Origin: Ilumatobacteraceae bacterium
GTDB lineage: Bacteria; Actinomycetota; Acidimicrobiia; Acidimicrobiales; Ilumatobacteraceae
Direction of reading: 5' to 3'
Assembly (NCBI GenBank): GCA_016463775.1
Contig: JAEMQQ010000004.1
Span: 1 to 48,286 of the forward strand
DNA length: 48,286 nt
In this document: positions 1 through 48,286 of the stretch, one piece after another
Position numbering within the stretch: position 1 is the stretch's first letter
Layout of the letters: every line of letters begins with the position of its first letter
Translations under genes and position numbers: made by a program
Notes under the pieces: model-generated
The model's input: only the letters and a program-made list of their open reading frames with translations
The model's database searches: none
What the model was told of the DNA's origin: nothing

Positions 1-1
1 G

Positions 2-319
2 TCCTTGATAACGCTTGGTATGTCGTCGACAGCGCTGTGGGAGTCCTTCGCCAGAGGGAACCGAATTCTCGCAGTAAATTTGACCAATAATTCAGTTTAT
101 GATTTTCCAATTGAGGGAATCTGGTCCTTGCGTCAGCCAACACTTGAAGTGTTTGAAGAAAGGATTCAACTCATCATGGCGATGTCTGAGGATGAGTGGA
201 GACGTGTTTCTGACCCTGCCAGAGAGCACCTCATTCGCAGCGAAACAACTGAATCAGTAGCTAATCGAATTCGGAATCACATTACGGCACGCCTGAATCA
301 GCATCCTTGGAGAAAATAG
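2..319 (+). CDS. C-terminal fragment of a glycosyltransferase-like protein (5' truncated by window edge)
   Basis: The frame is open from base 2 and ends in TAG at 317-319, so only about 105 C-terminal residues are present. The visible part begins LITLGMSSTALWESFARGNR and continues with AVNLTNN and a YDFPIEGIWSLRQPT stretch. This resembles the C-terminal nucleotide-sugar-binding half of GT-B-type surface-polysaccharide glycosyltransferases, where a GMSS/E loop precedes a strand reading VLAVN. The TTG at 5 is almost certainly internal. The segment is visibly more A/T-rich than its neighbours, which would fit a cell-surface glycan locus, a gene class often acquired by transfer. Its stop abuts the stop of the convergent P450 with no intergenic base. 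The family assignment is from pattern only. Confidence 0.5.
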   Translation, partial: SLITLGMSSTALWESFARGNRILAVNLTNNSVYDFPIEGIWSLRQPTLEVFEERIQLIMAMSEDEWRRVSDPAREHLIRSETTESVANRIRNHITARLNQHPWRK

Positions 320-325
320 CTATTT
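314..325. repeat. 12-bp palindrome at abutting convergent stop codons
   Basis: AAATAGCTATTT is a perfect palindrome made of the two back-to-back TAG stop codons (317-319 on plus, 320-322 on minus) and flanking A/T bases. It is too short and weak to be a convincing terminator. Confidence 0.4.
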
Positions 326-1570
326 AATGCGGCACGGCATGCGCTTGATGCCGTTGATGAAGTTGCTGCGCAGGTACGCCGGTTCACCGGTGATGTGCAG
401 GTAGGGCAGACGGCGACGAATCTCGTCGAACATCACCACGATTTCACGACGCGCCAGGTTGGCCCCGAGACAAAAGTGTGGCCCGCCGGCGCCAAAGCCG
501 ATTTGCCCGGGCTGAATCTGGCGGGTTACATCGAATCGATACGGGTCGGCAAACAAATCTTCGTCGCGATTACCCGAGTTGTACCACATCACTACTTTGG
601 TGCCTTTCGGCATCTTGATGCCACCCAATTCGGTGTCTTCTGTTGCAGTACGGCGGAAGTGAATGACGGGCGACGACCAGCGCACAATTTCCTCAACAGC
701 GGTACGGCTGTGTTTCTCGAAGTCGTTGAACCAAATGCGTTGTTGATCGGCCCGGCGTGTCAACTCGAGCATCCCGTGGCTGATTGCGTTGCGGGTGGTC
801 TCGTTACCAGCCACCACGAGCAAGATGAAGAAACTGCCGAACTCTTGGCTCGTCATGCGTTGCCCATCAACTTCGGCGTGCATCATGATGGAGGTCAAGT
901 CGTCAAGCGGCTTCTTCAAGCGTGATTCACCAAGTTGTTGTGCGTATGAGAAAATTTCCAGCGCGACTTTCATCAGGATTTCCAGTGAGCCACCGAAGTC
1001 GGGGTCTCCAGCACCAAGAATGACGTTGGTCCAGTCGAGCACCTGCTTGGCGTCGCTACGTGGAATACCCATCATGTCGCAGATGATCTCCAGCGGAAAT
1101 GGTGCCGCAAGTTTTTCAACGAAGTCAAACTCGTCGTCGCCGTGTTTCTCGAGCACTTCGTCAACGAGCGTGCGCGCCTTGGCGGTTACGTATTCCTCCA
1201 CACGAGAAATCTCTTTCGGCGTGAACCCCTTCGACACGATGGATCGCAGGCGAAAGTGCTTCGGGTCGTCCATGGCGATCATCGACCCGAAGAACTCGTT
1301 GAGTTCGGGGGTGAGCGTGGTGATGTTCGACCCTTGGCCACTGCACCACAAGGCGGGGTTGCGACTTACGGCCCAGATGTCCTCGTGTTTGGTGAGCGCG
1401 TAGTAGCCCGGCCCAGTAGGGAAGTCGAGGAGGGTCATTTCCTTGAAGAACTTGATCGGGGCTTCGCGCCGCAGCGACCAGAAGGCTGATTCTCGGTATT
1501 CGCGGGGGGCGAGCCAAAACTCGGGGTCGGAAAGATCGATGCTGTCAACGTCCAACGGGGTCAATTGCAT
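320..1570 (-). CDS. Cytochrome P450, CYP125-like (steroid C26/27 hydroxylase type)
   Basis: Haem-thiolate monooxygenase of 416 aa. The I-helix oxygen-activation motif AGNETT is at residues 254-259, the K-helix ExxR is E294-R297 (EIVR), and the haem loop FGAGGPHFCLG is at 359-369 with Cys367 as axial ligand. The I-helix region (AGNETTRNAISHGM) and the C-terminal LRSNFINGIK are very like mycobacterial CYP125, which oxidises the cholesterol side-chain terminus. The ATG at 1570 is chosen over upstream in-frame starts because those lie inside the divergent thiolase, and because a TACCAT hexamer sits 6 nt upstream. It is divergent from the thiolase gene, the same arrangement as Rv3545c (cyp125)/Rv3546 (fadA5) in M. 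tuberculosis. Substrate is inferred, and other CYP124/142-type roles are possible. Confidence 0.9.
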   Translation of the reverse strand: MQLTPLDVDSIDLSDPEFWLAPREYRESAFWSLRREAPIKFFKEMTLLDFPTGPGYYALTKHEDIWAVSRNPALWCSGQGSNITTLTPELNEFFGSMIAMDDPKHFRLRSIVSKGFTPKEISRVEEYVTAKARTLVDEVLEKHGDDEFDFVEKLAAPFPLEIICDMMGIPRSDAKQVLDWTNVILGAGDPDFGGSLEILMKVALEIFSYAQQLGESRLKKPLDDLTSIMMHAEVDGQRMTSQEFGSFFILLVVAGNETTRNAISHGMLELTRRADQQRIWFNDFEKHSRTAVEEIVRWSSPVIHFRRTATEDTELGGIKMPKGTKVVMWYNSGNRDEDLFADPYRFDVTRQIQPGQIGFGAGGPHFCLGANLARREIVVMFDEIRRRLPYLHITGEPAYLRSNFINGIKRMPCRIK

Positions 1571-1576
1571 GTCCGA

Positions 1577-1586
1577 ATGGTACCGT
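1577..1586. promoter_or_regulatory. Overlapping divergent -10-like elements between P450 and thiolase
   Basis: ATGGTA (1577-1582) reads TACCAT on the minus strand, 6 nt from the P450 ATG. TACCGT (1581-1586) reads on the plus strand, 11 nt from the thiolase ATG. The whole divergent gap is 27 bp, so both promoters must overlap and transcripts would be leaderless or nearly so. No KstR-type operator could be recognised in this space. Confidence 0.4.
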
Positions 1587-1597
1587 GTCTCACCATC

Positions 1598-2800
1598 ATG
1601 ACTGAAGCCGTTATCGTCGCCACTGCCCGTAGCCCTATTGGACGCGCCAACAAGGGGTCTCTTGTTGATTTGCGGCCCGACGACATGACGGCACAGATTC
1701 TTCGTGCGCTCATGGCCAAGGTGCCACAAGTGAAGGCGAGTGACATTGAAGACCTGATGCTCGGCATCGGTCAGCCTGCCGGCGAAGGCGGTTTCAACAT
1801 TGCACGAGTCGCAGCAATTCTTGCGGGCCTCGACGATGTGCCAGGCGTGACGGTGAATCGTTACTGCTCGTCAAGTTTGCAGACCATCCGTATGGCAGCA
1901 CACGCAATCAAAGCAGGCGAAGGTGATTGTTTCATTGCTGCCGGCGTTGAAACGGTGAGTCGTTATGCCAGTGGTGCAAGCGACACTGCACCAAACTCGA
2001 TCTTCAAGCCATCGGGTGAGCGCACCAAGTCGCGTGCTGCCGGTGGTCAGCCGTCATGGACACCACCACAAGGTCTGCCTGACTACTACATCGCTATGGG
2101 GCAGACTGCCGAGAACGTATGTGAGATTGAAGGCGTGACACGTAAAGAAATGGACGAATGGGGTGCCCGTTCGCAACAGCGTGCGGTTGCCAATCAGAAA
2201 AACGGTTTCTTCGAGCGCGAAATTTCACCACTCACCTTGCCCAACGGCACAGTGGTGAGCAAAGACGACGGCCCGCGCGACGGCACCACCGTGGAGGGTC
2301 TCGCCGGTTTGAAGCCAGCATTCCGCCCCGATGGTCAGATCACAGCCGGCAACGCTTGCCCACTCAACGATGGTGCTGCAGCCGTGCTGGTGATGAGTGC
2401 AGAAAAAGCCAAGCAACTCGGGCTCACACCACTGGCACGAATTGTTTCATCGGGTGTGTCAGGGTTGAACCCCGAGATCATGGGTCTTGGCCCCATCGAA
2501 GCGTGCCGTCAAGCAATGAAGCGTGCGGGTATGACCATCAACGACATCGACCTTGTGGAGATCAACGAGGCATTTGCCGCACAGGTGATTCCGTCAGCGA
2601 AGCATTTGGGAATTGATTACGACAAACTCAACGTGCACGGTGGTGCCATCGCGCTCGGTCACCCATTTGGCATGACTGGTGCGCGCATCATGACCACGCT
2701 CATCAACGGGCTGCAGAACACGGGCAAGACCGTCGGTATGGAGTCGATGTGTGTTGGTGGTGGCCAAGGAATGGCGATGATTATCGAGCGTCTGAGCTAG
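1598..2800 (+). CDS. Thiolase (acetyl-CoA acetyltransferase, FadA5-like context)
   Basis: Type II-like thiolase of 400 aa that catalyses reversible thiolytic cleavage of 3-ketoacyl-CoA. The nucleophile is Cys90 (NRYCSSSLQ), followed by the NEAFAAQ motif, the catalytic His355 in GGAIALGHPFG and the acid/base Cys385 in CVGGGQG. The start ATG at 1598 gives MTEAVIVATARSPIGRA, the canonical thiolase N terminus; an upstream in-frame ATG at 1565 would overlap the P450. It is divergent from a CYP125-like gene, which in mycobacteria pairs with fadA5, the thiolase of cholesterol side-chain beta-oxidation. Sequence alone cannot separate steroid-CoA from general 3-ketoacyl-CoA specificity. Confidence 0.92.
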   Translation: MTEAVIVATARSPIGRANKGSLVDLRPDDMTAQILRALMAKVPQVKASDIEDLMLGIGQPAGEGGFNIARVAAILAGLDDVPGVTVNRYCSSSLQTIRMAAHAIKAGEGDCFIAAGVETVSRYASGASDTAPNSIFKPSGERTKSRAAGGQPSWTPPQGLPDYYIAMGQTAENVCEIEGVTRKEMDEWGARSQQRAVANQKNGFFEREISPLTLPNGTVVSKDDGPRDGTTVEGLAGLKPAFRPDGQITAGNACPLNDGAAAVLVMSAEKAKQLGLTPLARIVSSGVSGLNPEIMGLGPIEACRQAMKRAGMTINDIDLVEINEAFAAQVIPSAKHLGIDYDKLNVHGGAIALGHPFGMTGARIMTTLINGLQNTGKTVGMESMCVGGGQGMAMIIERLS

Positions 2801-2813
2801 TTCAGCGCCAAAC

Positions 2814-2834
2814 AACTGGCCTAGCGGGCCAGTT
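2814..2834. terminator. Bidirectional hairpin between convergent thiolase and serine hydrolase
   Basis: AACTGGCC (2814-2821), a 5-nt loop and GGCCAGTT (2827-2834) form a perfect 8-bp stem. It contains the stop codon of the minus-strand hydrolase (2821-2823). There is no T-run on either side, so it would be a U-tract-less terminator or mRNA 3'-end stabiliser. Confidence 0.45.
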
Positions 2835-3633
2835 CACTCAGCACAGCGGTGGAAAATTCCGGCCAGTGGGTGAGCGCCCATTCGTCGAATTCGCAGTCGG
2901 TCAGCACCGCACAGGCCACGTCGGCGATCGGGTCGACCCACAAGAATGTGCCACTACCCCCGAAGTGCCCGTAGGTAACCGCTGAATTCCTTGGCGATGT
3001 CCAGTGCGGCTGTTTATCGCCACGAATTTCTGGCCCCAGACCCCATGGGCAGGGGTCGAAGCGTCCGATGCCCGGCACGATGCCGTCCAACTCCGGGAAT
3101 TGTGCGGTGACTGCCTCGACGAACGTGTCGCGCGCCAGCAATCGTGGGCGCCGTATCTCGGCGAGAAAGAGCGACACGTTCACGATGTCGAGTCGCGCAT
3201 CTTTGGCAGCGGAGCCCGATTGCTGCTCACTCACGATGCCGAGGGGTTCGAACACTGCACCATCGACATATTCCCAAAATGGCATGTCGCTCGCAGCTGC
3301 GAGATGCGCCGCAACCATTTCGTAACCCGTATTCGAATAGATACGCCGCGCACCGGGTATGCCAATCGGCGCGTCACCCTCATACGGGTAGCCACCAGCA
3401 TGCGCCAGCAAGTGTTTCAGCGTGCAGCCCGTTTGACCTACGGCATCAGTGAGCGAGACCGTGCCCTCTTCGCAGGCAACGAGCACCGCCCACGCTGTGA
3501 TCACCTTGGTGACCGACGCCAGGCGAAATTTCTGCGACTCGTCACCATGCAGGTGAATCTCGCCGGCCCGATCGATGACCGCTGCCGCCACGTTGTCCGC
3601 TGGCCATGCAGCAATGAGATCGAAGGCCTGCAT
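2821..3633 (-). CDS. Serine hydrolase of the beta-lactamase/class C (esterase) family
   Basis: Protein of 270 aa with the serine beta-lactamase fold signatures. SVTK at residues 40-43 gives the nucleophile and lysine, YSN is at 99-101, and the third motif is of the HxG type (GHFGGSG, in the segment following TSPRNSAVTYG). No signal peptide is evident, so it is likely cytosolic. Such proteins are usually esterases, amidases or D-aminopeptidases rather than true beta-lactamases. It is short for the family (commonly 350-400 aa), having lost much of the region between the second and third motifs. It follows aroG by 21 nt on the same strand but may also have its own TAGCGT -10-like element 8 nt upstream of the ATG. 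Substrate unknown. Confidence 0.85.
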   Translation of the reverse strand: MQAFDLIAAWPADNVAAAVIDRAGEIHLHGDESQKFRLASVTKVITAWAVLVACEEGTVSLTDAVGQTGCTLKHLLAHAGGYPYEGDAPIGIPGARRIYSNTGYEMVAAHLAAASDMPFWEYVDGAVFEPLGIVSEQQSGSAAKDARLDIVNVSLFLAEIRRPRLLARDTFVEAVTAQFPELDGIVPGIGRFDPCPWGLGPEIRGDKQPHWTSPRNSAVTYGHFGGSGTFLWVDPIADVACAVLTDCEFDEWALTHWPEFSTAVLSELAR

Positions 3634-3641
3634 CGCGTGCG

Positions 3642-3647
3642 ACGCTA
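3642..3647 (-). promoter_or_regulatory. -10-like TAGCGT upstream of the serine hydrolase
   Basis: On the minus strand TAGCGT ends 8 nt before the ATG at 3633, and there is no Shine-Dalgarno. The same hexamer at similar distance precedes rbfA, ribE and ribF. Confidence 0.35.
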
Positions 3648-3654
3648 CTTGTCG

Positions 3655-5004
3655 TTACTTGGCGTTGCGAATCAAGTCAGCAACACGAAACGCCAAGTCA
3701 ATCGATTGACGGGCATTCAAGCGTGGGTCGCACACCGTTTCGTATCGCGTGTCGAGGTCACCCTGCGATACTGCCTCGACACCGCCCAAACATTCTGTGA
3801 CATTTTCGCCCGTGAGTTCAATGTGGATGCCACCCGGCCAGGTGCCTTCTGCGCGATGGGCGGCCACGAAGCCGACTATCTCACGGAAGATTTCGTCAAA
3901 GTGTCGAGTTTTGCGACCATTGTCGGCGGTGAAGGTGTTGGCGTGCATCGGGTCGCAAATCCACACCACGGGGTGCCCAGCTTCGCGCACAGCACGCAGA
4001 AGCGGACGCAGGGACGTCTCGACGTTGTCGGCGCCCATCCGCGAAATGAGCGTCAAGCGGCCGGGCACACGATTGGGGTTGAGCGCTTCACACAGCGACA
4101 ACACGTAGTCGGTCGTCGTGTTCGGGCCGATCTTCACACCGATGGGGTTGCCCACGCCGCGCAAGAACTCGACGTGCGCACCGTCCAGTTGGCGTGTGCG
4201 TTCGCCGATCCACAACATGTGGGCCGAACAGTCGTACCACTGACCGGTGAGTGAATCTTGGCGGGTGAGTGCTTCTTCGTAGCCAAGGATGAGTGCTTCG
4301 TGCGAGGTGTAGACGTCGACTTCGTGCAGGGCACTGTGGCTCTCGGTGTCGACACCACACGCCCTCATGAATGCCAAGGCGCGCTCGATTTCGGCAGCCA
4401 TCTGTTCGTAGCGCTGGCCTTCGGCGCTCGTCGCCACGAACTCCTGGTTCCAGGCGTGCACACGATTGAGGTCGGCAAAACCACCCTTGGTGAACGCCCG
4501 CAGCAAGTTGAGCGTGCTCGCCGACTGATGGTAGGCCTGCACAAGACGCTGCGGGTCGGGCGTGCGAGCCTCTTCGTTCGGTGCAGGGTCATTCACCATG
4601 TGCCCGCGGAACGAGGGCAATTCACGCGAGCCGATCTTTTCGGTATTCGACGAACGTGGCTTGGCGAACTGACCAGCGATTCGCCCGACTTTCACGACTG
4701 GCACACCCATCGAGTAGGTAAGCACGACCGCCATCTGCAGGATCACCCGCAGCTTCTCGCGAATATTGACGGCGGTGAACTCGTCGAAACTCTCCGCACA
4801 GTCACCGGCCTGCAACAAAAATGCGTTGCCGTTGGCCACATGACCGAGTGCCGTCAGCAGCGTGCGCGCCTCGCCGGCGAAAACCAGCGGGGGATACGAC
4901 TCGATTTGTTTGAGCGAGCGATCGAGGGCGGCACTGTCGGGCCATTCGGGTTGTTGGTCAGCGGGGTGCGACTGCCAAGTCGTTTTCGTCCAGTTACGTG
5001 GCAT
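3655..5004 (-). CDS. aroG: Class II 3-deoxy-D-arabino-heptulosonate-7-phosphate (DAHP) synthase
   Basis: First enzyme of the shikimate pathway, condensing phosphoenolpyruvate and erythrose-4-phosphate. The 449-aa length matches the plant/actinobacterial class II enzymes (about 460 aa). Hallmarks are LLQAGDCAES at residues 63-72 with metal-ligand Cys69, KVGRIAGQFAKPRS, the CDPMHANT block, HIELTGENVTEC and a C-terminal RYETVCDPRLN. The ATG at 5004 has a strong GGAGGT Shine-Dalgarno 6 nt upstream. It lies 37 nt downstream of a sigma-factor gene on the same strand. In M. tuberculosis this enzyme forms a complex with, and activates, chorismate mutase; a chorismate mutase fusion is encoded elsewhere in this window (17036-17797). 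Confidence 0.96.
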   Translation of the reverse strand: MPRNWTKTTWQSHPADQQPEWPDSAALDRSLKQIESYPPLVFAGEARTLLTALGHVANGNAFLLQAGDCAESFDEFTAVNIREKLRVILQMAVVLTYSMGVPVVKVGRIAGQFAKPRSSNTEKIGSRELPSFRGHMVNDPAPNEEARTPDPQRLVQAYHQSASTLNLLRAFTKGGFADLNRVHAWNQEFVATSAEGQRYEQMAAEIERALAFMRACGVDTESHSALHEVDVYTSHEALILGYEEALTRQDSLTGQWYDCSAHMLWIGERTRQLDGAHVEFLRGVGNPIGVKIGPNTTTDYVLSLCEALNPNRVPGRLTLISRMGADNVETSLRPLLRAVREAGHPVVWICDPMHANTFTADNGRKTRHFDEIFREIVGFVAAHRAEGTWPGGIHIELTGENVTECLGGVEAVSQGDLDTRYETVCDPRLNARQSIDLAFRVADLIRNAK

Positions 5005-5041
5005 TGCACCTCCGCTTTCAGGCTAGGGAGGTCAGTTGACC

Positions 5042-5869
5042 TTAAACGGTGAGGTAGTCGGGCGCGTCTTCTTGCAACGACTCGACGGCACGGCTCACCA
5101 GACGTCGGGCGGCCTCGGCTGTGACACCGAGTTCTTCGCCAACTTCGCGGAAACTCTTGCGCTCGCCACCAAACAGCCCGAAGCGGGCTTCAACGGCGTA
5201 ACGGGCGCGTGGGTCAAGCGTGTCGAGCAACTTGTTCAACATGTCATCCGAGGCGCGCGACATGACGGCTTCTTCGGGGCTCATGTCGTGGTTGGGGACG
5301 AGGTCACCAAGCGTTGCATCGCCATCGTCACCGATCGGCTTGTCCAACGACACCGGTGTGGTGAGGCGGTGTAGTTCGGCGTTCTCGGCGGTGAGACCTT
5401 CGGCATCGCCCGAACCCTGACGCAACGCTGCACGCAAGTTTGCGGAGCGGTCGCCAGGAATACGAATGAGGCTGGCCTTTTGGTCGAGCGCGCGACCGAT
5501 GGCTTGGCGAATCCAGAATGTTGCGTAGGTCGAGAATTTGAAACCACGGCGCCAGTCGAATTTGTCGACGGCGTGCTCAAGACCGAGGTTGCCTTCTTGG
5601 ATGAGGTCGAGCAGGTCCATGCCCTGTGGCAACGGGTAGCGACGTGCGATCGAGACGACGAGTCGCAAGTTGGCGCGAATGAAACGATCCTTGGCGCGCT
5701 TTGCGTCGCGGATGTCTTTGCGCAGGGCTGCACCGCGCTGCCCCTTCTTCCACTTGGCTTCGGCCAGGCGGCCTGCTTCGATGGCTTTGGAGAGAGTTCG
5801 CTCGTCTTCGGCGTTGAGCAGCGGCACTTTGCCGATGTCGTTGAGGTACAGACCGATGGAATCAGACAT
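5042..5869 (-). CDS. Sigma-70 family RNA polymerase sigma factor (group 2 type, shortened region 3)
   Basis: Protein of 275 aa. An N-terminal SIGLYLNDIGKVPLLNAEDE corresponds to region 1.2. Region 2 follows (FIRANLRLVVSIARRY, LDLIQEGNLGLEHAVDKFD, then FKFSTYATFWIRQAIGRAL), then IRIP and PVSLDKPIGDDGDATLGDLVP, and region 4 with the helix-turn-helix SFREVGEELGVTAEAARRLV. Only about 33 residues separate IRIP from PVSL, against roughly 50 in RpoD and group 2 factors, so region 3 is reduced. The region 4.2 recognition helix (TAEAARRLV) also departs from the usual TRERVRQIE. The ATG at 5869 is preferred because region 1.2 begins there. A promoter with a perfect TTGACA lies upstream. The promoters it recognises are unknown. 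Confidence 0.9.
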   Translation of the reverse strand: MSDSIGLYLNDIGKVPLLNAEDERTLSKAIEAGRLAEAKWKKGQRGAALRKDIRDAKRAKDRFIRANLRLVVSIARRYPLPQGMDLLDLIQEGNLGLEHAVDKFDWRRGFKFSTYATFWIRQAIGRALDQKASLIRIPGDRSANLRAALRQGSGDAEGLTAENAELHRLTTPVSLDKPIGDDGDATLGDLVPNHDMSPEEAVMSRASDDMLNKLLDTLDPRARYAVEARFGLFGGERKSFREVGEELGVTAEAARRLVSRAVESLQEDAPDYLTV

Positions 5870-5971
5870 GTTTGATGCTTTCTGGTGGGCACGGCGACAC
5901 ACCTCGCCCGCAAGGGGCTCAGCATGGCGTCGGGGGGTTGTGGGGGATTCTGGTATTCGGGGAATTACGAA

Positions 5972-5999
5972 GTTACAGGATTGTCACGCACGATGTCAA
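5972..5999 (-). promoter_or_regulatory. Canonical promoter for the sigma factor gene
   Basis: On the minus strand a perfect TTGACA -35 (5999 to 5994) is followed after 16 nt by TGTAAC (5977 to 5972), a 4/6 match to TATAAT. TAACTT at 18-nt spacing is an alternative -10. Either predicts a leader of about 90-100 nt before the ATG at 5869. The rest of the 258-nt gap (5870-6127) shows no ORF or strong hairpin. Confidence 0.5.
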
Positions 6000-6088
6000 G
6001 GGGAATGTTGCAAATCTCGTCACATTCGCGATAGAAGCACCCGGGATGGCGCAGTTATGAGGTTTGGCGTGGGCTTGCAACGATGTGG

Positions 6089-6154
6089 CTCGGGGTGTTC
6101 GGCCAACTGACTCCTAGTATTCCCAGCGTGTCGCTACGTCTCGGGGTGTTCGGC
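6089..6154 (+). repeat. 15-bp direct repeat flanking the nadD start
   Basis: CTCGGGGTGTTCGGC occurs at 6089-6103 and again at 6140-6154, 51 bp (17 codons) apart and in the same reading frame. The second copy encodes the start of the nadD nucleotide-binding motif; the first is upstream of the chosen start. Confidence 0.6.
6115..6120 (+). promoter_or_regulatory. -10-like TAGTAT upstream of nadD
   Basis: TAGTAT ends 7 nt before the GTG at 6128, placing a predicted transcription start at or next to the start codon. No Shine-Dalgarno is present. Confidence 0.45.
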
Positions 6155-6715
6155 GGTACTTTCGACCCCCCGCACCGGGGGCATCTCGCGGTAGCCCGTG
6201 CCGCACGTCGCAGCCTGAACCTCGACCGGGTCGTGTTGGTGGTGGCCAACGACCCCTGGAAAAAGTCGCCCGGACGGGCCATCACGCCAGCCGCAGATCG
6301 CTTGGCGATGGTGCAGGCGCTCGTGCACGGTGAAGACGGGCTCGAGGCCAGTGATGCCGAAATTCGCCGTGGTGGTGCGAGTTATACGGTGGTCACGTTG
6401 CGCGAGTTGGCGGCGGCAAACACCGGTGCTGAGCTGTTCCTGATCATCGGCCGCGATCTTGTGGATGATTTTTCGTCGTGGCATGAATCGATAGAGATTG
6501 GTCGATTGGCCACGATCGTCGTTGTCGATCGCCCAGGTTATGTGACCGATCCGCAGCGTGATTGGAAGATGTTGATTGTTGATCCGATTGATGTCAGCAG
6601 TACCGAGTTGCGCGATGCCGTGCGAACGGGCGGCGATGTGTCGACCAACGTTCCGTTGGCGGTGTGTGATGTGATTCGCGCCCGTGCTTTGTATGCAGCG
6701 GTGCCGACCTCGTGA
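6128..6715 (+). CDS. nadD: Nicotinate-nucleotide adenylyltransferase
   Basis: Transfers AMP from ATP to nicotinate mononucleotide in NAD biosynthesis. The 195-aa protein opens with LGVFGGTFDPPHRGHL, the GxFDPxHxGH nucleotidyltransferase motif, and ends with the SSTELRDAVRTGG block, equivalent to the ISSTxIR motif. The GTG at 6128 places the motif five residues in, as is normal for the family; an upstream in-frame ATG at 6083 would add 15 residues containing a partial duplicate of the same motif. It overlaps the next gene by GTGA (6712-6715) and is the first gene of nadD-LCP-rsfS, an order common in actinobacteria. Confidence 0.95.
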   Translation: MSLRLGVFGGTFDPPHRGHLAVARAARRSLNLDRVVLVVANDPWKKSPGRAITPAADRLAMVQALVHGEDGLEASDAEIRRGGASYTVVTLRELAAANTGAELFLIIGRDLVDDFSSWHESIEIGRLATIVVVDRPGYVTDPQRDWKMLIVDPIDVSSTELRDAVRTGGDVSTNVPLAVCDVIRARALYAAVPTS

Positions 6716-7914
6716 CGGTATTTCGAGCGCGTCAAGTACGCGCCCTGCGGATTGCAATCGCCTCGGGTGTTGCTGCTGCACTCGTTTTGCCGATCGGTAT
6801 CGCAACAGCGTTGAATCAGTTGCTCGACTCACGCGCAGCAACTGCGGTGTCGGAAAGTGGCATCACGATTCCTGACACCCCGGCAGCGCTTGTCGCCGGT
6901 CTCGGCGAGGGTGGTCAACTCAGCCATTTGTTCGTGGCGATACTTGCCGCCGATGGTGTGGGCGGCACCGTGGTGCTGCTGCCGATCGGCGCCGCCACCG
7001 AAACCGCGCAGTCCACAGACGCTGGTGCCACTTCGCCAGCACCACGCCGTTTGGCCGACGTGTACGCCAAGGAAGGGCTGGCTGGTTTGGCCGACGAAGT
7101 GCAAGGTTTGCTTGATGTGTCGTTCGTGGCCGTGGGTGCACTTGCGCGGGCTGAACTCATCAACTTGTTTGCGCCGATGGGTGGTGTGGACGTGCTGCTT
7201 GATCGTGAGGTGGTGACAGTCGCCGTCGACGGCACCGAGACCAAGTTGGCTGATGTTGGTGAGGCGTCGTATCCGATCGACCGAGTGGTCGATATTCTGC
7301 TCGCCCGACGTGGCAACGAAAAAGAATCATTGCGGTTTTCTCGTCACCGTGAGGTCTGGAACGGGATCGTAGAACGGACGGGTGCTGGTCTTGAGATTCC
7401 ACCCGAAGTCGACACCACGCCCGCTGGCCTCGCGGATGCCACTAATTTCATGCGTCGCGTGTTCGGTGGGGCGCTGCAGGTCTGGCAGTTGAGTGCAGCG
7501 CCGGTGCTCGACAAGTCGCTCAATCCGCGACGCAGCGATTTGTATGCACTCGACCGTGCCGAAGTGGTGATGGTGTTTGCGTCGGTTGCACCGAGTGCGC
7601 TTGCAGGCGGCGACGTGGCACTCACGGTCATGATCGACAGCCCCTTCAACGACCCAATCGTGAGTCGCGCCGCGGTCGCAACCCTGCTGGAAGCGGGCAT
7701 CGGGGTCGCTGTGATGCGTGAAATTTCGGCCCAAGAAGCCGACGCAACGGTCATTGCTGCTGACCCCGAGGTGCAAGACGCACTGACCGCGCTTTTGGCA
7801 GGTGGGCTCGGAGCAATTCAGGCGCAAGAATGGGCGACCAGCGTGACCGGCATTGACGCGTCGATCACCTTGGGCACCGACTTCGCCAACTTGGTACGTA
7901 ACGGAGGAAAATGA
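6712..7914 (+). CDS. Degenerate LytR-CpsA-Psr (LCP) family membrane protein with LytR_C-like tail
   Basis: Protein of 400 aa. A single N-terminal membrane anchor (residues about 12-35) is followed by an extracytoplasmic domain whose layout matches LCP: the hydrophobic strand HLFVAILAADGVGG-VVLLPIG, the NLFAPMGGVDVLLD block, then a C-terminal LytR_C-like module (from about residue 300) ending ITLGTDFANL. LCP enzymes transfer polyprenyl-linked glycans to peptidoglycan using conserved Arg and Asp residues. Here the usual RSDT and SIPRD positions read LSHL and LPIGA, so the catalytic Arg/Asp seem lost. It is coupled on both sides (GTGA with nadD, ATGA with rsfS). Its role may be structural or regulatory. 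Identification rests on context plus fold-level pattern. Confidence 0.6.
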   Translation: MTVFRARQVRALRIAIASGVAAALVLPIGIATALNQLLDSRAATAVSESGITIPDTPAALVAGLGEGGQLSHLFVAILAADGVGGTVVLLPIGAATETAQSTDAGATSPAPRRLADVYAKEGLAGLADEVQGLLDVSFVAVGALARAELINLFAPMGGVDVLLDREVVTVAVDGTETKLADVGEASYPIDRVVDILLARRGNEKESLRFSRHREVWNGIVERTGAGLEIPPEVDTTPAGLADATNFMRRVFGGALQVWQLSAAPVLDKSLNPRRSDLYALDRAEVVMVFASVAPSALAGGDVALTVMIDSPFNDPIVSRAAVATLLEAGIGVAVMREISAQEADATVIAADPEVQDALTALLAGGLGAIQAQEWATSVTGIDASITLGTDFANLVRNGGK

Positions 7915-8276
7915 CAACTGGAGTCGACACCGACACTCTCGACGTGGCGCGTAGTGCAGCACGGGCAGCCGACGACAAACAGGGCAGTGACATCCGCATC
8001 TTTGACGTATCGGAAGTGTTGCCGATCGTCGGGTTGTTCGTGGTGACGAGTGCCGGCAACCCGCGACTGGTGCGCACCATTGCCGGCGAAGTCGAAGATC
8101 GCGTGCGAAAAGACCATCGACGGTCACCGGTGCGCACCGAAGGTATTTCTGAATTGCAGTGGGTGTTACTCGACTACGGCGATGTCGTCGTGCACATTTT
8201 TGCCGAGGAGACCCGCCGTTTCTATGAAATCGAGCGCTTGTATCGCGACCGTCCGAATGTTGAGTGGCGGGGCTGA
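7911..8276 (+). CDS. rsfS: Ribosomal silencing factor RsfS (Iojap/DUF143)
   Basis: Binds uL14 on the large ribosomal subunit and blocks subunit joining under nutrient limitation. The 121-aa length is normal. Recognisable family blocks are GSDIRIFDVSEVLPIVGLFVV with the following TSAGNPRLVRTIAGEVED, GISELQWVLLDYGDVVVHIF and a final FYEIERLYRD. The ATG at 7911 overlaps the preceding stop as ATGA, implying translational coupling with the LCP-like gene. The nadD-x-rsfS order supports the assignment. Confidence 0.95.
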   Translation: MTTGVDTDTLDVARSAARAADDKQGSDIRIFDVSEVLPIVGLFVVTSAGNPRLVRTIAGEVEDRVRKDHRRSPVRTEGISELQWVLLDYGDVVVHIFAEETRRFYEIERLYRDRPNVEWRG

Positions 8277-8311
8277 CTCGCCGCGCGAGGTTGCGGTGGT
8301 GCAACATCCGA

Positions 8312-8317
8312 TAGATT
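8312..8317 (+). promoter_or_regulatory. -10-like TAGATT of tRNA-Ala
   Basis: TAGATT lies 14 nt before the mature tRNA 5' end. A TTGCGG at 8291-8296 could be a -35 but the spacing is short (15 nt). Confidence 0.35.
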
Positions 8318-8331
8318 GACCTGGCGATTTC

Positions 8332-8404
8332 GGGGCTGTAGCTCAGTTGGTAGAGCGCCTCCATGGCATGGAGGAGGCCAGGGGTTCAATTCCCCTCAGC
8401 TCCA
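8332..8404 (+). tRNA. tRNA-Ala (anticodon GGC)
   Basis: The cloverleaf is complete. Acceptor GGGGCTG (8332-8338) pairs with CAGCTCC (8397-8403, one G-T), followed by a D-arm GCTC-AGTTGGTA-GAGC. The anticodon stem is CCTCC/GGAGG with loop ATGGCAT, giving anticodon GGC, and the T-arm is GGGGTTCAATTCCCC. The discriminator is A8404 and CCA is not encoded. Confidence 0.97.
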
Positions 8405-8434
8405 CGAGACGTAAGGCAACAATTCGGCCACGCC

Positions 8435-8440
8435 TAGTCT
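8435..8440 (+). promoter_or_regulatory. -10-like TAGTCT upstream of the LLM oxidoreductase
   Basis: TAGTCT ends 8 nt before the ATG at 8449 with no Shine-Dalgarno; it starts 31 nt after the tRNA-Ala end. Confidence 0.35.
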
Positions 8441-8448
8441 GCAATTCG

Positions 8449-9252
8449 ATGTTCACGTTCGATTTACAAGTCAACCCGGGCAACGCACCGTGGCCGCTCA
8501 TCGCTGATGCTGCCCGGGCTGCCGAGGCGGCCGGCTTCGACACATTTTGGACTGCTGATCATCTCGCCGGCCAGGTGATGTCGGCGCCCAGCATGCCCGA
8601 GTGCTTCACCACGCTCGGGGCGCTCGCAGCAGTCACGTCGAGCATTCGTCTGGGCCCGCTCGTGGCGAACGCCGCGAATCGCATGGCGGTCATCACCGCC
8701 AACGCTGCAGCGACGCTGCAACACATCAGCGGTGGGCGGTGTGTGCTCGGCCTCGGTGCTGGCTCGGCGCCCAACACCAAATGGTCGGCCGAACGGCGTG
8801 CTGTCGGTGTCGAACAACCACCAACGATGGCGCAGCGCCACCGCGTGCTGCTCGACACACTCGACCTGATCGACGAGTTGTGGTCAACAACACGCCGCGC
8901 AGACCTCGCCACGTTCATCGCCCCCTCGCCACGCCCGCCAATCGTGCTCGGGGTGAATTCAACCGCGTTGTCGCGCATCGCTGCCCAACGCACCGATGGC
9001 ATGAACGTATGCGCGTCGGCAGACTTTGCGCAGGAAGTGGTCGCAGCAGCCGTGCAAGAACGCGGTACCGACACCAGACCCTTCATCGTGTCGGTGTGGG
9101 AGCATTTTGATGAAGCATTGCTGCGCACCGATGTGCTTGACGAGCGCATCGAACGATGGCGTAGTTGGGGTGTGAATCGGGTGATCTTACTGATGTTTCG
9201 TGGCGTCGATGTGGCCGCCATCGAGCGTGCTGGCGCACACCTGCACCGCTGA
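8449..9252 (+). CDS. LLM-class (luciferase-like) flavin/F420-dependent oxidoreductase
   Basis: TIM-barrel oxidoreductase of 267 aa, a little shorter than typical LLM proteins (about 290-340 aa). The N-terminal ADAARAAEAAGFDTFWTADHL and LGPLVANAANR with the following GRCVLGLGAGSAPN are the characteristic strand-1 and cofactor-pocket segments. Actinobacterial LLM members usually use F420 rather than FMN, consistent with fbiC nearby. The ATG at 8449 is chosen because upstream in-frame starts lie in tRNA-Ala. The physiological substrate cannot be read from the sequence. Confidence 0.85.
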   Translation: MFTFDLQVNPGNAPWPLIADAARAAEAAGFDTFWTADHLAGQVMSAPSMPECFTTLGALAAVTSSIRLGPLVANAANRMAVITANAAATLQHISGGRCVLGLGAGSAPNTKWSAERRAVGVEQPPTMAQRHRVLLDTLDLIDELWSTTRRADLATFIAPSPRPPIVLGVNSTALSRIAAQRTDGMNVCASADFAQEVVAAAVQERGTDTRPFIVSVWEHFDEALLRTDVLDERIERWRSWGVNRVILLMFRGVDVAAIERAGAHLHR

Positions 9253-9267
9253 GCGCACTGCTCAGCG
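9247..9267. terminator. Hairpin at the convergent LLM/leuS junction
   Basis: CGCTGAGC (9247-9254), loop GCACT, GCTCAGCG (9260-9267) form a perfect 8-bp stem that includes the LLM stop codon. No T-run follows. It resembles the hairpin at 2814-2834 in size and placement. Confidence 0.45.
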
Positions 9268-9276
9268 TGCGCGTCG

Positions 9277-12138
9277 CTAGACGACGATATTTACCAAGCG
9301 ACCCGACACCACAATCACTTTGCGTGGCTCGGCACCAGCCAATGCGGCACGCACCTTGTCGTCGGCAAGTGCCAGAGCAGTGAGTTGGTCGTCGGTCGAT
9401 CCAGACGCGGCCATCAGTCGGGCGCGAACCTTGCCATTGACTTGCACTGGCACTTCGATGGTGTCGCTCACCAGCAACTTGGCGTCAGCCACTGGGAACG
9501 GTGCGTAGGTGATTTCGTCGGTGCGTCCGAGGCGTTCCCACAATTCGCTGGCCAAGTGTGGGCAGAGCGGGCTGAGCATCTGGGTGAGTGCTTCGGCTAC
9601 TACGCGTGGGGTGGTGCCGTTGGCTTCGACATGTTTGGTGAGGGCATTGTTCAGTTCGATGAGTTTGGCAATGGCGGTGTTGAACCGCAGGCCATCCATA
9701 TCGCGACGCACGCCGTCGATTGCAATGTGTAACGCGCGGAGCAGTGCCGCGGGGCACTCGGTGTCTGACACCGTGAGCGCACTCGTATCTTCGTCGATCA
9801 GGTTGCGCCACACGCGCTGCAAGAAGCGCTGCATCCCCACCACGTCACGGGTGTTCCAGGGGCGGCTGGCATCGAGTGGGCCAGTCGACATTTCGTACAG
9901 GCGAAACGTGTCGGTGCCGTACTCGTCGTACATCTCGTCGGGCGTGACGATATTTTTCAGGCTCTTGCCCATCTTGCCGTACTCACGCACCATTTTTTCG
10001 CCGGCGTGGTAATACCCGCCGTCACGTTCTGTTACTTCGTGGGCCGGCACGGTTTGGCCGCGTGCGTCGCGGTACGCATAGGCCTGCACGTAACCCTGGT
10101 TATACAAGCGATGGAACGGTTCTTCACTCGACACATGCCCGAGGTCGAACATCACTTTGTGCCAGAAGCGCGAGTACAACAGGTGCAACACCGCATGCTC
10201 GACACCACCGACGTACAGGTCGACACCACCCGTATGGCCGGCGGTTGGCGGGCCCATCCAATAGCGCTCGACTTCTTTGTCGACGAACGCCGTGGTGTTG
10301 GTGGGGTCGAGATATCGCAACTCATACCAACACGAGCCGGCCCACTGTGGCATCACGTTGATTTCGCGTCGCACTTTGGCGGCGGCAAGTTTGGCGCCAG
10401 TGATCGGGTCGTTCACTTCCATCTCTACATGCACCCAGTCGGTGCGCCGCGCCAACGGCGGAATCGGGTCGGTGGTTTCGTCGTGGGGGTCGAGCACCTG
10501 TGGTTTGAAGTCGGAAAGTTCGGGCAGTTGCACGGGCAACAGTGCGTCGGGCACGGCGACGGGCATGTCGTCTTGGTCGTACACGATCGGAAACGGTTCC
10601 CCCCAATATCGCTGCCGCGAAAACAGCCAGTCGCGCAACTTGTAGGTGATGGCTGCGCGGCCGACACCGTTGGCGGTGAGCCATTCGTTCGTGCGCGACG
10701 TTGCCTGGGCAATTTCGGTGAGGCCGTCGAGGGTGAGCGACTCGTTGCGCGAATTCACGTACGTACCTTCACCGACGAACGCCGCCGGCCAAGTTGCACA
10801 ACTCGACGACGGGGCGATGCCGTGGGCGGCAAACCAAGTGTCGGGCGGCAATTGCGTGGCCACGATCGGCAGGTCGTATTTGCGGGCGAATGCGAAGTCA
10901 CGTTCATCACCCGAGGGCACCGCCATGATGGCGCCCGTGCCGTAGCCCATGAGCACGTAGTCGGCAACCCACACCGGCACCGCTTGGCCGGTGACCGGAT
11001 TGATGGCAGTGGCACCGGTGGACACGCCGGTTTTTTCGCGCGCGTCAGATTGCCGGTCGGCATCAGCGACGCTGGCCGACACCTTGCGGTAGGCATCCAC
11101 AGCCGTGCGTTGCTGCAACGTGGTCAGCGCATCAACGAGAGGATGTTCGGGCGACAACACCATGAACGTCGCACCGAACAGCGTGTCTGGTCGCGTCGTG
11201 AACACCTCGATATCGCCGGCACCCGACGCAAAACGTACCCGTGCGCCTTCGCTGCGACCAATCCAGTTGCGTTGCATGATCTTGATCGACTCGGGCCAGT
11301 CGAGGCGCTCGAGGTCGTCGAGCAAGCGATCGGAATACGCAGTGATGCGCATCGTCCACTGCCGCATGTTGCGTTTGAAGACGGGATAGTTGCCGATGTC
11401 GCTGCGGCCGTCGGCAGTTACTTCTTCGTTGGCCAAAATGGTGCCGAGCCCCGGGCACCAGTTGACGGGTGCATCGGCCAAATAAGCCAGACGGTGGTTG
11501 TTTACCAGTTGCTTGCGCTCGCGCGACGACATTGCAGACCATGTCGTGCCACCCGTCGGGCGAGCACCAGATTCGAATTCGGCGATTAATTCGGTGATGG
11601 GTCGCGCCTTGCCCGTGCGCTCGTCGCACCACGAGTTGAACACCTGCAGAAAAATCCACTGCGTCCAGCGGTAGAACGCCTCGTCGGTGGTGCTCACGCT
11701 GCGCCGTGCGTCGTGTGCCAGCCCGAGTCGTCGCAATTGTCGGCGCATGTTGGCGATGTTCGCCTCGGTGTTTTCACGCGGGTGCACACCAGTGGTGATG
11801 GCGTGCTGTTCGGCAGGCAAACCGAACGAGTCGTAGCCAAGTGCATGCAACACGTTGTGGCCGGTCATACGTTTGAAGCGGCCGTACACATCGGTGGCGA
11901 TGTAACCGAGCGGGTGACCGACATGCAACCCCGACCCCGACGGGTACGGGAACATGTCGAGGATGAACAGTTTTTTACGTCCGGCAATTTTTTCGGGCTC
12001 GGCGAGTGGCCCGGCTGGGTTCGGGGCGTCGAACGTGTGTGCGGCCTGCCAGCGGTCTTGCCACTTGGCCTCAATTCGGGCCGCCAAACGGGCGTTGTAA
12101 CGCTCTTTTGGCAGGGAATCGCTGGTGGACATCTTCAC
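9277..12138 (-). CDS. leuS: Leucyl-tRNA synthetase
   Basis: Class I aminoacyl-tRNA synthetase of 953 aa, which charges tRNA-Leu. The HIGH motif is HVGH at residues 72-75 ([20 protein letters not shown]). The editing (CP1) domain includes [25 protein letters not shown], and the KMSKS loop reads KMGKS ([16 protein letters not shown]), as in other actinobacterial LeuRS. The C terminus ends with an [14 protein letters not shown] block. The start is GTG 12138, or equally ATG 12132; the latter lies 8 nt downstream of a TACGCT -10-like element. It is divergent from rbfA with a very short gap. Confidence 0.97.
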
Positions 12139-12139
12139 T

Positions 12140-12146
12140 TAGCGTA
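12140..12146. promoter_or_regulatory. Overlapping bidirectional -10 elements between leuS and rbfA
   Basis: TAGCGT (12140-12145, plus) ends 7 nt before the rbfA ATG. TACGCT (12146-12141, minus) ends 8 nt before the leuS ATG at 12132. The two hexamers share five bases, so the divergent promoters would be mutually exclusive and give leaderless transcripts. Confidence 0.45.
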
Positions 12147-12152
12147 GTTGTC

Positions 12153-12593
12153 ATGGCCCGCCAGCGACGTCGCACGACTGACGCTCAAGACCGACGACGA
12201 TACGAGCGCACGGCACGACTCAGCGAAACTTTGCGCGAGGTGATCGCCGAAGAACTCGCCAAGTTGGATGACGACCGGCTCACGATGGTGACGATCACTT
12301 CGGTGGACGTCGACTCAGAGATGAATCGTGGCATCGTGTATTTCGATTCGATCCATGGTGCGGACAACGATGAGAAAATCGTCGAAGTACTCGGCGAATA
12401 CCGCAAGCGATTGCAGCACGAGATTGCATTGCAAGTAAAGTCTCGCCGCACACCCGTTTTACAGTTCAAGCCCGACGAAACGATGCGGGCCGCCGAACGC
12501 ATAGACGCGGTACTACGTGAAGACGCGTTACGTCGTGCAGCGCAGAACGGCGCCGACGGTTCTGTGCCGCCAGCACCACCCACAGTCGAGTAG
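12153..12593 (+). CDS. rbfA: 30S ribosome-binding factor A
   Basis: KH-fold assembly factor acting on the 5' end of 16S rRNA in 30S maturation. Of its 146 aa, the central part carries the family pattern RLSETLREVIAEELAKL, then a TSVDVDSEMNRGIVYFD strand and RRTPVLQFKPDETMRAAERID. The N terminus is basic and the tail (from about 125) is low-complexity. The ATG at 12153 is fixed by alignment and by the TAGCGT element 7 nt upstream. It heads rbfA-truB-ribF; infB, the usual upstream neighbour, is absent. Confidence 0.95.
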   Translation: MARQRRRTTDAQDRRRYERTARLSETLREVIAEELAKLDDDRLTMVTITSVDVDSEMNRGIVYFDSIHGADNDEKIVEVLGEYRKRLQHEIALQVKSRRTPVLQFKPDETMRAAERIDAVLREDALRRAAQNGADGSVPPAPPTVE

Positions 12594-12612
12594 TCGGGAT
12601 ACCCGCGCAATC

Positions 12613-13533
12613 ATGGCCCGCAAACCAGCAACCGTGCACGGTTTCGTGGTGGTTGACAAACCCATCGGCATCACCAGCCACGACGTGGTGGCCCGCTTGC
12701 GTCGCCGCTTCTCTGAACGTCGGGTCGGGCACTCGGGCACGCTCGACCCTGATGCCACCGGCGTGTTGATCGTGGCACTGGGTAATGCCACACGCCTGCT
12801 GCAGTTTCTCGGAGGCCTACCCAAGACGTATACCGGCGAAGTGGTGTTTGGCGTGGCTACCAACACCCTCGACGCTGCGGGCGAGGTGACGGCTCGACAA
12901 GACATGTCGGCGCTCACCATCGAACCGGTTCGGGATGCGGCACGCAGGTTCGTTGGCGACATCACCCAGATACCACCGATGGTGTCGGCCATAAAAATCG
13001 GTGGGCGTCGCTTGCACGAAATTGCGCGCGAGGGCGGCGAGGTGGAACGCGCGCCGCGCCCCGTGACGATTCATCGGTATGTGGTGGGTGACATCGTCGA
13101 GCGCATCGATGGCAACCCCGTGGTACAAATCGAGGTGACATGTTCGTCGGGCACGTACATTCGCACGCTCGCCGCTGACCTCGGCGAGGCGATGGGCGGG
13201 GTGGCCCACCTACGCCGCCTGCGACGCACTGCAATCGGTGACTTCGTCGTGGGTGCCGAGCACGACGCGTCGTCGGTTGATACTGCACCGTTGCAATCGG
13301 CGGTCGCCACCATGGCGCACCTCGACGGTTTGCACCTGACGATGGTGGCAGTCGATGATGACATGGCGACCAAGGTCCGCAATGGTCGAGCATTCGCCGA
13401 GTTGGGTGGGGCAGATGCCCGCGAAGGTACGCGTCGCATCGTATTGAACGGGCGTAATGAGCTGATTGCGGTGTACGAGCGCACCAGTGACGGTTGGCGC
13501 GCGGATGTGGTGATGCCCGAAGCGTTAGCGTGA
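12613..13533 (+). CDS. truB: tRNA pseudouridine(55) synthase
   Basis: Isomerises U55 in the T-loop of tRNAs. The protein has 306 aa, with catalytic Asp45 in HSGTLDPDATG, the nearby KPIGITSHDVV start, the IPPMVSAIKIGGRRLHEIAREG motif and CSSGTYIRTLAADLGEAM. The ATG at 12613 gives the expected MARKPATVHGFVVVDKP. It is 19 nt downstream of rbfA with no Shine-Dalgarno; the TCATGGCCCG sequence around the start is identical to that of rbfA. Confidence 0.96.
   Translation: MARKPATVHGFVVVDKPIGITSHDVVARLRRRFSERRVGHSGTLDPDATGVLIVALGNATRLLQFLGGLPKTYTGEVVFGVATNTLDAAGEVTARQDMSALTIEPVRDAARRFVGDITQIPPMVSAIKIGGRRLHEIAREGGEVERAPRPVTIHRYVVGDIVERIDGNPVVQIEVTCSSGTYIRTLAADLGEAMGGVAHLRRLRRTAIGDFVVGAEHDASSVDTAPLQSAVATMAHLDGLHLTMVAVDDDMATKVRNGRAFAELGGADAREGTRRIVLNGRNELIAVYERTSDGWRADVVMPEALA
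13526..13531 (+). promoter_or_regulatory. Possible -10-like TAGCGT upstream of ribF
   Basis: TAGCGT ends 8 nt before the ribF GTG and overlaps the truB stop codon. It could be an internal operon promoter, or a by-product of the truB C-terminal codons. Confidence 0.25.
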
Positions 13534-13539
13534 GCGTGC

Positions 13540-14499
13540 GTGAAAGTTGTCAGCCAAGCGACGCGAGATGCCGTCGTTGCCGCAATCGGTGACACACGAT
13601 CGGTAGTCACCATCGGTGCGTATGACGGCGTGCATCTTGGCCACCGCGCCGTAATCGCCCAGGTGCGTGCTCGTGCTGCGGCACTCGGGGCGCGCAGCGT
13701 GGTAATCACATTTGACCGTCACCCGGCATCGGTGGTGCGCCCTGAATCGGCCCCCAAGTTGCTGACCGATGCGCAGCAGAAACTCGAACTGCTCGCGTCC
13801 ACGGGTGTCGACGCGACTCTGGTGGTGCCGTTCAATGCCGAACAAGCGGGCGAAAGCCCGGCCGACTTCGTGCGGCGGGTGCTCGTCGATGCGCTCGCGG
13901 TGCGCGGGGTGATCGTCGGCGAAGACTTTCACTTCGGGTACAAACGTGGTGGCAACGTGCAATTGCTACGCGACATGGCACTAGCCCACGACTTTGAGGT
14001 GTTGCCGTTGGGTCTTGTGGCGCGCGCCGACGGTGTCGACGAGCCCGTCAGCAGCACCGCGATTCGTCGTGCATTGGCAGGCGGTGATGTGCAACGCGCC
14101 GCGCAAATGCTCGGACGCAATCATGAATTGTGCGGTGTGGTCGGCCCTGGTGACCAACGCGGTCGCACGATCGGGTTTCCGACCGCGAACGTCGTGGTGG
14201 ATTCGTCGCTGTGTCTGCCTGCCGACGGGGTGTACGCCGCGCGGGTCACGATCGAAAGTGCAGCAGGCGCCATCTACGACGCAGCAGTCAATCTTGGGCG
14301 CCGACCAACGTTTCACGAACACGCCGAGCACTCAGTGCTCGAGGCTCACCTGCTTGACTTCACTGGCGACTTGTACGGCCAGCGTCTGCGCGTGGTGTTT
14401 CACGCTTTTTTGCGCAGTGAGCGAAAGTTCTCGGGTATCGACGAACTCAAAGCACAACTGCAGGTTGATATTGCACACGCGCGCGCCGCGTTGCGCTAA
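13540..14499 (+). CDS. ribF: Bifunctional riboflavin kinase / FAD synthetase
   Basis: Phosphorylates riboflavin to FMN and adenylylates FMN to FAD. The 319-aa protein has an N-terminal nucleotidyltransferase domain (GAYDGVHLGHRAVI near residue 27; VSSTAIRRALAGGDV near 170). A C-terminal flavokinase domain follows (GDQRGRTIGFPTANVV, then NLGRRPTF and EAHLLDFTGDLYG). Start GTG 13540 lies six nt after the truB stop. It sits beside the oppositely transcribed ribE/fbiC block, which also handles flavin and deazaflavin chemistry. Confidence 0.96.
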   Translation: MKVVSQATRDAVVAAIGDTRSVVTIGAYDGVHLGHRAVIAQVRARAAALGARSVVITFDRHPASVVRPESAPKLLTDAQQKLELLASTGVDATLVVPFNAEQAGESPADFVRRVLVDALAVRGVIVGEDFHFGYKRGGNVQLLRDMALAHDFEVLPLGLVARADGVDEPVSSTAIRRALAGGDVQRAAQMLGRNHELCGVVGPGDQRGRTIGFPTANVVVDSSLCLPADGVYAARVTIESAAGAIYDAAVNLGRRPTFHEHAEHSVLEAHLLDFTGDLYGQRLRVVFHAFLRSERKFSGIDELKAQLQVDIAHARAALR

Positions 14500-14543
14500 C
14501 TCGCGGCGTACAACGGCGCTGCGCTAACGCGCGGCATACAGCG
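14492..14543. repeat. Imperfect tandem duplication (28-nt period) at the ribF/fbiC convergent stops
   Basis: TGCGCTAAC-t-CGCGGC-g-TACA (from 14492) recurs as TGCGCTAAC-g-CGCGGC-a-TACA (from 14520), with two mismatches in 20 nt. Read on the minus strand, the second copy encodes the fbiC C terminus LYAAR-stop and the first copy encodes a relic LYAAS-stop just downstream. Confidence 0.6.
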
Positions 14544-17001
14544 TGGTGCGCTGACGTAACGGTCGCCCGAGTGGGGCAACGAGGTCGGCAAAATCGGTCG
14601 GGGTCATCCCTTGGCCGTGGCTGGCACCAGCGGCACGCGAGATGTTTTCGTTCATGAGCGTGCCACCGATGTCGTTGCAGCCGGCTTGCAGCAACTGACG
14701 CGTGCCCGCCACACCGATCTTCACCCACGATGCCTGAATGTTGTCGATTACCCCGCGATAGGCGAGTCGGGCAATGGCATGCACGAGCACGGTTTCGCGG
14801 AAGGTCGGCCCACGACGCGACTTGCGCTGCAGATAAATCGGCGAAGCCATGTGCACGAACGGCAACCCGACGAATTCGGTGAAGCCACCCGTTTCATATT
14901 GCAAAGCGCGGGTTCGCACGATGTGCCGCGCCCACGCATGTGGTGCTTCAACCGAGCCGAACATCATCGTCACGTTCGAGCGCAGGCCCACCGAGTGTGC
15001 GGTGCGATGCGCATCGAGCCATTCTTCGGTGTTGACTTTGTCGCTACAAAGCACGGCGCGCACCTCGTCGTCCAAGATTTCGGCAGCAGTGCCCGGCAGC
15101 GATGACAGGCCGGCTTCCTTCAGGCGCGTGAGATACGACGCCAACGACTCACCTAGACGCTTGGCACCTTCGGTGACTTCGAGCGCGGTGAAACCGTGCA
15201 CGTGAATATCGGGTGCTGCGGCCTTGACTGCCCGTGTTACGTCGATGTAGTAGTCGCCATCAAAATCGGGGTGAATGCCGCCCTGCAAGGTGACCTCGGT
15301 GGCGCCGAGTGCATACCCCTCGCGCACACGCTCGGCAATATCGTCGAGCGTCAACAAATATGGCGTGCCACGCAGGTTGAGGCTGAGCGGGCCCTTGGAA
15401 AACCCGCAGAACTTGCACTTGAACGTGCACACGTTGGTGTAGTTGATGTTGCGGTTGTGCACCCATGTGATGTCGTCACCCACGGTGGCGCGGCGCAGTT
15501 CGTCGGCCGCAAGGGCGACCGCCCGCACCTCGGGCCCGCGAGCACGAAACAACGCGACAATTTCTTGTTCGCCAAGTTCGTTGCCGAGTTCAACACCGCG
15601 CAAGACCTCGCCCACCGGGCCGTGCAACTTGCGTGAGCGTGCAGCAACTGACGGCTTGATTCCCACCAGTTGTGGTGGCGGGTTATTCGAACCGGAATAC
15701 CACTGCGTCGAGCGATGGCCAACAAGTACCACTTCGGCACCGTCGTGCACCACGTCGGCAGCGGTAACTTTTTCTGGCCAGATTGCCCCCGGGTCGTCGC
15801 GGCCGAAGTTTTCGGCGTCGCAGCGGTCGAGCACGCTGAAGCGCAGTGACGCATCAATCCAACGCGGTGTGGCAGACAGCCCAATCTCGGCGATGAACTC
15901 CGGGTACACAGTCAGGCGTGGCGCCAGCGCGCGACCCGCAGCTTCGGTCACCTCACGCAGTTGGTCGAGGGCCGGCCATGGTCGCTCGGGGTTCACGTGG
16001 TCGGCGGTCACCGGTGAAACACCACCCCAGTCGTCAATGCCCGCGGTGAGCAGTGCACCAAAATCGTCGCTCAAGTTCGGTGGTGCCTGCAGATGTATTT
16101 CGGGTGGCAAAATCAATCGGGCGACGGCGATCGACCACAAATATTCGTCGGGGTCACACGCTGGGTCGTGTTGCATGCCCGTGCGCGGCTTGGGCAAGAA
16201 GTTCTGCACGATCACTTCTTGCACGTGGCCGTGTCGCAAGTGTGATGCTGCGATGGCCTCGAGTGCCGCGATGCGGTCGGCGCGATTTTCGCCGATGCCC
16301 ACCAAGATGCCCGTGGTGAACGGAATCTGCAATTCGCCGGCGAACTCGAGGGTGTCCAAACGACGCTGTGGCACCTTGTCGGGCGCGCCGCGATGGCATT
16401 CAAGATCATCGCGCAAGGTTTCGATCATCATGCCCTGTGACGGCGAAACACGACGCAACATCGCCAACTCGTCCTTGTACAACGCACCAGCATTGGCGTG
16501 GGGCAGCAGACCCGTCTCGGTGAGCACCAACTTGGCCATGTCGTGCAGGTAGTGCACGGTGGAGTCGTAGCCGTGGGCTTGCAGCCAGTCACGGGCGATG
16601 TCGTAGCGCAACTCGGGGCGTTCACCGAGCGTGAACAACGCCTCGTGGCAACCCTGTGCCGCACCACGTTTGGCGATGGCCAGCACGTCTTCTGGCGCAA
16701 GATATGGCTGTTCTAGTCGGGCAGGTGGTTGGGCAAAGGTGCAGTAACCGCACTTGTCGCGACACAACATCGTGAGCGGGATGAACACCTTCGGTGAATA
16801 GGTGATTCGTGCGCCGTACTGCAGGTCGCGCACCTTGCGCGCATCGCTCAGCAAGTCGCTGAGCGGCGTGTCCATGAGGTGCTGATGTTCCACAAATGCC
16901 TTTCGTCGCGCCAAGCGAGGGACCCGCTTGCCGTGAGATGCGTTGATTCGTTGTGTCAGCACCCGACCGGCTGAATCGCAAGTGTTAGAAGTGCGAACCA
17001 C
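14524..17001 (-). CDS. fbiC: FO synthase (fused CofG/CofH radical SAM protein)
   Basis: Makes 7,8-didemethyl-8-hydroxy-5-deazariboflavin (FO), the chromophore of coenzyme F420, from tyrosine and 5-amino-6-ribitylaminouracil. The 825-aa protein has two radical SAM modules. The N-terminal CofG-like one has C80/C84/C87 (CRDKCGYC) and the C-terminal CofH-like one has C525/C529/C532 (CTFKCKFC), each coordinating a [4Fe-4S] cluster. Actinobacterial FbiC is typically about 850 aa. Start is uncertain: GTG 17001 gives the full length, while the internal ATG encoding MDTPLSDLLSDARKVRD would remove about 42 residues. It is third in a minus-strand run after ribE and the chorismate mutase fusion, 34 nt beyond the latter's stop. 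Confidence 0.95.
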   Translation of the reverse strand: MVRTSNTCDSAGRVLTQRINASHGKRVPRLARRKAFVEHQHLMDTPLSDLLSDARKVRDLQYGARITYSPKVFIPLTMLCRDKCGYCTFAQPPARLEQPYLAPEDVLAIAKRGAAQGCHEALFTLGERPELRYDIARDWLQAHGYDSTVHYLHDMAKLVLTETGLLPHANAGALYKDELAMLRRVSPSQGMMIETLRDDLECHRGAPDKVPQRRLDTLEFAGELQIPFTTGILVGIGENRADRIAALEAIAASHLRHGHVQEVIVQNFLPKPRTGMQHDPACDPDEYLWSIAVARLILPPEIHLQAPPNLSDDFGALLTAGIDDWGGVSPVTADHVNPERPWPALDQLREVTEAAGRALAPRLTVYPEFIAEIGLSATPRWIDASLRFSVLDRCDAENFGRDDPGAIWPEKVTAADVVHDGAEVVLVGHRSTQWYSGSNNPPPQLVGIKPSVAARSRKLHGPVGEVLRGVELGNELGEQEIVALFRARGPEVRAVALAADELRRATVGDDITWVHNRNINYTNVCTFKCKFCGFSKGPLSLNLRGTPYLLTLDDIAERVREGYALGATEVTLQGGIHPDFDGDYYIDVTRAVKAAAPDIHVHGFTALEVTEGAKRLGESLASYLTRLKEAGLSSLPGTAAEILDDEVRAVLCSDKVNTEEWLDAHRTAHSVGLRSNVTMMFGSVEAPHAWARHIVRTRALQYETGGFTEFVGLPFVHMASPIYLQRKSRRGPTFRETVLVHAIARLAYRGVIDNIQASWVKIGVAGTRQLLQAGCNDIGGTLMNENISRAAGASHGQGMTPTDFADLVAPLGRPLRQRTTLYAAR

Positions 17002-17035
17002 CCGTATTCATCGAGCAACCTCACCATAGCAAGAC

Positions 17036-17797
17036 CTAGGCGTCGCCGAGGGCTCGGAACATGGCGCGCACGTTGTGGCCGTTCATCGGAACACGGTTAC
17101 CCGTACGCGAGATGAAGCCCAGTTGCACACCGGTTGACGGGTCGAGCACGGTGAAAAACTGCTCATGGCCGTGTTCGTCCACCACTACATCGGTGAGCAG
17201 CGGCACATCGGCAGCCTTCAGCAGCTCTTGCACGTACCCGGCGTTCAGCACTTCGATGGCGATGTGTTGCACGCCCGAGCCGTGTTGTTGCAGGTGGGCG
17301 TCGACCGCTTTGTCACCCGGGCCCACCAGCACCACGGTCACCCCACCGCCCTGCGCCACCACGATGCCGGCGTCGTCGGTGGTGGTGATAGAAAAGCCGA
17401 TCGAAGCCAAAAACTTCGACGCCGCGGCGAGGTTGGCAACCGCCACGACCACATGGTCGATTCGACACGCCACGGCATCAAGGGCCGAGCTGAGCACGTC
17501 GGCAATTTTCGCCGGCTTGTCGAACTTCTTGTCGTGGGCCACCTCGATGCGGTGCGTCTCGGCAAGCAGGATACGAAACAATTGTTCGGCAAAATCCGGG
17601 TCAACATCGTTGTCGATCGCCCATTGCCGACGCGTCGTGAGCACCTCACGCACCCGCTGCGGCTGGATGACGGCGGTGTTGCTTTGCGACTTGAGGTCGG
17701 CTACCTCGCGGCACACCTCCATGCGTTGGGCCAGCAGTTCGATGATCGCCGCGTCAATGTCGTCGATTTGCTGGCGAAGATCATGGAGATTGCTCAT
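17036..17797 (-). CDS. Chorismate mutase (AroQ)-VOC/HPPD-like fusion protein
   Basis: Protein of 253 aa. Residues about 4-88 are an AroQ helical chorismate mutase (LRQQIDDIDAAIIELLAQR-EV) with Arg8, Arg25, Lys36 and Arg48 at the spacing of the E. coli active site. It would convert chorismate to prephenate. Residues about 112-240 are a vicinal-oxygen-chelate domain with DHVVVAV (His115) and VQHIAIEV (His178). The C terminus (GFISRTG then MNGHNVRAMF) recalls the end of 4-hydroxyphenylpyruvate dioxygenase. The position of the usual third ligand Glu reads Gly227, so iron dioxygenase activity is doubtful. The ATG at 17797 overlaps the ribE stop as ATGA. Ligand-sensing or epimerase-like roles are possible. 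Confidence 0.85.
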   Translation of the reverse strand: MSNLHDLRQQIDDIDAAIIELLAQRMEVCREVADLKSQSNTAVIQPQRVREVLTTRRQWAIDNDVDPDFAEQLFRILLAETHRIEVAHDKKFDKPAKIADVLSSALDAVACRIDHVVVAVANLAAASKFLASIGFSITTTDDAGIVVAQGGGVTVVLVGPGDKAVDAHLQQHGSGVQHIAIEVLNAGYVQELLKAADVPLLTDVVVDEHGHEQFFTVLDPSTGVQLGFISRTGNRVPMNGHNVRAMFRALGDA

Positions 17798-18393
17798 CGA
17801 CGCCACCGCGCAAAGATTCGGCGCTTCAGGCTGCGCGCGTCCAACAGGCGCTCCACATGTTTGGCCAGCACGTCCATCTCGATGTTCACCTTGTCGCCGG
17901 GGCGACGCACGCCGAGTGTGGTGACGGCCGCAGTATGTGGAATGACGGCGACTTGAAACGAGTCACGTTGCAGGCCGAAGGCGGTGAGACTCACACCGTC
18001 AACGGTGACCGAGCCTTTTTCTACGATGAGATGCATCTGGTCGCGCCCGATGCGCACCCGCAGGTCGGGGGCCGGCGACACCACCTCACCAACCAGATCA
18101 ACGTGACCGAGCACGACGTGCCCACCGAAGCGACCGTCGGCAGCCATCGGTCGCTCAAGATTCACCGGGCTACCTGGTCGCAGTGTGCCGAGCGTGGTGC
18201 GCAGAAAAGTCTCGTCGCTCACATCGGCCTCCCACCAGTCGTCGCCTCGTTGCACGACGGTCAAACAACAGCCGTTCACCGCAATCGAGGCGCCAATGGC
18301 ACTGTCGTTCAACACTTGCTTGGCGGTGATTCGCAAGCGGGATTCGTTGCGTGAAGCCACCGTGCCGAGCTCTTCTACGATGCCCGTGAACAC
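17794..18393 (-). CDS. ribE: Riboflavin synthase, alpha subunit type
   Basis: Dismutates two 6,7-dimethyl-8-ribityllumazine into riboflavin and 5-amino-6-ribitylaminouracil. The 199-aa length is normal. Two lumazine-binding repeats are visible: FTGIVEELGTV with IGASIAVNGCCLTV, then GGHVVLGHVDLVGEV with GSVTVDGVSLTAF. The GTG at 18393 places VFTGIVEELG at the N terminus, as in the family; longer in-frame starts run into the rpsO leader. A TAGCGT hexamer 7 nt upstream supports this start and a leaderless transcript. Its second product, 5-A-RU, is a substrate of FbiC encoded two genes downstream. Confidence 0.95.
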   Translation of the reverse strand: MFTGIVEELGTVASRNESRLRITAKQVLNDSAIGASIAVNGCCLTVVQRGDDWWEADVSDETFLRTTLGTLRPGSPVNLERPMAADGRFGGHVVLGHVDLVGEVVSPAPDLRVRIGRDQMHLIVEKGSVTVDGVSLTAFGLQRDSFQVAVIPHTAAVTTLGVRRPGDKVNIEMDVLAKHVERLLDARSLKRRIFARWRR

Positions 18394-18400
18394 GCTGTCA

Positions 18401-18406
18401 ACGCTA
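18401..18406 (-). promoter_or_regulatory. -10-like TAGCGT of the ribE-CM-fbiC block
   Basis: On the minus strand TAGCGT ends 7 nt before the ribE GTG at 18393. No Shine-Dalgarno and no FMN-riboswitch-like leader was recognised between here and rpsO. Confidence 0.45.
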
Positions 18407-18532
18407 ACTGCACGACCCGCCCTGGCTAGCGAAGTGGAAGTGGGGTGATTGCGCCGTAGCATGACGAAGTCCACTTGGGCTTCGGCTCGAGTGTGATGTT
18501 TCGGGATGGTCTCGGAACGACCCGCCAAGCAC

Positions 18533-18548
18533 TTGTTCATCCGAACAA
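18533..18548 (+). promoter_or_regulatory. Hairpin in the rpsO leader
   Basis: TTGTTC (18533-18538), loop ATCC, GAACAA (18543-18548) form a 6-bp stem 38 nt before the rpsO ATG and just upstream of its Shine-Dalgarno (AAAGAGG, 18568-18574). S15 often regulates its own leader in bacteria; assigning that role here is inference. Confidence 0.3.
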
Positions 18549-18586
18549 ATCATGCGAGGCGAGGCAGAAAGAGGCAACGTACGAAC

Positions 18587-18859
18587 ATGGCGACTCCCAC
18601 CAAAACGGGGACCAAAGACGTCATTGCGAAGCACGGTCAGCATGCAACTGACTCGGGTTCGCCGGAAGTGCAAATCGCGCTCCTGACCGACCGAATCAAC
18701 AGCCTGACGGAACACCTGAAGAGCCATGTAAAGGATCACCACAGTCGTCGTGGTCTTTTGCTGATGGTCGGGCGCCGCCGTCGAATGCTTGACTACATCC
18801 GCAAGCGTGACATCGAGAAGTATCGAAAGCTGCTCGAAGAACTCGAACTTCGTCGTTAA
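18587..18859 (+). CDS. rpsO: 30S ribosomal protein S15 (uS15)
   Basis: Primary 16S rRNA-binding protein contacting the central-domain three-way junction and bridging to 23S. The protein has 90 aa with the signatures [35 protein letters not shown] and [10 protein letters not shown]. The ATG at 18587 has an AAAGAGG Shine-Dalgarno about 12 nt upstream. It is followed by pnp, the near-universal order. It is separated from its usual upstream partner ribF by the oppositely oriented ribE/CM/fbiC block. Confidence 0.97.
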
Positions 18860-18863
18860 GCCA

Positions 18864-18878
18864 CTGCGGTTATCGCAG
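18864..18878 (+). other. Small hairpin in the rpsO-pnp intergenic region
   Basis: CTGCG (18864-18868), loop GTTAT, CGCAG (18874-18878). A second short pairing (CTC..GAG) lies around 18895-18908. pnp leaders of other bacteria carry processing hairpins at this position, but no T-run suggests termination here. Confidence 0.3.
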
Positions 18879-18935
18879 GGGTTCCATAGGGGAATCTCTG
18901 GCCGCGAGAGCTAACACAACATAGGAGAAATACAC

Positions 18936-21497
18936 ATGGCTGAAGCCATTTCAGTGTCGGGCGCCGTCAGCGGCTCCGACAAAACCCTCCGGTTTGAAAC
19001 CGGGCGACTAGCACTGCAATCCCAAGGTGCCGTCGTAGCAACAATCGGGAAGACCACCGTGCTCGTCACCGCCAACGCCGCAAAGGGCGTGCGTGACGGC
19101 ATCGACTTCTTCCCACTGACCGTCGATGTAGAAGAGCGTGCATACGCCGCAGGGAAAATCCCCGGCTCGTTCTTCCGCCGCGAAGGTCGTCCAAGCCAAC
19201 AGGCGATTCTTACCTGCCGTCTGATTGATCGCCCACTACGTCCGGCATTCCCCGACGGTTTCCGCAATGAAACCCAAATCGTGGTCACCGTGATTGGTGC
19301 CGACCAAGTGAACCCGCACGACGTGTTGGCAATCAACGCATCGTCAGCGGCGCTCATGATCAGCGGCATTCCGTTTGATGGGCCGATCGGTGCAGTGCGC
19401 GTGGCGTACTCACAAGACGGCACATGGCTTCCGCACGCAACATTCGAAGAAGGCGATACCGGCACGTTTGAACTCGTCGTTGCCGGACGCGAACTTGACA
19501 ATGGTGACGTAGCAATCATGATGGTCGAAGCTGGTGGCACCGAGAAGTCGTTTGACTTCTACGCCAACGGCGCACCAAAAGTGAACGAAGAAGTCGTTGC
19601 CGCTGGTCTTGAAGCGTCAAAACAGTGGATCAAAGAATCGATCAAGTTGCAACGTCAGTTGACGGCCAGTGTCATTGCGGCACGTGGGCGTATCGAGCCA
19701 CTCGCGTACACGCCAGTGCTCGACTACTCAGCCGAGGTATATGCCGCCGTTGAGCGCGTAGCCACTGCCAAGTTGCAGCCGGCGATTCGCATTTCGTTGA
19801 AAAAGGATCGCAACGCAGCAACCGATGAGGCAACAGCGGCAACGGTCGCTGAACTCGCAGGTACCGCTGGCGCACCCGGTCAGTTCGCTGGCCAGGAAAA
19901 GCAGATCAAAGAAGCCGTGCGATCCCTCACCAAGCAGCTCGTGCGTCAGCGCGTAGTCAGCGAAAACATCCGCATCGACGGTCGCGCACCAAGCGACCTG
20001 CGTCCGGTGTCGTCAGAGGTTGGCTTGCTGTCAACCGCGCACGGCACGGGTCTCTTCCAGCGTGGTGAAACACAAGTGTTGAACGTGGTCACCCTGGCCA
20101 TGCCACGCATGAACCAGATGATCGACTCGATCACACCAACCACCGAAAAGCGCTACATGCACGACTACAACATGCCGCCTTGGGCGAATGGCGAAACGGG
20201 TCGTGTCGGTACGCCGAAGCGCCGCGAGGTAGGTCACGGTGCGCTCGCTGAGCGTGCAGTGTTGCCAGTGGTGCCAAGCCAGGACAAGTTTGCCTACACG
20301 CTTCGCTTGGTAAGTGAAGTGATGTCGTCAAACGGTTCGACATCGATGGCGTCAGTGTGTGCCTCAAGCTTGGCGCTCATGGATGCTGGTGTTCCGATCG
20401 TCGCCCCAGTCGCGGGTATTGCGATGGGTCTCATCCTCGAAGGTGGCAAGTACATCGCACTCACCGACATTCTCGGTGCAGAAGATGCCTTCGGCGACAT
20501 GGACTTCAAAGTGGCCGGCACTGCAGATGCAGTGACTGCGCTGCAGTTGGACACCAAGATCGACGGCATCCCGAGCGACGTGCTCGCCGCAGCCTTGCAA
20601 CAGGCCAAAGACGCACGTCTCAAGATTCTCGATGTGATGACAGCGGCAATCGCTGCACCACGCGAGACGGTGGCCGAAAGTGCACCAAAGATCGTGACGA
20701 TCACCATTCCGCTGGACAAGGTCGGTGAAGTGATCGGGCCGAAGGGCAAGGTCATCAACACCATCCAGCAAGAAACTGGTGCAGTCATTGCGGTTGATGA
20801 CGACGGTTCGGTGGGCATCGTGACCATCGGTTCGCCGGACGCAGCAAAGGTTGAAGAGGCCAGGACTCGCATCTTGAACATCGTCGACCCACCAACTGCA
20901 GAACTTGGTGCGACCTACAGCGGTCGTGTCGTGAACATCGCACAGTTCGGTGCGTTCATCAACATCCTTCCCGGACGAGATGGGCTCATCCATATTTCCA
21001 AACTCGGCAATGGCGAGCGCGTTGCTCGTGTCGAAGACGTGCTCAACCTCGGCGACGAGGTCTCGGTGCGTGTCGACGACATTGACGACCGTGGCAAAGT
21101 GAGCCTGTCGCTCCTCGGCCCAGACGGCCAGCCAATGGCTGGCTCGGGTGGCGGTGGCGGCGGTGGCGGCGAGCGTCGTGAACGCAGCGGCCGTGATGAT
21201 CGAGGAGGTCGTGATGACCGTGGTGGTCGTGGCGGCAGTGACCGTGGCGGACGCAGTCGTGATGACCGTGGCGGACGTGGCGGCAGCAGCGGCAGTGACC
21301 GTGGTGGACGCAGTCGTGATGACCGCGGTGGTCGTGGCGGCAGTGATCGCAGTCGTGACGATCGTGGCGGACGCAGTCGTGATGACCGCGGTGGCAACGA
21401 TCGCAACACCGGTGATCGTGCGCCGAGCACCCGCACCGGTAGCGAGCCGGTAGCCGTCAGTTTTGAAGACGAGTTCAATACCGACTCCAACGGCTAA
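18936..21497 (+). CDS. pnp: Polynucleotide phosphorylase with RGG-rich C-terminal tail
   Basis: 3'-5' phosphorolytic exoribonuclease, probably trimeric. The 853-aa protein has two RNase PH domains (first from FETGRLALQSQGAVVATIGKT; second from IRIDGRAPSDLRPVSSEVG with GTGLFQRGETQ). A KH domain follows (GEVIGPKGKVINTIQ near residue 600), then an S1 domain (about 655-725, GRVVNIAQFGAFINI). From about residue 737 there is a low-complexity tail of poly-Gly and six RDDRGG units, ending in an acidic VSFEDEFNTD. Typical PNPases end soon after S1. The ATG at 18936 has a GGAGA Shine-Dalgarno. dapB follows after 3 nt. Confidence 0.97.
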   Translation: MAEAISVSGAVSGSDKTLRFETGRLALQSQGAVVATIGKTTVLVTANAAKGVRDGIDFFPLTVDVEERAYAAGKIPGSFFRREGRPSQQAILTCRLIDRPLRPAFPDGFRNETQIVVTVIGADQVNPHDVLAINASSAALMISGIPFDGPIGAVRVAYSQDGTWLPHATFEEGDTGTFELVVAGRELDNGDVAIMMVEAGGTEKSFDFYANGAPKVNEEVVAAGLEASKQWIKESIKLQRQLTASVIAARGRIEPLAYTPVLDYSAEVYAAVERVATAKLQPAIRISLKKDRNAATDEATAATVAELAGTAGAPGQFAGQEKQIKEAVRSLTKQLVRQRVVSENIRIDGRAPSDLRPVSSEVGLLSTAHGTGLFQRGETQVLNVVTLAMPRMNQMIDSITPTTEKRYMHDYNMPPWANGETGRVGTPKRREVGHGALAERAVLPVVPSQDKFAYTLRLVSEVMSSNGSTSMASVCASSLALMDAGVPIVAPVAGIAMGLILEGGKYIALTDILGAEDAFGDMDFKVAGTADAVTALQLDTKIDGIPSDVLAAALQQAKDARLKILDVMTAAIAAPRETVAESAPKIVTITIPLDKVGEVIGPKGKVINTIQQETGAVIAVDDDGSVGIVTIGSPDAAKVEEARTRILNIVDPPTAELGATYSGRVVNIAQFGAFINILPGRDGLIHISKLGNGERVARVEDVLNLGDEVSVRVDDIDDRGKVSLSLLGPDGQPMAGSGGGGGGGGERRERSGRDDRGGRDDRGGRGGSDRGGRSRDDRGGRGGSSGSDRGGRSRDDRGGRGGSDRSRDDRGGRSRDDRGGNDRNTGDRAPSTRTGSEPVAVSFEDEFNTDSNG
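21148..21412 (+). repeat. Degenerate tandem repeat encoding the PNPase RGG tail
   Basis: Units built from GACCGTGGTGG / CGCAGTCGTGATGACCG recur through this stretch after a (GGC/GGT)n start. They encode six RDDRGG motifs plus RGGSDRGG variants. Codon choice varies between units, so the array is not a fresh expansion. Confidence 0.8.
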
Positions 21498-21500
21498 CAC

Positions 21501-22262
21501 ATGATTCGCGTCGGCGTCGTCGGTGCAGCAGGGCGCATGGGCGCCACTGTCTGTGCTGCCGTCGCCGCCGATCCTGCTCTGCAGCTCGTCGCTGCGGTTG
21601 ACACGACAGGCGATGTAACTGCGCAAGGCCTGACCATCAGTCGCAAATTACAGGTGCTCGCCGACACTCAAGCAGAGGTAGTCGTCGATTTTTCGATTGC
21701 CGCCGCTGCCCGAGTGACACTGCCATGGCTTGCGCTGCACGGCGTTCATGCGGTGGTTGGCACCACCGGATTCACCAACGAAGACCTCGCTGCGTTCAAG
21801 CAAGGGTTCGCGCGTAGCAATTGTGTGATCGCCCCAAACTTTGCGATCGGCGCCGTTTTGATGATGCGCTTTGCCGAGATTGCTGCGCCATTCTTCGAAA
21901 CCGCTGAAATCATCGAGATTCATCACGATGGCAAAGTCGACTCGCCGTCAGGTACGGCGGTGTCGACTGCGCAGCGCATGGCGGCCGCAAGTGCCGATTG
22001 GGCGAAAGACCCGACCACGCACGAGGCAGTCGCTGGTGCCCGCGGCGCCAAAGGCCCTGCCGATATTCGTATTCATGCCGTGCGCATGCGCGGCGCCGTG
22101 GCCAATCAAGAGGTCGTTCTCGGCACCCAAGGCCAAACGTTGACCATTCGACACGACACCATTGATCGAATCAGTTTCATGCCGGGTGTCGTGCTGGCTT
22201 GCAAAAAAATCGCTGCTCACCCCGGGCTCACCCTCGGGCTTGACGCGTTGCTTGGCATCTAG
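21501..22262 (+). CDS. dapB: 4-hydroxy-tetrahydrodipicolinate reductase
   Basis: NAD(P)H-dependent step of the diaminopimelate/lysine pathway. The 253-aa protein has an N-terminal Rossmann motif VGVVGAAGRMG, GTTGFT in the hinge, and the catalytic EIHHDGKVDSPSGTA block at about residue 138. A final GLDALLGI is also typical. It starts 3 nt after the pnp stop and has no separate promoter or Shine-Dalgarno of note. dapA is encoded about 14.5 kb downstream. Confidence 0.96.
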   Translation: MIRVGVVGAAGRMGATVCAAVAADPALQLVAAVDTTGDVTAQGLTISRKLQVLADTQAEVVVDFSIAAAARVTLPWLALHGVHAVVGTTGFTNEDLAAFKQGFARSNCVIAPNFAIGAVLMMRFAEIAAPFFETAEIIEIHHDGKVDSPSGTAVSTAQRMAAASADWAKDPTTHEAVAGARGAKGPADIRIHAVRMRGAVANQEVVLGTQGQTLTIRHDTIDRISFMPGVVLACKKIAAHPGLTLGLDALLGI

Positions 22263-22295
22263 CCGCGGCGCGCGATCAGCGCAACCAGCCACCGG

Positions 22296-23216
22296 CTACG
22301 TGTCGCGGGCCAATACCTCGGACGCTTTTTGCACGAGTAATTCGCGTTCGTTCTCGGTCAGCGGGCGAGTGGTGCGCACGTTGAGTTCGACACGGTCACC
22401 TTCGGTACCCGCTGCCTGAATCTCGTCGATGAACAACACGGTCGTGAGACCTTTCGTGCCGGCAAGATTACGCACGGTGGTCGACACCCGCGCCGCGTCG
22501 CTACTCGCAACGTCAAACTGCAACGATTCCCGAACGGGCTCCTGGCTCAGGTTGCGAACCACCTCGAGCTTTGAATGAGGAATATGGAAGGTGCTGTTGC
22601 CGTCGCGGAGTCGCGTGGTGATCATGCCGACGTGTTCCACCGTGGCGCGTACGGGTTTATCCCAACCCAGACTTGCCTCGATTTCGTCGCCAACACCAAA
22701 ACGGTCCTCCAGCAACACGGCCAGGCCCGTGAGGTAGTCGCCAACACGGTGCTGGCCACCGATTGCGATGGCCGCACCAAGGAAGCCGGCACTCGAGAGA
22801 AAAAATGTGGCGTCAAGGTCGAGCACGTTGAACACCGCGATGATGGCGATAATCCACAGCACGAAACTGGTGAGCTGATGCAACATGCCCGTGGCGGCTT
22901 CGATGCGTTGTCGACGACGATTTTCGCCACCCTCGAGTGTCTCGGCACCAACGCGACGCATCGTGTTCTTCCACCAACCTTTGTCGCGACCGGGTTTGCT
23001 ATCGGCAACCTTGCGCACGACGATCCGCAAAATTGCGTAGGTGATTCGTGTGAGGATGAAACACCCGATGACGATGACGATCGCAATGACGGGTCGTGTC
23101 AGAAATCGCTGGATGCCACTGATTTCCTCCTCGGCAGCAAGTACGACGAGCGGGGAGAGCAAACCAGCGATGTTCACCTCTTCAGTGTGGCGGATGATTG
23201 GCGCAGTATGACGCAC
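22296..23216 (-). CDS. Small-conductance mechanosensitive channel (MscS family)
   Basis: Membrane protein of 306 aa. Three hydrophobic segments are visible: about 38-60 (VIAIVIVIGCFILTRITYAI), about 113-131 and about 137-165. The last is the pore-like helix FLSSAGFLGAAIAIGGQHRVGDYLTG. A beta-rich cytoplasmic domain follows (RFGVGDEIEA, then MITTRLRDGNSTFHIPHSKL). It releases osmolytes on hypo-osmotic shock. The start is uncertain: GTG 23216, or GTG 23177 giving MNIAGLLSPLVV; the longer form overlaps the start region of the divergent lipoprotein gene. It is convergent with dapB. Confidence 0.88.
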   Translation of the reverse strand: MRHTAPIIRHTEEVNIAGLLSPLVVLAAEEEISGIQRFLTRPVIAIVIVIGCFILTRITYAILRIVVRKVADSKPGRDKGWWKNTMRRVGAETLEGGENRRRQRIEAATGMLHQLTSFVLWIIAIIAVFNVLDLDATFFLSSAGFLGAAIAIGGQHRVGDYLTGLAVLLEDRFGVGDEIEASLGWDKPVRATVEHVGMITTRLRDGNSTFHIPHSKLEVVRNLSQEPVRESLQFDVASSDAARVSTTVRNLAGTKGLTTVLFIDEIQAAGTEGDRVELNVRTTRPLTENERELLVQKASEVLARDT

Positions 23217-23224
23217 CCGTTCAT

Positions 23225-23230
23225 TAGCCT
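23225..23230 (+). promoter_or_regulatory. -10-like TAGCCT of the lipoprotein gene
   Basis: TAGCCT ends 7 nt before the ATG at 23238 (4 nt before the adjacent ATG at 23235), which favours the second ATG as a leaderless start. No Shine-Dalgarno is seen. Confidence 0.4.
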
Positions 23231-23237
23231 GTCAATG

Positions 23238-23822
23238 ATGAAGACACCGCGCGTCGTGTTGATTGCGCTGACACTCGTCGTGCTTGGCGCCTGTGGCGAC
23301 ATCGAAGTGGTGTCCAATACGAGTGGTGAGGTTGCAGTGACGACCACTCTCGAGGTTCCGGCTGTCGATGAACCATCGGCAGCCACCGAGGTGGCGCCAA
23401 CCACCACGATTGAGACCACGACGACCACGATGGTGCCGGTCACCACCACCGTGCTTGATGTGGTGTGCATCAAAACCACGGCCTGCCAGTACGCCAATTT
23501 GGTGGGCGTCGATTTTTCGCGTCTGAAACTTGACTTCATCGATTTTTCGGTCGCCAACCTCGGTGGCGCCAGTTTCGTCGGGGCGAATCTGAGCAACTCG
23601 ATCTTTATTCGTGCCGACCTGAGCGCTGTCAACTTCGAGGGTGCCACGCTGAAGAACGTGGATATGACCGCTGCCGTGCTGACCGCAGTGTCGTTCAAGG
23701 GTGCGAATCTTGAAGGGGCCGTGCTGTGTGATGTGGATCTCACGACGGTGCTCGACCTCACCAAAGCCCAACTCGATCAGGTAAAAAAATTCAAGACCAA
23801 GGGCAAGGTGTATTGTCCGTAG
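23238..23822 (+). CDS. Pentapeptide-repeat lipoprotein
   Basis: Protein of 194 aa. A lipoprotein signal peptide (residues 1-18) ends in the lipobox VLGAC with Cys19. It is followed by a Thr/Val-rich linker (about 40-78, runs of TTTIETTTTT) and then a domain of pentapeptide repeats of the A(D/N)Lxx type from about residue 105 to 175 (ANLGGASFVGANLSNSIFIR). These form a right-handed quadrilateral beta-helix. The predicted location is the outer face of the membrane. The two cysteines in VVCIKTTAC precede the repeats and may form a disulfide. Function unknown. Confidence 0.8.
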   Translation: MKTPRVVLIALTLVVLGACGDIEVVSNTSGEVAVTTTLEVPAVDEPSAATEVAPTTTIETTTTTMVPVTTTVLDVVCIKTTACQYANLVGVDFSRLKLDFIDFSVANLGGASFVGANLSNSIFIRADLSAVNFEGATLKNVDMTAAVLTAVSFKGANLEGAVLCDVDLTTVLDLTKAQLDQVKKFKTKGKVYCP

Positions 23823-23842
23823 TTGACGCCTGAGGGGGCTCT

Positions 23843-24904
23843 ATGACGGCAGCAATTCCAGCATCGATCGAAGATGTAACAGCACCGTGGATGAGTGCGG
23901 CGACCGGGTGGAACGTCACCGCTGTGCGCAATGAAATTATCGGCGTGGGTGTGGGTGTTGCGAGTGCGGTATATCGCTCACACCTCACCGGGTCGGGTTG
24001 CCCCGCTTCGGTGGTCGTCAAGTTGCCGGCACTCGACCCCAATGCGGTGTTCACCAGTTCGGTACTGCGCATGTACATTCGCGAAGTCAAATTTTTCAAG
24101 ACTTTGGCCAACGAAGTCCCGTTCAGAGTGTCGAAGTCGTACTACGGGGAGGTCAACGAAGAGACCAGTCAATTTGCGATGGTGCTCGAAGACCTCGGCA
24201 ACCTGCGCATTGTTGATCAAGTGATTGGTATGTCCGTTGCCGATGCTCGACGGGCCGTGGATGGTTTGGCGCTGATGCACGCAAAGTGGTGGGGCAAGGC
24301 CGACGCGCTTGCGGCAGATGGCACCACGGTGAGCCTTGGCGATCCGATCTATCCGGCCGTGGTACCGATGGTCTTCGCGGAAGGTTGGGAGAAGTGCACC
24401 AAGGAGATCAAAATGCCCAACTCACTCATGCAGGTGGGCCCTCGTTTCGGCCCGGCCGTTGCGGGGCTACTGGCATCGCTGGCACAAGGCCCCAACACGT
24501 TGGCCCATGGCGATTTTCGTGCCGACAACATGCTGTTCGACAAAGACGACAGTCTGGTGGTGCTCGACTTTCAGTTGATCGGTACCGGTATCGGCGCGTA
24601 CGACTTGGCGTACTTCATTACGCAAAGTATCACTGCCGATGATGCGAGCAAGTACGAACGGGAGTTGTTCGATCGTTGGGTTGACGGTGTGCTGAGTGGT
24701 GGCGCACCGAAAGATTTGGTCGATAAAAAAGCGTTGTGGGAGCACTATCGCTCGGCAGCATTGTTTTGTTTGGCCTACCCCATCATCGCCAGCCGAGGCA
24801 TGGACCTCAGCGACAAGCGATCATTTGAACTCGTCGACTGCATGAACACCCGGTTTGACCGTGCGGTACGCGAGTTGAATCTGGTATCGCTCCTACCGAA
24901 CTGA
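23843..24904 (+). CDS. Aminoglycoside phosphotransferase/ecdysteroid-kinase-like protein
   Basis: Kinase-fold protein of 353 aa. The Brenner motif HGDFRADNMLF lies around residues 222-232, with the catalytic Asp in its first half, followed by the metal-binding VLDFQ. An N-lobe lysine is in VVVKLP. Related actinobacterial proteins are annotated as phosphotransferases of the EcKinase or APH families acting on small hydroxylated molecules. A GAGGGGG Shine-Dalgarno precedes the ATG at 23843. The substrate cannot be inferred, and antibiotic resistance is not implied. Confidence 0.8.
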   Translation: MTAAIPASIEDVTAPWMSAATGWNVTAVRNEIIGVGVGVASAVYRSHLTGSGCPASVVVKLPALDPNAVFTSSVLRMYIREVKFFKTLANEVPFRVSKSYYGEVNEETSQFAMVLEDLGNLRIVDQVIGMSVADARRAVDGLALMHAKWWGKADALAADGTTVSLGDPIYPAVVPMVFAEGWEKCTKEIKMPNSLMQVGPRFGPAVAGLLASLAQGPNTLAHGDFRADNMLFDKDDSLVVLDFQLIGTGIGAYDLAYFITQSITADDASKYERELFDRWVDGVLSGGAPKDLVDKKALWEHYRSAALFCLAYPIIASRGMDLSDKRSFELVDCMNTRFDRAVRELNLVSLLPN

Positions 24905-24939
24905 CATTTTCTGGCTACGCGAAGTTCATGGGGGCCTCG

Positions 24940-24945
24940 TAGCCT
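24940..24945 (+). promoter_or_regulatory. -10-like TAGCCT of the histidine phosphatase gene
   Basis: TAGCCT ends 6 nt before the GTG at 24952. The 10-nt sequence CTCGTAGCCT and its distance to GTG are identical to those at rimO (41066-41075). Confidence 0.45.
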
Positions 24946-24951
24946 CAGCGC

Positions 24952-25542
24952 GTGGAACTCGTGCTTGTTCGTCATGGGTTGCCGGTTCGACGCGAACTCA
25001 CCGAAGGCATTGCTGACCCCGAACTTGCACCCGACGGCCACGTGCAGGCAGCAAAAATGGCGGCCTATCTCGCAACGGAAGATATTGCGGCGATTTACGT
25101 AAGCCCCCTGTGTCGCGCCCAAGAAACTGCGGCACCACTCGGAAAGTTGCTTGGTCTACAGCCGATCATCGACGAGGACATCAGCGAATTTGATCGCAAC
25201 TCAAGTGAGTACGTGCCGATCGAAGAGCTGCGCGGCACCAACGACCCACGCTGGTTGAGGATGATCCGTGGCGAATGGGAAGAAGGCCACGATCACCCTG
25301 ACTTGTTTCGCAAGCGCGTGATTGCCGCATGTGAGCGCATGATTGCGGCACACTCGGGCGAGCGGGTGGTTGCCGTGTGCCACGGTGGTGTCATCAACCA
25401 ATACCTCGCCCACATTTTGGGAATCCAGACGCAACTCGGCTTTTTCTATCCGCAGTACACGTCGATCCATCGTGTGATGGCATCACGTGATGGGTTGCGT
25501 TCAGTATTGACGCTGAACGAAGCCGCGCATCTGCGCGACTAG
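24952..25542 (+). CDS. Histidine phosphatase family protein (phosphoglycerate-mutase-like)
   Basis: Protein of 196 aa starting MELVLVRHGLP, with the catalytic RHG at residues 7-9 and the second catalytic His in VVAVCHGGVINQYL near residue 144. An acidic residue between them lies in the YVSPLCRAQETA segment. It is a broad-specificity phosphatase or phosphohydrolase; true 2,3-bisphosphoglycerate-dependent mutases are longer. GTG 24952 is the only start consistent with the motif position. Its stop directly abuts the stop of convergent tpx. Confidence 0.88.
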   Translation: MELVLVRHGLPVRRELTEGIADPELAPDGHVQAAKMAAYLATEDIAAIYVSPLCRAQETAAPLGKLLGLQPIIDEDISEFDRNSSEYVPIEELRGTNDPRWLRMIRGEWEEGHDHPDLFRKRVIAACERMIAAHSGERVVAVCHGGVINQYLAHILGIQTQLGFFYPQYTSIHRVMASRDGLRSVLTLNEAAHLRD

Positions 25543-26040
25543 CTACTTCAGCGCAGCGAGTGCCGCGTCGTAGTTGGGCTCGTTGGCGATCTCGTCGACC
25601 AGTTCGGTGTAGGTGACCCGACCCGATTCGTTGATTACCACGATGGCACGGGCGAGCAGACCCTTCAGCACGCTGTCAACGAGGGTGACACCAAAGGTAT
25701 CGCCGAAGTTGGTACGGAATGACGAGGCATTTTGCACGTTGGTGATGCCGTTCGTGCCGCAGAAACGCTTTTGCGCAAACGGTAGGTCGGCCGACACGCA
25801 CAACACGACCGTGTTGTTCATGGCGGCGGCCAGTTCATTGAATTTCACGATGCTCTTGGCGCACGTTGGTGTGTCGACCGACGGAAAGATATTGAGCACG
25901 ACGCGCTTGCCGGTGAGGTCGGCATTCGTCACCTCAGAAAGGTCGTCTTTCACGAGGGTGAATGCAGGGGCGGGGGAGTTGGTGGTGGGAAGCGATCCGT
26001 TGGTGTTCACCGGATTGCCGCCGAGTTTTGTGGTTGCCAT
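25543..26040 (-). CDS. tpx: Thiol peroxidase (atypical 2-Cys peroxiredoxin)
   Basis: Reduces hydrogen and lipid hydroperoxides using thioredoxin. In 165 aa the peroxidatic Cys60 lies in FPSVDTPTCAKS and the resolving Cys94 in KRFCGTNGITN, the spacing of Tpx. The N terminus MATTKLGGNPVNTNG is typical, so the ATG at 26040 is preferred over upstream in-frame starts that run through a palindrome. No clear Shine-Dalgarno. An inverted repeat 63-93 nt upstream may be a regulatory site. Confidence 0.95.
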   Translation of the reverse strand: MATTKLGGNPVNTNGSLPTTNSPAPAFTLVKDDLSEVTNADLTGKRVVLNIFPSVDTPTCAKSIVKFNELAAAMNNTVVLCVSADLPFAQKRFCGTNGITNVQNASSFRTNFGDTFGVTLVDSVLKGLLARAIVVINESGRVTYTELVDEIANEPNYDAALAALK

Positions 26041-26090
26041 ATCTGCAGTCTCGCACAAGGGTGTGCGGCTCACCAAGTGCGTGCCACCAG

Positions 26091-26132
26091 TAAAAATATT
26101 TTTGGAGGCTCCTACGTAGTAGGAGCCTCCAA
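26091..26132. repeat. Long perfect inverted repeat with adjacent AAAAATATTTTT palindrome upstream of tpx
   Basis: GGAGGCTCCTAC (26104-26115), loop GTA, GTAGGAGCCTCC (26119-26130) form a 12-bp stem, extended to 14 bp by flanking TT/AA. The A/T palindrome AAAAATATTTTT abuts it on the left (26092-26103). Read on the minus strand, the hairpin is followed by AAATATTTTT, which resembles a terminator insulating tpx from upstream transcription. Alternatively it is an operator. Confidence 0.6.
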
Positions 26133-26183
26133 GTTGGGAAGGTAGTTGCAATTACGAATATCGGTGCCCCATAGTGCTGCCCC

Positions 26184-26381
26184 ATGTTCAACAACTCACC
26201 CAATCACCCAGACAACGTCGATGAACCCACCCCCCGCCGATCACATCGTTGGCAGTGCCCGGAGTGCCCCAACGGCATCACGCTGCACGTTCGAGTTGAT
26301 GAACCACCGGTGTGTCACGGCAAAACGAGCCATTCTCGTCGCCAGATCCACATGAAACGCCAACAGAAAGGCCACCGATAA
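26184..26381 (+). CDS. Small zinc-ribbon-like protein
   Basis: Protein of 65 aa with WQCPECPNG (Cys25, Cys28), then a VRVDEPPVCHG segment (Cys44, His45) and a basic C terminus KRQQKGHR. The CxxC...PP-C-H pattern is that of short zinc-ribbon proteins found in actinobacteria and their phages, where a treble of strands holds one zinc. Codon usage and Asn/His-rich N terminus differ somewhat from neighbours. The stop overlaps an ATG as TAATG (26379-26383), suggesting coupling to a downstream ORF. Function unknown. Confidence 0.55.
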   Translation: MFNNSPNHPDNVDEPTPRRSHRWQCPECPNGITLHVRVDEPPVCHGKTSHSRRQIHMKRQQKGHR

Positions 26382-26400
26382 TGACCGATCTCGCTCTTGA

Positions 26401-26793
26401 ATGGGGTGCCTGTGCGACGCTCACCTTGACCTGGGGCCAGCTTCGCAGCTCTATGCAGATCTGCTGTGTCGTGCCCTGCTCTTCGTGCCGAGCGCACCTC
26501 ATCGCTTCTGCGACCGGTGGAACCGGTTCCCGTACTACGGGGCGTTCTCCGTGGTGTACGACGAGAACGATTTCCCCCAGCGCTCAGAAGCGGGCTTCGC
26601 CGTTCGAGCGGTGAAACTGATCGAGTTCGTGCGGTGTCGCCGACAGGAAGACATCTTCCTCGAAATCATGATGTTCTGGTATGCCATCGAACTCATGAAA
26701 AAAGGGCTGGCGAATGGCGAAACCGACATCGCACAATTCGCAGCCCGCCGTGAAGAGGATGGTTTCACCAAGTGGTGCCGTGGTGATGCGTGA
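26401..26793 (+). CDS. Hypothetical protein, possible frameshifted start
   Basis: Protein of 130 aa, strongly coding by third-position bias from about 26440 on. No family was recognised. It contains a Cys-rich N-terminal part, a RFPYYGAFSVVYDEND segment, and an amphipathic helix-rich C-terminal half (FLEIMMFWYAIELMKKGLAN). The start is uncertain: the TAATG-coupled ATG at 26381 opens a different frame (MTDLALEWGAC...) that ends at 26614, while this frame's first ATG is 26401. Either the true start is 26401 or a one-base shift separates 26381 from the main frame. It is convergent, 4 nt from the DedA-like gene. Confidence 0.5.
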   Translation: MGCLCDAHLDLGPASQLYADLLCRALLFVPSAPHRFCDRWNRFPYYGAFSVVYDENDFPQRSEAGFAVRAVKLIEFVRCRRQEDIFLEIMMFWYAIELMKKGLANGETDIAQFAARREEDGFTKWCRGDA

Positions 26794-26797
26794 CTGA

Positions 26798-27436
26798 TCA
26801 GTCTTCACGCTTCGGGCCACGCCGCACTTGGCCCTGCAGCAGCGACAACGCGAACAACCCGCCGACCAGCCACCATTGGTATTGGTCGACGAAGTCAAGG
26901 AACGACCGAATCTCGGACTCGAATACGCGGCCCAGCACCCGCAGTATCCACAACTTGATCGCGATGCCGATGGAAACGAAGATCAAGAAACTGCGGGCTT
27001 TCATGCCGCGATGCCCGACCAGCAAACACACCACGTTGCTGCCCGGGAAGATCACGACGGCCCACACACCCAACTTGTCGACGGCACGCTCGAGCCACGT
27101 ATAGATACGTGGCGGTTTACCGTTCGGGCCTTGCAGCCACTGCACTGCTTTGTGACCGAAGAAGCGTCCGCAGAAATACAGCGCGATTGCAGCAGCGAGC
27201 ACACGGAAAAAGCCGATCAGCACAAAGGGAAGCAGGTCGATGTAGGGCACCGACCCGAACAGGTTGCGGTTGCGAGACGACAACAGCAGCACCAGTTCTG
27301 GTCGCTCATCGACAAGCGCAGGACCGATGTTCGACCCGATCGTGCCTAAGACGAATAATCCCGCCGTACCAGCCAACACGGCGCGGCGTGCAAGTGGGGT
27401 GGGCACACACGAACGGTAGTAGGGCTGGCTGCACAC
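26798..27436 (-). CDS. DedA/VTT-like membrane protein
   Basis: Protein of 212 aa with about four or five hydrophobic segments: residues 19-38, 65-90, 120-140, 147-170 and 180-198. The central part has the DedA (SNARE-associated/VTT) layout: a re-entrant region around GFFRVLAAAIALYFCGRFFG, then AVVIFPGSNVVCLLVGHRGM and a second half-hairpin. DedA proteins are implicated in lipid flipping and membrane homeostasis. The start GTG 27436 is uncertain, and an internal GTG at 27406 gives MPTPLARRAVLAG. It is divergent from an acyl-CoA synthetase gene. Confidence 0.7.
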   Translation of the reverse strand: MCSQPYYRSCVPTPLARRAVLAGTAGLFVLGTIGSNIGPALVDERPELVLLLSSRNRNLFGSVPYIDLLPFVLIGFFRVLAAAIALYFCGRFFGHKAVQWLQGPNGKPPRIYTWLERAVDKLGVWAVVIFPGSNVVCLLVGHRGMKARSFLIFVSIGIAIKLWILRVLGRVFESEIRSFLDFVDQYQWWLVGGLFALSLLQGQVRRGPKRED

Positions 27437-27482
27437 CGTGGCGACTCACCTGTGTACAGTTCGTTACGGCGAAGGGGGCCAC

Positions 27483-29111
27483 ATGAAGGGTTTAATGCAG
27501 CCGACACAACTCACGCTCGTACATTTGTTTGAACGAGCAGAGCGATACGGCCGGGACAAGCGCATCATCACGGCAACCGCCACCGCAAAGGTCAGCACGA
27601 CGTACGGCGCCTGGGCGGAACGCACCCGTCTGTTGGGCGGGGTGCTCGACATCCTGAAGATTTCAAAATTCGGTCGAGTGGCAACGTTGGCGTGGAACTC
27701 AGCACGCCACCTCGAGCTGTACTTCGCCGCACCATGCTCAAATCGCGTATTGCACCCGTTGAACTTTCGTCTGTTCCCCGAGCAAGTCACCTACATCGTC
27801 AATCATGCGCAAGACGAGGTTATTTTCTGTGACACATCGCTCTGGGCGATTCTCGAGCCGCTCATGTCGACCTTCACCACGGTGAAGCACCTGGTGTTCA
27901 TGAATGACGGCAAAGGCGAGGCGCCAGCGAGTGTGCCCGGCGTGCAGGTTCATGAATACGAATCGCTGTTGCAACAAGCCAAGGCGGCCGAATGGAACGT
28001 CACCGACGAGAATCAGGCGGCCAGCATGTGTTACACGAGTGGAACCACCGGCAACCCCAAGGGCGTCGTCTACTCGCACCGCTCGACGTTCTTGCACACG
28101 ATGGCCGAGATGCTCGCCGACTCGCTCGGGGTCCGCGAATCCGACACCATATTGCCGGTCGTGCCAATGTTCCACGTGAATGCCTGGGGTCTCACTCATG
28201 CTGCAACGGCTTGTGGTGCCAACCTCGTTATGCCGGGCCCCGACTTGTCGGGCAAGGCAATCGCTGACCACATCGTGAACGAAAAAGTCACCGTCGCTGC
28301 CGGCGTACCCACCATCTGGATGGCGGTGCTCCCCGAATTGAAGGGTCGTGACACATCGTCGCTGCGCGCCGTCGTGTGCGGTGGTGCGGCTGTACCCAAG
28401 GCCCTCAGCGAGGCTTATCGCGAACAAATTGGTCTACCTATCCTGCAGGCATGGGGCATGACTGAGACCTCGCCAATCTCGGCGGTGTGCACGCTGAACA
28501 CCGCCGAGCAACAACTACCGGTCGAAGAACAAGCCGAGATTCGCACGACCGTCGGTCGTATCGTGCTCGGCGTCGACTTCCGCGTAGTCCAACCCGACAC
28601 CACCACGATGGTGGCGTGGGATGGCGAAACGAGTGGCGAGTTGCAGTGTGCCGGGCCGTGGATTGCCAGTTCGTACTACAACGACTCGCGGTCGGCAGAA
28701 AGTTTCACGAAGGACGGCTGGTTGCGCACCGGTGACGTGGCGGTCGTCGATTCGGTCGGGCGCATCCGTTTGGTGGACCGCACCAAGGACCTCATCAAGT
28801 CGGGTGGCGAATGGATCTCGTCGGTGGAAATCGAGAACGAGTTGATGTCGCATCCGAAGGTCAAAGAAGCCGCCGTCGTTGGCGTGCCCCACCCGAAATG
28901 GTCGGAGCGCCCGCTTGCCTGTGTGGTGCCCAAGGATGGTGAAACGATCACCAAAGAGGAAATCATCGCCTTCCTCACCCCGAAGCTGGCCAAGTGGCAG
29001 ATCCCCGATGACGTGGTCTTCATCGATCAGGTGCCCAAAACCTCGGTGGGCAAGTTCTCCAAAAAGACCCTGCGTGACCGCTTCGCGGACTACAAACTGC
29101 CAAGCGCATAA
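27483..29111 (+). CDS. Fatty-acid/long-chain acyl-CoA synthetase (AMP-dependent ligase)
   Basis: ANL-superfamily enzyme of 542 aa that activates a carboxylic acid via acyl-AMP and transfers it to CoA. Motifs are the P-loop MCYTSGTTGNPKGVVYSH, the LQAWGMTETSPI adenylate pocket, GWLRTGDVAV, DRTKDLIKSGGEWIS, and the C-terminal catalytic lysine in KTSVGKFSKK. This form (VPMFHVNAWG) is typical of medium/long-chain FadD-like proteins. ATG 27483 has an AAGGGGG Shine-Dalgarno; an earlier in-frame start at 27438 lies in the leader. A TACAGT -10-like element (about 27456) gives a short leader. Confidence 0.93.
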   Translation: MKGLMQPTQLTLVHLFERAERYGRDKRIITATATAKVSTTYGAWAERTRLLGGVLDILKISKFGRVATLAWNSARHLELYFAAPCSNRVLHPLNFRLFPEQVTYIVNHAQDEVIFCDTSLWAILEPLMSTFTTVKHLVFMNDGKGEAPASVPGVQVHEYESLLQQAKAAEWNVTDENQAASMCYTSGTTGNPKGVVYSHRSTFLHTMAEMLADSLGVRESDTILPVVPMFHVNAWGLTHAATACGANLVMPGPDLSGKAIADHIVNEKVTVAAGVPTIWMAVLPELKGRDTSSLRAVVCGGAAVPKALSEAYREQIGLPILQAWGMTETSPISAVCTLNTAEQQLPVEEQAEIRTTVGRIVLGVDFRVVQPDTTTMVAWDGETSGELQCAGPWIASSYYNDSRSAESFTKDGWLRTGDVAVVDSVGRIRLVDRTKDLIKSGGEWISSVEIENELMSHPKVKEAAVVGVPHPKWSERPLACVVPKDGETITKEEIIAFLTPKLAKWQIPDDVVFIDQVPKTSVGKFSKKTLRDRFADYKLPSA

Positions 29112-29219
29112 ACCGCCACAGCGGCTGCGAAAAATAGCCACATCACACTTGCCGAGTAGTCGTGCGTAGATGGGTAGTCCCTGTTCGGGGACACACACCC
29201 ACGACCGAAAGGCATACCC

Positions 29220-30143
29220 ATGACCACAGCATTCTTGAAAGACATCACCGCCCTCAAACCTGGCGTTCCCGTCACGCGCGGTGGCATCACGATGATTCCC
29301 ATTTTTGCTCCAGCAGGTCGTACTTCCAAGATCAAAATTGCCGGTGACGAGCTCGTGGTGTCAGAACTCGAGACACCCACCGTGCCGCAACTACAGGTGC
29401 ACAACCCCACGCCACACGACTTGTTGATCCCCGCCGGGCGGATTCTGAGTGGTGGTCGTCAAACACGCGTTGTCAACGTGTCGATCGTGGTTGCCGCAGG
29501 CACCAAGATGGTCATCCCCGTGTCGTGCGTGGAGGCCGGCCGTTGGTCGGGTCTTTCACGTTTTGCCAACTCGGGCCGCAATGCATCCCGTCGTATGCGT
29601 GTTGCAAAACAGCGCAGCGTGAAACACAACATCGATCAATACAAAAGCAAGGCGTCGGCACAAGGCGAAGTGTGGAACACGATCGCCTATGAGCTCGACT
29701 CACGTGGAGTGCACGCCGAAGCCAGCCTGTTTCTCGGTGTCGACGAAGATCTCGACCAGCGCTCGGATCGCATCGCGGTCGTCAACCAGTTCCTGACTGA
29801 CGGCATTCAACCCGGTCAAGTGGGTGTTGCGATTGCCCACGGTGACAAGATCCTCGGCGTCGAAGTGTTCCCGAGCACCGAGGCGCTCGAAGTGTCGTGG
29901 GAGGCGATCGTGCGGGCAGCAGTGATTGACGCCGACGAGTTCAGCACCCCGGGGGTGACCGTTGATGCAGCAAGTGGCATCGCAGCGCTCGAGAAATTTC
30001 TTGCGGCTGTTGCAGCAACCGAAGGCACGCTCTCAGAAGGCGTTGGTCGCGGCACCGAATTGCACGTCGAAACCCCGGCCTACGTGGCGCACGGCCTGAC
30101 CGTCGACGGCGAGCTGGTGTATTGCAACGCATTCGCGTCCTGA
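29220..30143 (+). CDS. ARPP-1/DUF6569-like protein
   Basis: Protein of 307 aa without signal peptide or membrane segment. The conserved core reads HDLLIPAGRILSGGRQTRVVNVS followed by a VIPVSCVEAGRW motif. This is the hallmark of the ARPP-1 domain (ARG and rhodanese-phosphatase-superfamily-associated protein), whose biochemical role is not established. A GAAAGG Shine-Dalgarno precedes the ATG at 29220. The 108-nt gap upstream contains a small CCGC/GCGG hairpin only. Family assignment is from memory of the motif. Confidence 0.6.
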   Translation: MTTAFLKDITALKPGVPVTRGGITMIPIFAPAGRTSKIKIAGDELVVSELETPTVPQLQVHNPTPHDLLIPAGRILSGGRQTRVVNVSIVVAAGTKMVIPVSCVEAGRWSGLSRFANSGRNASRRMRVAKQRSVKHNIDQYKSKASAQGEVWNTIAYELDSRGVHAEASLFLGVDEDLDQRSDRIAVVNQFLTDGIQPGQVGVAIAHGDKILGVEVFPSTEALEVSWEAIVRAAVIDADEFSTPGVTVDAASGIAALEKFLAAVAATEGTLSEGVGRGTELHVETPAYVAHGLTVDGELVYCNAFAS

Positions 30144-30268
30144 TCGCTTGGTTTGGCGGGGCGCTCACCCCACTGCCATACTGACGAGGTCGGTTCTACC
30201 GATGGCAGGCTCCTCGGTGTCTCTCCGCCGAGCACCGGGGGTCTGCGTTGGTTACTATCAGGAGGCAC

Positions 30269-30415
30269 ATGAAAATCTTCCCAGGCCTGACTTTCTCGTG
30301 GAAGCGGGCGCTCGGTGTGACTGCGGCAAAACGCAAGATTTCGCGTGCCACAGGTGTGCCCCTCACTCGCTCGGGGCGTCGTTCGAAACTCGGTAAATGG
30401 ATGGGGATGAAATAA
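30269..30415 (+). CDS. 48-aa basic microprotein (KIFPGLTFSWKRALG type)
   Basis: A short ORF of 48 codons starts at ATG 30269, 3 nt downstream of a perfect AGGAGG Shine-Dalgarno (30260-30265). The product begins MKIFPGLTFSWKRALGVTAA, continues with a KISRATGVPLTRSGRRSK segment and ends WMGMK. It is rich in Lys/Arg and has one short amphipathic stretch. Its stop overlaps the ATG of the HPP-family gene as TAATG, so the two are translationally coupled. Small proteins with this SWKRALG...ATGxPxTxxG pattern occur in other bacteria, to my recollection, without known function. Confidence 0.6.
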   Translation: MKIFPGLTFSWKRALGVTAAKRKISRATGVPLTRSGRRSKLGKWMGMK

Positions 30416-30948
30416 TGAATCTGATCCTGAAGTGGTTGTTTCCTGCACCGAAGTTGAAGCCCAAAGACGCCGCAATCGGCGGTGTCAGTGCGCTCATCGC
30501 AATTGCGATCACCTATTGGGCAAGTGACCAAGTGTTCGACCTCGAGCAGGCACCAATTTTGGCCCTCGCGATGGGCGCGTCGGCAATCATCATTTTTATG
30601 ACACCACGTGGGCCGATGGCCCAACCCGGGCCGGTGCTCCTGGCGCACACGATCGGTGCAACGGTGGGTGTCACCACCTTCAAACTCGTCGACAACCTGA
30701 CTCTTGCAGCCGGCATCGCCGTTGCCGTCACCGCGTTGATCATCACCACGCTCGGCTGCACGCATCCACCGAGTGGTGGCACCGCAATTGGCGCCGTGAT
30801 TGGTGGCGCAAAAATCACTGAACTCGGCTACGAATATGTTTGGCGACCCGTGTTGTTCAACGCAGTGTTGCTCGTGGTGTTGGCAATCGTGCTGAACGCC
30901 CCGTTCGCTGCACGTCGCTATCCACTACCTTTCACCAAGTCGGTGTAG
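30415..30948 (+). CDS. HPP-family integral membrane protein
   Basis: Protein of 177 aa with about five hydrophobic segments and the family signature CTHPPSGGTA (around residues 113-122). The domain is named after this His-Pro-Pro motif. Plant and cyanobacterial members have been linked to nitrite transport, but most bacterial members are uncharacterised. ATG 30415 overlaps the microprotein stop (TAATG), and the stop overlaps the next GTG (TAGTG, 30946-30950), so it is central to a three-gene coupled operon. An alternative in-frame start at 30397 lies inside the microprotein. Confidence 0.85.
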   Translation: MNLILKWLFPAPKLKPKDAAIGGVSALIAIAITYWASDQVFDLEQAPILALAMGASAIIIFMTPRGPMAQPGPVLLAHTIGATVGVTTFKLVDNLTLAAGIAVAVTALIITTLGCTHPPSGGTAIGAVIGGAKITELGYEYVWRPVLFNAVLLVVLAIVLNAPFAARRYPLPFTKSV

Positions 30949-31736
30949 TGGCGCCGCGCATTGCGCTGGTCACCGGTTGCGGCTCGGCAACAGGTATTGG
31001 TTTTGCCACCGCCCGGCGTCTTGCTGCTACTGGGTGCAAGTTAGTAATCACGAGCACCACCGAACGGATCCACCAACGAGTAGGCGAGTTGGCAGCCGAC
31101 CCGCAGACTGTGCTGGGAGTTGTTGCAGATCTCACCCTTGAATCAGCGGTTGACTCGCTCATTGCTGAGGCGACTGCCAGATTTGGCCACATTGATGTGC
31201 TGGTCAACAATGCGGGAATGGTCGCGGTTGGCAACGAGTTGTTCGATGCATCGCTTGGCGACACGACCCTGCAGCAGTGGAACGACTCGCTCGCACGCAA
31301 TCTGACGTCATGTTTTTTGGTGACACGGCGAGTGCTCGGAACGTTGCCCGATGGTCGCACCGTGATGCCGGATGGTGGCCGCATCGTCAATGTGGCGAGC
31401 ACCACCGGGGCGCTGCAGGCTGGCGTCGGCGATGTCGGTTATAACGCTGCGAAGGCGGGCATGATTGGCTTCACGCGGGCGGTTGCACTCGAAGTCGCCC
31501 GCCGCAACATCATGGTGAATGCGGTGGCACCAGGCTGGATTGCCACCGGCTCCCAAACACCTGCCGAAGCCAATGCCGGGGCAGTGTCGCCCCTCGGCCG
31601 TTCGGGAACCTCCGACGAAGTCGCGGCGGTCATCGAGTTTCTCTGCAGCCCCGATGCGTCGTACGTAACCGGGCAGATGTTTGTGGTGGACGGCGGGGAC
31701 GCGTTACCCGAAGACCGCACGTGGCGACCGCATTAA
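30948..31736 (+). CDS. Short-chain dehydrogenase/reductase
   Basis: Rossmann-fold NAD(P)-dependent oxidoreductase of 262 aa. The dinucleotide motif is TGCGSATGIG near residue 9, NNAG in VLVNNAGMV, the catalytic Ser in NVAST, and the catalytic Tyr/Lys in YNAAK, followed by VNAVAPGWI and TGQMFVVDGG. It is a classical FabG-like SDR. The start GTG 30948 overlaps the HPP stop codon, showing translational coupling; longer starts would overlap the membrane protein. The substrate is unknown. It converges on the ABC transporter operon. Confidence 0.9.
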   Translation: MAPRIALVTGCGSATGIGFATARRLAATGCKLVITSTTERIHQRVGELAADPQTVLGVVADLTLESAVDSLIAEATARFGHIDVLVNNAGMVAVGNELFDASLGDTTLQQWNDSLARNLTSCFLVTRRVLGTLPDGRTVMPDGGRIVNVASTTGALQAGVGDVGYNAAKAGMIGFTRAVALEVARRNIMVNAVAPGWIATGSQTPAEANAGAVSPLGRSGTSDEVAAVIEFLCSPDASYVTGQMFVVDGGDALPEDRTWRPH

Positions 31737-31749
31737 GCCACCGCGTTAG

Positions 31750-32484
31750 TTAGTTCGTGACGCGGCGCAAAAATTGCCGCGTTCGCTCATCTTGCGGCGA
31801 GCCAAACACCTGAGTCGGTGTGCCGATTTCGGCAACCGAGCCTGAGTGCAAGAAGCACACGCGATCCGAAATCTCGCGGGCGAAACCCATTTCGTGGGTG
31901 GCGATCAGCAGTGTGATGCCACTGCCTTTCAACTCGCGCACTACATCCAACACCTCACCGACGAGTTCAGGGTCGAGGGCCGAGGTTATTTCATCGAGCA
32001 ATAGCACTTCGGGCCGCATAGCAAGCGCTCGAATGATTGCCACGCGTTGCTGTTGACCGCCCGACAACTGGTCGGGGTACACGTCGGCTTTTTCGGCAAG
32101 CCCGAATCGCTGCAGCAGGTCACTGGCGTGCGTGCGGGCATCGTCGTGTGACTGACCGAGCACCTTGGTGAGGGCAAGGGTGATGTTGCGCGCCACCGAC
32201 ATGTGCGGAAATAGGTTAAAACTTTGAAACACAATGCCCACACGGCGGCGCACCGGGTTGGGGTCGCGGCCGATGGCAGAAATCTCGTCGCCGTCCAACA
32301 GCACGGCACCGTCGTCGATGTGCTCGAGCAGGTTCACACAGCGAAGCAACGTGGTCTTTCCGCTACCGCTTGCCCCGATGAGGGACACCACCTCGCCCGT
32401 GGCGACATCAAGCGAAAGATCGCGCAACACCGTGTTGCTGCCGAACGATTTGCTGACGCCACGCAGGCTGACCTTGGGGGTCAC
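31750..32484 (-). CDS. Polar amino-acid ABC transporter ATP-binding protein
   Basis: ATPase of 244 aa. Walker A is GASGSGKTT (about residues 36-44), Q-loop FQSFNLFPHM, signature LSGGQQQR, Walker B VLLLDEITSALD and the switch His in ATHEMGF. The ATHEMGFAREISDRV block is diagnostic of the GlnQ/HisP polar amino-acid subfamily. It starts with GTG 32484, overlapping the permease stop as GTGA. It is the last gene of a binding protein-permease-ATPase operon that imports an amino acid, probably polar, into the cytoplasm. Confidence 0.95.
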   Translation of the reverse strand: MTPKVSLRGVSKSFGSNTVLRDLSLDVATGEVVSLIGASGSGKTTLLRCVNLLEHIDDGAVLLDGDEISAIGRDPNPVRRRVGIVFQSFNLFPHMSVARNITLALTKVLGQSHDDARTHASDLLQRFGLAEKADVYPDQLSGGQQQRVAIIRALAMRPEVLLLDEITSALDPELVGEVLDVVRELKGSGITLLIATHEMGFAREISDRVCFLHSGSVAEIGTPTQVFGSPQDERTRQFLRRVTN

Positions 32485-33350
32485 GCTGCCACCCGCGTGC
32501 CACTCGTGCGGCGTCGTTCACGCTGCCACAAATAGTCGGTGAGTCGGGTGAGTGGAATCGTCACCGACAAAAAGATCAGCGCGGCCACCACGAACGGGGT
32601 GAAGTTCGCAAACTTCGACTTGTCGATACCGGCTTGTCGCAATATTTCAATCGGGCCGATGAGCGAAACGAGTGCCACGTCTTTTTGCAGCGACACCAAG
32701 TCGTTCAGCAATGGTGGCACGACCCGGCGAATCGCCTGTGGGAGCACCACATGGCGCATGGTCTGGGTGCTCGACAGCCCGAGCGATCGCGCGGCTGCCC
32801 GCTGGCTTTCGTGCACGCTGTCGATGCCGGCGCGAAAGACCTCCGCTACGTACCCCGAATATGTCATTGCGAGGGCGACTGAACCCCACAACAGTGGGGA
32901 GTTGAACGGCCGGGCGATGCCCAGGCCTGGTACGCCAAAGCCGACGAGATAGATCCACAAAATCACGGGCACGCCACGCATGACATCGGTGTACGCAGCA
33001 GCGAGGGCCCGGATGGGGAACAGGGCTGGTGATCGCGAATTGCGGGCCAGGGCAATTAACAAAGCGAGGGCAAAGATTGCCGGCGTCGTCCAGGCAAAAA
33101 TTTTCACGTCGAGCCAAAAGGCGTCGATCAAACGTGGAAGTGAATCGCCCATCTGGTCGACGTCGAAGAACGATTTCTTGACGCGATCCCAGCGCGGCAT
33201 GCGGGGGACAAAAACAAGCACGGCGACCAGCACCACGAAGGTGCTGGCCGCCGCGATAAACGAACTACGACGCCGTTGCTGGCGTTCGTATTCTTGACGC
33301 GTGGTCAGTCGAGGCTGATGACCGGTGCGCCGGTGTAATCCGCGAGCCAC
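32481..33350 (-). CDS. Amino-acid ABC transporter permease
   Basis: Inner-membrane permease of 289 aa of the HisM/GlnP type. A basic N-terminal cytoplasmic tail is followed by about five membrane segments. The EAA-loop region reads SQRAAARSLGLSSTQTMRHVVLPQAIRRVVPP, which contacts the ATPase. Start GTG 33350 overlaps the binding-protein gene by 46 nt; a CTG overlapping the preceding TGA (CTGA at 33308-33305) is another possibility, so the N terminus is unsure. It is coupled downstream to the ATPase by GTGA. Confidence 0.92.
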   Translation of the reverse strand: MARGLHRRTGHQPRLTTRQEYERQQRRRSSFIAAASTFVVLVAVLVFVPRMPRWDRVKKSFFDVDQMGDSLPRLIDAFWLDVKIFAWTTPAIFALALLIALARNSRSPALFPIRALAAAYTDVMRGVPVILWIYLVGFGVPGLGIARPFNSPLLWGSVALAMTYSGYVAEVFRAGIDSVHESQRAAARSLGLSSTQTMRHVVLPQAIRRVVPPLLNDLVSLQKDVALVSLIGPIEILRQAGIDKSKFANFTPFVVAALIFLSVTIPLTRLTDYLWQRERRRTSGTRVAA

Positions 33351-34216
33351 GTCTCTTCAATGCTCATCAACTCGTAGGTGAGGTCTCGCATGCGAGAGAG
33401 CGCCACGTTCACACACTCCACGAGCGGGTTGTCGAGGTCGAATACCATGCCGAAATCGTCGCCTGGGGCGACGTCGCTGGCGGGGAACTGCCCGACCACT
33501 TTCGAGCCTTCGATTTCAACGGCACTGATGTACAGCGCGGTTGGCAGGTCGACGACGATCGCGTCAATCTGCTTGGCTTCGAGTGCTGCCTTAGCACCGG
33601 CGTTGTCGTCATAGGCGAACGGCGCAGCATCCGGCTGAATCACGCTGGTGATGAACTCGAGGCTCGTCGTGCCGGCTTGTGCGCCGAACTTGAGGCCCTT
33701 CAATTCGCTCACCGACGTTGCGGTGGCCACTGCCGAATCACCGAACGCGACGAGCGCCTGGTTGGTGGAGTAGTACGGATCGCTGAACGAGACGGTTGCC
33801 TTGCGCTCGTCGGTGATCGAGTACTGCTGCAGGTTGAAGTCGAAGTTCTTGGCACCTGGCTGGATGGCTTCGTCGAAGCTGGTACGAACCCACACGATGT
33901 TTTCTTCGCTGAAGCCCATTTCGCCGGCCACCCCGTAAGCAATAGCGGCCTCGAATCCTTCCTTGCTTTCTGGTGCATCGCCAACGACCCACGGTTCGTA
34001 GGCCGGGTTGCCCGTGGCAATGGTGAGTTTGCCCTCGACCAGTGTTTTGCCGGTGGTGCATTCGTTGCCCAAACCGCTGACCGTTTCTGCTGCCTCGTCG
34101 GTGGTGTCGTCGGTGGCCTCGTCGGCTGCGTCGTCGCTGCCGCCGCAGGCTGCCAGACCGACAATCGCAACTGCGCCGAGTGCGATAAGACGACGGCGAA
34201 GTGATCGCTGTTTCAT
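33305..34216 (-). CDS. Amino-acid ABC transporter substrate-binding lipoprotein
   Basis: Protein of 303 aa. The signal peptide MKQRSLRRRLIALGAVAIVG is followed by the lipobox GLAAC with Cys24, then an acidic Asp/Glu/Thr-rich linker (about 26-46). After that comes a family 3 solute-binding domain (LTIATGNPAYEPWV, DFNLQQYSITDERKATVSFSDPYY, LKGLKFGAQAGTTSLEF). It captures an amino acid outside the membrane for the permease/ATPase pair. ATG 34216 has a GGGGAG Shine-Dalgarno and begins the signal peptide; a longer in-frame start adds a His-rich stretch and is less likely. A pair of GATGCATC sites lies just upstream. Confidence 0.95.
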   Translation of the reverse strand: MKQRSLRRRLIALGAVAIVGLAACGGSDDAADEATDDTTDEAAETVSGLGNECTTGKTLVEGKLTIATGNPAYEPWVVGDAPESKEGFEAAIAYGVAGEMGFSEENIVWVRTSFDEAIQPGAKNFDFNLQQYSITDERKATVSFSDPYYSTNQALVAFGDSAVATATSVSELKGLKFGAQAGTTSLEFITSVIQPDAAPFAYDDNAGAKAALEAKQIDAIVVDLPTALYISAVEIEGSKVVGQFPASDVAPGDDFGMVFDLDNPLVECVNVALSRMRDLTYELMSIEETWLADYTGAPVISLD

Positions 34217-34235
34217 GTGGTGCTCCCCTTGATGA

Positions 34236-34267
34236 TGATGCATCGATGCGACTGCAACGATGCATCA
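34236..34267. promoter_or_regulatory. Paired GATGCATC palindromes in a divergent promoter region
   Basis: GATGCATC, itself a palindrome, occurs at 34237-34244 and 34259-34266, 22 bp apart (about two helical turns). The flanks extend to a 10-bp inverted repeat TGATGCATCG/CGATGCATCA. It lies between the ABC binding-protein gene (ATG 34216, minus) and the TauE-like gene (34302, plus), and looks like an operator pair. The regulator is unknown. Confidence 0.5.
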
Positions 34268-34289
34268 AACCATAGTCCGAAAACGTGCC

Positions 34290-34295
34290 TAGGTT
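34290..34295 (+). promoter_or_regulatory. -10-like TAGGTT of the TauE-like gene
   Basis: TAGGTT ends 6 nt before the GTG at 34302; no Shine-Dalgarno. This favours GTG 34302 over ATG 34308. Confidence 0.4.
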
Positions 34296-34301
34296 GGCGT
34301 A

Positions 34302-35051
34302 GTGCGAATGGGCCGATTTGTCGTGGTGGGGTTGGTGGCCGGGCTGCTCTCGGGCATGTTCGGCGTTGGCGGCGGCATCTTGATTGTTCCAGGCCTGATG
34401 TGGGTGGCATCGATGGAGCAGAAACGCGCGCACGGCACGTCACTTGCTGCAGTGCTGCCGATCGCGCTGTGTGGTCTCGTTACCTACATCGCCAACGACC
34501 ACGTGAATCTCGGGGCTGTCGTGACATTGACGGCCGGATCATTGGTCGGCACCGTGTTGGGTACCGCGTGGTTGGCCCGCGCACCTAAGCGGATGCTGTC
34601 GCTCGTATTCGCCGGAGTGCTCACTCTTTCGGCGGCTCGACTTCTGTTCGAACTTGACACCGCGACGCAACACGCACTCACTTTCGGGTCGGGTGCGGTG
34701 CTCGTGGCAACAGGGTTGATTGCAGGGGTGCTGGCTGGGCTGCTGGGAATCGGCGGCGGGGTCATCATGGTGCCGGTGATGATGCTGGTACTCGGCCTGT
34801 CACCCGTCGTCGCCAAGGGCACCTCACTGGCCGTCATCGTGCCAACGGCGATCATCGGCACGTGGCGCAACCGTCGCAACCTCCATGTGGACATGCGCGC
34901 CGCCGCCGTTGTTGGCTTGGCGGGGGCAGGTTGTGCCGTGGGCGGCGCATTCATTGCCGAACGCCTGCCCGACCGGGCCTCCAACCTGCTCTTTGCGTCG
35001 TTGCTCTTGTTTTTGGCCGGCCGACTTGCAATGAGACAAAAAACGTCTTAG
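34302..35051 (+). CDS. TauE/SafE-family anion exporter (sulfite exporter-like permease)
   Basis: Integral membrane protein of 249 aa with about seven or eight hydrophobic helices. It is an internal duplication: each half begins with a glycine-rich loop, GLLSGMFGVGGGILIVPGL in the first and AGVLAGLLGIGGGVIMVPVMM in the second, each followed by HGTSLA or KGTSLAVIV. That is the signature of the TauE/SafE (DUF81) family, which transports sulfite, sulfoacetate or other small anions. Its stop TAG is part of the TAGTGT element upstream of the TetR gene, 11 nt away. Substrate not assignable. Confidence 0.9.
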   Translation: MRMGRFVVVGLVAGLLSGMFGVGGGILIVPGLMWVASMEQKRAHGTSLAAVLPIALCGLVTYIANDHVNLGAVVTLTAGSLVGTVLGTAWLARAPKRMLSLVFAGVLTLSAARLLFELDTATQHALTFGSGAVLVATGLIAGVLAGLLGIGGGVIMVPVMMLVLGLSPVVAKGTSLAVIVPTAIIGTWRNRRNLHVDMRAAAVVGLAGAGCAVGGAFIAERLPDRASNLLFASLLLFLAGRLAMRQKTS

Positions 35052-35054
35052 TGT
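35049..35054 (+). promoter_or_regulatory. -10-like TAGTGT upstream of the TetR gene
   Basis: TAGTGT ends 8 nt before the ATG at 35063 and overlaps the stop of the preceding permease gene. Confidence 0.3.
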
Positions 35055-35062
35055 CTCAGGTG

Positions 35063-35641
35063 ATGTCAGTCACAGACAACAGCCTCAGCGACGCGATCCT
35101 CGACGCCACCAAATTGGCCATCGAGCGCTGGGGCGTCGCAAAGCTCACCATCAACGATGTGTGTGATGAAGCGCAAGTGTCGCGCGCCACGTTGTATCGC
35201 GCGTTCCCGGGTGGCAAAGAAGTGTTGCTTGAAGCATTGCGCGTGCGCGAACTCGAATTGTTCTTCACCACGCTGCGCGCCAACGCCGAAGGCGAAACCA
35301 CGCTCGAAGACACCATCGTGCGCTGCATGGTCGTGGCCACGAGCGAATTGGGTAGCGACGCCCACCTTGCGTTGATGCTGGCCGCTGAACCTGGTGACGT
35401 GCTCACGCAACTCACCGTGCAGGGTGTGCCGCGCATCGTGCGAGTGGCAACCGCATATCTCACGCCTCTGCTCGAGCCGTATTTGTCACGCAAGGAAGCA
35501 GCCGCGCTCGTCGAAGTGCTGGCGCGACTCGTGATCAGCTATTTCCTCGCACCAAGTTCGCAATACGACTTCACCAATGAAACCCAGGCTCGCGCGTTCG
35601 TAAGAGCGCACGTGCCATTTACACAAGGAGCAATGCAATGA
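35063..35641 (+). CDS. TetR-family transcriptional regulator
   Basis: Protein of 192 aa. The N-terminal helix-turn-helix domain has LTINDVCDEAQVSRATLYRAFPGG around residues 29-52, the most conserved part of TetR proteins, followed by a variable, mainly helical ligand-binding domain. ATG 35063 is preferred because the DNA-binding domain starts shortly after it. Its stop overlaps the ATG of the ferritin-like gene as ATGA (35638-35641), so the two are translationally coupled and the regulator probably controls its own operon. Effector unknown. Confidence 0.92.
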   Translation: MSVTDNSLSDAILDATKLAIERWGVAKLTINDVCDEAQVSRATLYRAFPGGKEVLLEALRVRELELFFTTLRANAEGETTLEDTIVRCMVVATSELGSDAHLALMLAAEPGDVLTQLTVQGVPRIVRVATAYLTPLLEPYLSRKEAAALVEVLARLVISYFLAPSSQYDFTNETQARAFVRAHVPFTQGAMQ

Positions 35642-36768
35642 CCATCACCAGCCAAGAAAATGAAAACATCATCGGTCGCGCGTCGATCAATGACATCGAA
35701 GCGATCCTCTCGGCACCGTTGGTCGACCCGAACGAGGTCGAGCACATCGTAAAAAACAATGCCGACACCGTGTTTACGTGGGACTACTCGTTGGCCCGCC
35801 CGCAATTGCGCAAGCTGTATGAAAAGGCCAAGACAGGTCAATGGAACGGCACCACCGACTTGCCGTGGGATCTGAATGTCGACATCGAAAAGACCGTCGC
35901 CGAAGACCAAGCGCTCATCGGCAACGGCATCGACCCCAACTGGTACGCCGACACACCACTCGCCAAGTGGGGCGACAAAGAGTGGCTCGAGTTCGGCATC
36001 CAAAGCCGCAAGTGGTCGCTGTCGCAGTTCCTCCACGGCGAGCAGGGTGCGCTCATCTGCACATCCAAAATCGTCGAGACCGTTCCTTGGTACGACGCCA
36101 AGTTGTACGCCAGCACCCAGGTGGTTGACGAAGCGCGTCACGTCGAGGTGTTTGCCCGTTACCTCGATGAAAAACTTGGTGGTGGCTACCCAATCAATAC
36201 GCACCTCGAGATGTTGCTTGATGACGTCATCAAAGACTCCCGCTGGGACTTCACGTACCTCGGTATGCAGATCATGGTGGAGGGCCTTGCCCTCGCTGCG
36301 TTCGGCTACCTGCACCAGTTGACCAACGAGCCGTTGCTCAAGAAACTGTTGCGTTACGTGATGAGCGACGAAGCCCGTCACGTGGCCTTCGGTGTGCTCA
36401 GTCTCAAAGAGGTGTACGACGGCATGTCTGACGCTGAAATGAAGGACCGCCAAGAGTTCGCCTACGAGGCCAGCATCCGCATGCGTGACCGCTTCTTGCA
36501 ACAAGAAGTGTGGCGCTACATGGGTGTCGACCCGAAGGTGGTCATCCCACTGATGGTCAACGACCCGGGTCGCAAAATCTTCCAGCAGTTGTTGTTCGCC
36601 AAAATCGTGCCGAACTGCAAGAAACTGGGCCTGCTCGACCGCAACGACAAGTGGCTGCGTCACCGTTTCGAAGAAATGGGTGTCATCCAGTTCGAAGACC
36701 TCGAAGACACCGGCGCAGAGTACGCGGCGTTCGAACTTGGCCAAGAGGTTGCTACACCGGCTCACTGA
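35638..36768 (+). CDS. Ferritin-like diiron oxygenase-type protein
   Basis: Helical protein of 376 aa with a full set of carboxylate-bridged diiron ligands: Glu135 (HGEQGAL), Glu165 and His168 (DEARHVE), Glu215 (VEGLAL), Glu245 and His248 (DEARHVAFG). Two ExxH motifs in an EARH context plus two single Glu residues match the R2-like/ferritin-like oxygenases (ribonucleotide reductase R2, AurF-type N-oxygenase, stearoyl-ACP desaturase). The exact reaction is unknown. It is translationally coupled to a TetR regulator. Similar TetR plus ferritin-like pairs occur in actinobacteria, to my recollection. Confidence 0.88.
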   Translation: MTITSQENENIIGRASINDIEAILSAPLVDPNEVEHIVKNNADTVFTWDYSLARPQLRKLYEKAKTGQWNGTTDLPWDLNVDIEKTVAEDQALIGNGIDPNWYADTPLAKWGDKEWLEFGIQSRKWSLSQFLHGEQGALICTSKIVETVPWYDAKLYASTQVVDEARHVEVFARYLDEKLGGGYPINTHLEMLLDDVIKDSRWDFTYLGMQIMVEGLALAAFGYLHQLTNEPLLKKLLRYVMSDEARHVAFGVLSLKEVYDGMSDAEMKDRQEFAYEASIRMRDRFLQQEVWRYMGVDPKVVIPLMVNDPGRKIFQQLLFAKIVPNCKKLGLLDRNDKWLRHRFEEMGVIQFEDLEDTGAEYAAFELGQEVATPAH

Positions 36769-36791
36769 GCCGGGCATCAATGTCTGCGCAC

Positions 36792-36797
36792 TAACCT
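36792..36797 (+). promoter_or_regulatory. -10-like TAACCT of dapA
   Basis: TAACCT ends 6 nt before the ATG at 36804. No Shine-Dalgarno. This supports ATG 36804 over the in-frame TTG at 36798, which would lie inside the promoter. Confidence 0.45.
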
Positions 36798-36803
36798 TTG
36801 CGC

Positions 36804-37697
36804 ATGCCGCAGTTTGGTCAGGTGCTCACCGCAATGGTGACACCATTCAACGGCGACGGGTCGCTCAACCTCGATGGCGCAGTGCGCTTGGCGCGTTGGC
36901 TGCAAGACAACGGCAACGACGGCCTCGTGCTGGCGGGCACCACGGGTGAGTCGTCAACGCTCACCGACGACGAGAAACTCTCGTTGTTCGCTGCCGTGGC
37001 TAAAGCCGTGACGATTCCGGTCATCGCGGGCACGGGCTCGAACGACACCGCGCACTCGGTGCATCTCACCAAAGAGGCGTCAAAGCTCGGCGTTGCCGGC
37101 ATTCTTGCGGTGTGCCCGTATTACAACCGCCCTTCGCAGGCTGGCATCGAAGCGCACATTCGTGCGATGAGCGCGGCTACCACGTTGCCTGTGGTGATCT
37201 ACGACATTCCGGTGCGCACGGGTCGCAAGATCAACACTGCGACGCTGGCGAAATTGGCAAACGAAGTCAAGAACGTCGTCGGGGTGAAGGACGCCGCCGG
37301 CAACCCGGGGGAGAGTGCACGGCTCATGACAATGACGCCGTCGTCATTTGAACTCATCTCTGGCGACGACGGGCTCACGTTGCCGCTCATGGCCGTGGGT
37401 TGCACTGCGGTCATTGGCGTTGCTACGCACTGGAGCGGTGTCGACCACCAAGAGATGTTCACCAAGTGGAATGCTGGCGACACTGCTGGTGCACGCAAAG
37501 TAAATGCGCGACTCACCGAAAGTTTCGCATTCGAAACTGGTGACGACAACCCCAACCCGCTACCCACCAAAGTGATGATGAACCATCTCGGATTAGACGT
37601 CGGTGAAGCTCGTTTGCCGATGGGCCCGCCACCGAGCGGTTTGGCGGAACGTGCCGTCGCGGTGATGGCGAATCTCGTCGCTGCTCGCGCCCGCTAA
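36804..37697 (+). CDS. dapA: 4-hydroxy-tetrahydrodipicolinate synthase
   Basis: Condenses pyruvate with aspartate semialdehyde in the diaminopimelate/lysine pathway. The (beta/alpha)8 protein has 297 aa. GTTGESSTL contributes Thr46/47, CPYYNRPSQ is the dimer tyrosine loop, VIYDIPVRTG carries catalytic Tyr133 and Arg138, and Lys162 in VGVKDAAGN forms the Schiff base. It begins the dapA-ftsK-...-rimO-pgsA-cinA stretch. In many actinobacteria dapA is followed by the RNase J gene, which is not present here. Confidence 0.96.
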   Translation: MPQFGQVLTAMVTPFNGDGSLNLDGAVRLARWLQDNGNDGLVLAGTTGESSTLTDDEKLSLFAAVAKAVTIPVIAGTGSNDTAHSVHLTKEASKLGVAGILAVCPYYNRPSQAGIEAHIRAMSAATTLPVVIYDIPVRTGRKINTATLAKLANEVKNVVGVKDAAGNPGESARLMTMTPSSFELISGDDGLTLPLMAVGCTAVIGVATHWSGVDHQEMFTKWNAGDTAGARKVNARLTESFAFETGDDNPNPLPTKVMMNHLGLDVGEARLPMGPPPSGLAERAVAVMANLVAARAR

Positions 37698-37723
37698 TCC
37701 CCGAGCATCACGCCCGCCGCGGG

Positions 37724-37729
37724 TACTTT
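37724..37729 (+). promoter_or_regulatory. -10-like TACTTT of ftsK
   Basis: TACTTT ends 6 nt before the GTG at 37736, within an A/T-rich TACTTTATATA. No Shine-Dalgarno. Confidence 0.45.
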
Positions 37730-37735
37730 ATATAG

Positions 37736-40132
37736 GTGGCATCCAAGGCTCAAAAGCGTGCCCCTCGCGCTCGTACCCATGCCGAGGTAGACCCCGAGGT
37801 GAAGTTCCGCGTGGTGCAGGGTGAGCCGGTGCTGAAGCCCATGTTGGCCGAGCGGGCCGGTGAATTGATGGGCATGTTCTTCGTGGTGTTGGGCGTGCTC
37901 TTGTCGCTTTCGGTGTATGTGAGCGTGGTGGGCCCCGTCGGCCGCGGGCTCGACACCTCGCTGCGCTGGACGGTTGGCCTCGGGCGTTTCGTGTTGCCGA
38001 TCATCTGTTTGGGGCTCGGCGTGGCGCTACTCAAGCGGGTGAGTATCGAGCACCGGGTGCGGCTCACCTTTGGCTGGTTGGTGGTCTCCGTGACACTGCT
38101 TGGTTTAATGCATGTGTTCTTGGCGGCGAGCGAGCTTGAAGTTTCACTCGGTGCGCTCGAAGGTGCTGGCGGTTGGCTGGGCTGGCTCGTTGGCGAGCCG
38201 CTCGAGTCGTCGTTGTCGCCCGTCGGTGCAGTCGTGATTTTGGCCCCGACGATTGCGTTGGGTCTCATGCTGGCCACTGCAAAATCGTTGCCCGACCTGG
38301 CGCGGTCGATCAGAGGTGTGTCCGGCAAACTCAGCGGCGCCGCCCGGCGTTACCGCGAGGGTGGCGACACACCGTTCGACGCCGAACAAGATGGCGGAGT
38401 CGTCGCAGGCATCGATGACTTAGATACCGCACGCCGCGAACACGAAGAAGCTGCGGCGCGTGACGCCGTATATGACCGGGCCCGCGATGGCGACGTTGAT
38501 GACGGCGATGAGGGTAACGAGCCCGACCAGGAGCACGAATCACGCCCACGCAAGACCCGCCTGCGCGTGGTGCGACCCAAGCCTGAACCCGCATCGAAGC
38601 CCACGAAGGGCCAGCAGCAGCAAATCCCTCTCGGCCCAGCCGCTGCGCCATCGTCGTGGGATTTGCCACCGCTCGACATGTTGGCGCTCACCAGCAACAA
38701 GCGCGCGAACGAAGACGCCGTGGCCGAACGGGGCGATGCACTCGTGGCGGCGTTGTTGTCGCATGGTGTCGACACCAAATTGGTGGGCTTCACCCGCGGC
38801 CCGACCGTTACCCGTTACGAACTCGAGCTCGGTGAGGGCATCAAGGTTGCACGCCTCACGTCGTTGTCGAAAGACATCGCCTACGCCATGGCGGCCATCG
38901 ATGTGCGAATTCTGGCCCCGATTCCGGGCCGCTCGGCGATCGGTATCGAAGTTCCGAACGATGCGCGTGATTTGGTGTCACTCGGCGACCTGCTCACCGC
39001 GCCCGAATCAAAGTCGGCGCAGCACCCGCTGGAAGTAGCGATCGGCAAAGACATCGCCGGCCGCCCGGTGTTCCTGAACATTTCGACGACACCCCACCTA
39101 CTGATTGCCGGTGCCACCGGTGCCGGCAAGTCGAGCGTGCTCAACTGCATGATCACGTCGATCCTCATGCGCACGACACCAGATCAGGTGAGGATGATTT
39201 TGATCGACCCGAAACAAGTCGAGATGGGTCAATACGCAGGTTTGCCGCACTTGTTGACCCAGCCCGTCACCGCACCGAAGAAAGCGGCGAACGCACTCGG
39301 CTGGGCCGTGAAGGAAATGGAGCGTCGCTACGACGTGCTCGTCGAGGCTGGTTTCCGTGACATCAGTGGTTTCAACGCCGCCTATGACCGCGGTGAACTC
39401 AATTCGGGTGACAGCACGGCCGCGATTGCGACGAAGAAGTTCGATCGGATGCCCTTCATCGTGGTGGTGGTTGACGAGTTGAACGACCTCATGATGGTGG
39501 CGGCGCGTGACGTGGAGGAATGCATCACCCGCATCGCCCAAAAAGCGCGCGCCGTTGGTATTCACCTCATCGTGGCGACACAGCGCCCCAGCGTCAACGT
39601 GATCACCGGTGTGATCAAGGCCAACATTCCGGCCCGCATGGCCTTTGCCGTGTCGAGCCTCACCGATAGCCGCGTCATCTTGGACCAACCGGGTGCCGAG
39701 AAGTTGGTGGGCAAGGGTGACTTGTTGATGTTGCCCGGCAATACGAGTGTGGCCCAGCGTGTGCAGTCGGCCTGGGTGGGTGAAAGCGAGGTGCGCAACA
39801 TCACCGCTTTCTGGAAGCGCCAATCGCCCGAGGTTGCCTATGTGTCGGGCATCGAAGGTGGCACAACAGGTACTGGCGTCGGCGAGTTACCAGGTGGCAC
39901 GACCGGTGACGAAGAAGACGACGTGCTCTTGAGGCACGCCATCGACCTCATCGTGCGCACGCAACTCGGATCAACGTCAATGTTGCAGCGCAAGTTGAAG
40001 GTTGGCTTCGCGCGTGCGGGACGCTTGATGGATTTGCTCGAGCAGCGGGGCATCGTCGGCCCAAGCGAAGGCTCGAAGCCCCGCGAAGTGCTCATGTTGC
40101 TCGAAGAATGGGAAAAAATCCAAGGCACTTGA
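37736..40132 (+). CDS. ftsK: DNA translocase FtsK/SpoIIIE
   Basis: Septum-anchored hexameric motor that pumps chromosomal DNA during division. The protein has 798 aa. Four hydrophobic segments lie between residues about 42 and 180, then a charged linker (about 200-300). Next come the alpha and beta motor domains with Walker A GATGAGKSS near residue 459 and Walker B FIVVVVDELNDLM near 575. The C-terminal gamma winged helix (SMLQRKLKVGFARAGRLMDLLEQRGIVG) recognises polar DNA sequences. Start GTG 37736 lies 6 nt after a TACTTT element. SMP-30 and rimO follow closely. Confidence 0.95.
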   Translation: MASKAQKRAPRARTHAEVDPEVKFRVVQGEPVLKPMLAERAGELMGMFFVVLGVLLSLSVYVSVVGPVGRGLDTSLRWTVGLGRFVLPIICLGLGVALLKRVSIEHRVRLTFGWLVVSVTLLGLMHVFLAASELEVSLGALEGAGGWLGWLVGEPLESSLSPVGAVVILAPTIALGLMLATAKSLPDLARSIRGVSGKLSGAARRYREGGDTPFDAEQDGGVVAGIDDLDTARREHEEAAARDAVYDRARDGDVDDGDEGNEPDQEHESRPRKTRLRVVRPKPEPASKPTKGQQQQIPLGPAAAPSSWDLPPLDMLALTSNKRANEDAVAERGDALVAALLSHGVDTKLVGFTRGPTVTRYELELGEGIKVARLTSLSKDIAYAMAAIDVRILAPIPGRSAIGIEVPNDARDLVSLGDLLTAPESKSAQHPLEVAIGKDIAGRPVFLNISTTPHLLIAGATGAGKSSVLNCMITSILMRTTPDQVRMILIDPKQVEMGQYAGLPHLLTQPVTAPKKAANALGWAVKEMERRYDVLVEAGFRDISGFNAAYDRGELNSGDSTAAIATKKFDRMPFIVVVVDELNDLMMVAARDVEECITRIAQKARAVGIHLIVATQRPSVNVITGVIKANIPARMAFAVSSLTDSRVILDQPGAEKLVGKGDLLMLPGNTSVAQRVQSAWVGESEVRNITAFWKRQSPEVAYVSGIEGGTTGTGVGELPGGTTGDEEDDVLLRHAIDLIVRTQLGSTSMLQRKLKVGFARAGRLMDLLEQRGIVGPSEGSKPREVLMLLEEWEKIQGT

Positions 40133-40139
40133 ACTGCGC

Positions 40140-40145
40140 TACTCT
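40140..40145 (+). promoter_or_regulatory. -10-like TACTCT of the SMP-30 gene
   Basis: TACTCT ends 6 nt before the ATG at 40152. No Shine-Dalgarno is visible. Confidence 0.4.
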
Positions 40146-40151
40146 CCGCCG

Positions 40152-41060
40152 ATGGACATCATCGGCAAAGGCGTCAAGTTTCCTGAAGGCCCGGTGTGGT
40201 GTGACGATGGTTCGGTGCTCGTGGTGGAGATGTTCGGCGAGTGCATCACGCGCATCGCAAAGGATGGCAGCACGTCGCTGGTGGCCAAGGTGCCAGGTGG
40301 CCCCAATGGTCTGGCCGAGTGCGCCGATGGCTCGCTCATCGTGTGCAACAACGGTGGCTCGTTCACGATGGTCGACCTCGGCGGTTTGATTCTGCCCGGG
40401 CCGTTCGACCCCGCGCGATACACCGGTGGGCGCATCGAGCGGGTCGACCCCAAGACTGGCGCAATCAGTCGGCTTTACGACTCGTGCGATGGTCATGCCT
40501 TGCGCGGGCCGAATGATTTGGTGCTCGACGGCAAGGGCGGCTTTTATTTCACCGATCACGGCATCCGCCATGAACGCAACGGTGATCGCACGTCGATTTA
40601 CTACGCCAAACTCGACGGCTCGCACATCAACGAGGTGGTGTTCCCGGTGGAGGCCGCCAACGGCATCGGGCTGTCACCCGACGGCACCAAGTTGTACTAC
40701 GCCGAAACCCACGCCACACGCGTGTGGGTGCGCGACATCGTTTCGCCCGGTGTGGTTGCCCCGGTGACACCGTTTGGTACGCATCACCTGCTGTGGTCTT
40801 CGCCGAAGTTGGCGTACCTCGACTCACTGGCGATCGATGGCGATGGCAACGTGTGCGTGGCCACGATTGCACCGACCGGTGGCATCACGGTGATCAGCCC
40901 CACGGGCGAGGTGGTGCGGTTCGTGGAATCGGGCGATGTAGTTACCACCAACATCTGTTTTGGTGGCCCGAACTTACGCACCGCCTACATCACCCGTTCG
41001 GGGCTCAGCGATGTCGTCGTCGTGCCGTGGGCGTGTGCGGGTCTTGCCCTGCACCGCTAG
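40152..41060 (+). CDS. SMP-30/gluconolactonase/LRE-like lactonase
   Basis: Six-bladed beta-propeller of 302 aa. The first metal ligand is Glu12 in VKFPEGPVW. GPNGLAECADG, LRGPNDLVLDGKGGFYFTD and AANGIGLSPDG carry the other metal-site Asn/Asp residues of SMP-30. Family members hydrolyse sugar lactones using a divalent metal. It sits between ftsK and rimO, a position it does not occupy in well-known actinobacterial genomes, and the -10-like element suggests independent transcription. The physiological lactone is unknown. Confidence 0.9.
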   Translation: MDIIGKGVKFPEGPVWCDDGSVLVVEMFGECITRIAKDGSTSLVAKVPGGPNGLAECADGSLIVCNNGGSFTMVDLGGLILPGPFDPARYTGGRIERVDPKTGAISRLYDSCDGHALRGPNDLVLDGKGGFYFTDHGIRHERNGDRTSIYYAKLDGSHINEVVFPVEAANGIGLSPDGTKLYYAETHATRVWVRDIVSPGVVAPVTPFGTHHLLWSSPKLAYLDSLAIDGDGNVCVATIAPTGGITVISPTGEVVRFVESGDVVTTNICFGGPNLRTAYITRSGLSDVVVVPWACAGLALHR

Positions 41061-41069
41061 CAACTCTCG

Positions 41070-41075
41070 TAGCCT
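41070..41075 (+). promoter_or_regulatory. -10-like TAGCCT of rimO
   Basis: TAGCCT ends 6 nt before the GTG at 41082; it shares CTCGTAGCCT with the element at the histidine phosphatase gene (24936-24945). Confidence 0.45.
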
Positions 41076-41081
41076 TACGGC

Positions 41082-42389
41082 GTGGCTTCCCGCTTTTACA
41101 TCGAAACTCTGGGCTGCCCCAAGAACGAAGTCGACTCCGAGAAACTGATTGGCACGTTGCTGGCACAAGGCCTAGAAGCCACCGAAGACGAATCGCAAGC
41201 CGACGTGGTGGTGGTCAACACGTGTGCGTTTATCGAAGATGCCCGCAAGGAAAGCATCGACACGATTTTGGCGTTGAGTGAGCGCCGCAAAAAAGGTGCG
41301 CGACTGGTGGTCACCGGCTGCATGGCCGAGCGTTACGGTGACGAGTTGCGGGCCAATCTGCCCGAAGCCGACCAGATCGCCGGATTTGGCGTGGCGATCG
41401 AAACCGGTGTCGAAAGTGCCACCACCGTCACGCTCGGTAAAAAACCGTCACTCGCCGTCACCGCCCAGGCCGTGCCCTCGTTCGACTTGCTGAACCTGCC
41501 CCGCCCCGCGTCGCGCACGCCGTGGGCCTACGTGAAGATTGCCGAAGGCTGTGATCGCAGTTGCGGGTTTTGTGCGATTCCGTCGTTTCGTGGCCCGCAA
41601 CGCAGCCGCGATGTAGACAGCATCCTGCGCGAAGTTGATGAACTACAGGCCAAAGAAATAGTGCTCGTCGCCCAGGATTTGGCGAGCTACGGCAAAGATC
41701 GCCCCGACGAACTCGGCGCCGGGTCCATCGTCAACCTCGTGCGCCAGGTGTCGGCCAAGGTGCCGCGCACACGGCTGTTGTATCTGTACCCGAGTGACCT
41801 GAGTGACGAATTGATCGATGCAATTCTCGACAGTGGCGTGCCGTACTTCGACTTGTCGTTGCAGCATGTCGCCAAGGCGCACCTGCGGCGCATGCGGCGT
41901 TGGGGGGACGGCGCGCGATTCTTGCAACGCATCACCGACATTCGCGGCCGCGCGGCGCAGGCCACCTTTCGCAGCAACTTCATCGTTGGTTACCCGGGTG
42001 AAACCGAGGGCGACCACGACCAGTTGCTGTCATTCATTGGCGAGGCATCACTCGACTGGTGCGGCTTTTTTGAATACAGCCCCGAAGAAGGCACCTATGC
42101 GCTCGGCCTGCCTGACCAGGTGCCAGCCGGGCTCGTGCATGACCGCATCGCTGAGTTGCGTGAAATGCAGGATGCGATCACCGCCGCCAAGCGCGACGAA
42201 CTCATCGACCAAACCCTGGAGGTGCTGGTGGATGAACCCGGCGTCGGTCGCAGCCACCACGAGGCACCGCAGATCGACGGCATCATTCGGGTACCGACCA
42301 CTTTGCCGACGGGAAGTTTTGCCACGTTACGCATCGTGGATGCGCACGGCCCCGACCTCGTAGCGCAAGGGGCCGACGTTGTCGGTTGA
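41082..42389 (+). CDS. rimO: Ribosomal protein S12 (Asp) methylthiotransferase
   Basis: Radical SAM methylthiotransferase modifying a conserved Asp of uS12. The protein has 435 aa. The N-terminal domain has three cluster cysteines (LGCPKNEVDSE, VVNTCAFIEDA, VTGCMAERYG). The radical SAM cluster CDRSCGFC lies around residues 157-164, LSLQHVAKAHLRRMRR and NFIVGYPGETEGD follow, and a C-terminal TRAM domain begins about residue 370. The LGCPKN and AEGCDRSCGFCAIPSFRG blocks separate RimO from MiaB. It overlaps the start of pgsA by 11 nt. Confidence 0.96.
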   Translation: MASRFYIETLGCPKNEVDSEKLIGTLLAQGLEATEDESQADVVVVNTCAFIEDARKESIDTILALSERRKKGARLVVTGCMAERYGDELRANLPEADQIAGFGVAIETGVESATTVTLGKKPSLAVTAQAVPSFDLLNLPRPASRTPWAYVKIAEGCDRSCGFCAIPSFRGPQRSRDVDSILREVDELQAKEIVLVAQDLASYGKDRPDELGAGSIVNLVRQVSAKVPRTRLLYLYPSDLSDELIDAILDSGVPYFDLSLQHVAKAHLRRMRRWGDGARFLQRITDIRGRAAQATFRSNFIVGYPGETEGDHDQLLSFIGEASLDWCGFFEYSPEEGTYALGLPDQVPAGLVHDRIAELREMQDAITAAKRDELIDQTLEVLVDEPGVGRSHHEAPQIDGIIRVPTTLPTGSFATLRIVDAHGPDLVAQGADVVG

Positions 42390-42939
42390 CCCCAGCGCAC
42401 TCGTCACGTGGGCCAATGCGGTCACGGTCGGACGCTTGGTGGTGTCGCCACTGCTCTTCACCGTGATTCCCGTTGCGCCGGGCGGTTCATGGGTGGCACT
42501 CGCTGCATGGTTCGTGCTGTGTGCCAGCGATGGCTTCGACGGCTTTTTGGCACGACGCCACGGCATCACGCGGTCGGGTGCCTTCCTTGACCCTTTGGCC
42601 GACAAGGTGCTGGTGCTCGGTGCGATGTTCACCTTGGTATCACGCGGGGTGTTCTGGATGTTGCCCGTCGTCATCATCACTGCGCGGGAAGTCATCGTGA
42701 GCGTCTACCGCGTGCTGGCCGGCGCCAAAGGTGTGTCGATGCCCGCCAGTCGAACCGCCAAGGTCAAGACCCTCAGCCAGCAACTGGCCGTGGCTGGTGC
42801 ACTGATGCCACTCACCTTTGACGAGCGTTGGCTGTGGTTGTCGCTGCTGTGGCTGGCAGTGGCACTCACCTTGTTGTCGGGTGCGCAATATGCATGGAAG
42901 GCTGTCACCACACGAGGGAGGCCCGCCGGTGCGTTGTGA
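42379..42939 (+). CDS. pgsA: CDP-diacylglycerol-glycerol-3-phosphate 3-phosphatidyltransferase
   Basis: Makes phosphatidylglycerol phosphate in the membrane. The protein has 186 aa with about five hydrophobic segments and the complete CDP-alcohol phosphotransferase motif: Asp51-Gly52..Asp54-Gly55..Ala58-Arg59, Gly67, Asp71 and Asp75 (SDGFDGFLARRHG and FLDPLADK). Start TTG 42379 gives MSVDPSALVTWANAVTVGR and overlaps rimO. Its 3' end overlaps cinA by 11 nt. The rimO-pgsA-cinA order is conserved in actinobacteria. Confidence 0.94.
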   Translation: MSVDPSALVTWANAVTVGRLVVSPLLFTVIPVAPGGSWVALAAWFVLCASDGFDGFLARRHGITRSGAFLDPLADKVLVLGAMFTLVSRGVFWMLPVVIITAREVIVSVYRVLAGAKGVSMPASRTAKVKTLSQQLAVAGALMPLTFDERWLWLSLLWLAVALTLLSGAQYAWKAVTTRGRPAGAL

Positions 42940-44167
42940 TGTCGTTGCAATAGGAACGGAATTGCTGCTCGGGCAAATCGTCGACACCAATTCATCGTGG
43001 CTCGGTGAGCAACTGGCAGCAGCAGGGCTGGATTCGTGCCTGCAAGTAAAAGTGGGTGACAATCAGGCGCGAATCGTCGCTGCGTTGCGCTCGGTGCTGC
43101 GTGATGCCGACGCCATCATTATTTGCGGTGGTCTTGGCCCCACGCACGATGACATCACCCGCGAGGCCATTGCCGAAGTGATGGGTGTCGATCTCGTGCT
43201 TGACGAAGTAATCGCCGACCGCATCGCCCACATGTTTGCCAGCCGCAACCGCAAGATGAGCGAAAATAACCTGCGGCAGGCGATGGTGCCAGTTGGCGCC
43301 CAGGTGATTGAACAAAAGCGGGGCACCGCACCAGGCCTGATTTGCCCGGTTGGCGACAAGGTGATGTATGCCGTACCTGGTGTGCCCTACGAGTTGCACG
43401 AGATGTACGAGCGGGCGATTCTTCCCGACCTGCTCGCCCGCTCCGGCGAGCAGCGCAAGATTGCCTCACGTGTCGTGCGCACCTGGGGCGAGAGCGAAAG
43501 CGGCTTGAACGAGCGCCTGCAGCCGATCATCGACGACCTCGACAAGGTTGGCAACCCGACGCTCGCATTCCTCGCCAGCGGATGGGAGGGCATCAAGGTG
43601 CGACTCACCGGTCGCGGTGCCGACACTGCCGAGGTCACCGCGCTTCTTGATGTGTGGGCCGAACGGGTGCATGCAGTGATTCCTGAAGTGGTGTTTGGTT
43701 ATGACACCGACACGATGGAATCTGTCGTACTTGATTTGCTACGCAAACGCGGGCTCACGATCGGTGTGGCCGAGTCGGTGACCGGTGGTTTGGTGGCGGG
43801 TCGGCTCACCGCCATTGCCGGCGCCAGTGATGTGATGCGGGGTGGCGTCGTGGCGTATGCCAGTGAGGTGAAGTTCGACGTGCTGGGCGTGCCTCGTGGC
43901 CCGGTGATCAGCGAAGAAACATCGCGGGCCATGGCCCTCGGGGTGTGCCGCACGGTGGGCTCGTCGGTCGGGCTGGCACTCACGGGTGTGGCCGGCCCCG
44001 ATGAACAAGACGGTGCCAAGGTCGGCACGCTGTGCATCGCAGTGGCGATGCCTGGTGGTGTCGCGAGCTCGACCACGGTGATGTTGCCCGGGGATCGCAA
44101 GACGATGCGCGAACTTTCGGTGATTTCTGCGCTCAACTACCTGCGCCAGCTGCTGCTGCGCGGCTAA
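42929..44167 (+). CDS. cinA: CinA family protein (competence/damage-inducible, nicotinamide-nucleotide amidohydrolase type)
   Basis: Protein of 412 aa. The N-terminal molybdopterin-binding-like (COG1058) domain has GTELLLGQIVDTNSSWL and GGLGPTHDDITREA. The C-terminal NMN deamidase domain (from about residue 265) has GLTIGVAESVTGGLVAGRLT and LTGVAGPD. It recycles nicotinamide mononucleotide and hydrolyses ADP-ribose-type compounds. GTG 42929 has a GAGGGAGG Shine-Dalgarno at 42914-42921 inside pgsA and is preferred over earlier in-frame starts. recA or clgR, frequent downstream neighbours, are absent here. Confidence 0.94.
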   Translation: MRCDVVAIGTELLLGQIVDTNSSWLGEQLAAAGLDSCLQVKVGDNQARIVAALRSVLRDADAIIICGGLGPTHDDITREAIAEVMGVDLVLDEVIADRIAHMFASRNRKMSENNLRQAMVPVGAQVIEQKRGTAPGLICPVGDKVMYAVPGVPYELHEMYERAILPDLLARSGEQRKIASRVVRTWGESESGLNERLQPIIDDLDKVGNPTLAFLASGWEGIKVRLTGRGADTAEVTALLDVWAERVHAVIPEVVFGYDTDTMESVVLDLLRKRGLTIGVAESVTGGLVAGRLTAIAGASDVMRGGVVAYASEVKFDVLGVPRGPVISEETSRAMALGVCRTVGSSVGLALTGVAGPDEQDGAKVGTLCIAVAMPGGVASSTTVMLPGDRKTMRELSVISALNYLRQLLLRG

Positions 44168-44233
44168 CTGCACCCCGTCCCCGCCACACGGAGCGATTAC
44201 CGATCGGCTGCGGTGCTTCCGGTAAATGAGAAA

Positions 44234-44257
44234 GGCCCCGGTCTTTCGACCGGGGCC
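44234..44257 (-). terminator. Rho-independent terminator of the rhodopsin gene
   Basis: GGCCCCGGTC (44234-44243), loop TTTC, GACCGGGGCC (44248-44257) form a perfect 10-bp GC-rich stem. On the minus strand it is followed by TTTCTCATTT, a U-rich run, 38 nt past the rhodopsin stop. It could also block read-through from cinA, although the plus side has no U-tract. Confidence 0.8.
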
Positions 44258-44294
44258 CTTCGACCACCCCGAAGGATGGTGAATCATCTGAGCC

Positions 44295-45053
44295 TTAGGC
44301 GGCTCGGTAACCCTCTGCGTTGGAACGCGCGATGGCGATACTCATGATGAGCAAGCCGTAACCAGGCTTGGCCAAGATGTCGGCCACGGTGTAGCCGACT
44401 TGAATCGTCGTCATTGCGTCGCTGTCGCTCAGGCCGAGTGTCGTTGACAACCAGCTCGTCGAATCGCCGAGAATGTAGGCGATGGGGTAGACACCCCAGG
44501 TTGCAAGGAGCAGGTAGCGCACGTTGTTCAGCTTGCTGCCGACTTCTCCGGCCTGTGACTTGAGCGCCTTGCCCACTTCGCCAGCGAACAATTCGTACAA
44601 CACATAGAGCATGAAGATCGCCGAGACGATGCCCCAGACGGTGCGGTCGTTGCTGCCGAATTCGGCAGTTTCGCCCGGATATCCAGTGGCAATCATCAAG
44701 AGCGATGCCACGATGAGTCGTGGGGTTACGCGCTTGGCGACTTCTTTGCTGAGGCCTGATACCACGACGAGTTCAGCGACGAGTAATGGAACGGTGAGGA
44801 GCCAGTCCGCGTAGCGGTAGCCCTCGTTCCACTCTCCACTGCCGAACTGGCCGAAAATACGCCAGTAGTGGTAACCAGCGATACCGCAAATCATCGCCGA
44901 CATGGTGACAGCGCTGCGGTACTGCGGGGCTACGCGATTACGCGAGACCAAGAAGTACACAAAAGCGATTCCCATCGCCGCGACGGCGAATGAGAGGCTG
45001 TTGTATACGAGGTCCGCTTGGGCTCCTTCGAGTCCGAGTGGATTGGTTGCCAT
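44295..45053 (-). CDS. Proteorhodopsin-type light-driven proton pump (microbial rhodopsin)
   Basis: Seven-helix retinal protein of 252 aa. Helix C reads RYADWLLTVPLLVAE, giving Asp83 (proton acceptor), Thr87 and Glu94 (proton donor), the DTE triad of outward H+ pumps. Leu91 occupies the green-tuning position (L105 of proteorhodopsin). His62 in YHYWRI corresponds to the His that pairs with the acceptor, and Lys229 in VADILAKPGYG binds retinal. The N terminus lacks a long signal peptide. ATG 45053 has a strong GGAGGT Shine-Dalgarno. It is monocistronic, with its own terminator. No retinal or carotenoid genes (blh, crt) lie in the window, so chromophore supply must be encoded elsewhere or be taken up. 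Confidence 0.95.
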   Translation of the reverse strand: MATNPLGLEGAQADLVYNSLSFAVAAMGIAFVYFLVSRNRVAPQYRSAVTMSAMICGIAGYHYWRIFGQFGSGEWNEGYRYADWLLTVPLLVAELVVVSGLSKEVAKRVTPRLIVASLLMIATGYPGETAEFGSNDRTVWGIVSAIFMLYVLYELFAGEVGKALKSQAGEVGSKLNNVRYLLLATWGVYPIAYILGDSTSWLSTTLGLSDSDAMTTIQVGYTVADILAKPGYGLLIMSIAIARSNAEGYRAA

Positions 45054-45233
45054 TATGTCTTACCTCCGTGGTTGAACCCGAGTGACCGGATGGCCGCCCT
45101 GTTGGGGTCAAGTCAGTTCTAGGGCATGACGCCCAAGACAGCCCCGCAAATCCAGTTACAAGTCCCTTACCTTTCCGGGTGGTTTGTAATGAAACTGTCA
45201 TATTTGGGCTGGCGACCAGGGGTGCGGCCACCA

Positions 45234-45249
45234 CACGCACCGGTGCGTG
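45234..45249. promoter_or_regulatory. 16-bp perfect palindrome upstream of tRNA-Arg and rhodopsin
   Basis: CACGCACC/GGTGCGTG is a perfect uninterrupted palindrome 46 bp before tRNA-Arg and about 180 bp upstream of the divergent rhodopsin start. It looks like a dimer-binding operator. The surrounding 242-nt gap (45054-45295) also contains GGGC-ATGAC-GCCC (around 45122-45134) but no ORF. Confidence 0.4.
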
Positions 45250-45295
45250 CGTACCGTAGAAGGTTGGTCGTCGGCGCAGGTCGGGGGCCACACAG

Positions 45296-45369
<74 letters not shown>

Positions 45370-45429
45370 CCACATCACGAGGTCGTGCGTGCGTATCTAC
45401 GCCTTAGCCTGAAACGACTGTTCGGAGGA

Positions 45430-46074
45430 ATGGCAAACGTGAAGAAATTCAAAAAAGGTGACACGGTCATCTATCCGCAACATGGGGCCTGCACGGTCAA
45501 GGTGATCAAACGCATGCGTGCTTTTGACGTGATGCAGGAGTATCTGATCCTCGAGTCGGTGATGACCGATGCCGCTGGCAAAGGCATGACCCTGTCGGTG
45601 CCGGTCGCCAAGGTGTACGACCTTGGCATTCGTCCGCCCGTGTCCAAGAGCGAACTGCAAGATTTGGTGGACGTGCTTTCCAAGCCGGATCCGCGCGTGC
45701 CTGCCAACTGGTCGCGTCGTTTCAAGAACCACCAAGAAAAGTTGAAGAGTGGCGACGTATATCAAGTCGCAGAAGTCGTACGCAACCTGGCGGCACGTGA
45801 CCGCGAGAATCAGTTGTCGGCTGCCGAGAAAACGATGTACGAACGCGCCCGGCTCAACCTCATCTCCGAGATTGCGCCGTCAAAGCGATGCTCGACCGAG
45901 GAGGCCACCCGCTTCCTCGATGACGCCCTCGAAAAAGGCGTGTTGAGTGCCGACGGTAAGTCGCAGTTGCAGGAACTCGGGCGGGCATCGACTGGTGGTA
46001 AGCGCAAGACCGATACGGCAAAGGGCCCAGCGAAAAAGCCGGCCAAGCCCAAGGCGACGAGCAAAAAGAAATAA
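45430..46074 (+). CDS. carD: CarD-family RNA polymerase-binding transcription regulator
   Basis: Protein of 214 aa. The N-terminal Tudor-like RNAP-interaction domain (FKKGDTVIYPQHGACTVKVI) binds the beta subunit, and the C-terminal helical domain contacts the promoter -10 upstream fork (SRRFKNHQEKLKSGDVYQVAEVVRNLAARD, then LSAAEKTMYERARLNLISE). Mycobacterial CarD is about 160 aa; here a Lys/Ala/Pro-rich tail (GGKRKTDTAKGPAKKPAKP) adds roughly 30 residues and could bind DNA nonspecifically. A GGAGG at 45424-45428 is only 1 nt from ATG 45430 but 10 nt from the in-frame GTG 45439 (MKKFKKGDTVIYP), which may be the true start. It stabilises open complexes, chiefly at rRNA promoters in relatives. 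Confidence 0.93.
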   Translation: MANVKKFKKGDTVIYPQHGACTVKVIKRMRAFDVMQEYLILESVMTDAAGKGMTLSVPVAKVYDLGIRPPVSKSELQDLVDVLSKPDPRVPANWSRRFKNHQEKLKSGDVYQVAEVVRNLAARDRENQLSAAEKTMYERARLNLISEIAPSKRCSTEEATRFLDDALEKGVLSADGKSQLQELGRASTGGKRKTDTAKGPAKKPAKPKATSKKK

Positions 46075-46080
46075 CTCGTA

Positions 46081-47451
46081 ATGTCCGTCCAGCCGACTCG
46101 TGACGAGTTGGTGGGCGCGATAGAGAGCGGTGCAATCGACACCGTCGTGATGGCGTTTCCTGATCTGCAGGGCCGGTTGGTCGGCAAGCGCACCACCGGC
46201 AGATTTTTCCTCGAGCAGGTTGCCGAACACGGCACCGAAAACTGTGACTACCTCATCGCCACCGACTTTGACGACGTGGCGGTGCCGGGTTACCGGTTTG
46301 CCTCGTACGACCTCGGATATGGCGACATGCTGGCGCGCGCCGACTTCGGCACGATTCGCATCACACCGTGGGTGCCCAAGACGGCGTTGATTCTGTGCGA
46401 TCTGTTCGCAGCCAAGACGGGTGCACCAATTGGCGTTGCTCCCCGCCAGGTGCTTCGCGACCAGGTGCAGGCAGCCCGGCGCATGAGTTTGGAGCCGATG
46501 ATCGGCAGCGAAATCGAGTTCTATTTGTTCCGTGATTCGTACGAGCAGATCCATGAACGTGGCTACCAAGATCTGACGCCTCATTCGCCGTTCATGCAGG
46601 ACTATCAGGTGGTGCAAACGACGCGCGACGAGTATGTCGTCAGCGAGATTCGTCGCGGCCTCGAAGCAGCAGGCATACCGGTCGAATTCTCCAAGGGCGA
46701 AGCAGGTCGCGGGCAACACGAGTTGAATCTTGCGTACACGCACGCACTGGAAATGGCTGATCGCAACATCGTCTACAAAACAGCGGCGAAAGAGATCGCC
46801 GCGGGGCTCGGACGAAGTGTCACCTTCATGGCCAAATACGACTTCGCCGAAACCGGTTCGTCATGTCACGTGCACTCAAGTTTGTGGCATCTGAGCGACC
46901 GTGGGCTCGGTGGCTCGGCCTTCGACGGTGGCGCTGCGCTGACCGACGACTTCCGCATGTACCTCGCCGGGCAACTGGCTGCGGCGCGGGACTTCAGCAT
47001 TTTGTGGGCCCCCACCGTCAACAGCTACAAACGGTTTCAGCCAGGTTCGTGGGCGCCAACTGCGGTGGCGTGGGGCGTCGACAATCGCACGCTGGGGTAT
47101 CGCGTGGTGGGTCACGGTGCGTCGTCGCGTGTCGAGTGCCGAATTCCGGGTGCTGACGCCAACTCGTATCTGGCGTTTGCCGGCACGATCGCCGCCGGGC
47201 TGTACGGCATTCGCCATCGTCTGGCGCTGTCCGAGGCCTACACAGGCAACGGCTATGAAGCCAAGGACCTGCCGCGAATTCCCACCACCCTCGCGGAAGC
47301 CGCCGACCTGTGGGAGCGCAGCGACATCGCCCGTGAGTGTTTCGGTGCTGATGTGCATCACCATTTGCTCACGATGGCGCGTCACGAGTGGTCATCGTTC
47401 AACAGCAGCGTGACTGATTGGGAACGTGTGCGCTATTTTGATCGTGCGTAA
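46081..47451 (+). CDS. Glutamine-synthetase-like gamma-glutamyl ligase (GlnA4/PuuA type)
   Basis: ATP-dependent ligase of 456 aa of the glutamine synthetase superfamily. It has an N-terminal FPDLQGRLVGKR beta-grasp segment, GSEIEFYLF and GQHELNLAY with metal-binding Glu residues, and GSSCHVHSSLW. These are followed by NSYKRFQPGSWAPT and SRVECRIPGADANSYLA. The catalytic core is intact. The N-terminal type and the neighbouring dehydrogenase point to gamma-glutamylation of an amine or polyamine rather than ammonia assimilation; this is inference. It starts 6 nt after the CarD stop and ends 3 nt before the SDR. Confidence 0.88.
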   Translation: MSVQPTRDELVGAIESGAIDTVVMAFPDLQGRLVGKRTTGRFFLEQVAEHGTENCDYLIATDFDDVAVPGYRFASYDLGYGDMLARADFGTIRITPWVPKTALILCDLFAAKTGAPIGVAPRQVLRDQVQAARRMSLEPMIGSEIEFYLFRDSYEQIHERGYQDLTPHSPFMQDYQVVQTTRDEYVVSEIRRGLEAAGIPVEFSKGEAGRGQHELNLAYTHALEMADRNIVYKTAAKEIAAGLGRSVTFMAKYDFAETGSSCHVHSSLWHLSDRGLGGSAFDGGAALTDDFRMYLAGQLAAARDFSILWAPTVNSYKRFQPGSWAPTAVAWGVDNRTLGYRVVGHGASSRVECRIPGADANSYLAFAGTIAAGLYGIRHRLALSEAYTGNGYEAKDLPRIPTTLAEAADLWERSDIARECFGADVHHHLLTMARHEWSSFNSSVTDWERVRYFDRA

Positions 47452-47454
47452 ACC

Positions 47455-48264
47455 ATGAATCGTCTCGCCGGAAAAGTTGCCTTCATCACCGGTGGCGCGA
47501 GTGGTTTGGGGAGGGTGGGCGCCGAACGATTTGCGGCCGAAGGTGCGCGGGTGGTGATTGCCGATGTCGGTGACGCCAGTGAAGCGTTGCAGTCGATTGC
47601 CCGTGCTGGTGGCACCGCTGCATCGGTGGAGTGCGATGTGAGTAGTGATGCGTCGGTGCGTGATGCCGTGGCATTCGCGGTCAAAACGTTCGGCGACCTG
47701 CATGTGCTGTACAACAATGCCGGTGTGATGTTGTCGGCAGATGACGACGCAACCAACACACCCGACGACGTGATACAAAGAACGTTCGACATCAATGTCA
47801 AAGGCGTGTTGTACGCGTGTCGCCATGCGATTCCACCAATGATCGAGTCGGCGCAACGTTGTGGCGAAATGTCGTCGATTGTGAACGTCGCGTCGTTCGT
47901 GGCCCACCTCGGGGCGGCGACCCCGCAAATTGCCTACACGGCGTCGAAAGGTGCGGTGCTCGCGATGACCCGGGAAATGGCCGCGATTTATGCACGTCGC
48001 GGGTTGCGCGCCAATGCACTGTGCCCGGGGCCCGTAATGACACCGCTCCTCGCAAAATTTCTGAGTGACGACGCCAAGCGCGAGCGTCGCCTCGTGCACA
48101 TTCCGATGGGTCGCTTCGGTGAGCCGCATGAAATCGTGAACGGTGCCTTGTTCTTGGCGTCGAATGAAAGCAGTTGGATGACGGGGCAGAGCCTCGTGAT
48201 CGACGGTGGCATCACGTCGGCGTATGTGACCCCAGAAGGCCCGGCATGGTCGGCAGACCTGTGA
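47455..48264 (+). CDS. Short-chain dehydrogenase/reductase
   Basis: Classical SDR of 269 aa. It has a TGGASGLG cofactor motif near residue 13, YNNAGVM, catalytic Ser in VNVAS, Tyr-x3-Lys in YTASKGAVLAMTRE, NALCPGPV and a C-terminal TGQSLVIDGG. An Asp after the second strand (VVIADV) suggests NAD+ preference. It follows the glutamine-synthetase-like gene by 3 nt, so it is likely the next step in the same catabolic unit, possibly oxidation of an alcohol or aldehyde derived from a gamma-glutamyl amine. The window ends 22 nt after its stop. Confidence 0.9.
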   Translation: MNRLAGKVAFITGGASGLGRVGAERFAAEGARVVIADVGDASEALQSIARAGGTAASVECDVSSDASVRDAVAFAVKTFGDLHVLYNNAGVMLSADDDATNTPDDVIQRTFDINVKGVLYACRHAIPPMIESAQRCGEMSSIVNVASFVAHLGAATPQIAYTASKGAVLAMTREMAAIYARRGLRANALCPGPVMTPLLAKFLSDDAKRERRLVHIPMGRFGEPHEIVNGALFLASNESSWMTGQSLVIDGGITSAYVTPEGPAWSADL

Positions 48265-48286
48265 ACACAGTCGTGAGACTAGGAAC

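Follow-up and report, generated by a model that had tools for sequence, protein, structure and literature searches.

The window (the whole stretch of DNA that was analyzed, 48,286 nucleotides in length) starts at base 1 of a contig of 58,128 bases and belongs to a 1.56 Mb genome of the Ilumatobacteraceae that is 94% complete. The opsin gene was found to have an ATG start codon and zero internal stops. The encoded protein scored 136.4 bits against PF01036 (Bac_rhodopsin), for which the Pfam cut-off is 24.6, and is the sole PF01036 match in this assembly at a completeness of ~94%. The features of the locus are presented in Table 1. An earlier note on this DNA had described a single-gene unit with a strong Shine-Dalgarno sequence and a terminator of its own. 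The single gene was borne out, as was the GGAGGT motif 8 nt before the ATG. The terminator stands in part: a 14-bp hairpin follows the stop codon (shuffle z of -5.5), but it was not among the sites listed by a consensus terminator scan. A promoter scan found no sigma-70-like promoter for the opsin. A run of N in the contig begins at the window end, position 48286 (L056:288-387); it is flanked by a repeat of ~45 bases and is thus probably a scaffolding gap.

Table 1. Positions of the opsin gene, its signals, its diagnostic codons, and its neighbors in the window.
Feature	Position	Strand	Remarks
cinA, convergent neighbor	42935..44167	+	name from an earlier sequence reading; conserved in the genus and nearer sisters
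Terminator-like hairpin (14-bp stem, GAAA loop, then T-rich stretch)	44230..44261	-	between cinA and the opsin
Xanthorhodopsin-type opsin gene, 252 aa	44295..45053	-	ATG start, intact frame; AlphaFold model pLDDT 90.7
Lys229 codon, retinal Schiff-base lysine	44367..44369	-	alignment
Ala145 codon, second pocket position	44619..44621	-	alignment (XR T160, Kin4B8 T157)
Gly141 codon, antenna fenestration position	44631..44633	-	alignment (XR G156, Kin4B8 G153, GR G178)
Codons D83-E94 of helix C (acceptor D83, T87, tuning L91, donor E94)	44772..44807	-	alignment to XR, Kin4B8, GR
Shine-Dalgarno GGAGGT	45062..45067	-	8 nt 5' of the opsin ATG
tRNA-Arg(TCT), upstream neighbor	45296..45372	+	
carD-like gene (presumptive label)	45430..46074	+	neighbor conserved in the genus

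The site had been regarded as atypical for a rhodopsin, a claim that we reject for this genus and the sister lineages nearest to it. Among 46 loci searched, cinA was found convergent beside the opsin at 20 opsin loci from 14 genomes, five of the genus and nine of sister lineages whose opsins are 69-78% identical; the remaining loci of these lineages break off before the position of cinA. Since the adjacency recurs in 14 genomes, the site is old in the lineage, not odd. The other side of the opsin is flanked in the genus by tRNA-Arg(TCT) and a gene that we take, from its sequence, to be carD-like. The lineage of the g4-type orthologues (opsins 67-72% identical) has a different downstream flank, and cinA was absent from the sequence past the opsin, which extends for at least ~2.5 kb, at L070, L072, and L092-L095. 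The tRNA-Arg(TCT) lies ~1 kb upstream of the opsin at L070, L072, and L094, and was not found at L071, the fourth g4-type locus scanned.

The gap between cinA and the opsin is only 127 bases in the window. In two relatives of the genus this interval contains a small antitoxin-like gene and a Doc-like gene with the motif NHALIDGNKRLG (L065:1861-2453 in G086 and L066:3068-3654 in G048), and a mere remnant of the pair is found in a third (L059:9964-10191 in G009); both names are our presumption from the motifs. No rhodopsin match was obtained in the genus members G032, G097, and G119, and because cinA is likewise absent there, the missing match in these three is only a possible loss of the opsin. 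G121 and G124 (L073) appear to be the same genome, with crtB in an identical place, and the G121 contig with cinA stops soon past that gene.

The AlphaFold model of the opsin was built from an alignment of 22 rows (the window and locus proteins) and displays a Bac_rhodopsin fold with seven long helices and the retinal lysine. The closest folds were found to be those of Gloeobacter rhodopsin (GR), psXR, Kin4B8, and xanthorhodopsin (XR). By sequence, the closest solved relatives are XR, Kin4B8, the actinorhodopsin RlActR (9hfk), psXR, and GR. XR from Salinibacter ruber (3ddl) resembles the opsin in fold with a Z-score of 31.1, an rmsd of 1.6 over 235 aligned residues, and a sequence identity of 46%. 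The two proteins share the DTE triad, His62, the fenestration Gly, and the carotenoid-site Tyr; they differ in the B-C loop, which is ~12 residues shorter in the opsin, and at Thr160 of XR, which is Ala145 in the opsin. RlActR is 44% identical to the opsin over 238 residues. Actinorhodopsins (acI/Luna) likewise come from aquatic actinobacteria, and those of acI form a clade apart from that of the opsin on the rhodopsin tree. The B-C loop of the opsin contains 10-11 residues, versus 23 in most of the rows (34 of 42) that do not belong to the two short-loop clades. A freshwater origin is described for Kin4B8 (PMC13093654). Metagenome-assembled genomes (MAGs) of the acIV lineage were first reported in 2015 from brackish water, in a set of 30 MAG clusters of which 25 encode rhodopsins (PMC4699468).

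The earlier note had read the DTE triad, Leu91, and Lys229 as the residues of a green proton pump, and alignment to XR, Kin4B8, and GR agrees with this reading. Residues D83/T87/E94, L91, and K229 correspond to D96/T100/E107, L104, and K240 of XR, and thus the opsin has the Asp acceptor, the Thr, the Glu donor, and the Leu at the tuning site of the DTE type. H62, D83, T87, L91, E94, D225, and K229 were found to be invariant in 104 aligned rows (the window opsin and 103 locus rows, with some genomes represented twice). We take H62 to be the His partner, D225 the second counter-ion, and L91 the green-tuning Leu. By homology, the opsin is predicted to be a green-absorbing, outward, light-driven proton pump, in which D83, together with H62, would accept the Schiff-base proton, E94 would reprotonate the Schiff base, and L91 would tune the absorption to green. 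Two side observations concern other rhodopsins: the family genome G026 has, in addition to its DTE pump, a second one (C91:15777-16514, L218) that is 32% identical and has N, D, and Q at the three motif positions, and the opsin frame of G035 contains one TAA.

It had been suggested earlier that the VWG of helix E may bear on a carotenoid-antenna fenestration, and an alignment of helix E with antenna-binding rhodopsins was called for. In that alignment, Gly141 coincides with the fenestration glycine of XR, Kin4B8, and GR, and the antenna slot is thus predicted to be open. In an antenna-capable rhodopsin, position XR156 is expected to be a Gly and free of bulk, and XR207 to be a Tyr; the opsin has G141 and Y193, the latter equivalent to Y204 of Kin4B8. 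Compared with Kin4B8 (7ytb; 8i2z with zeaxanthin bound), Gly153 and Tyr204 are conserved in the opsin, whereas Thr157 is replaced by Ala and Tyr209 aligns with Leu, and thus the anchoring of the ring or the choice of carotenoid may differ from that in Kin4B8. In published work, a carotenoid site is recognized by this Gly and Tyr, and bulky replacements abolish carotenoid binding in Kin4B8 (PMC12308411); the fenestration Gly is also named as a feature of the site in PMC13093654. The G178W substitution in GR stopped the binding of carotenoid and even improved stability and pumping, and Trp and Phe substitutions at the slot Gly are reported among 150 GR homologues (PMC9151804). An actinorhodopsin was found to bind a native actinobacterial carotenoid (PMC8113403). 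On the basis of the alignment, we infer that the opsin may bind a carotenoid that passes energy to retinal. With helix E open at Gly141/Ala145, a carotenoid from the cell's own crtE-crtI-crtB/lycopene-cyclase pathway could sit beside the retinal and would pass light energy to it.

The genes for such a pathway are found in the host genome. Contig C46 carries a crtE-like gene, crtI, and a crtB that is cut by the contig end, and C28 carries a lycopene cyclase above the TIGR01790 cut-off. The crtI gene is above its subfamily cut-off, and the crtE-like gene is above that of PF00348 only. The CrtB of a relative scored best on HpnD, below all cut-offs, and its gene adjoins crtI. In G009, G086, and G032, the crt cluster continues with a CruF-like hydratase and a CrtD-like desaturase. 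The CruF-like protein, scanned from G009 (the CrtD-like protein being from G086), is above the PF04240 cut-off and below the NCBIfam CruF cut-offs. A cruF query matched 11 of the 13 genus genomes and gave no match in the assembly that contains the window, whose crt contig stops inside crtB. An acyclic pathway without lycopene cyclase, considered from the crtE-I-B-cruF-crtD cluster, is ruled out by the cyclase on another contig. The combination of cruF and crtD with a cyclase would be expected to lead to a myxol-like pigment. The cruF/crtD-like genes of the genus relatives, taken with the cyclase, suggest that the pigment would be monocyclic, 1'-hydroxylated, and myxol-like. By its title, 9jow is the structure of a myxol-bound rhodopsin.

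Among the orthologues, position 141 is Gly in the genus of the window and in some sisters, and Phe or Trp in others. For 98 rhodopsin rows, which represent 97 genomes, the state of the slot was scored against matches to PF00494 (phytoene/squalene synthase); the family survey and the genus supplied 55 rows, and 43 further genomes supplied the others. Gly or Ala was taken as open and Phe or Trp as blocked; in the Trp clade, position 141 was read ungapped, counted from Tyr150. PF00494 was found with an open slot in 44 of 55 rows and with a blocked slot in 0 of 43. Counted by genome, 43 were open with PF00494, 11 open without it, 0 blocked with it, and 43 blocked without it. A Fisher test on the row counts takes no account of relatedness. 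For the family genomes listed as at least 90% complete, crtB is present in 9/12 with an open slot versus 0/23 with a blocked slot. Position 145, one helix turn on, is T, S, G, or A in 55/55 open rows and M, L, F, or I in 43/43 blocked rows. Squalene synthases fall under PF00494 as well, and the gene surroundings were therefore examined. A CrtI homologue (E < 1e-30) lies near the PF00494 gene in 42 of the 44 open rows, which counters the identification of these matches as squalene synthases; at this threshold none was found near the PF00494 gene in G143 and G156. The open rows without a PF00494 match are from G004, G011, G066, G074, G091, G108, G127, G128, G135, G148, and G155, among which G011, G066, and G091 are 93-96% complete.

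The blocked-slot rhodopsins of the family with a 10-residue B-C loop (26 rows) have a short loop as in the opsin, and the two members inspected for it, L029 and L182, also share the YRYADW of the opsin. They differ from the opsin in the Trp at the fenestration, in the Met or Ile at position 145, and in the lack of a PF00494 match in their genomes. This group may correspond to what we presume are the published acidirhodopsins.

The rhodopsin tree was built without the helix-E columns 139-146, and the slot state was found to switch four times. The 3-4 independent pairs contain none against the rule, at a number where a sign test cannot reach 0.05, and with only about four switches the formal independence of the association between slot and crtB is weak. 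Rooting of the orthologue clade on open outgroups gives an open ancestral state and about two closures; a tree with just one closure was not rejected by the AU test (p 0.078). The pattern is as would be expected if the slot remained open because the rhodopsin uses the carotenoid, and it hints that the pigments are kept to feed the pump; shared ancestry with few switches is a serious rival. The opsin could be a retinal-only proton pump in which Gly141 is an ancestral leftover and the carotenoids are photoprotective. The few independent switches are in keeping with such a pump, as are the open rhodopsins in the crtB-less G011, G066, and G091; moreover, the gains of the GR G178W variant suggest that filling of the slot may be favored for itself (PMC9151804). 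However, none of the 43 blocked rhodopsins has PF00494 in its genome, position 145 follows the same split with no exception, and the contrast extends to close sisters (G061/G126 versus the Phe group). We consider a retinal-only pump to be unlikely, though deserving of serious attention.

The DTE pumps, the xanthorhodopsins, the actinobacterial rhodopsins without Blh, and the divergence from Gly to Trp or Phe at the slot are already known. No precedent for a link between slot and carotenoid pathway across genomes was found in the open-access literature searched, a scope that is not proof of absence.

The statement in the earlier note that there are no retinal genes nearby, for which a genome search for blh and crtEBIY was proposed, holds for Blh and has to be qualified for the carotenoid genes, since other contigs of the genome carry crtE, crtI, crtB, and a lycopene cyclase. 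Of a self-sufficient retinal system, the ~94%-complete genome has these four and no Brp/Blh match. Blh was searched by Pfam PF15461, with matches in 0/10 genus genomes and 9/121 family genomes, and by a lineage profile built from the nine PF15461-positive relatives, with matches in 0/13 genus genomes and in 0/12 other orthologue-bearing genomes. This profile recovered 4/4 control genomes, of which G061 is also in the profile. A Blh match is absent from 45 of the 54 rhodopsin genomes of the family. The Blh frame of Clavibacter sp. BS5 (L225 in G154) has six in-frame stops, which indicate either a decaying gene or assembly errors. It could be argued from the lack of Blh in all 13 genus genomes that the opsin is non-functional for want of retinal, but the frame is intact, all catalytic residues are retained, and purifying selection is indicated by dN/dS values of 0.03-0.20 (10 pairs, 8 with open and 2 with blocked slots). 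In addition, Aurantimicrobium is reported to lack both blh and diox1 and yet to have a working rhodopsin and to make its own retinal (PMC7734400). A non-functional opsin is thus very improbable. Most Luna-1 genomes keep crt genes and are without blh (PMC12422013).

The retinal would come from outside the cell or via a CCD-type carotenoid oxygenase. It is conceivable that a CCD/RPE65-type enzyme of the P0003 type replaces Blh and that this is the main reason for keeping the carotenoid pathway, which would be compatible with a carotenoid antenna. Two CCD/RPE65 genes lie on C16 of the host genome, and at least one CCD is found in 12/13 genus genomes; G123 has both crtB and a CCD. P0003 scored 511 bits on NF052295, the model for apocarotenoid 13,14-cleaving enzymes, though its cut-off is 675. 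MtCCO cleaves C40 carotenoids at the 15-15' and 13-14 positions (PMC5133782), and the endogenous retinal of Aurantimicrobium also agrees with such a route. However, CCD is present in 94 of 121 family genomes versus 54 with a rhodopsin, and thus there is no specific link; co-occurrence gives no support for CCD as an obligate substitute for Blh. Five rhodopsin-bearing genomes (G002, G003, G013, G031, and G035) that are 91-98% complete have zero matches to Blh, crtB, and CCD, and would need either an external source of retinal or a route other than those known. We regard in-cell synthesis of retinal by a CCD as doubtful.

The interpretation that we favor, with a probability of roughly 60%, is that this genus of acIV-type Ilumatobacteraceae has a green xanthorhodopsin-type proton pump at a fixed chromosomal site, keeps its own carotenoids for an antenna, and obtains retinal without Blh. 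More tentatively, and at somewhat less than even odds, the slot and the pathway may co-evolve in the family, such that loss of the pathway is accompanied by two bulky residues, and where the pathway is kept the slot stays open despite the loss of Blh. The host would then scavenge its retinal and synthesize the antenna pigment itself, in all probability a monocyclic xanthophyll of the myxol-like kind. The retention of the carotenoid pathway in genomes without Blh suggests a reason for the pathway other than retinal.

The opsin itself is a protein of known type, and it is the coupling between slot and pathway that is of interest. The close sisters that differ both in slot state and in carotenoid pathway constitute a natural experiment, which makes it directly testable how far natural rhodopsins of actinobacteria in the water column rely on carotenoid antennas.
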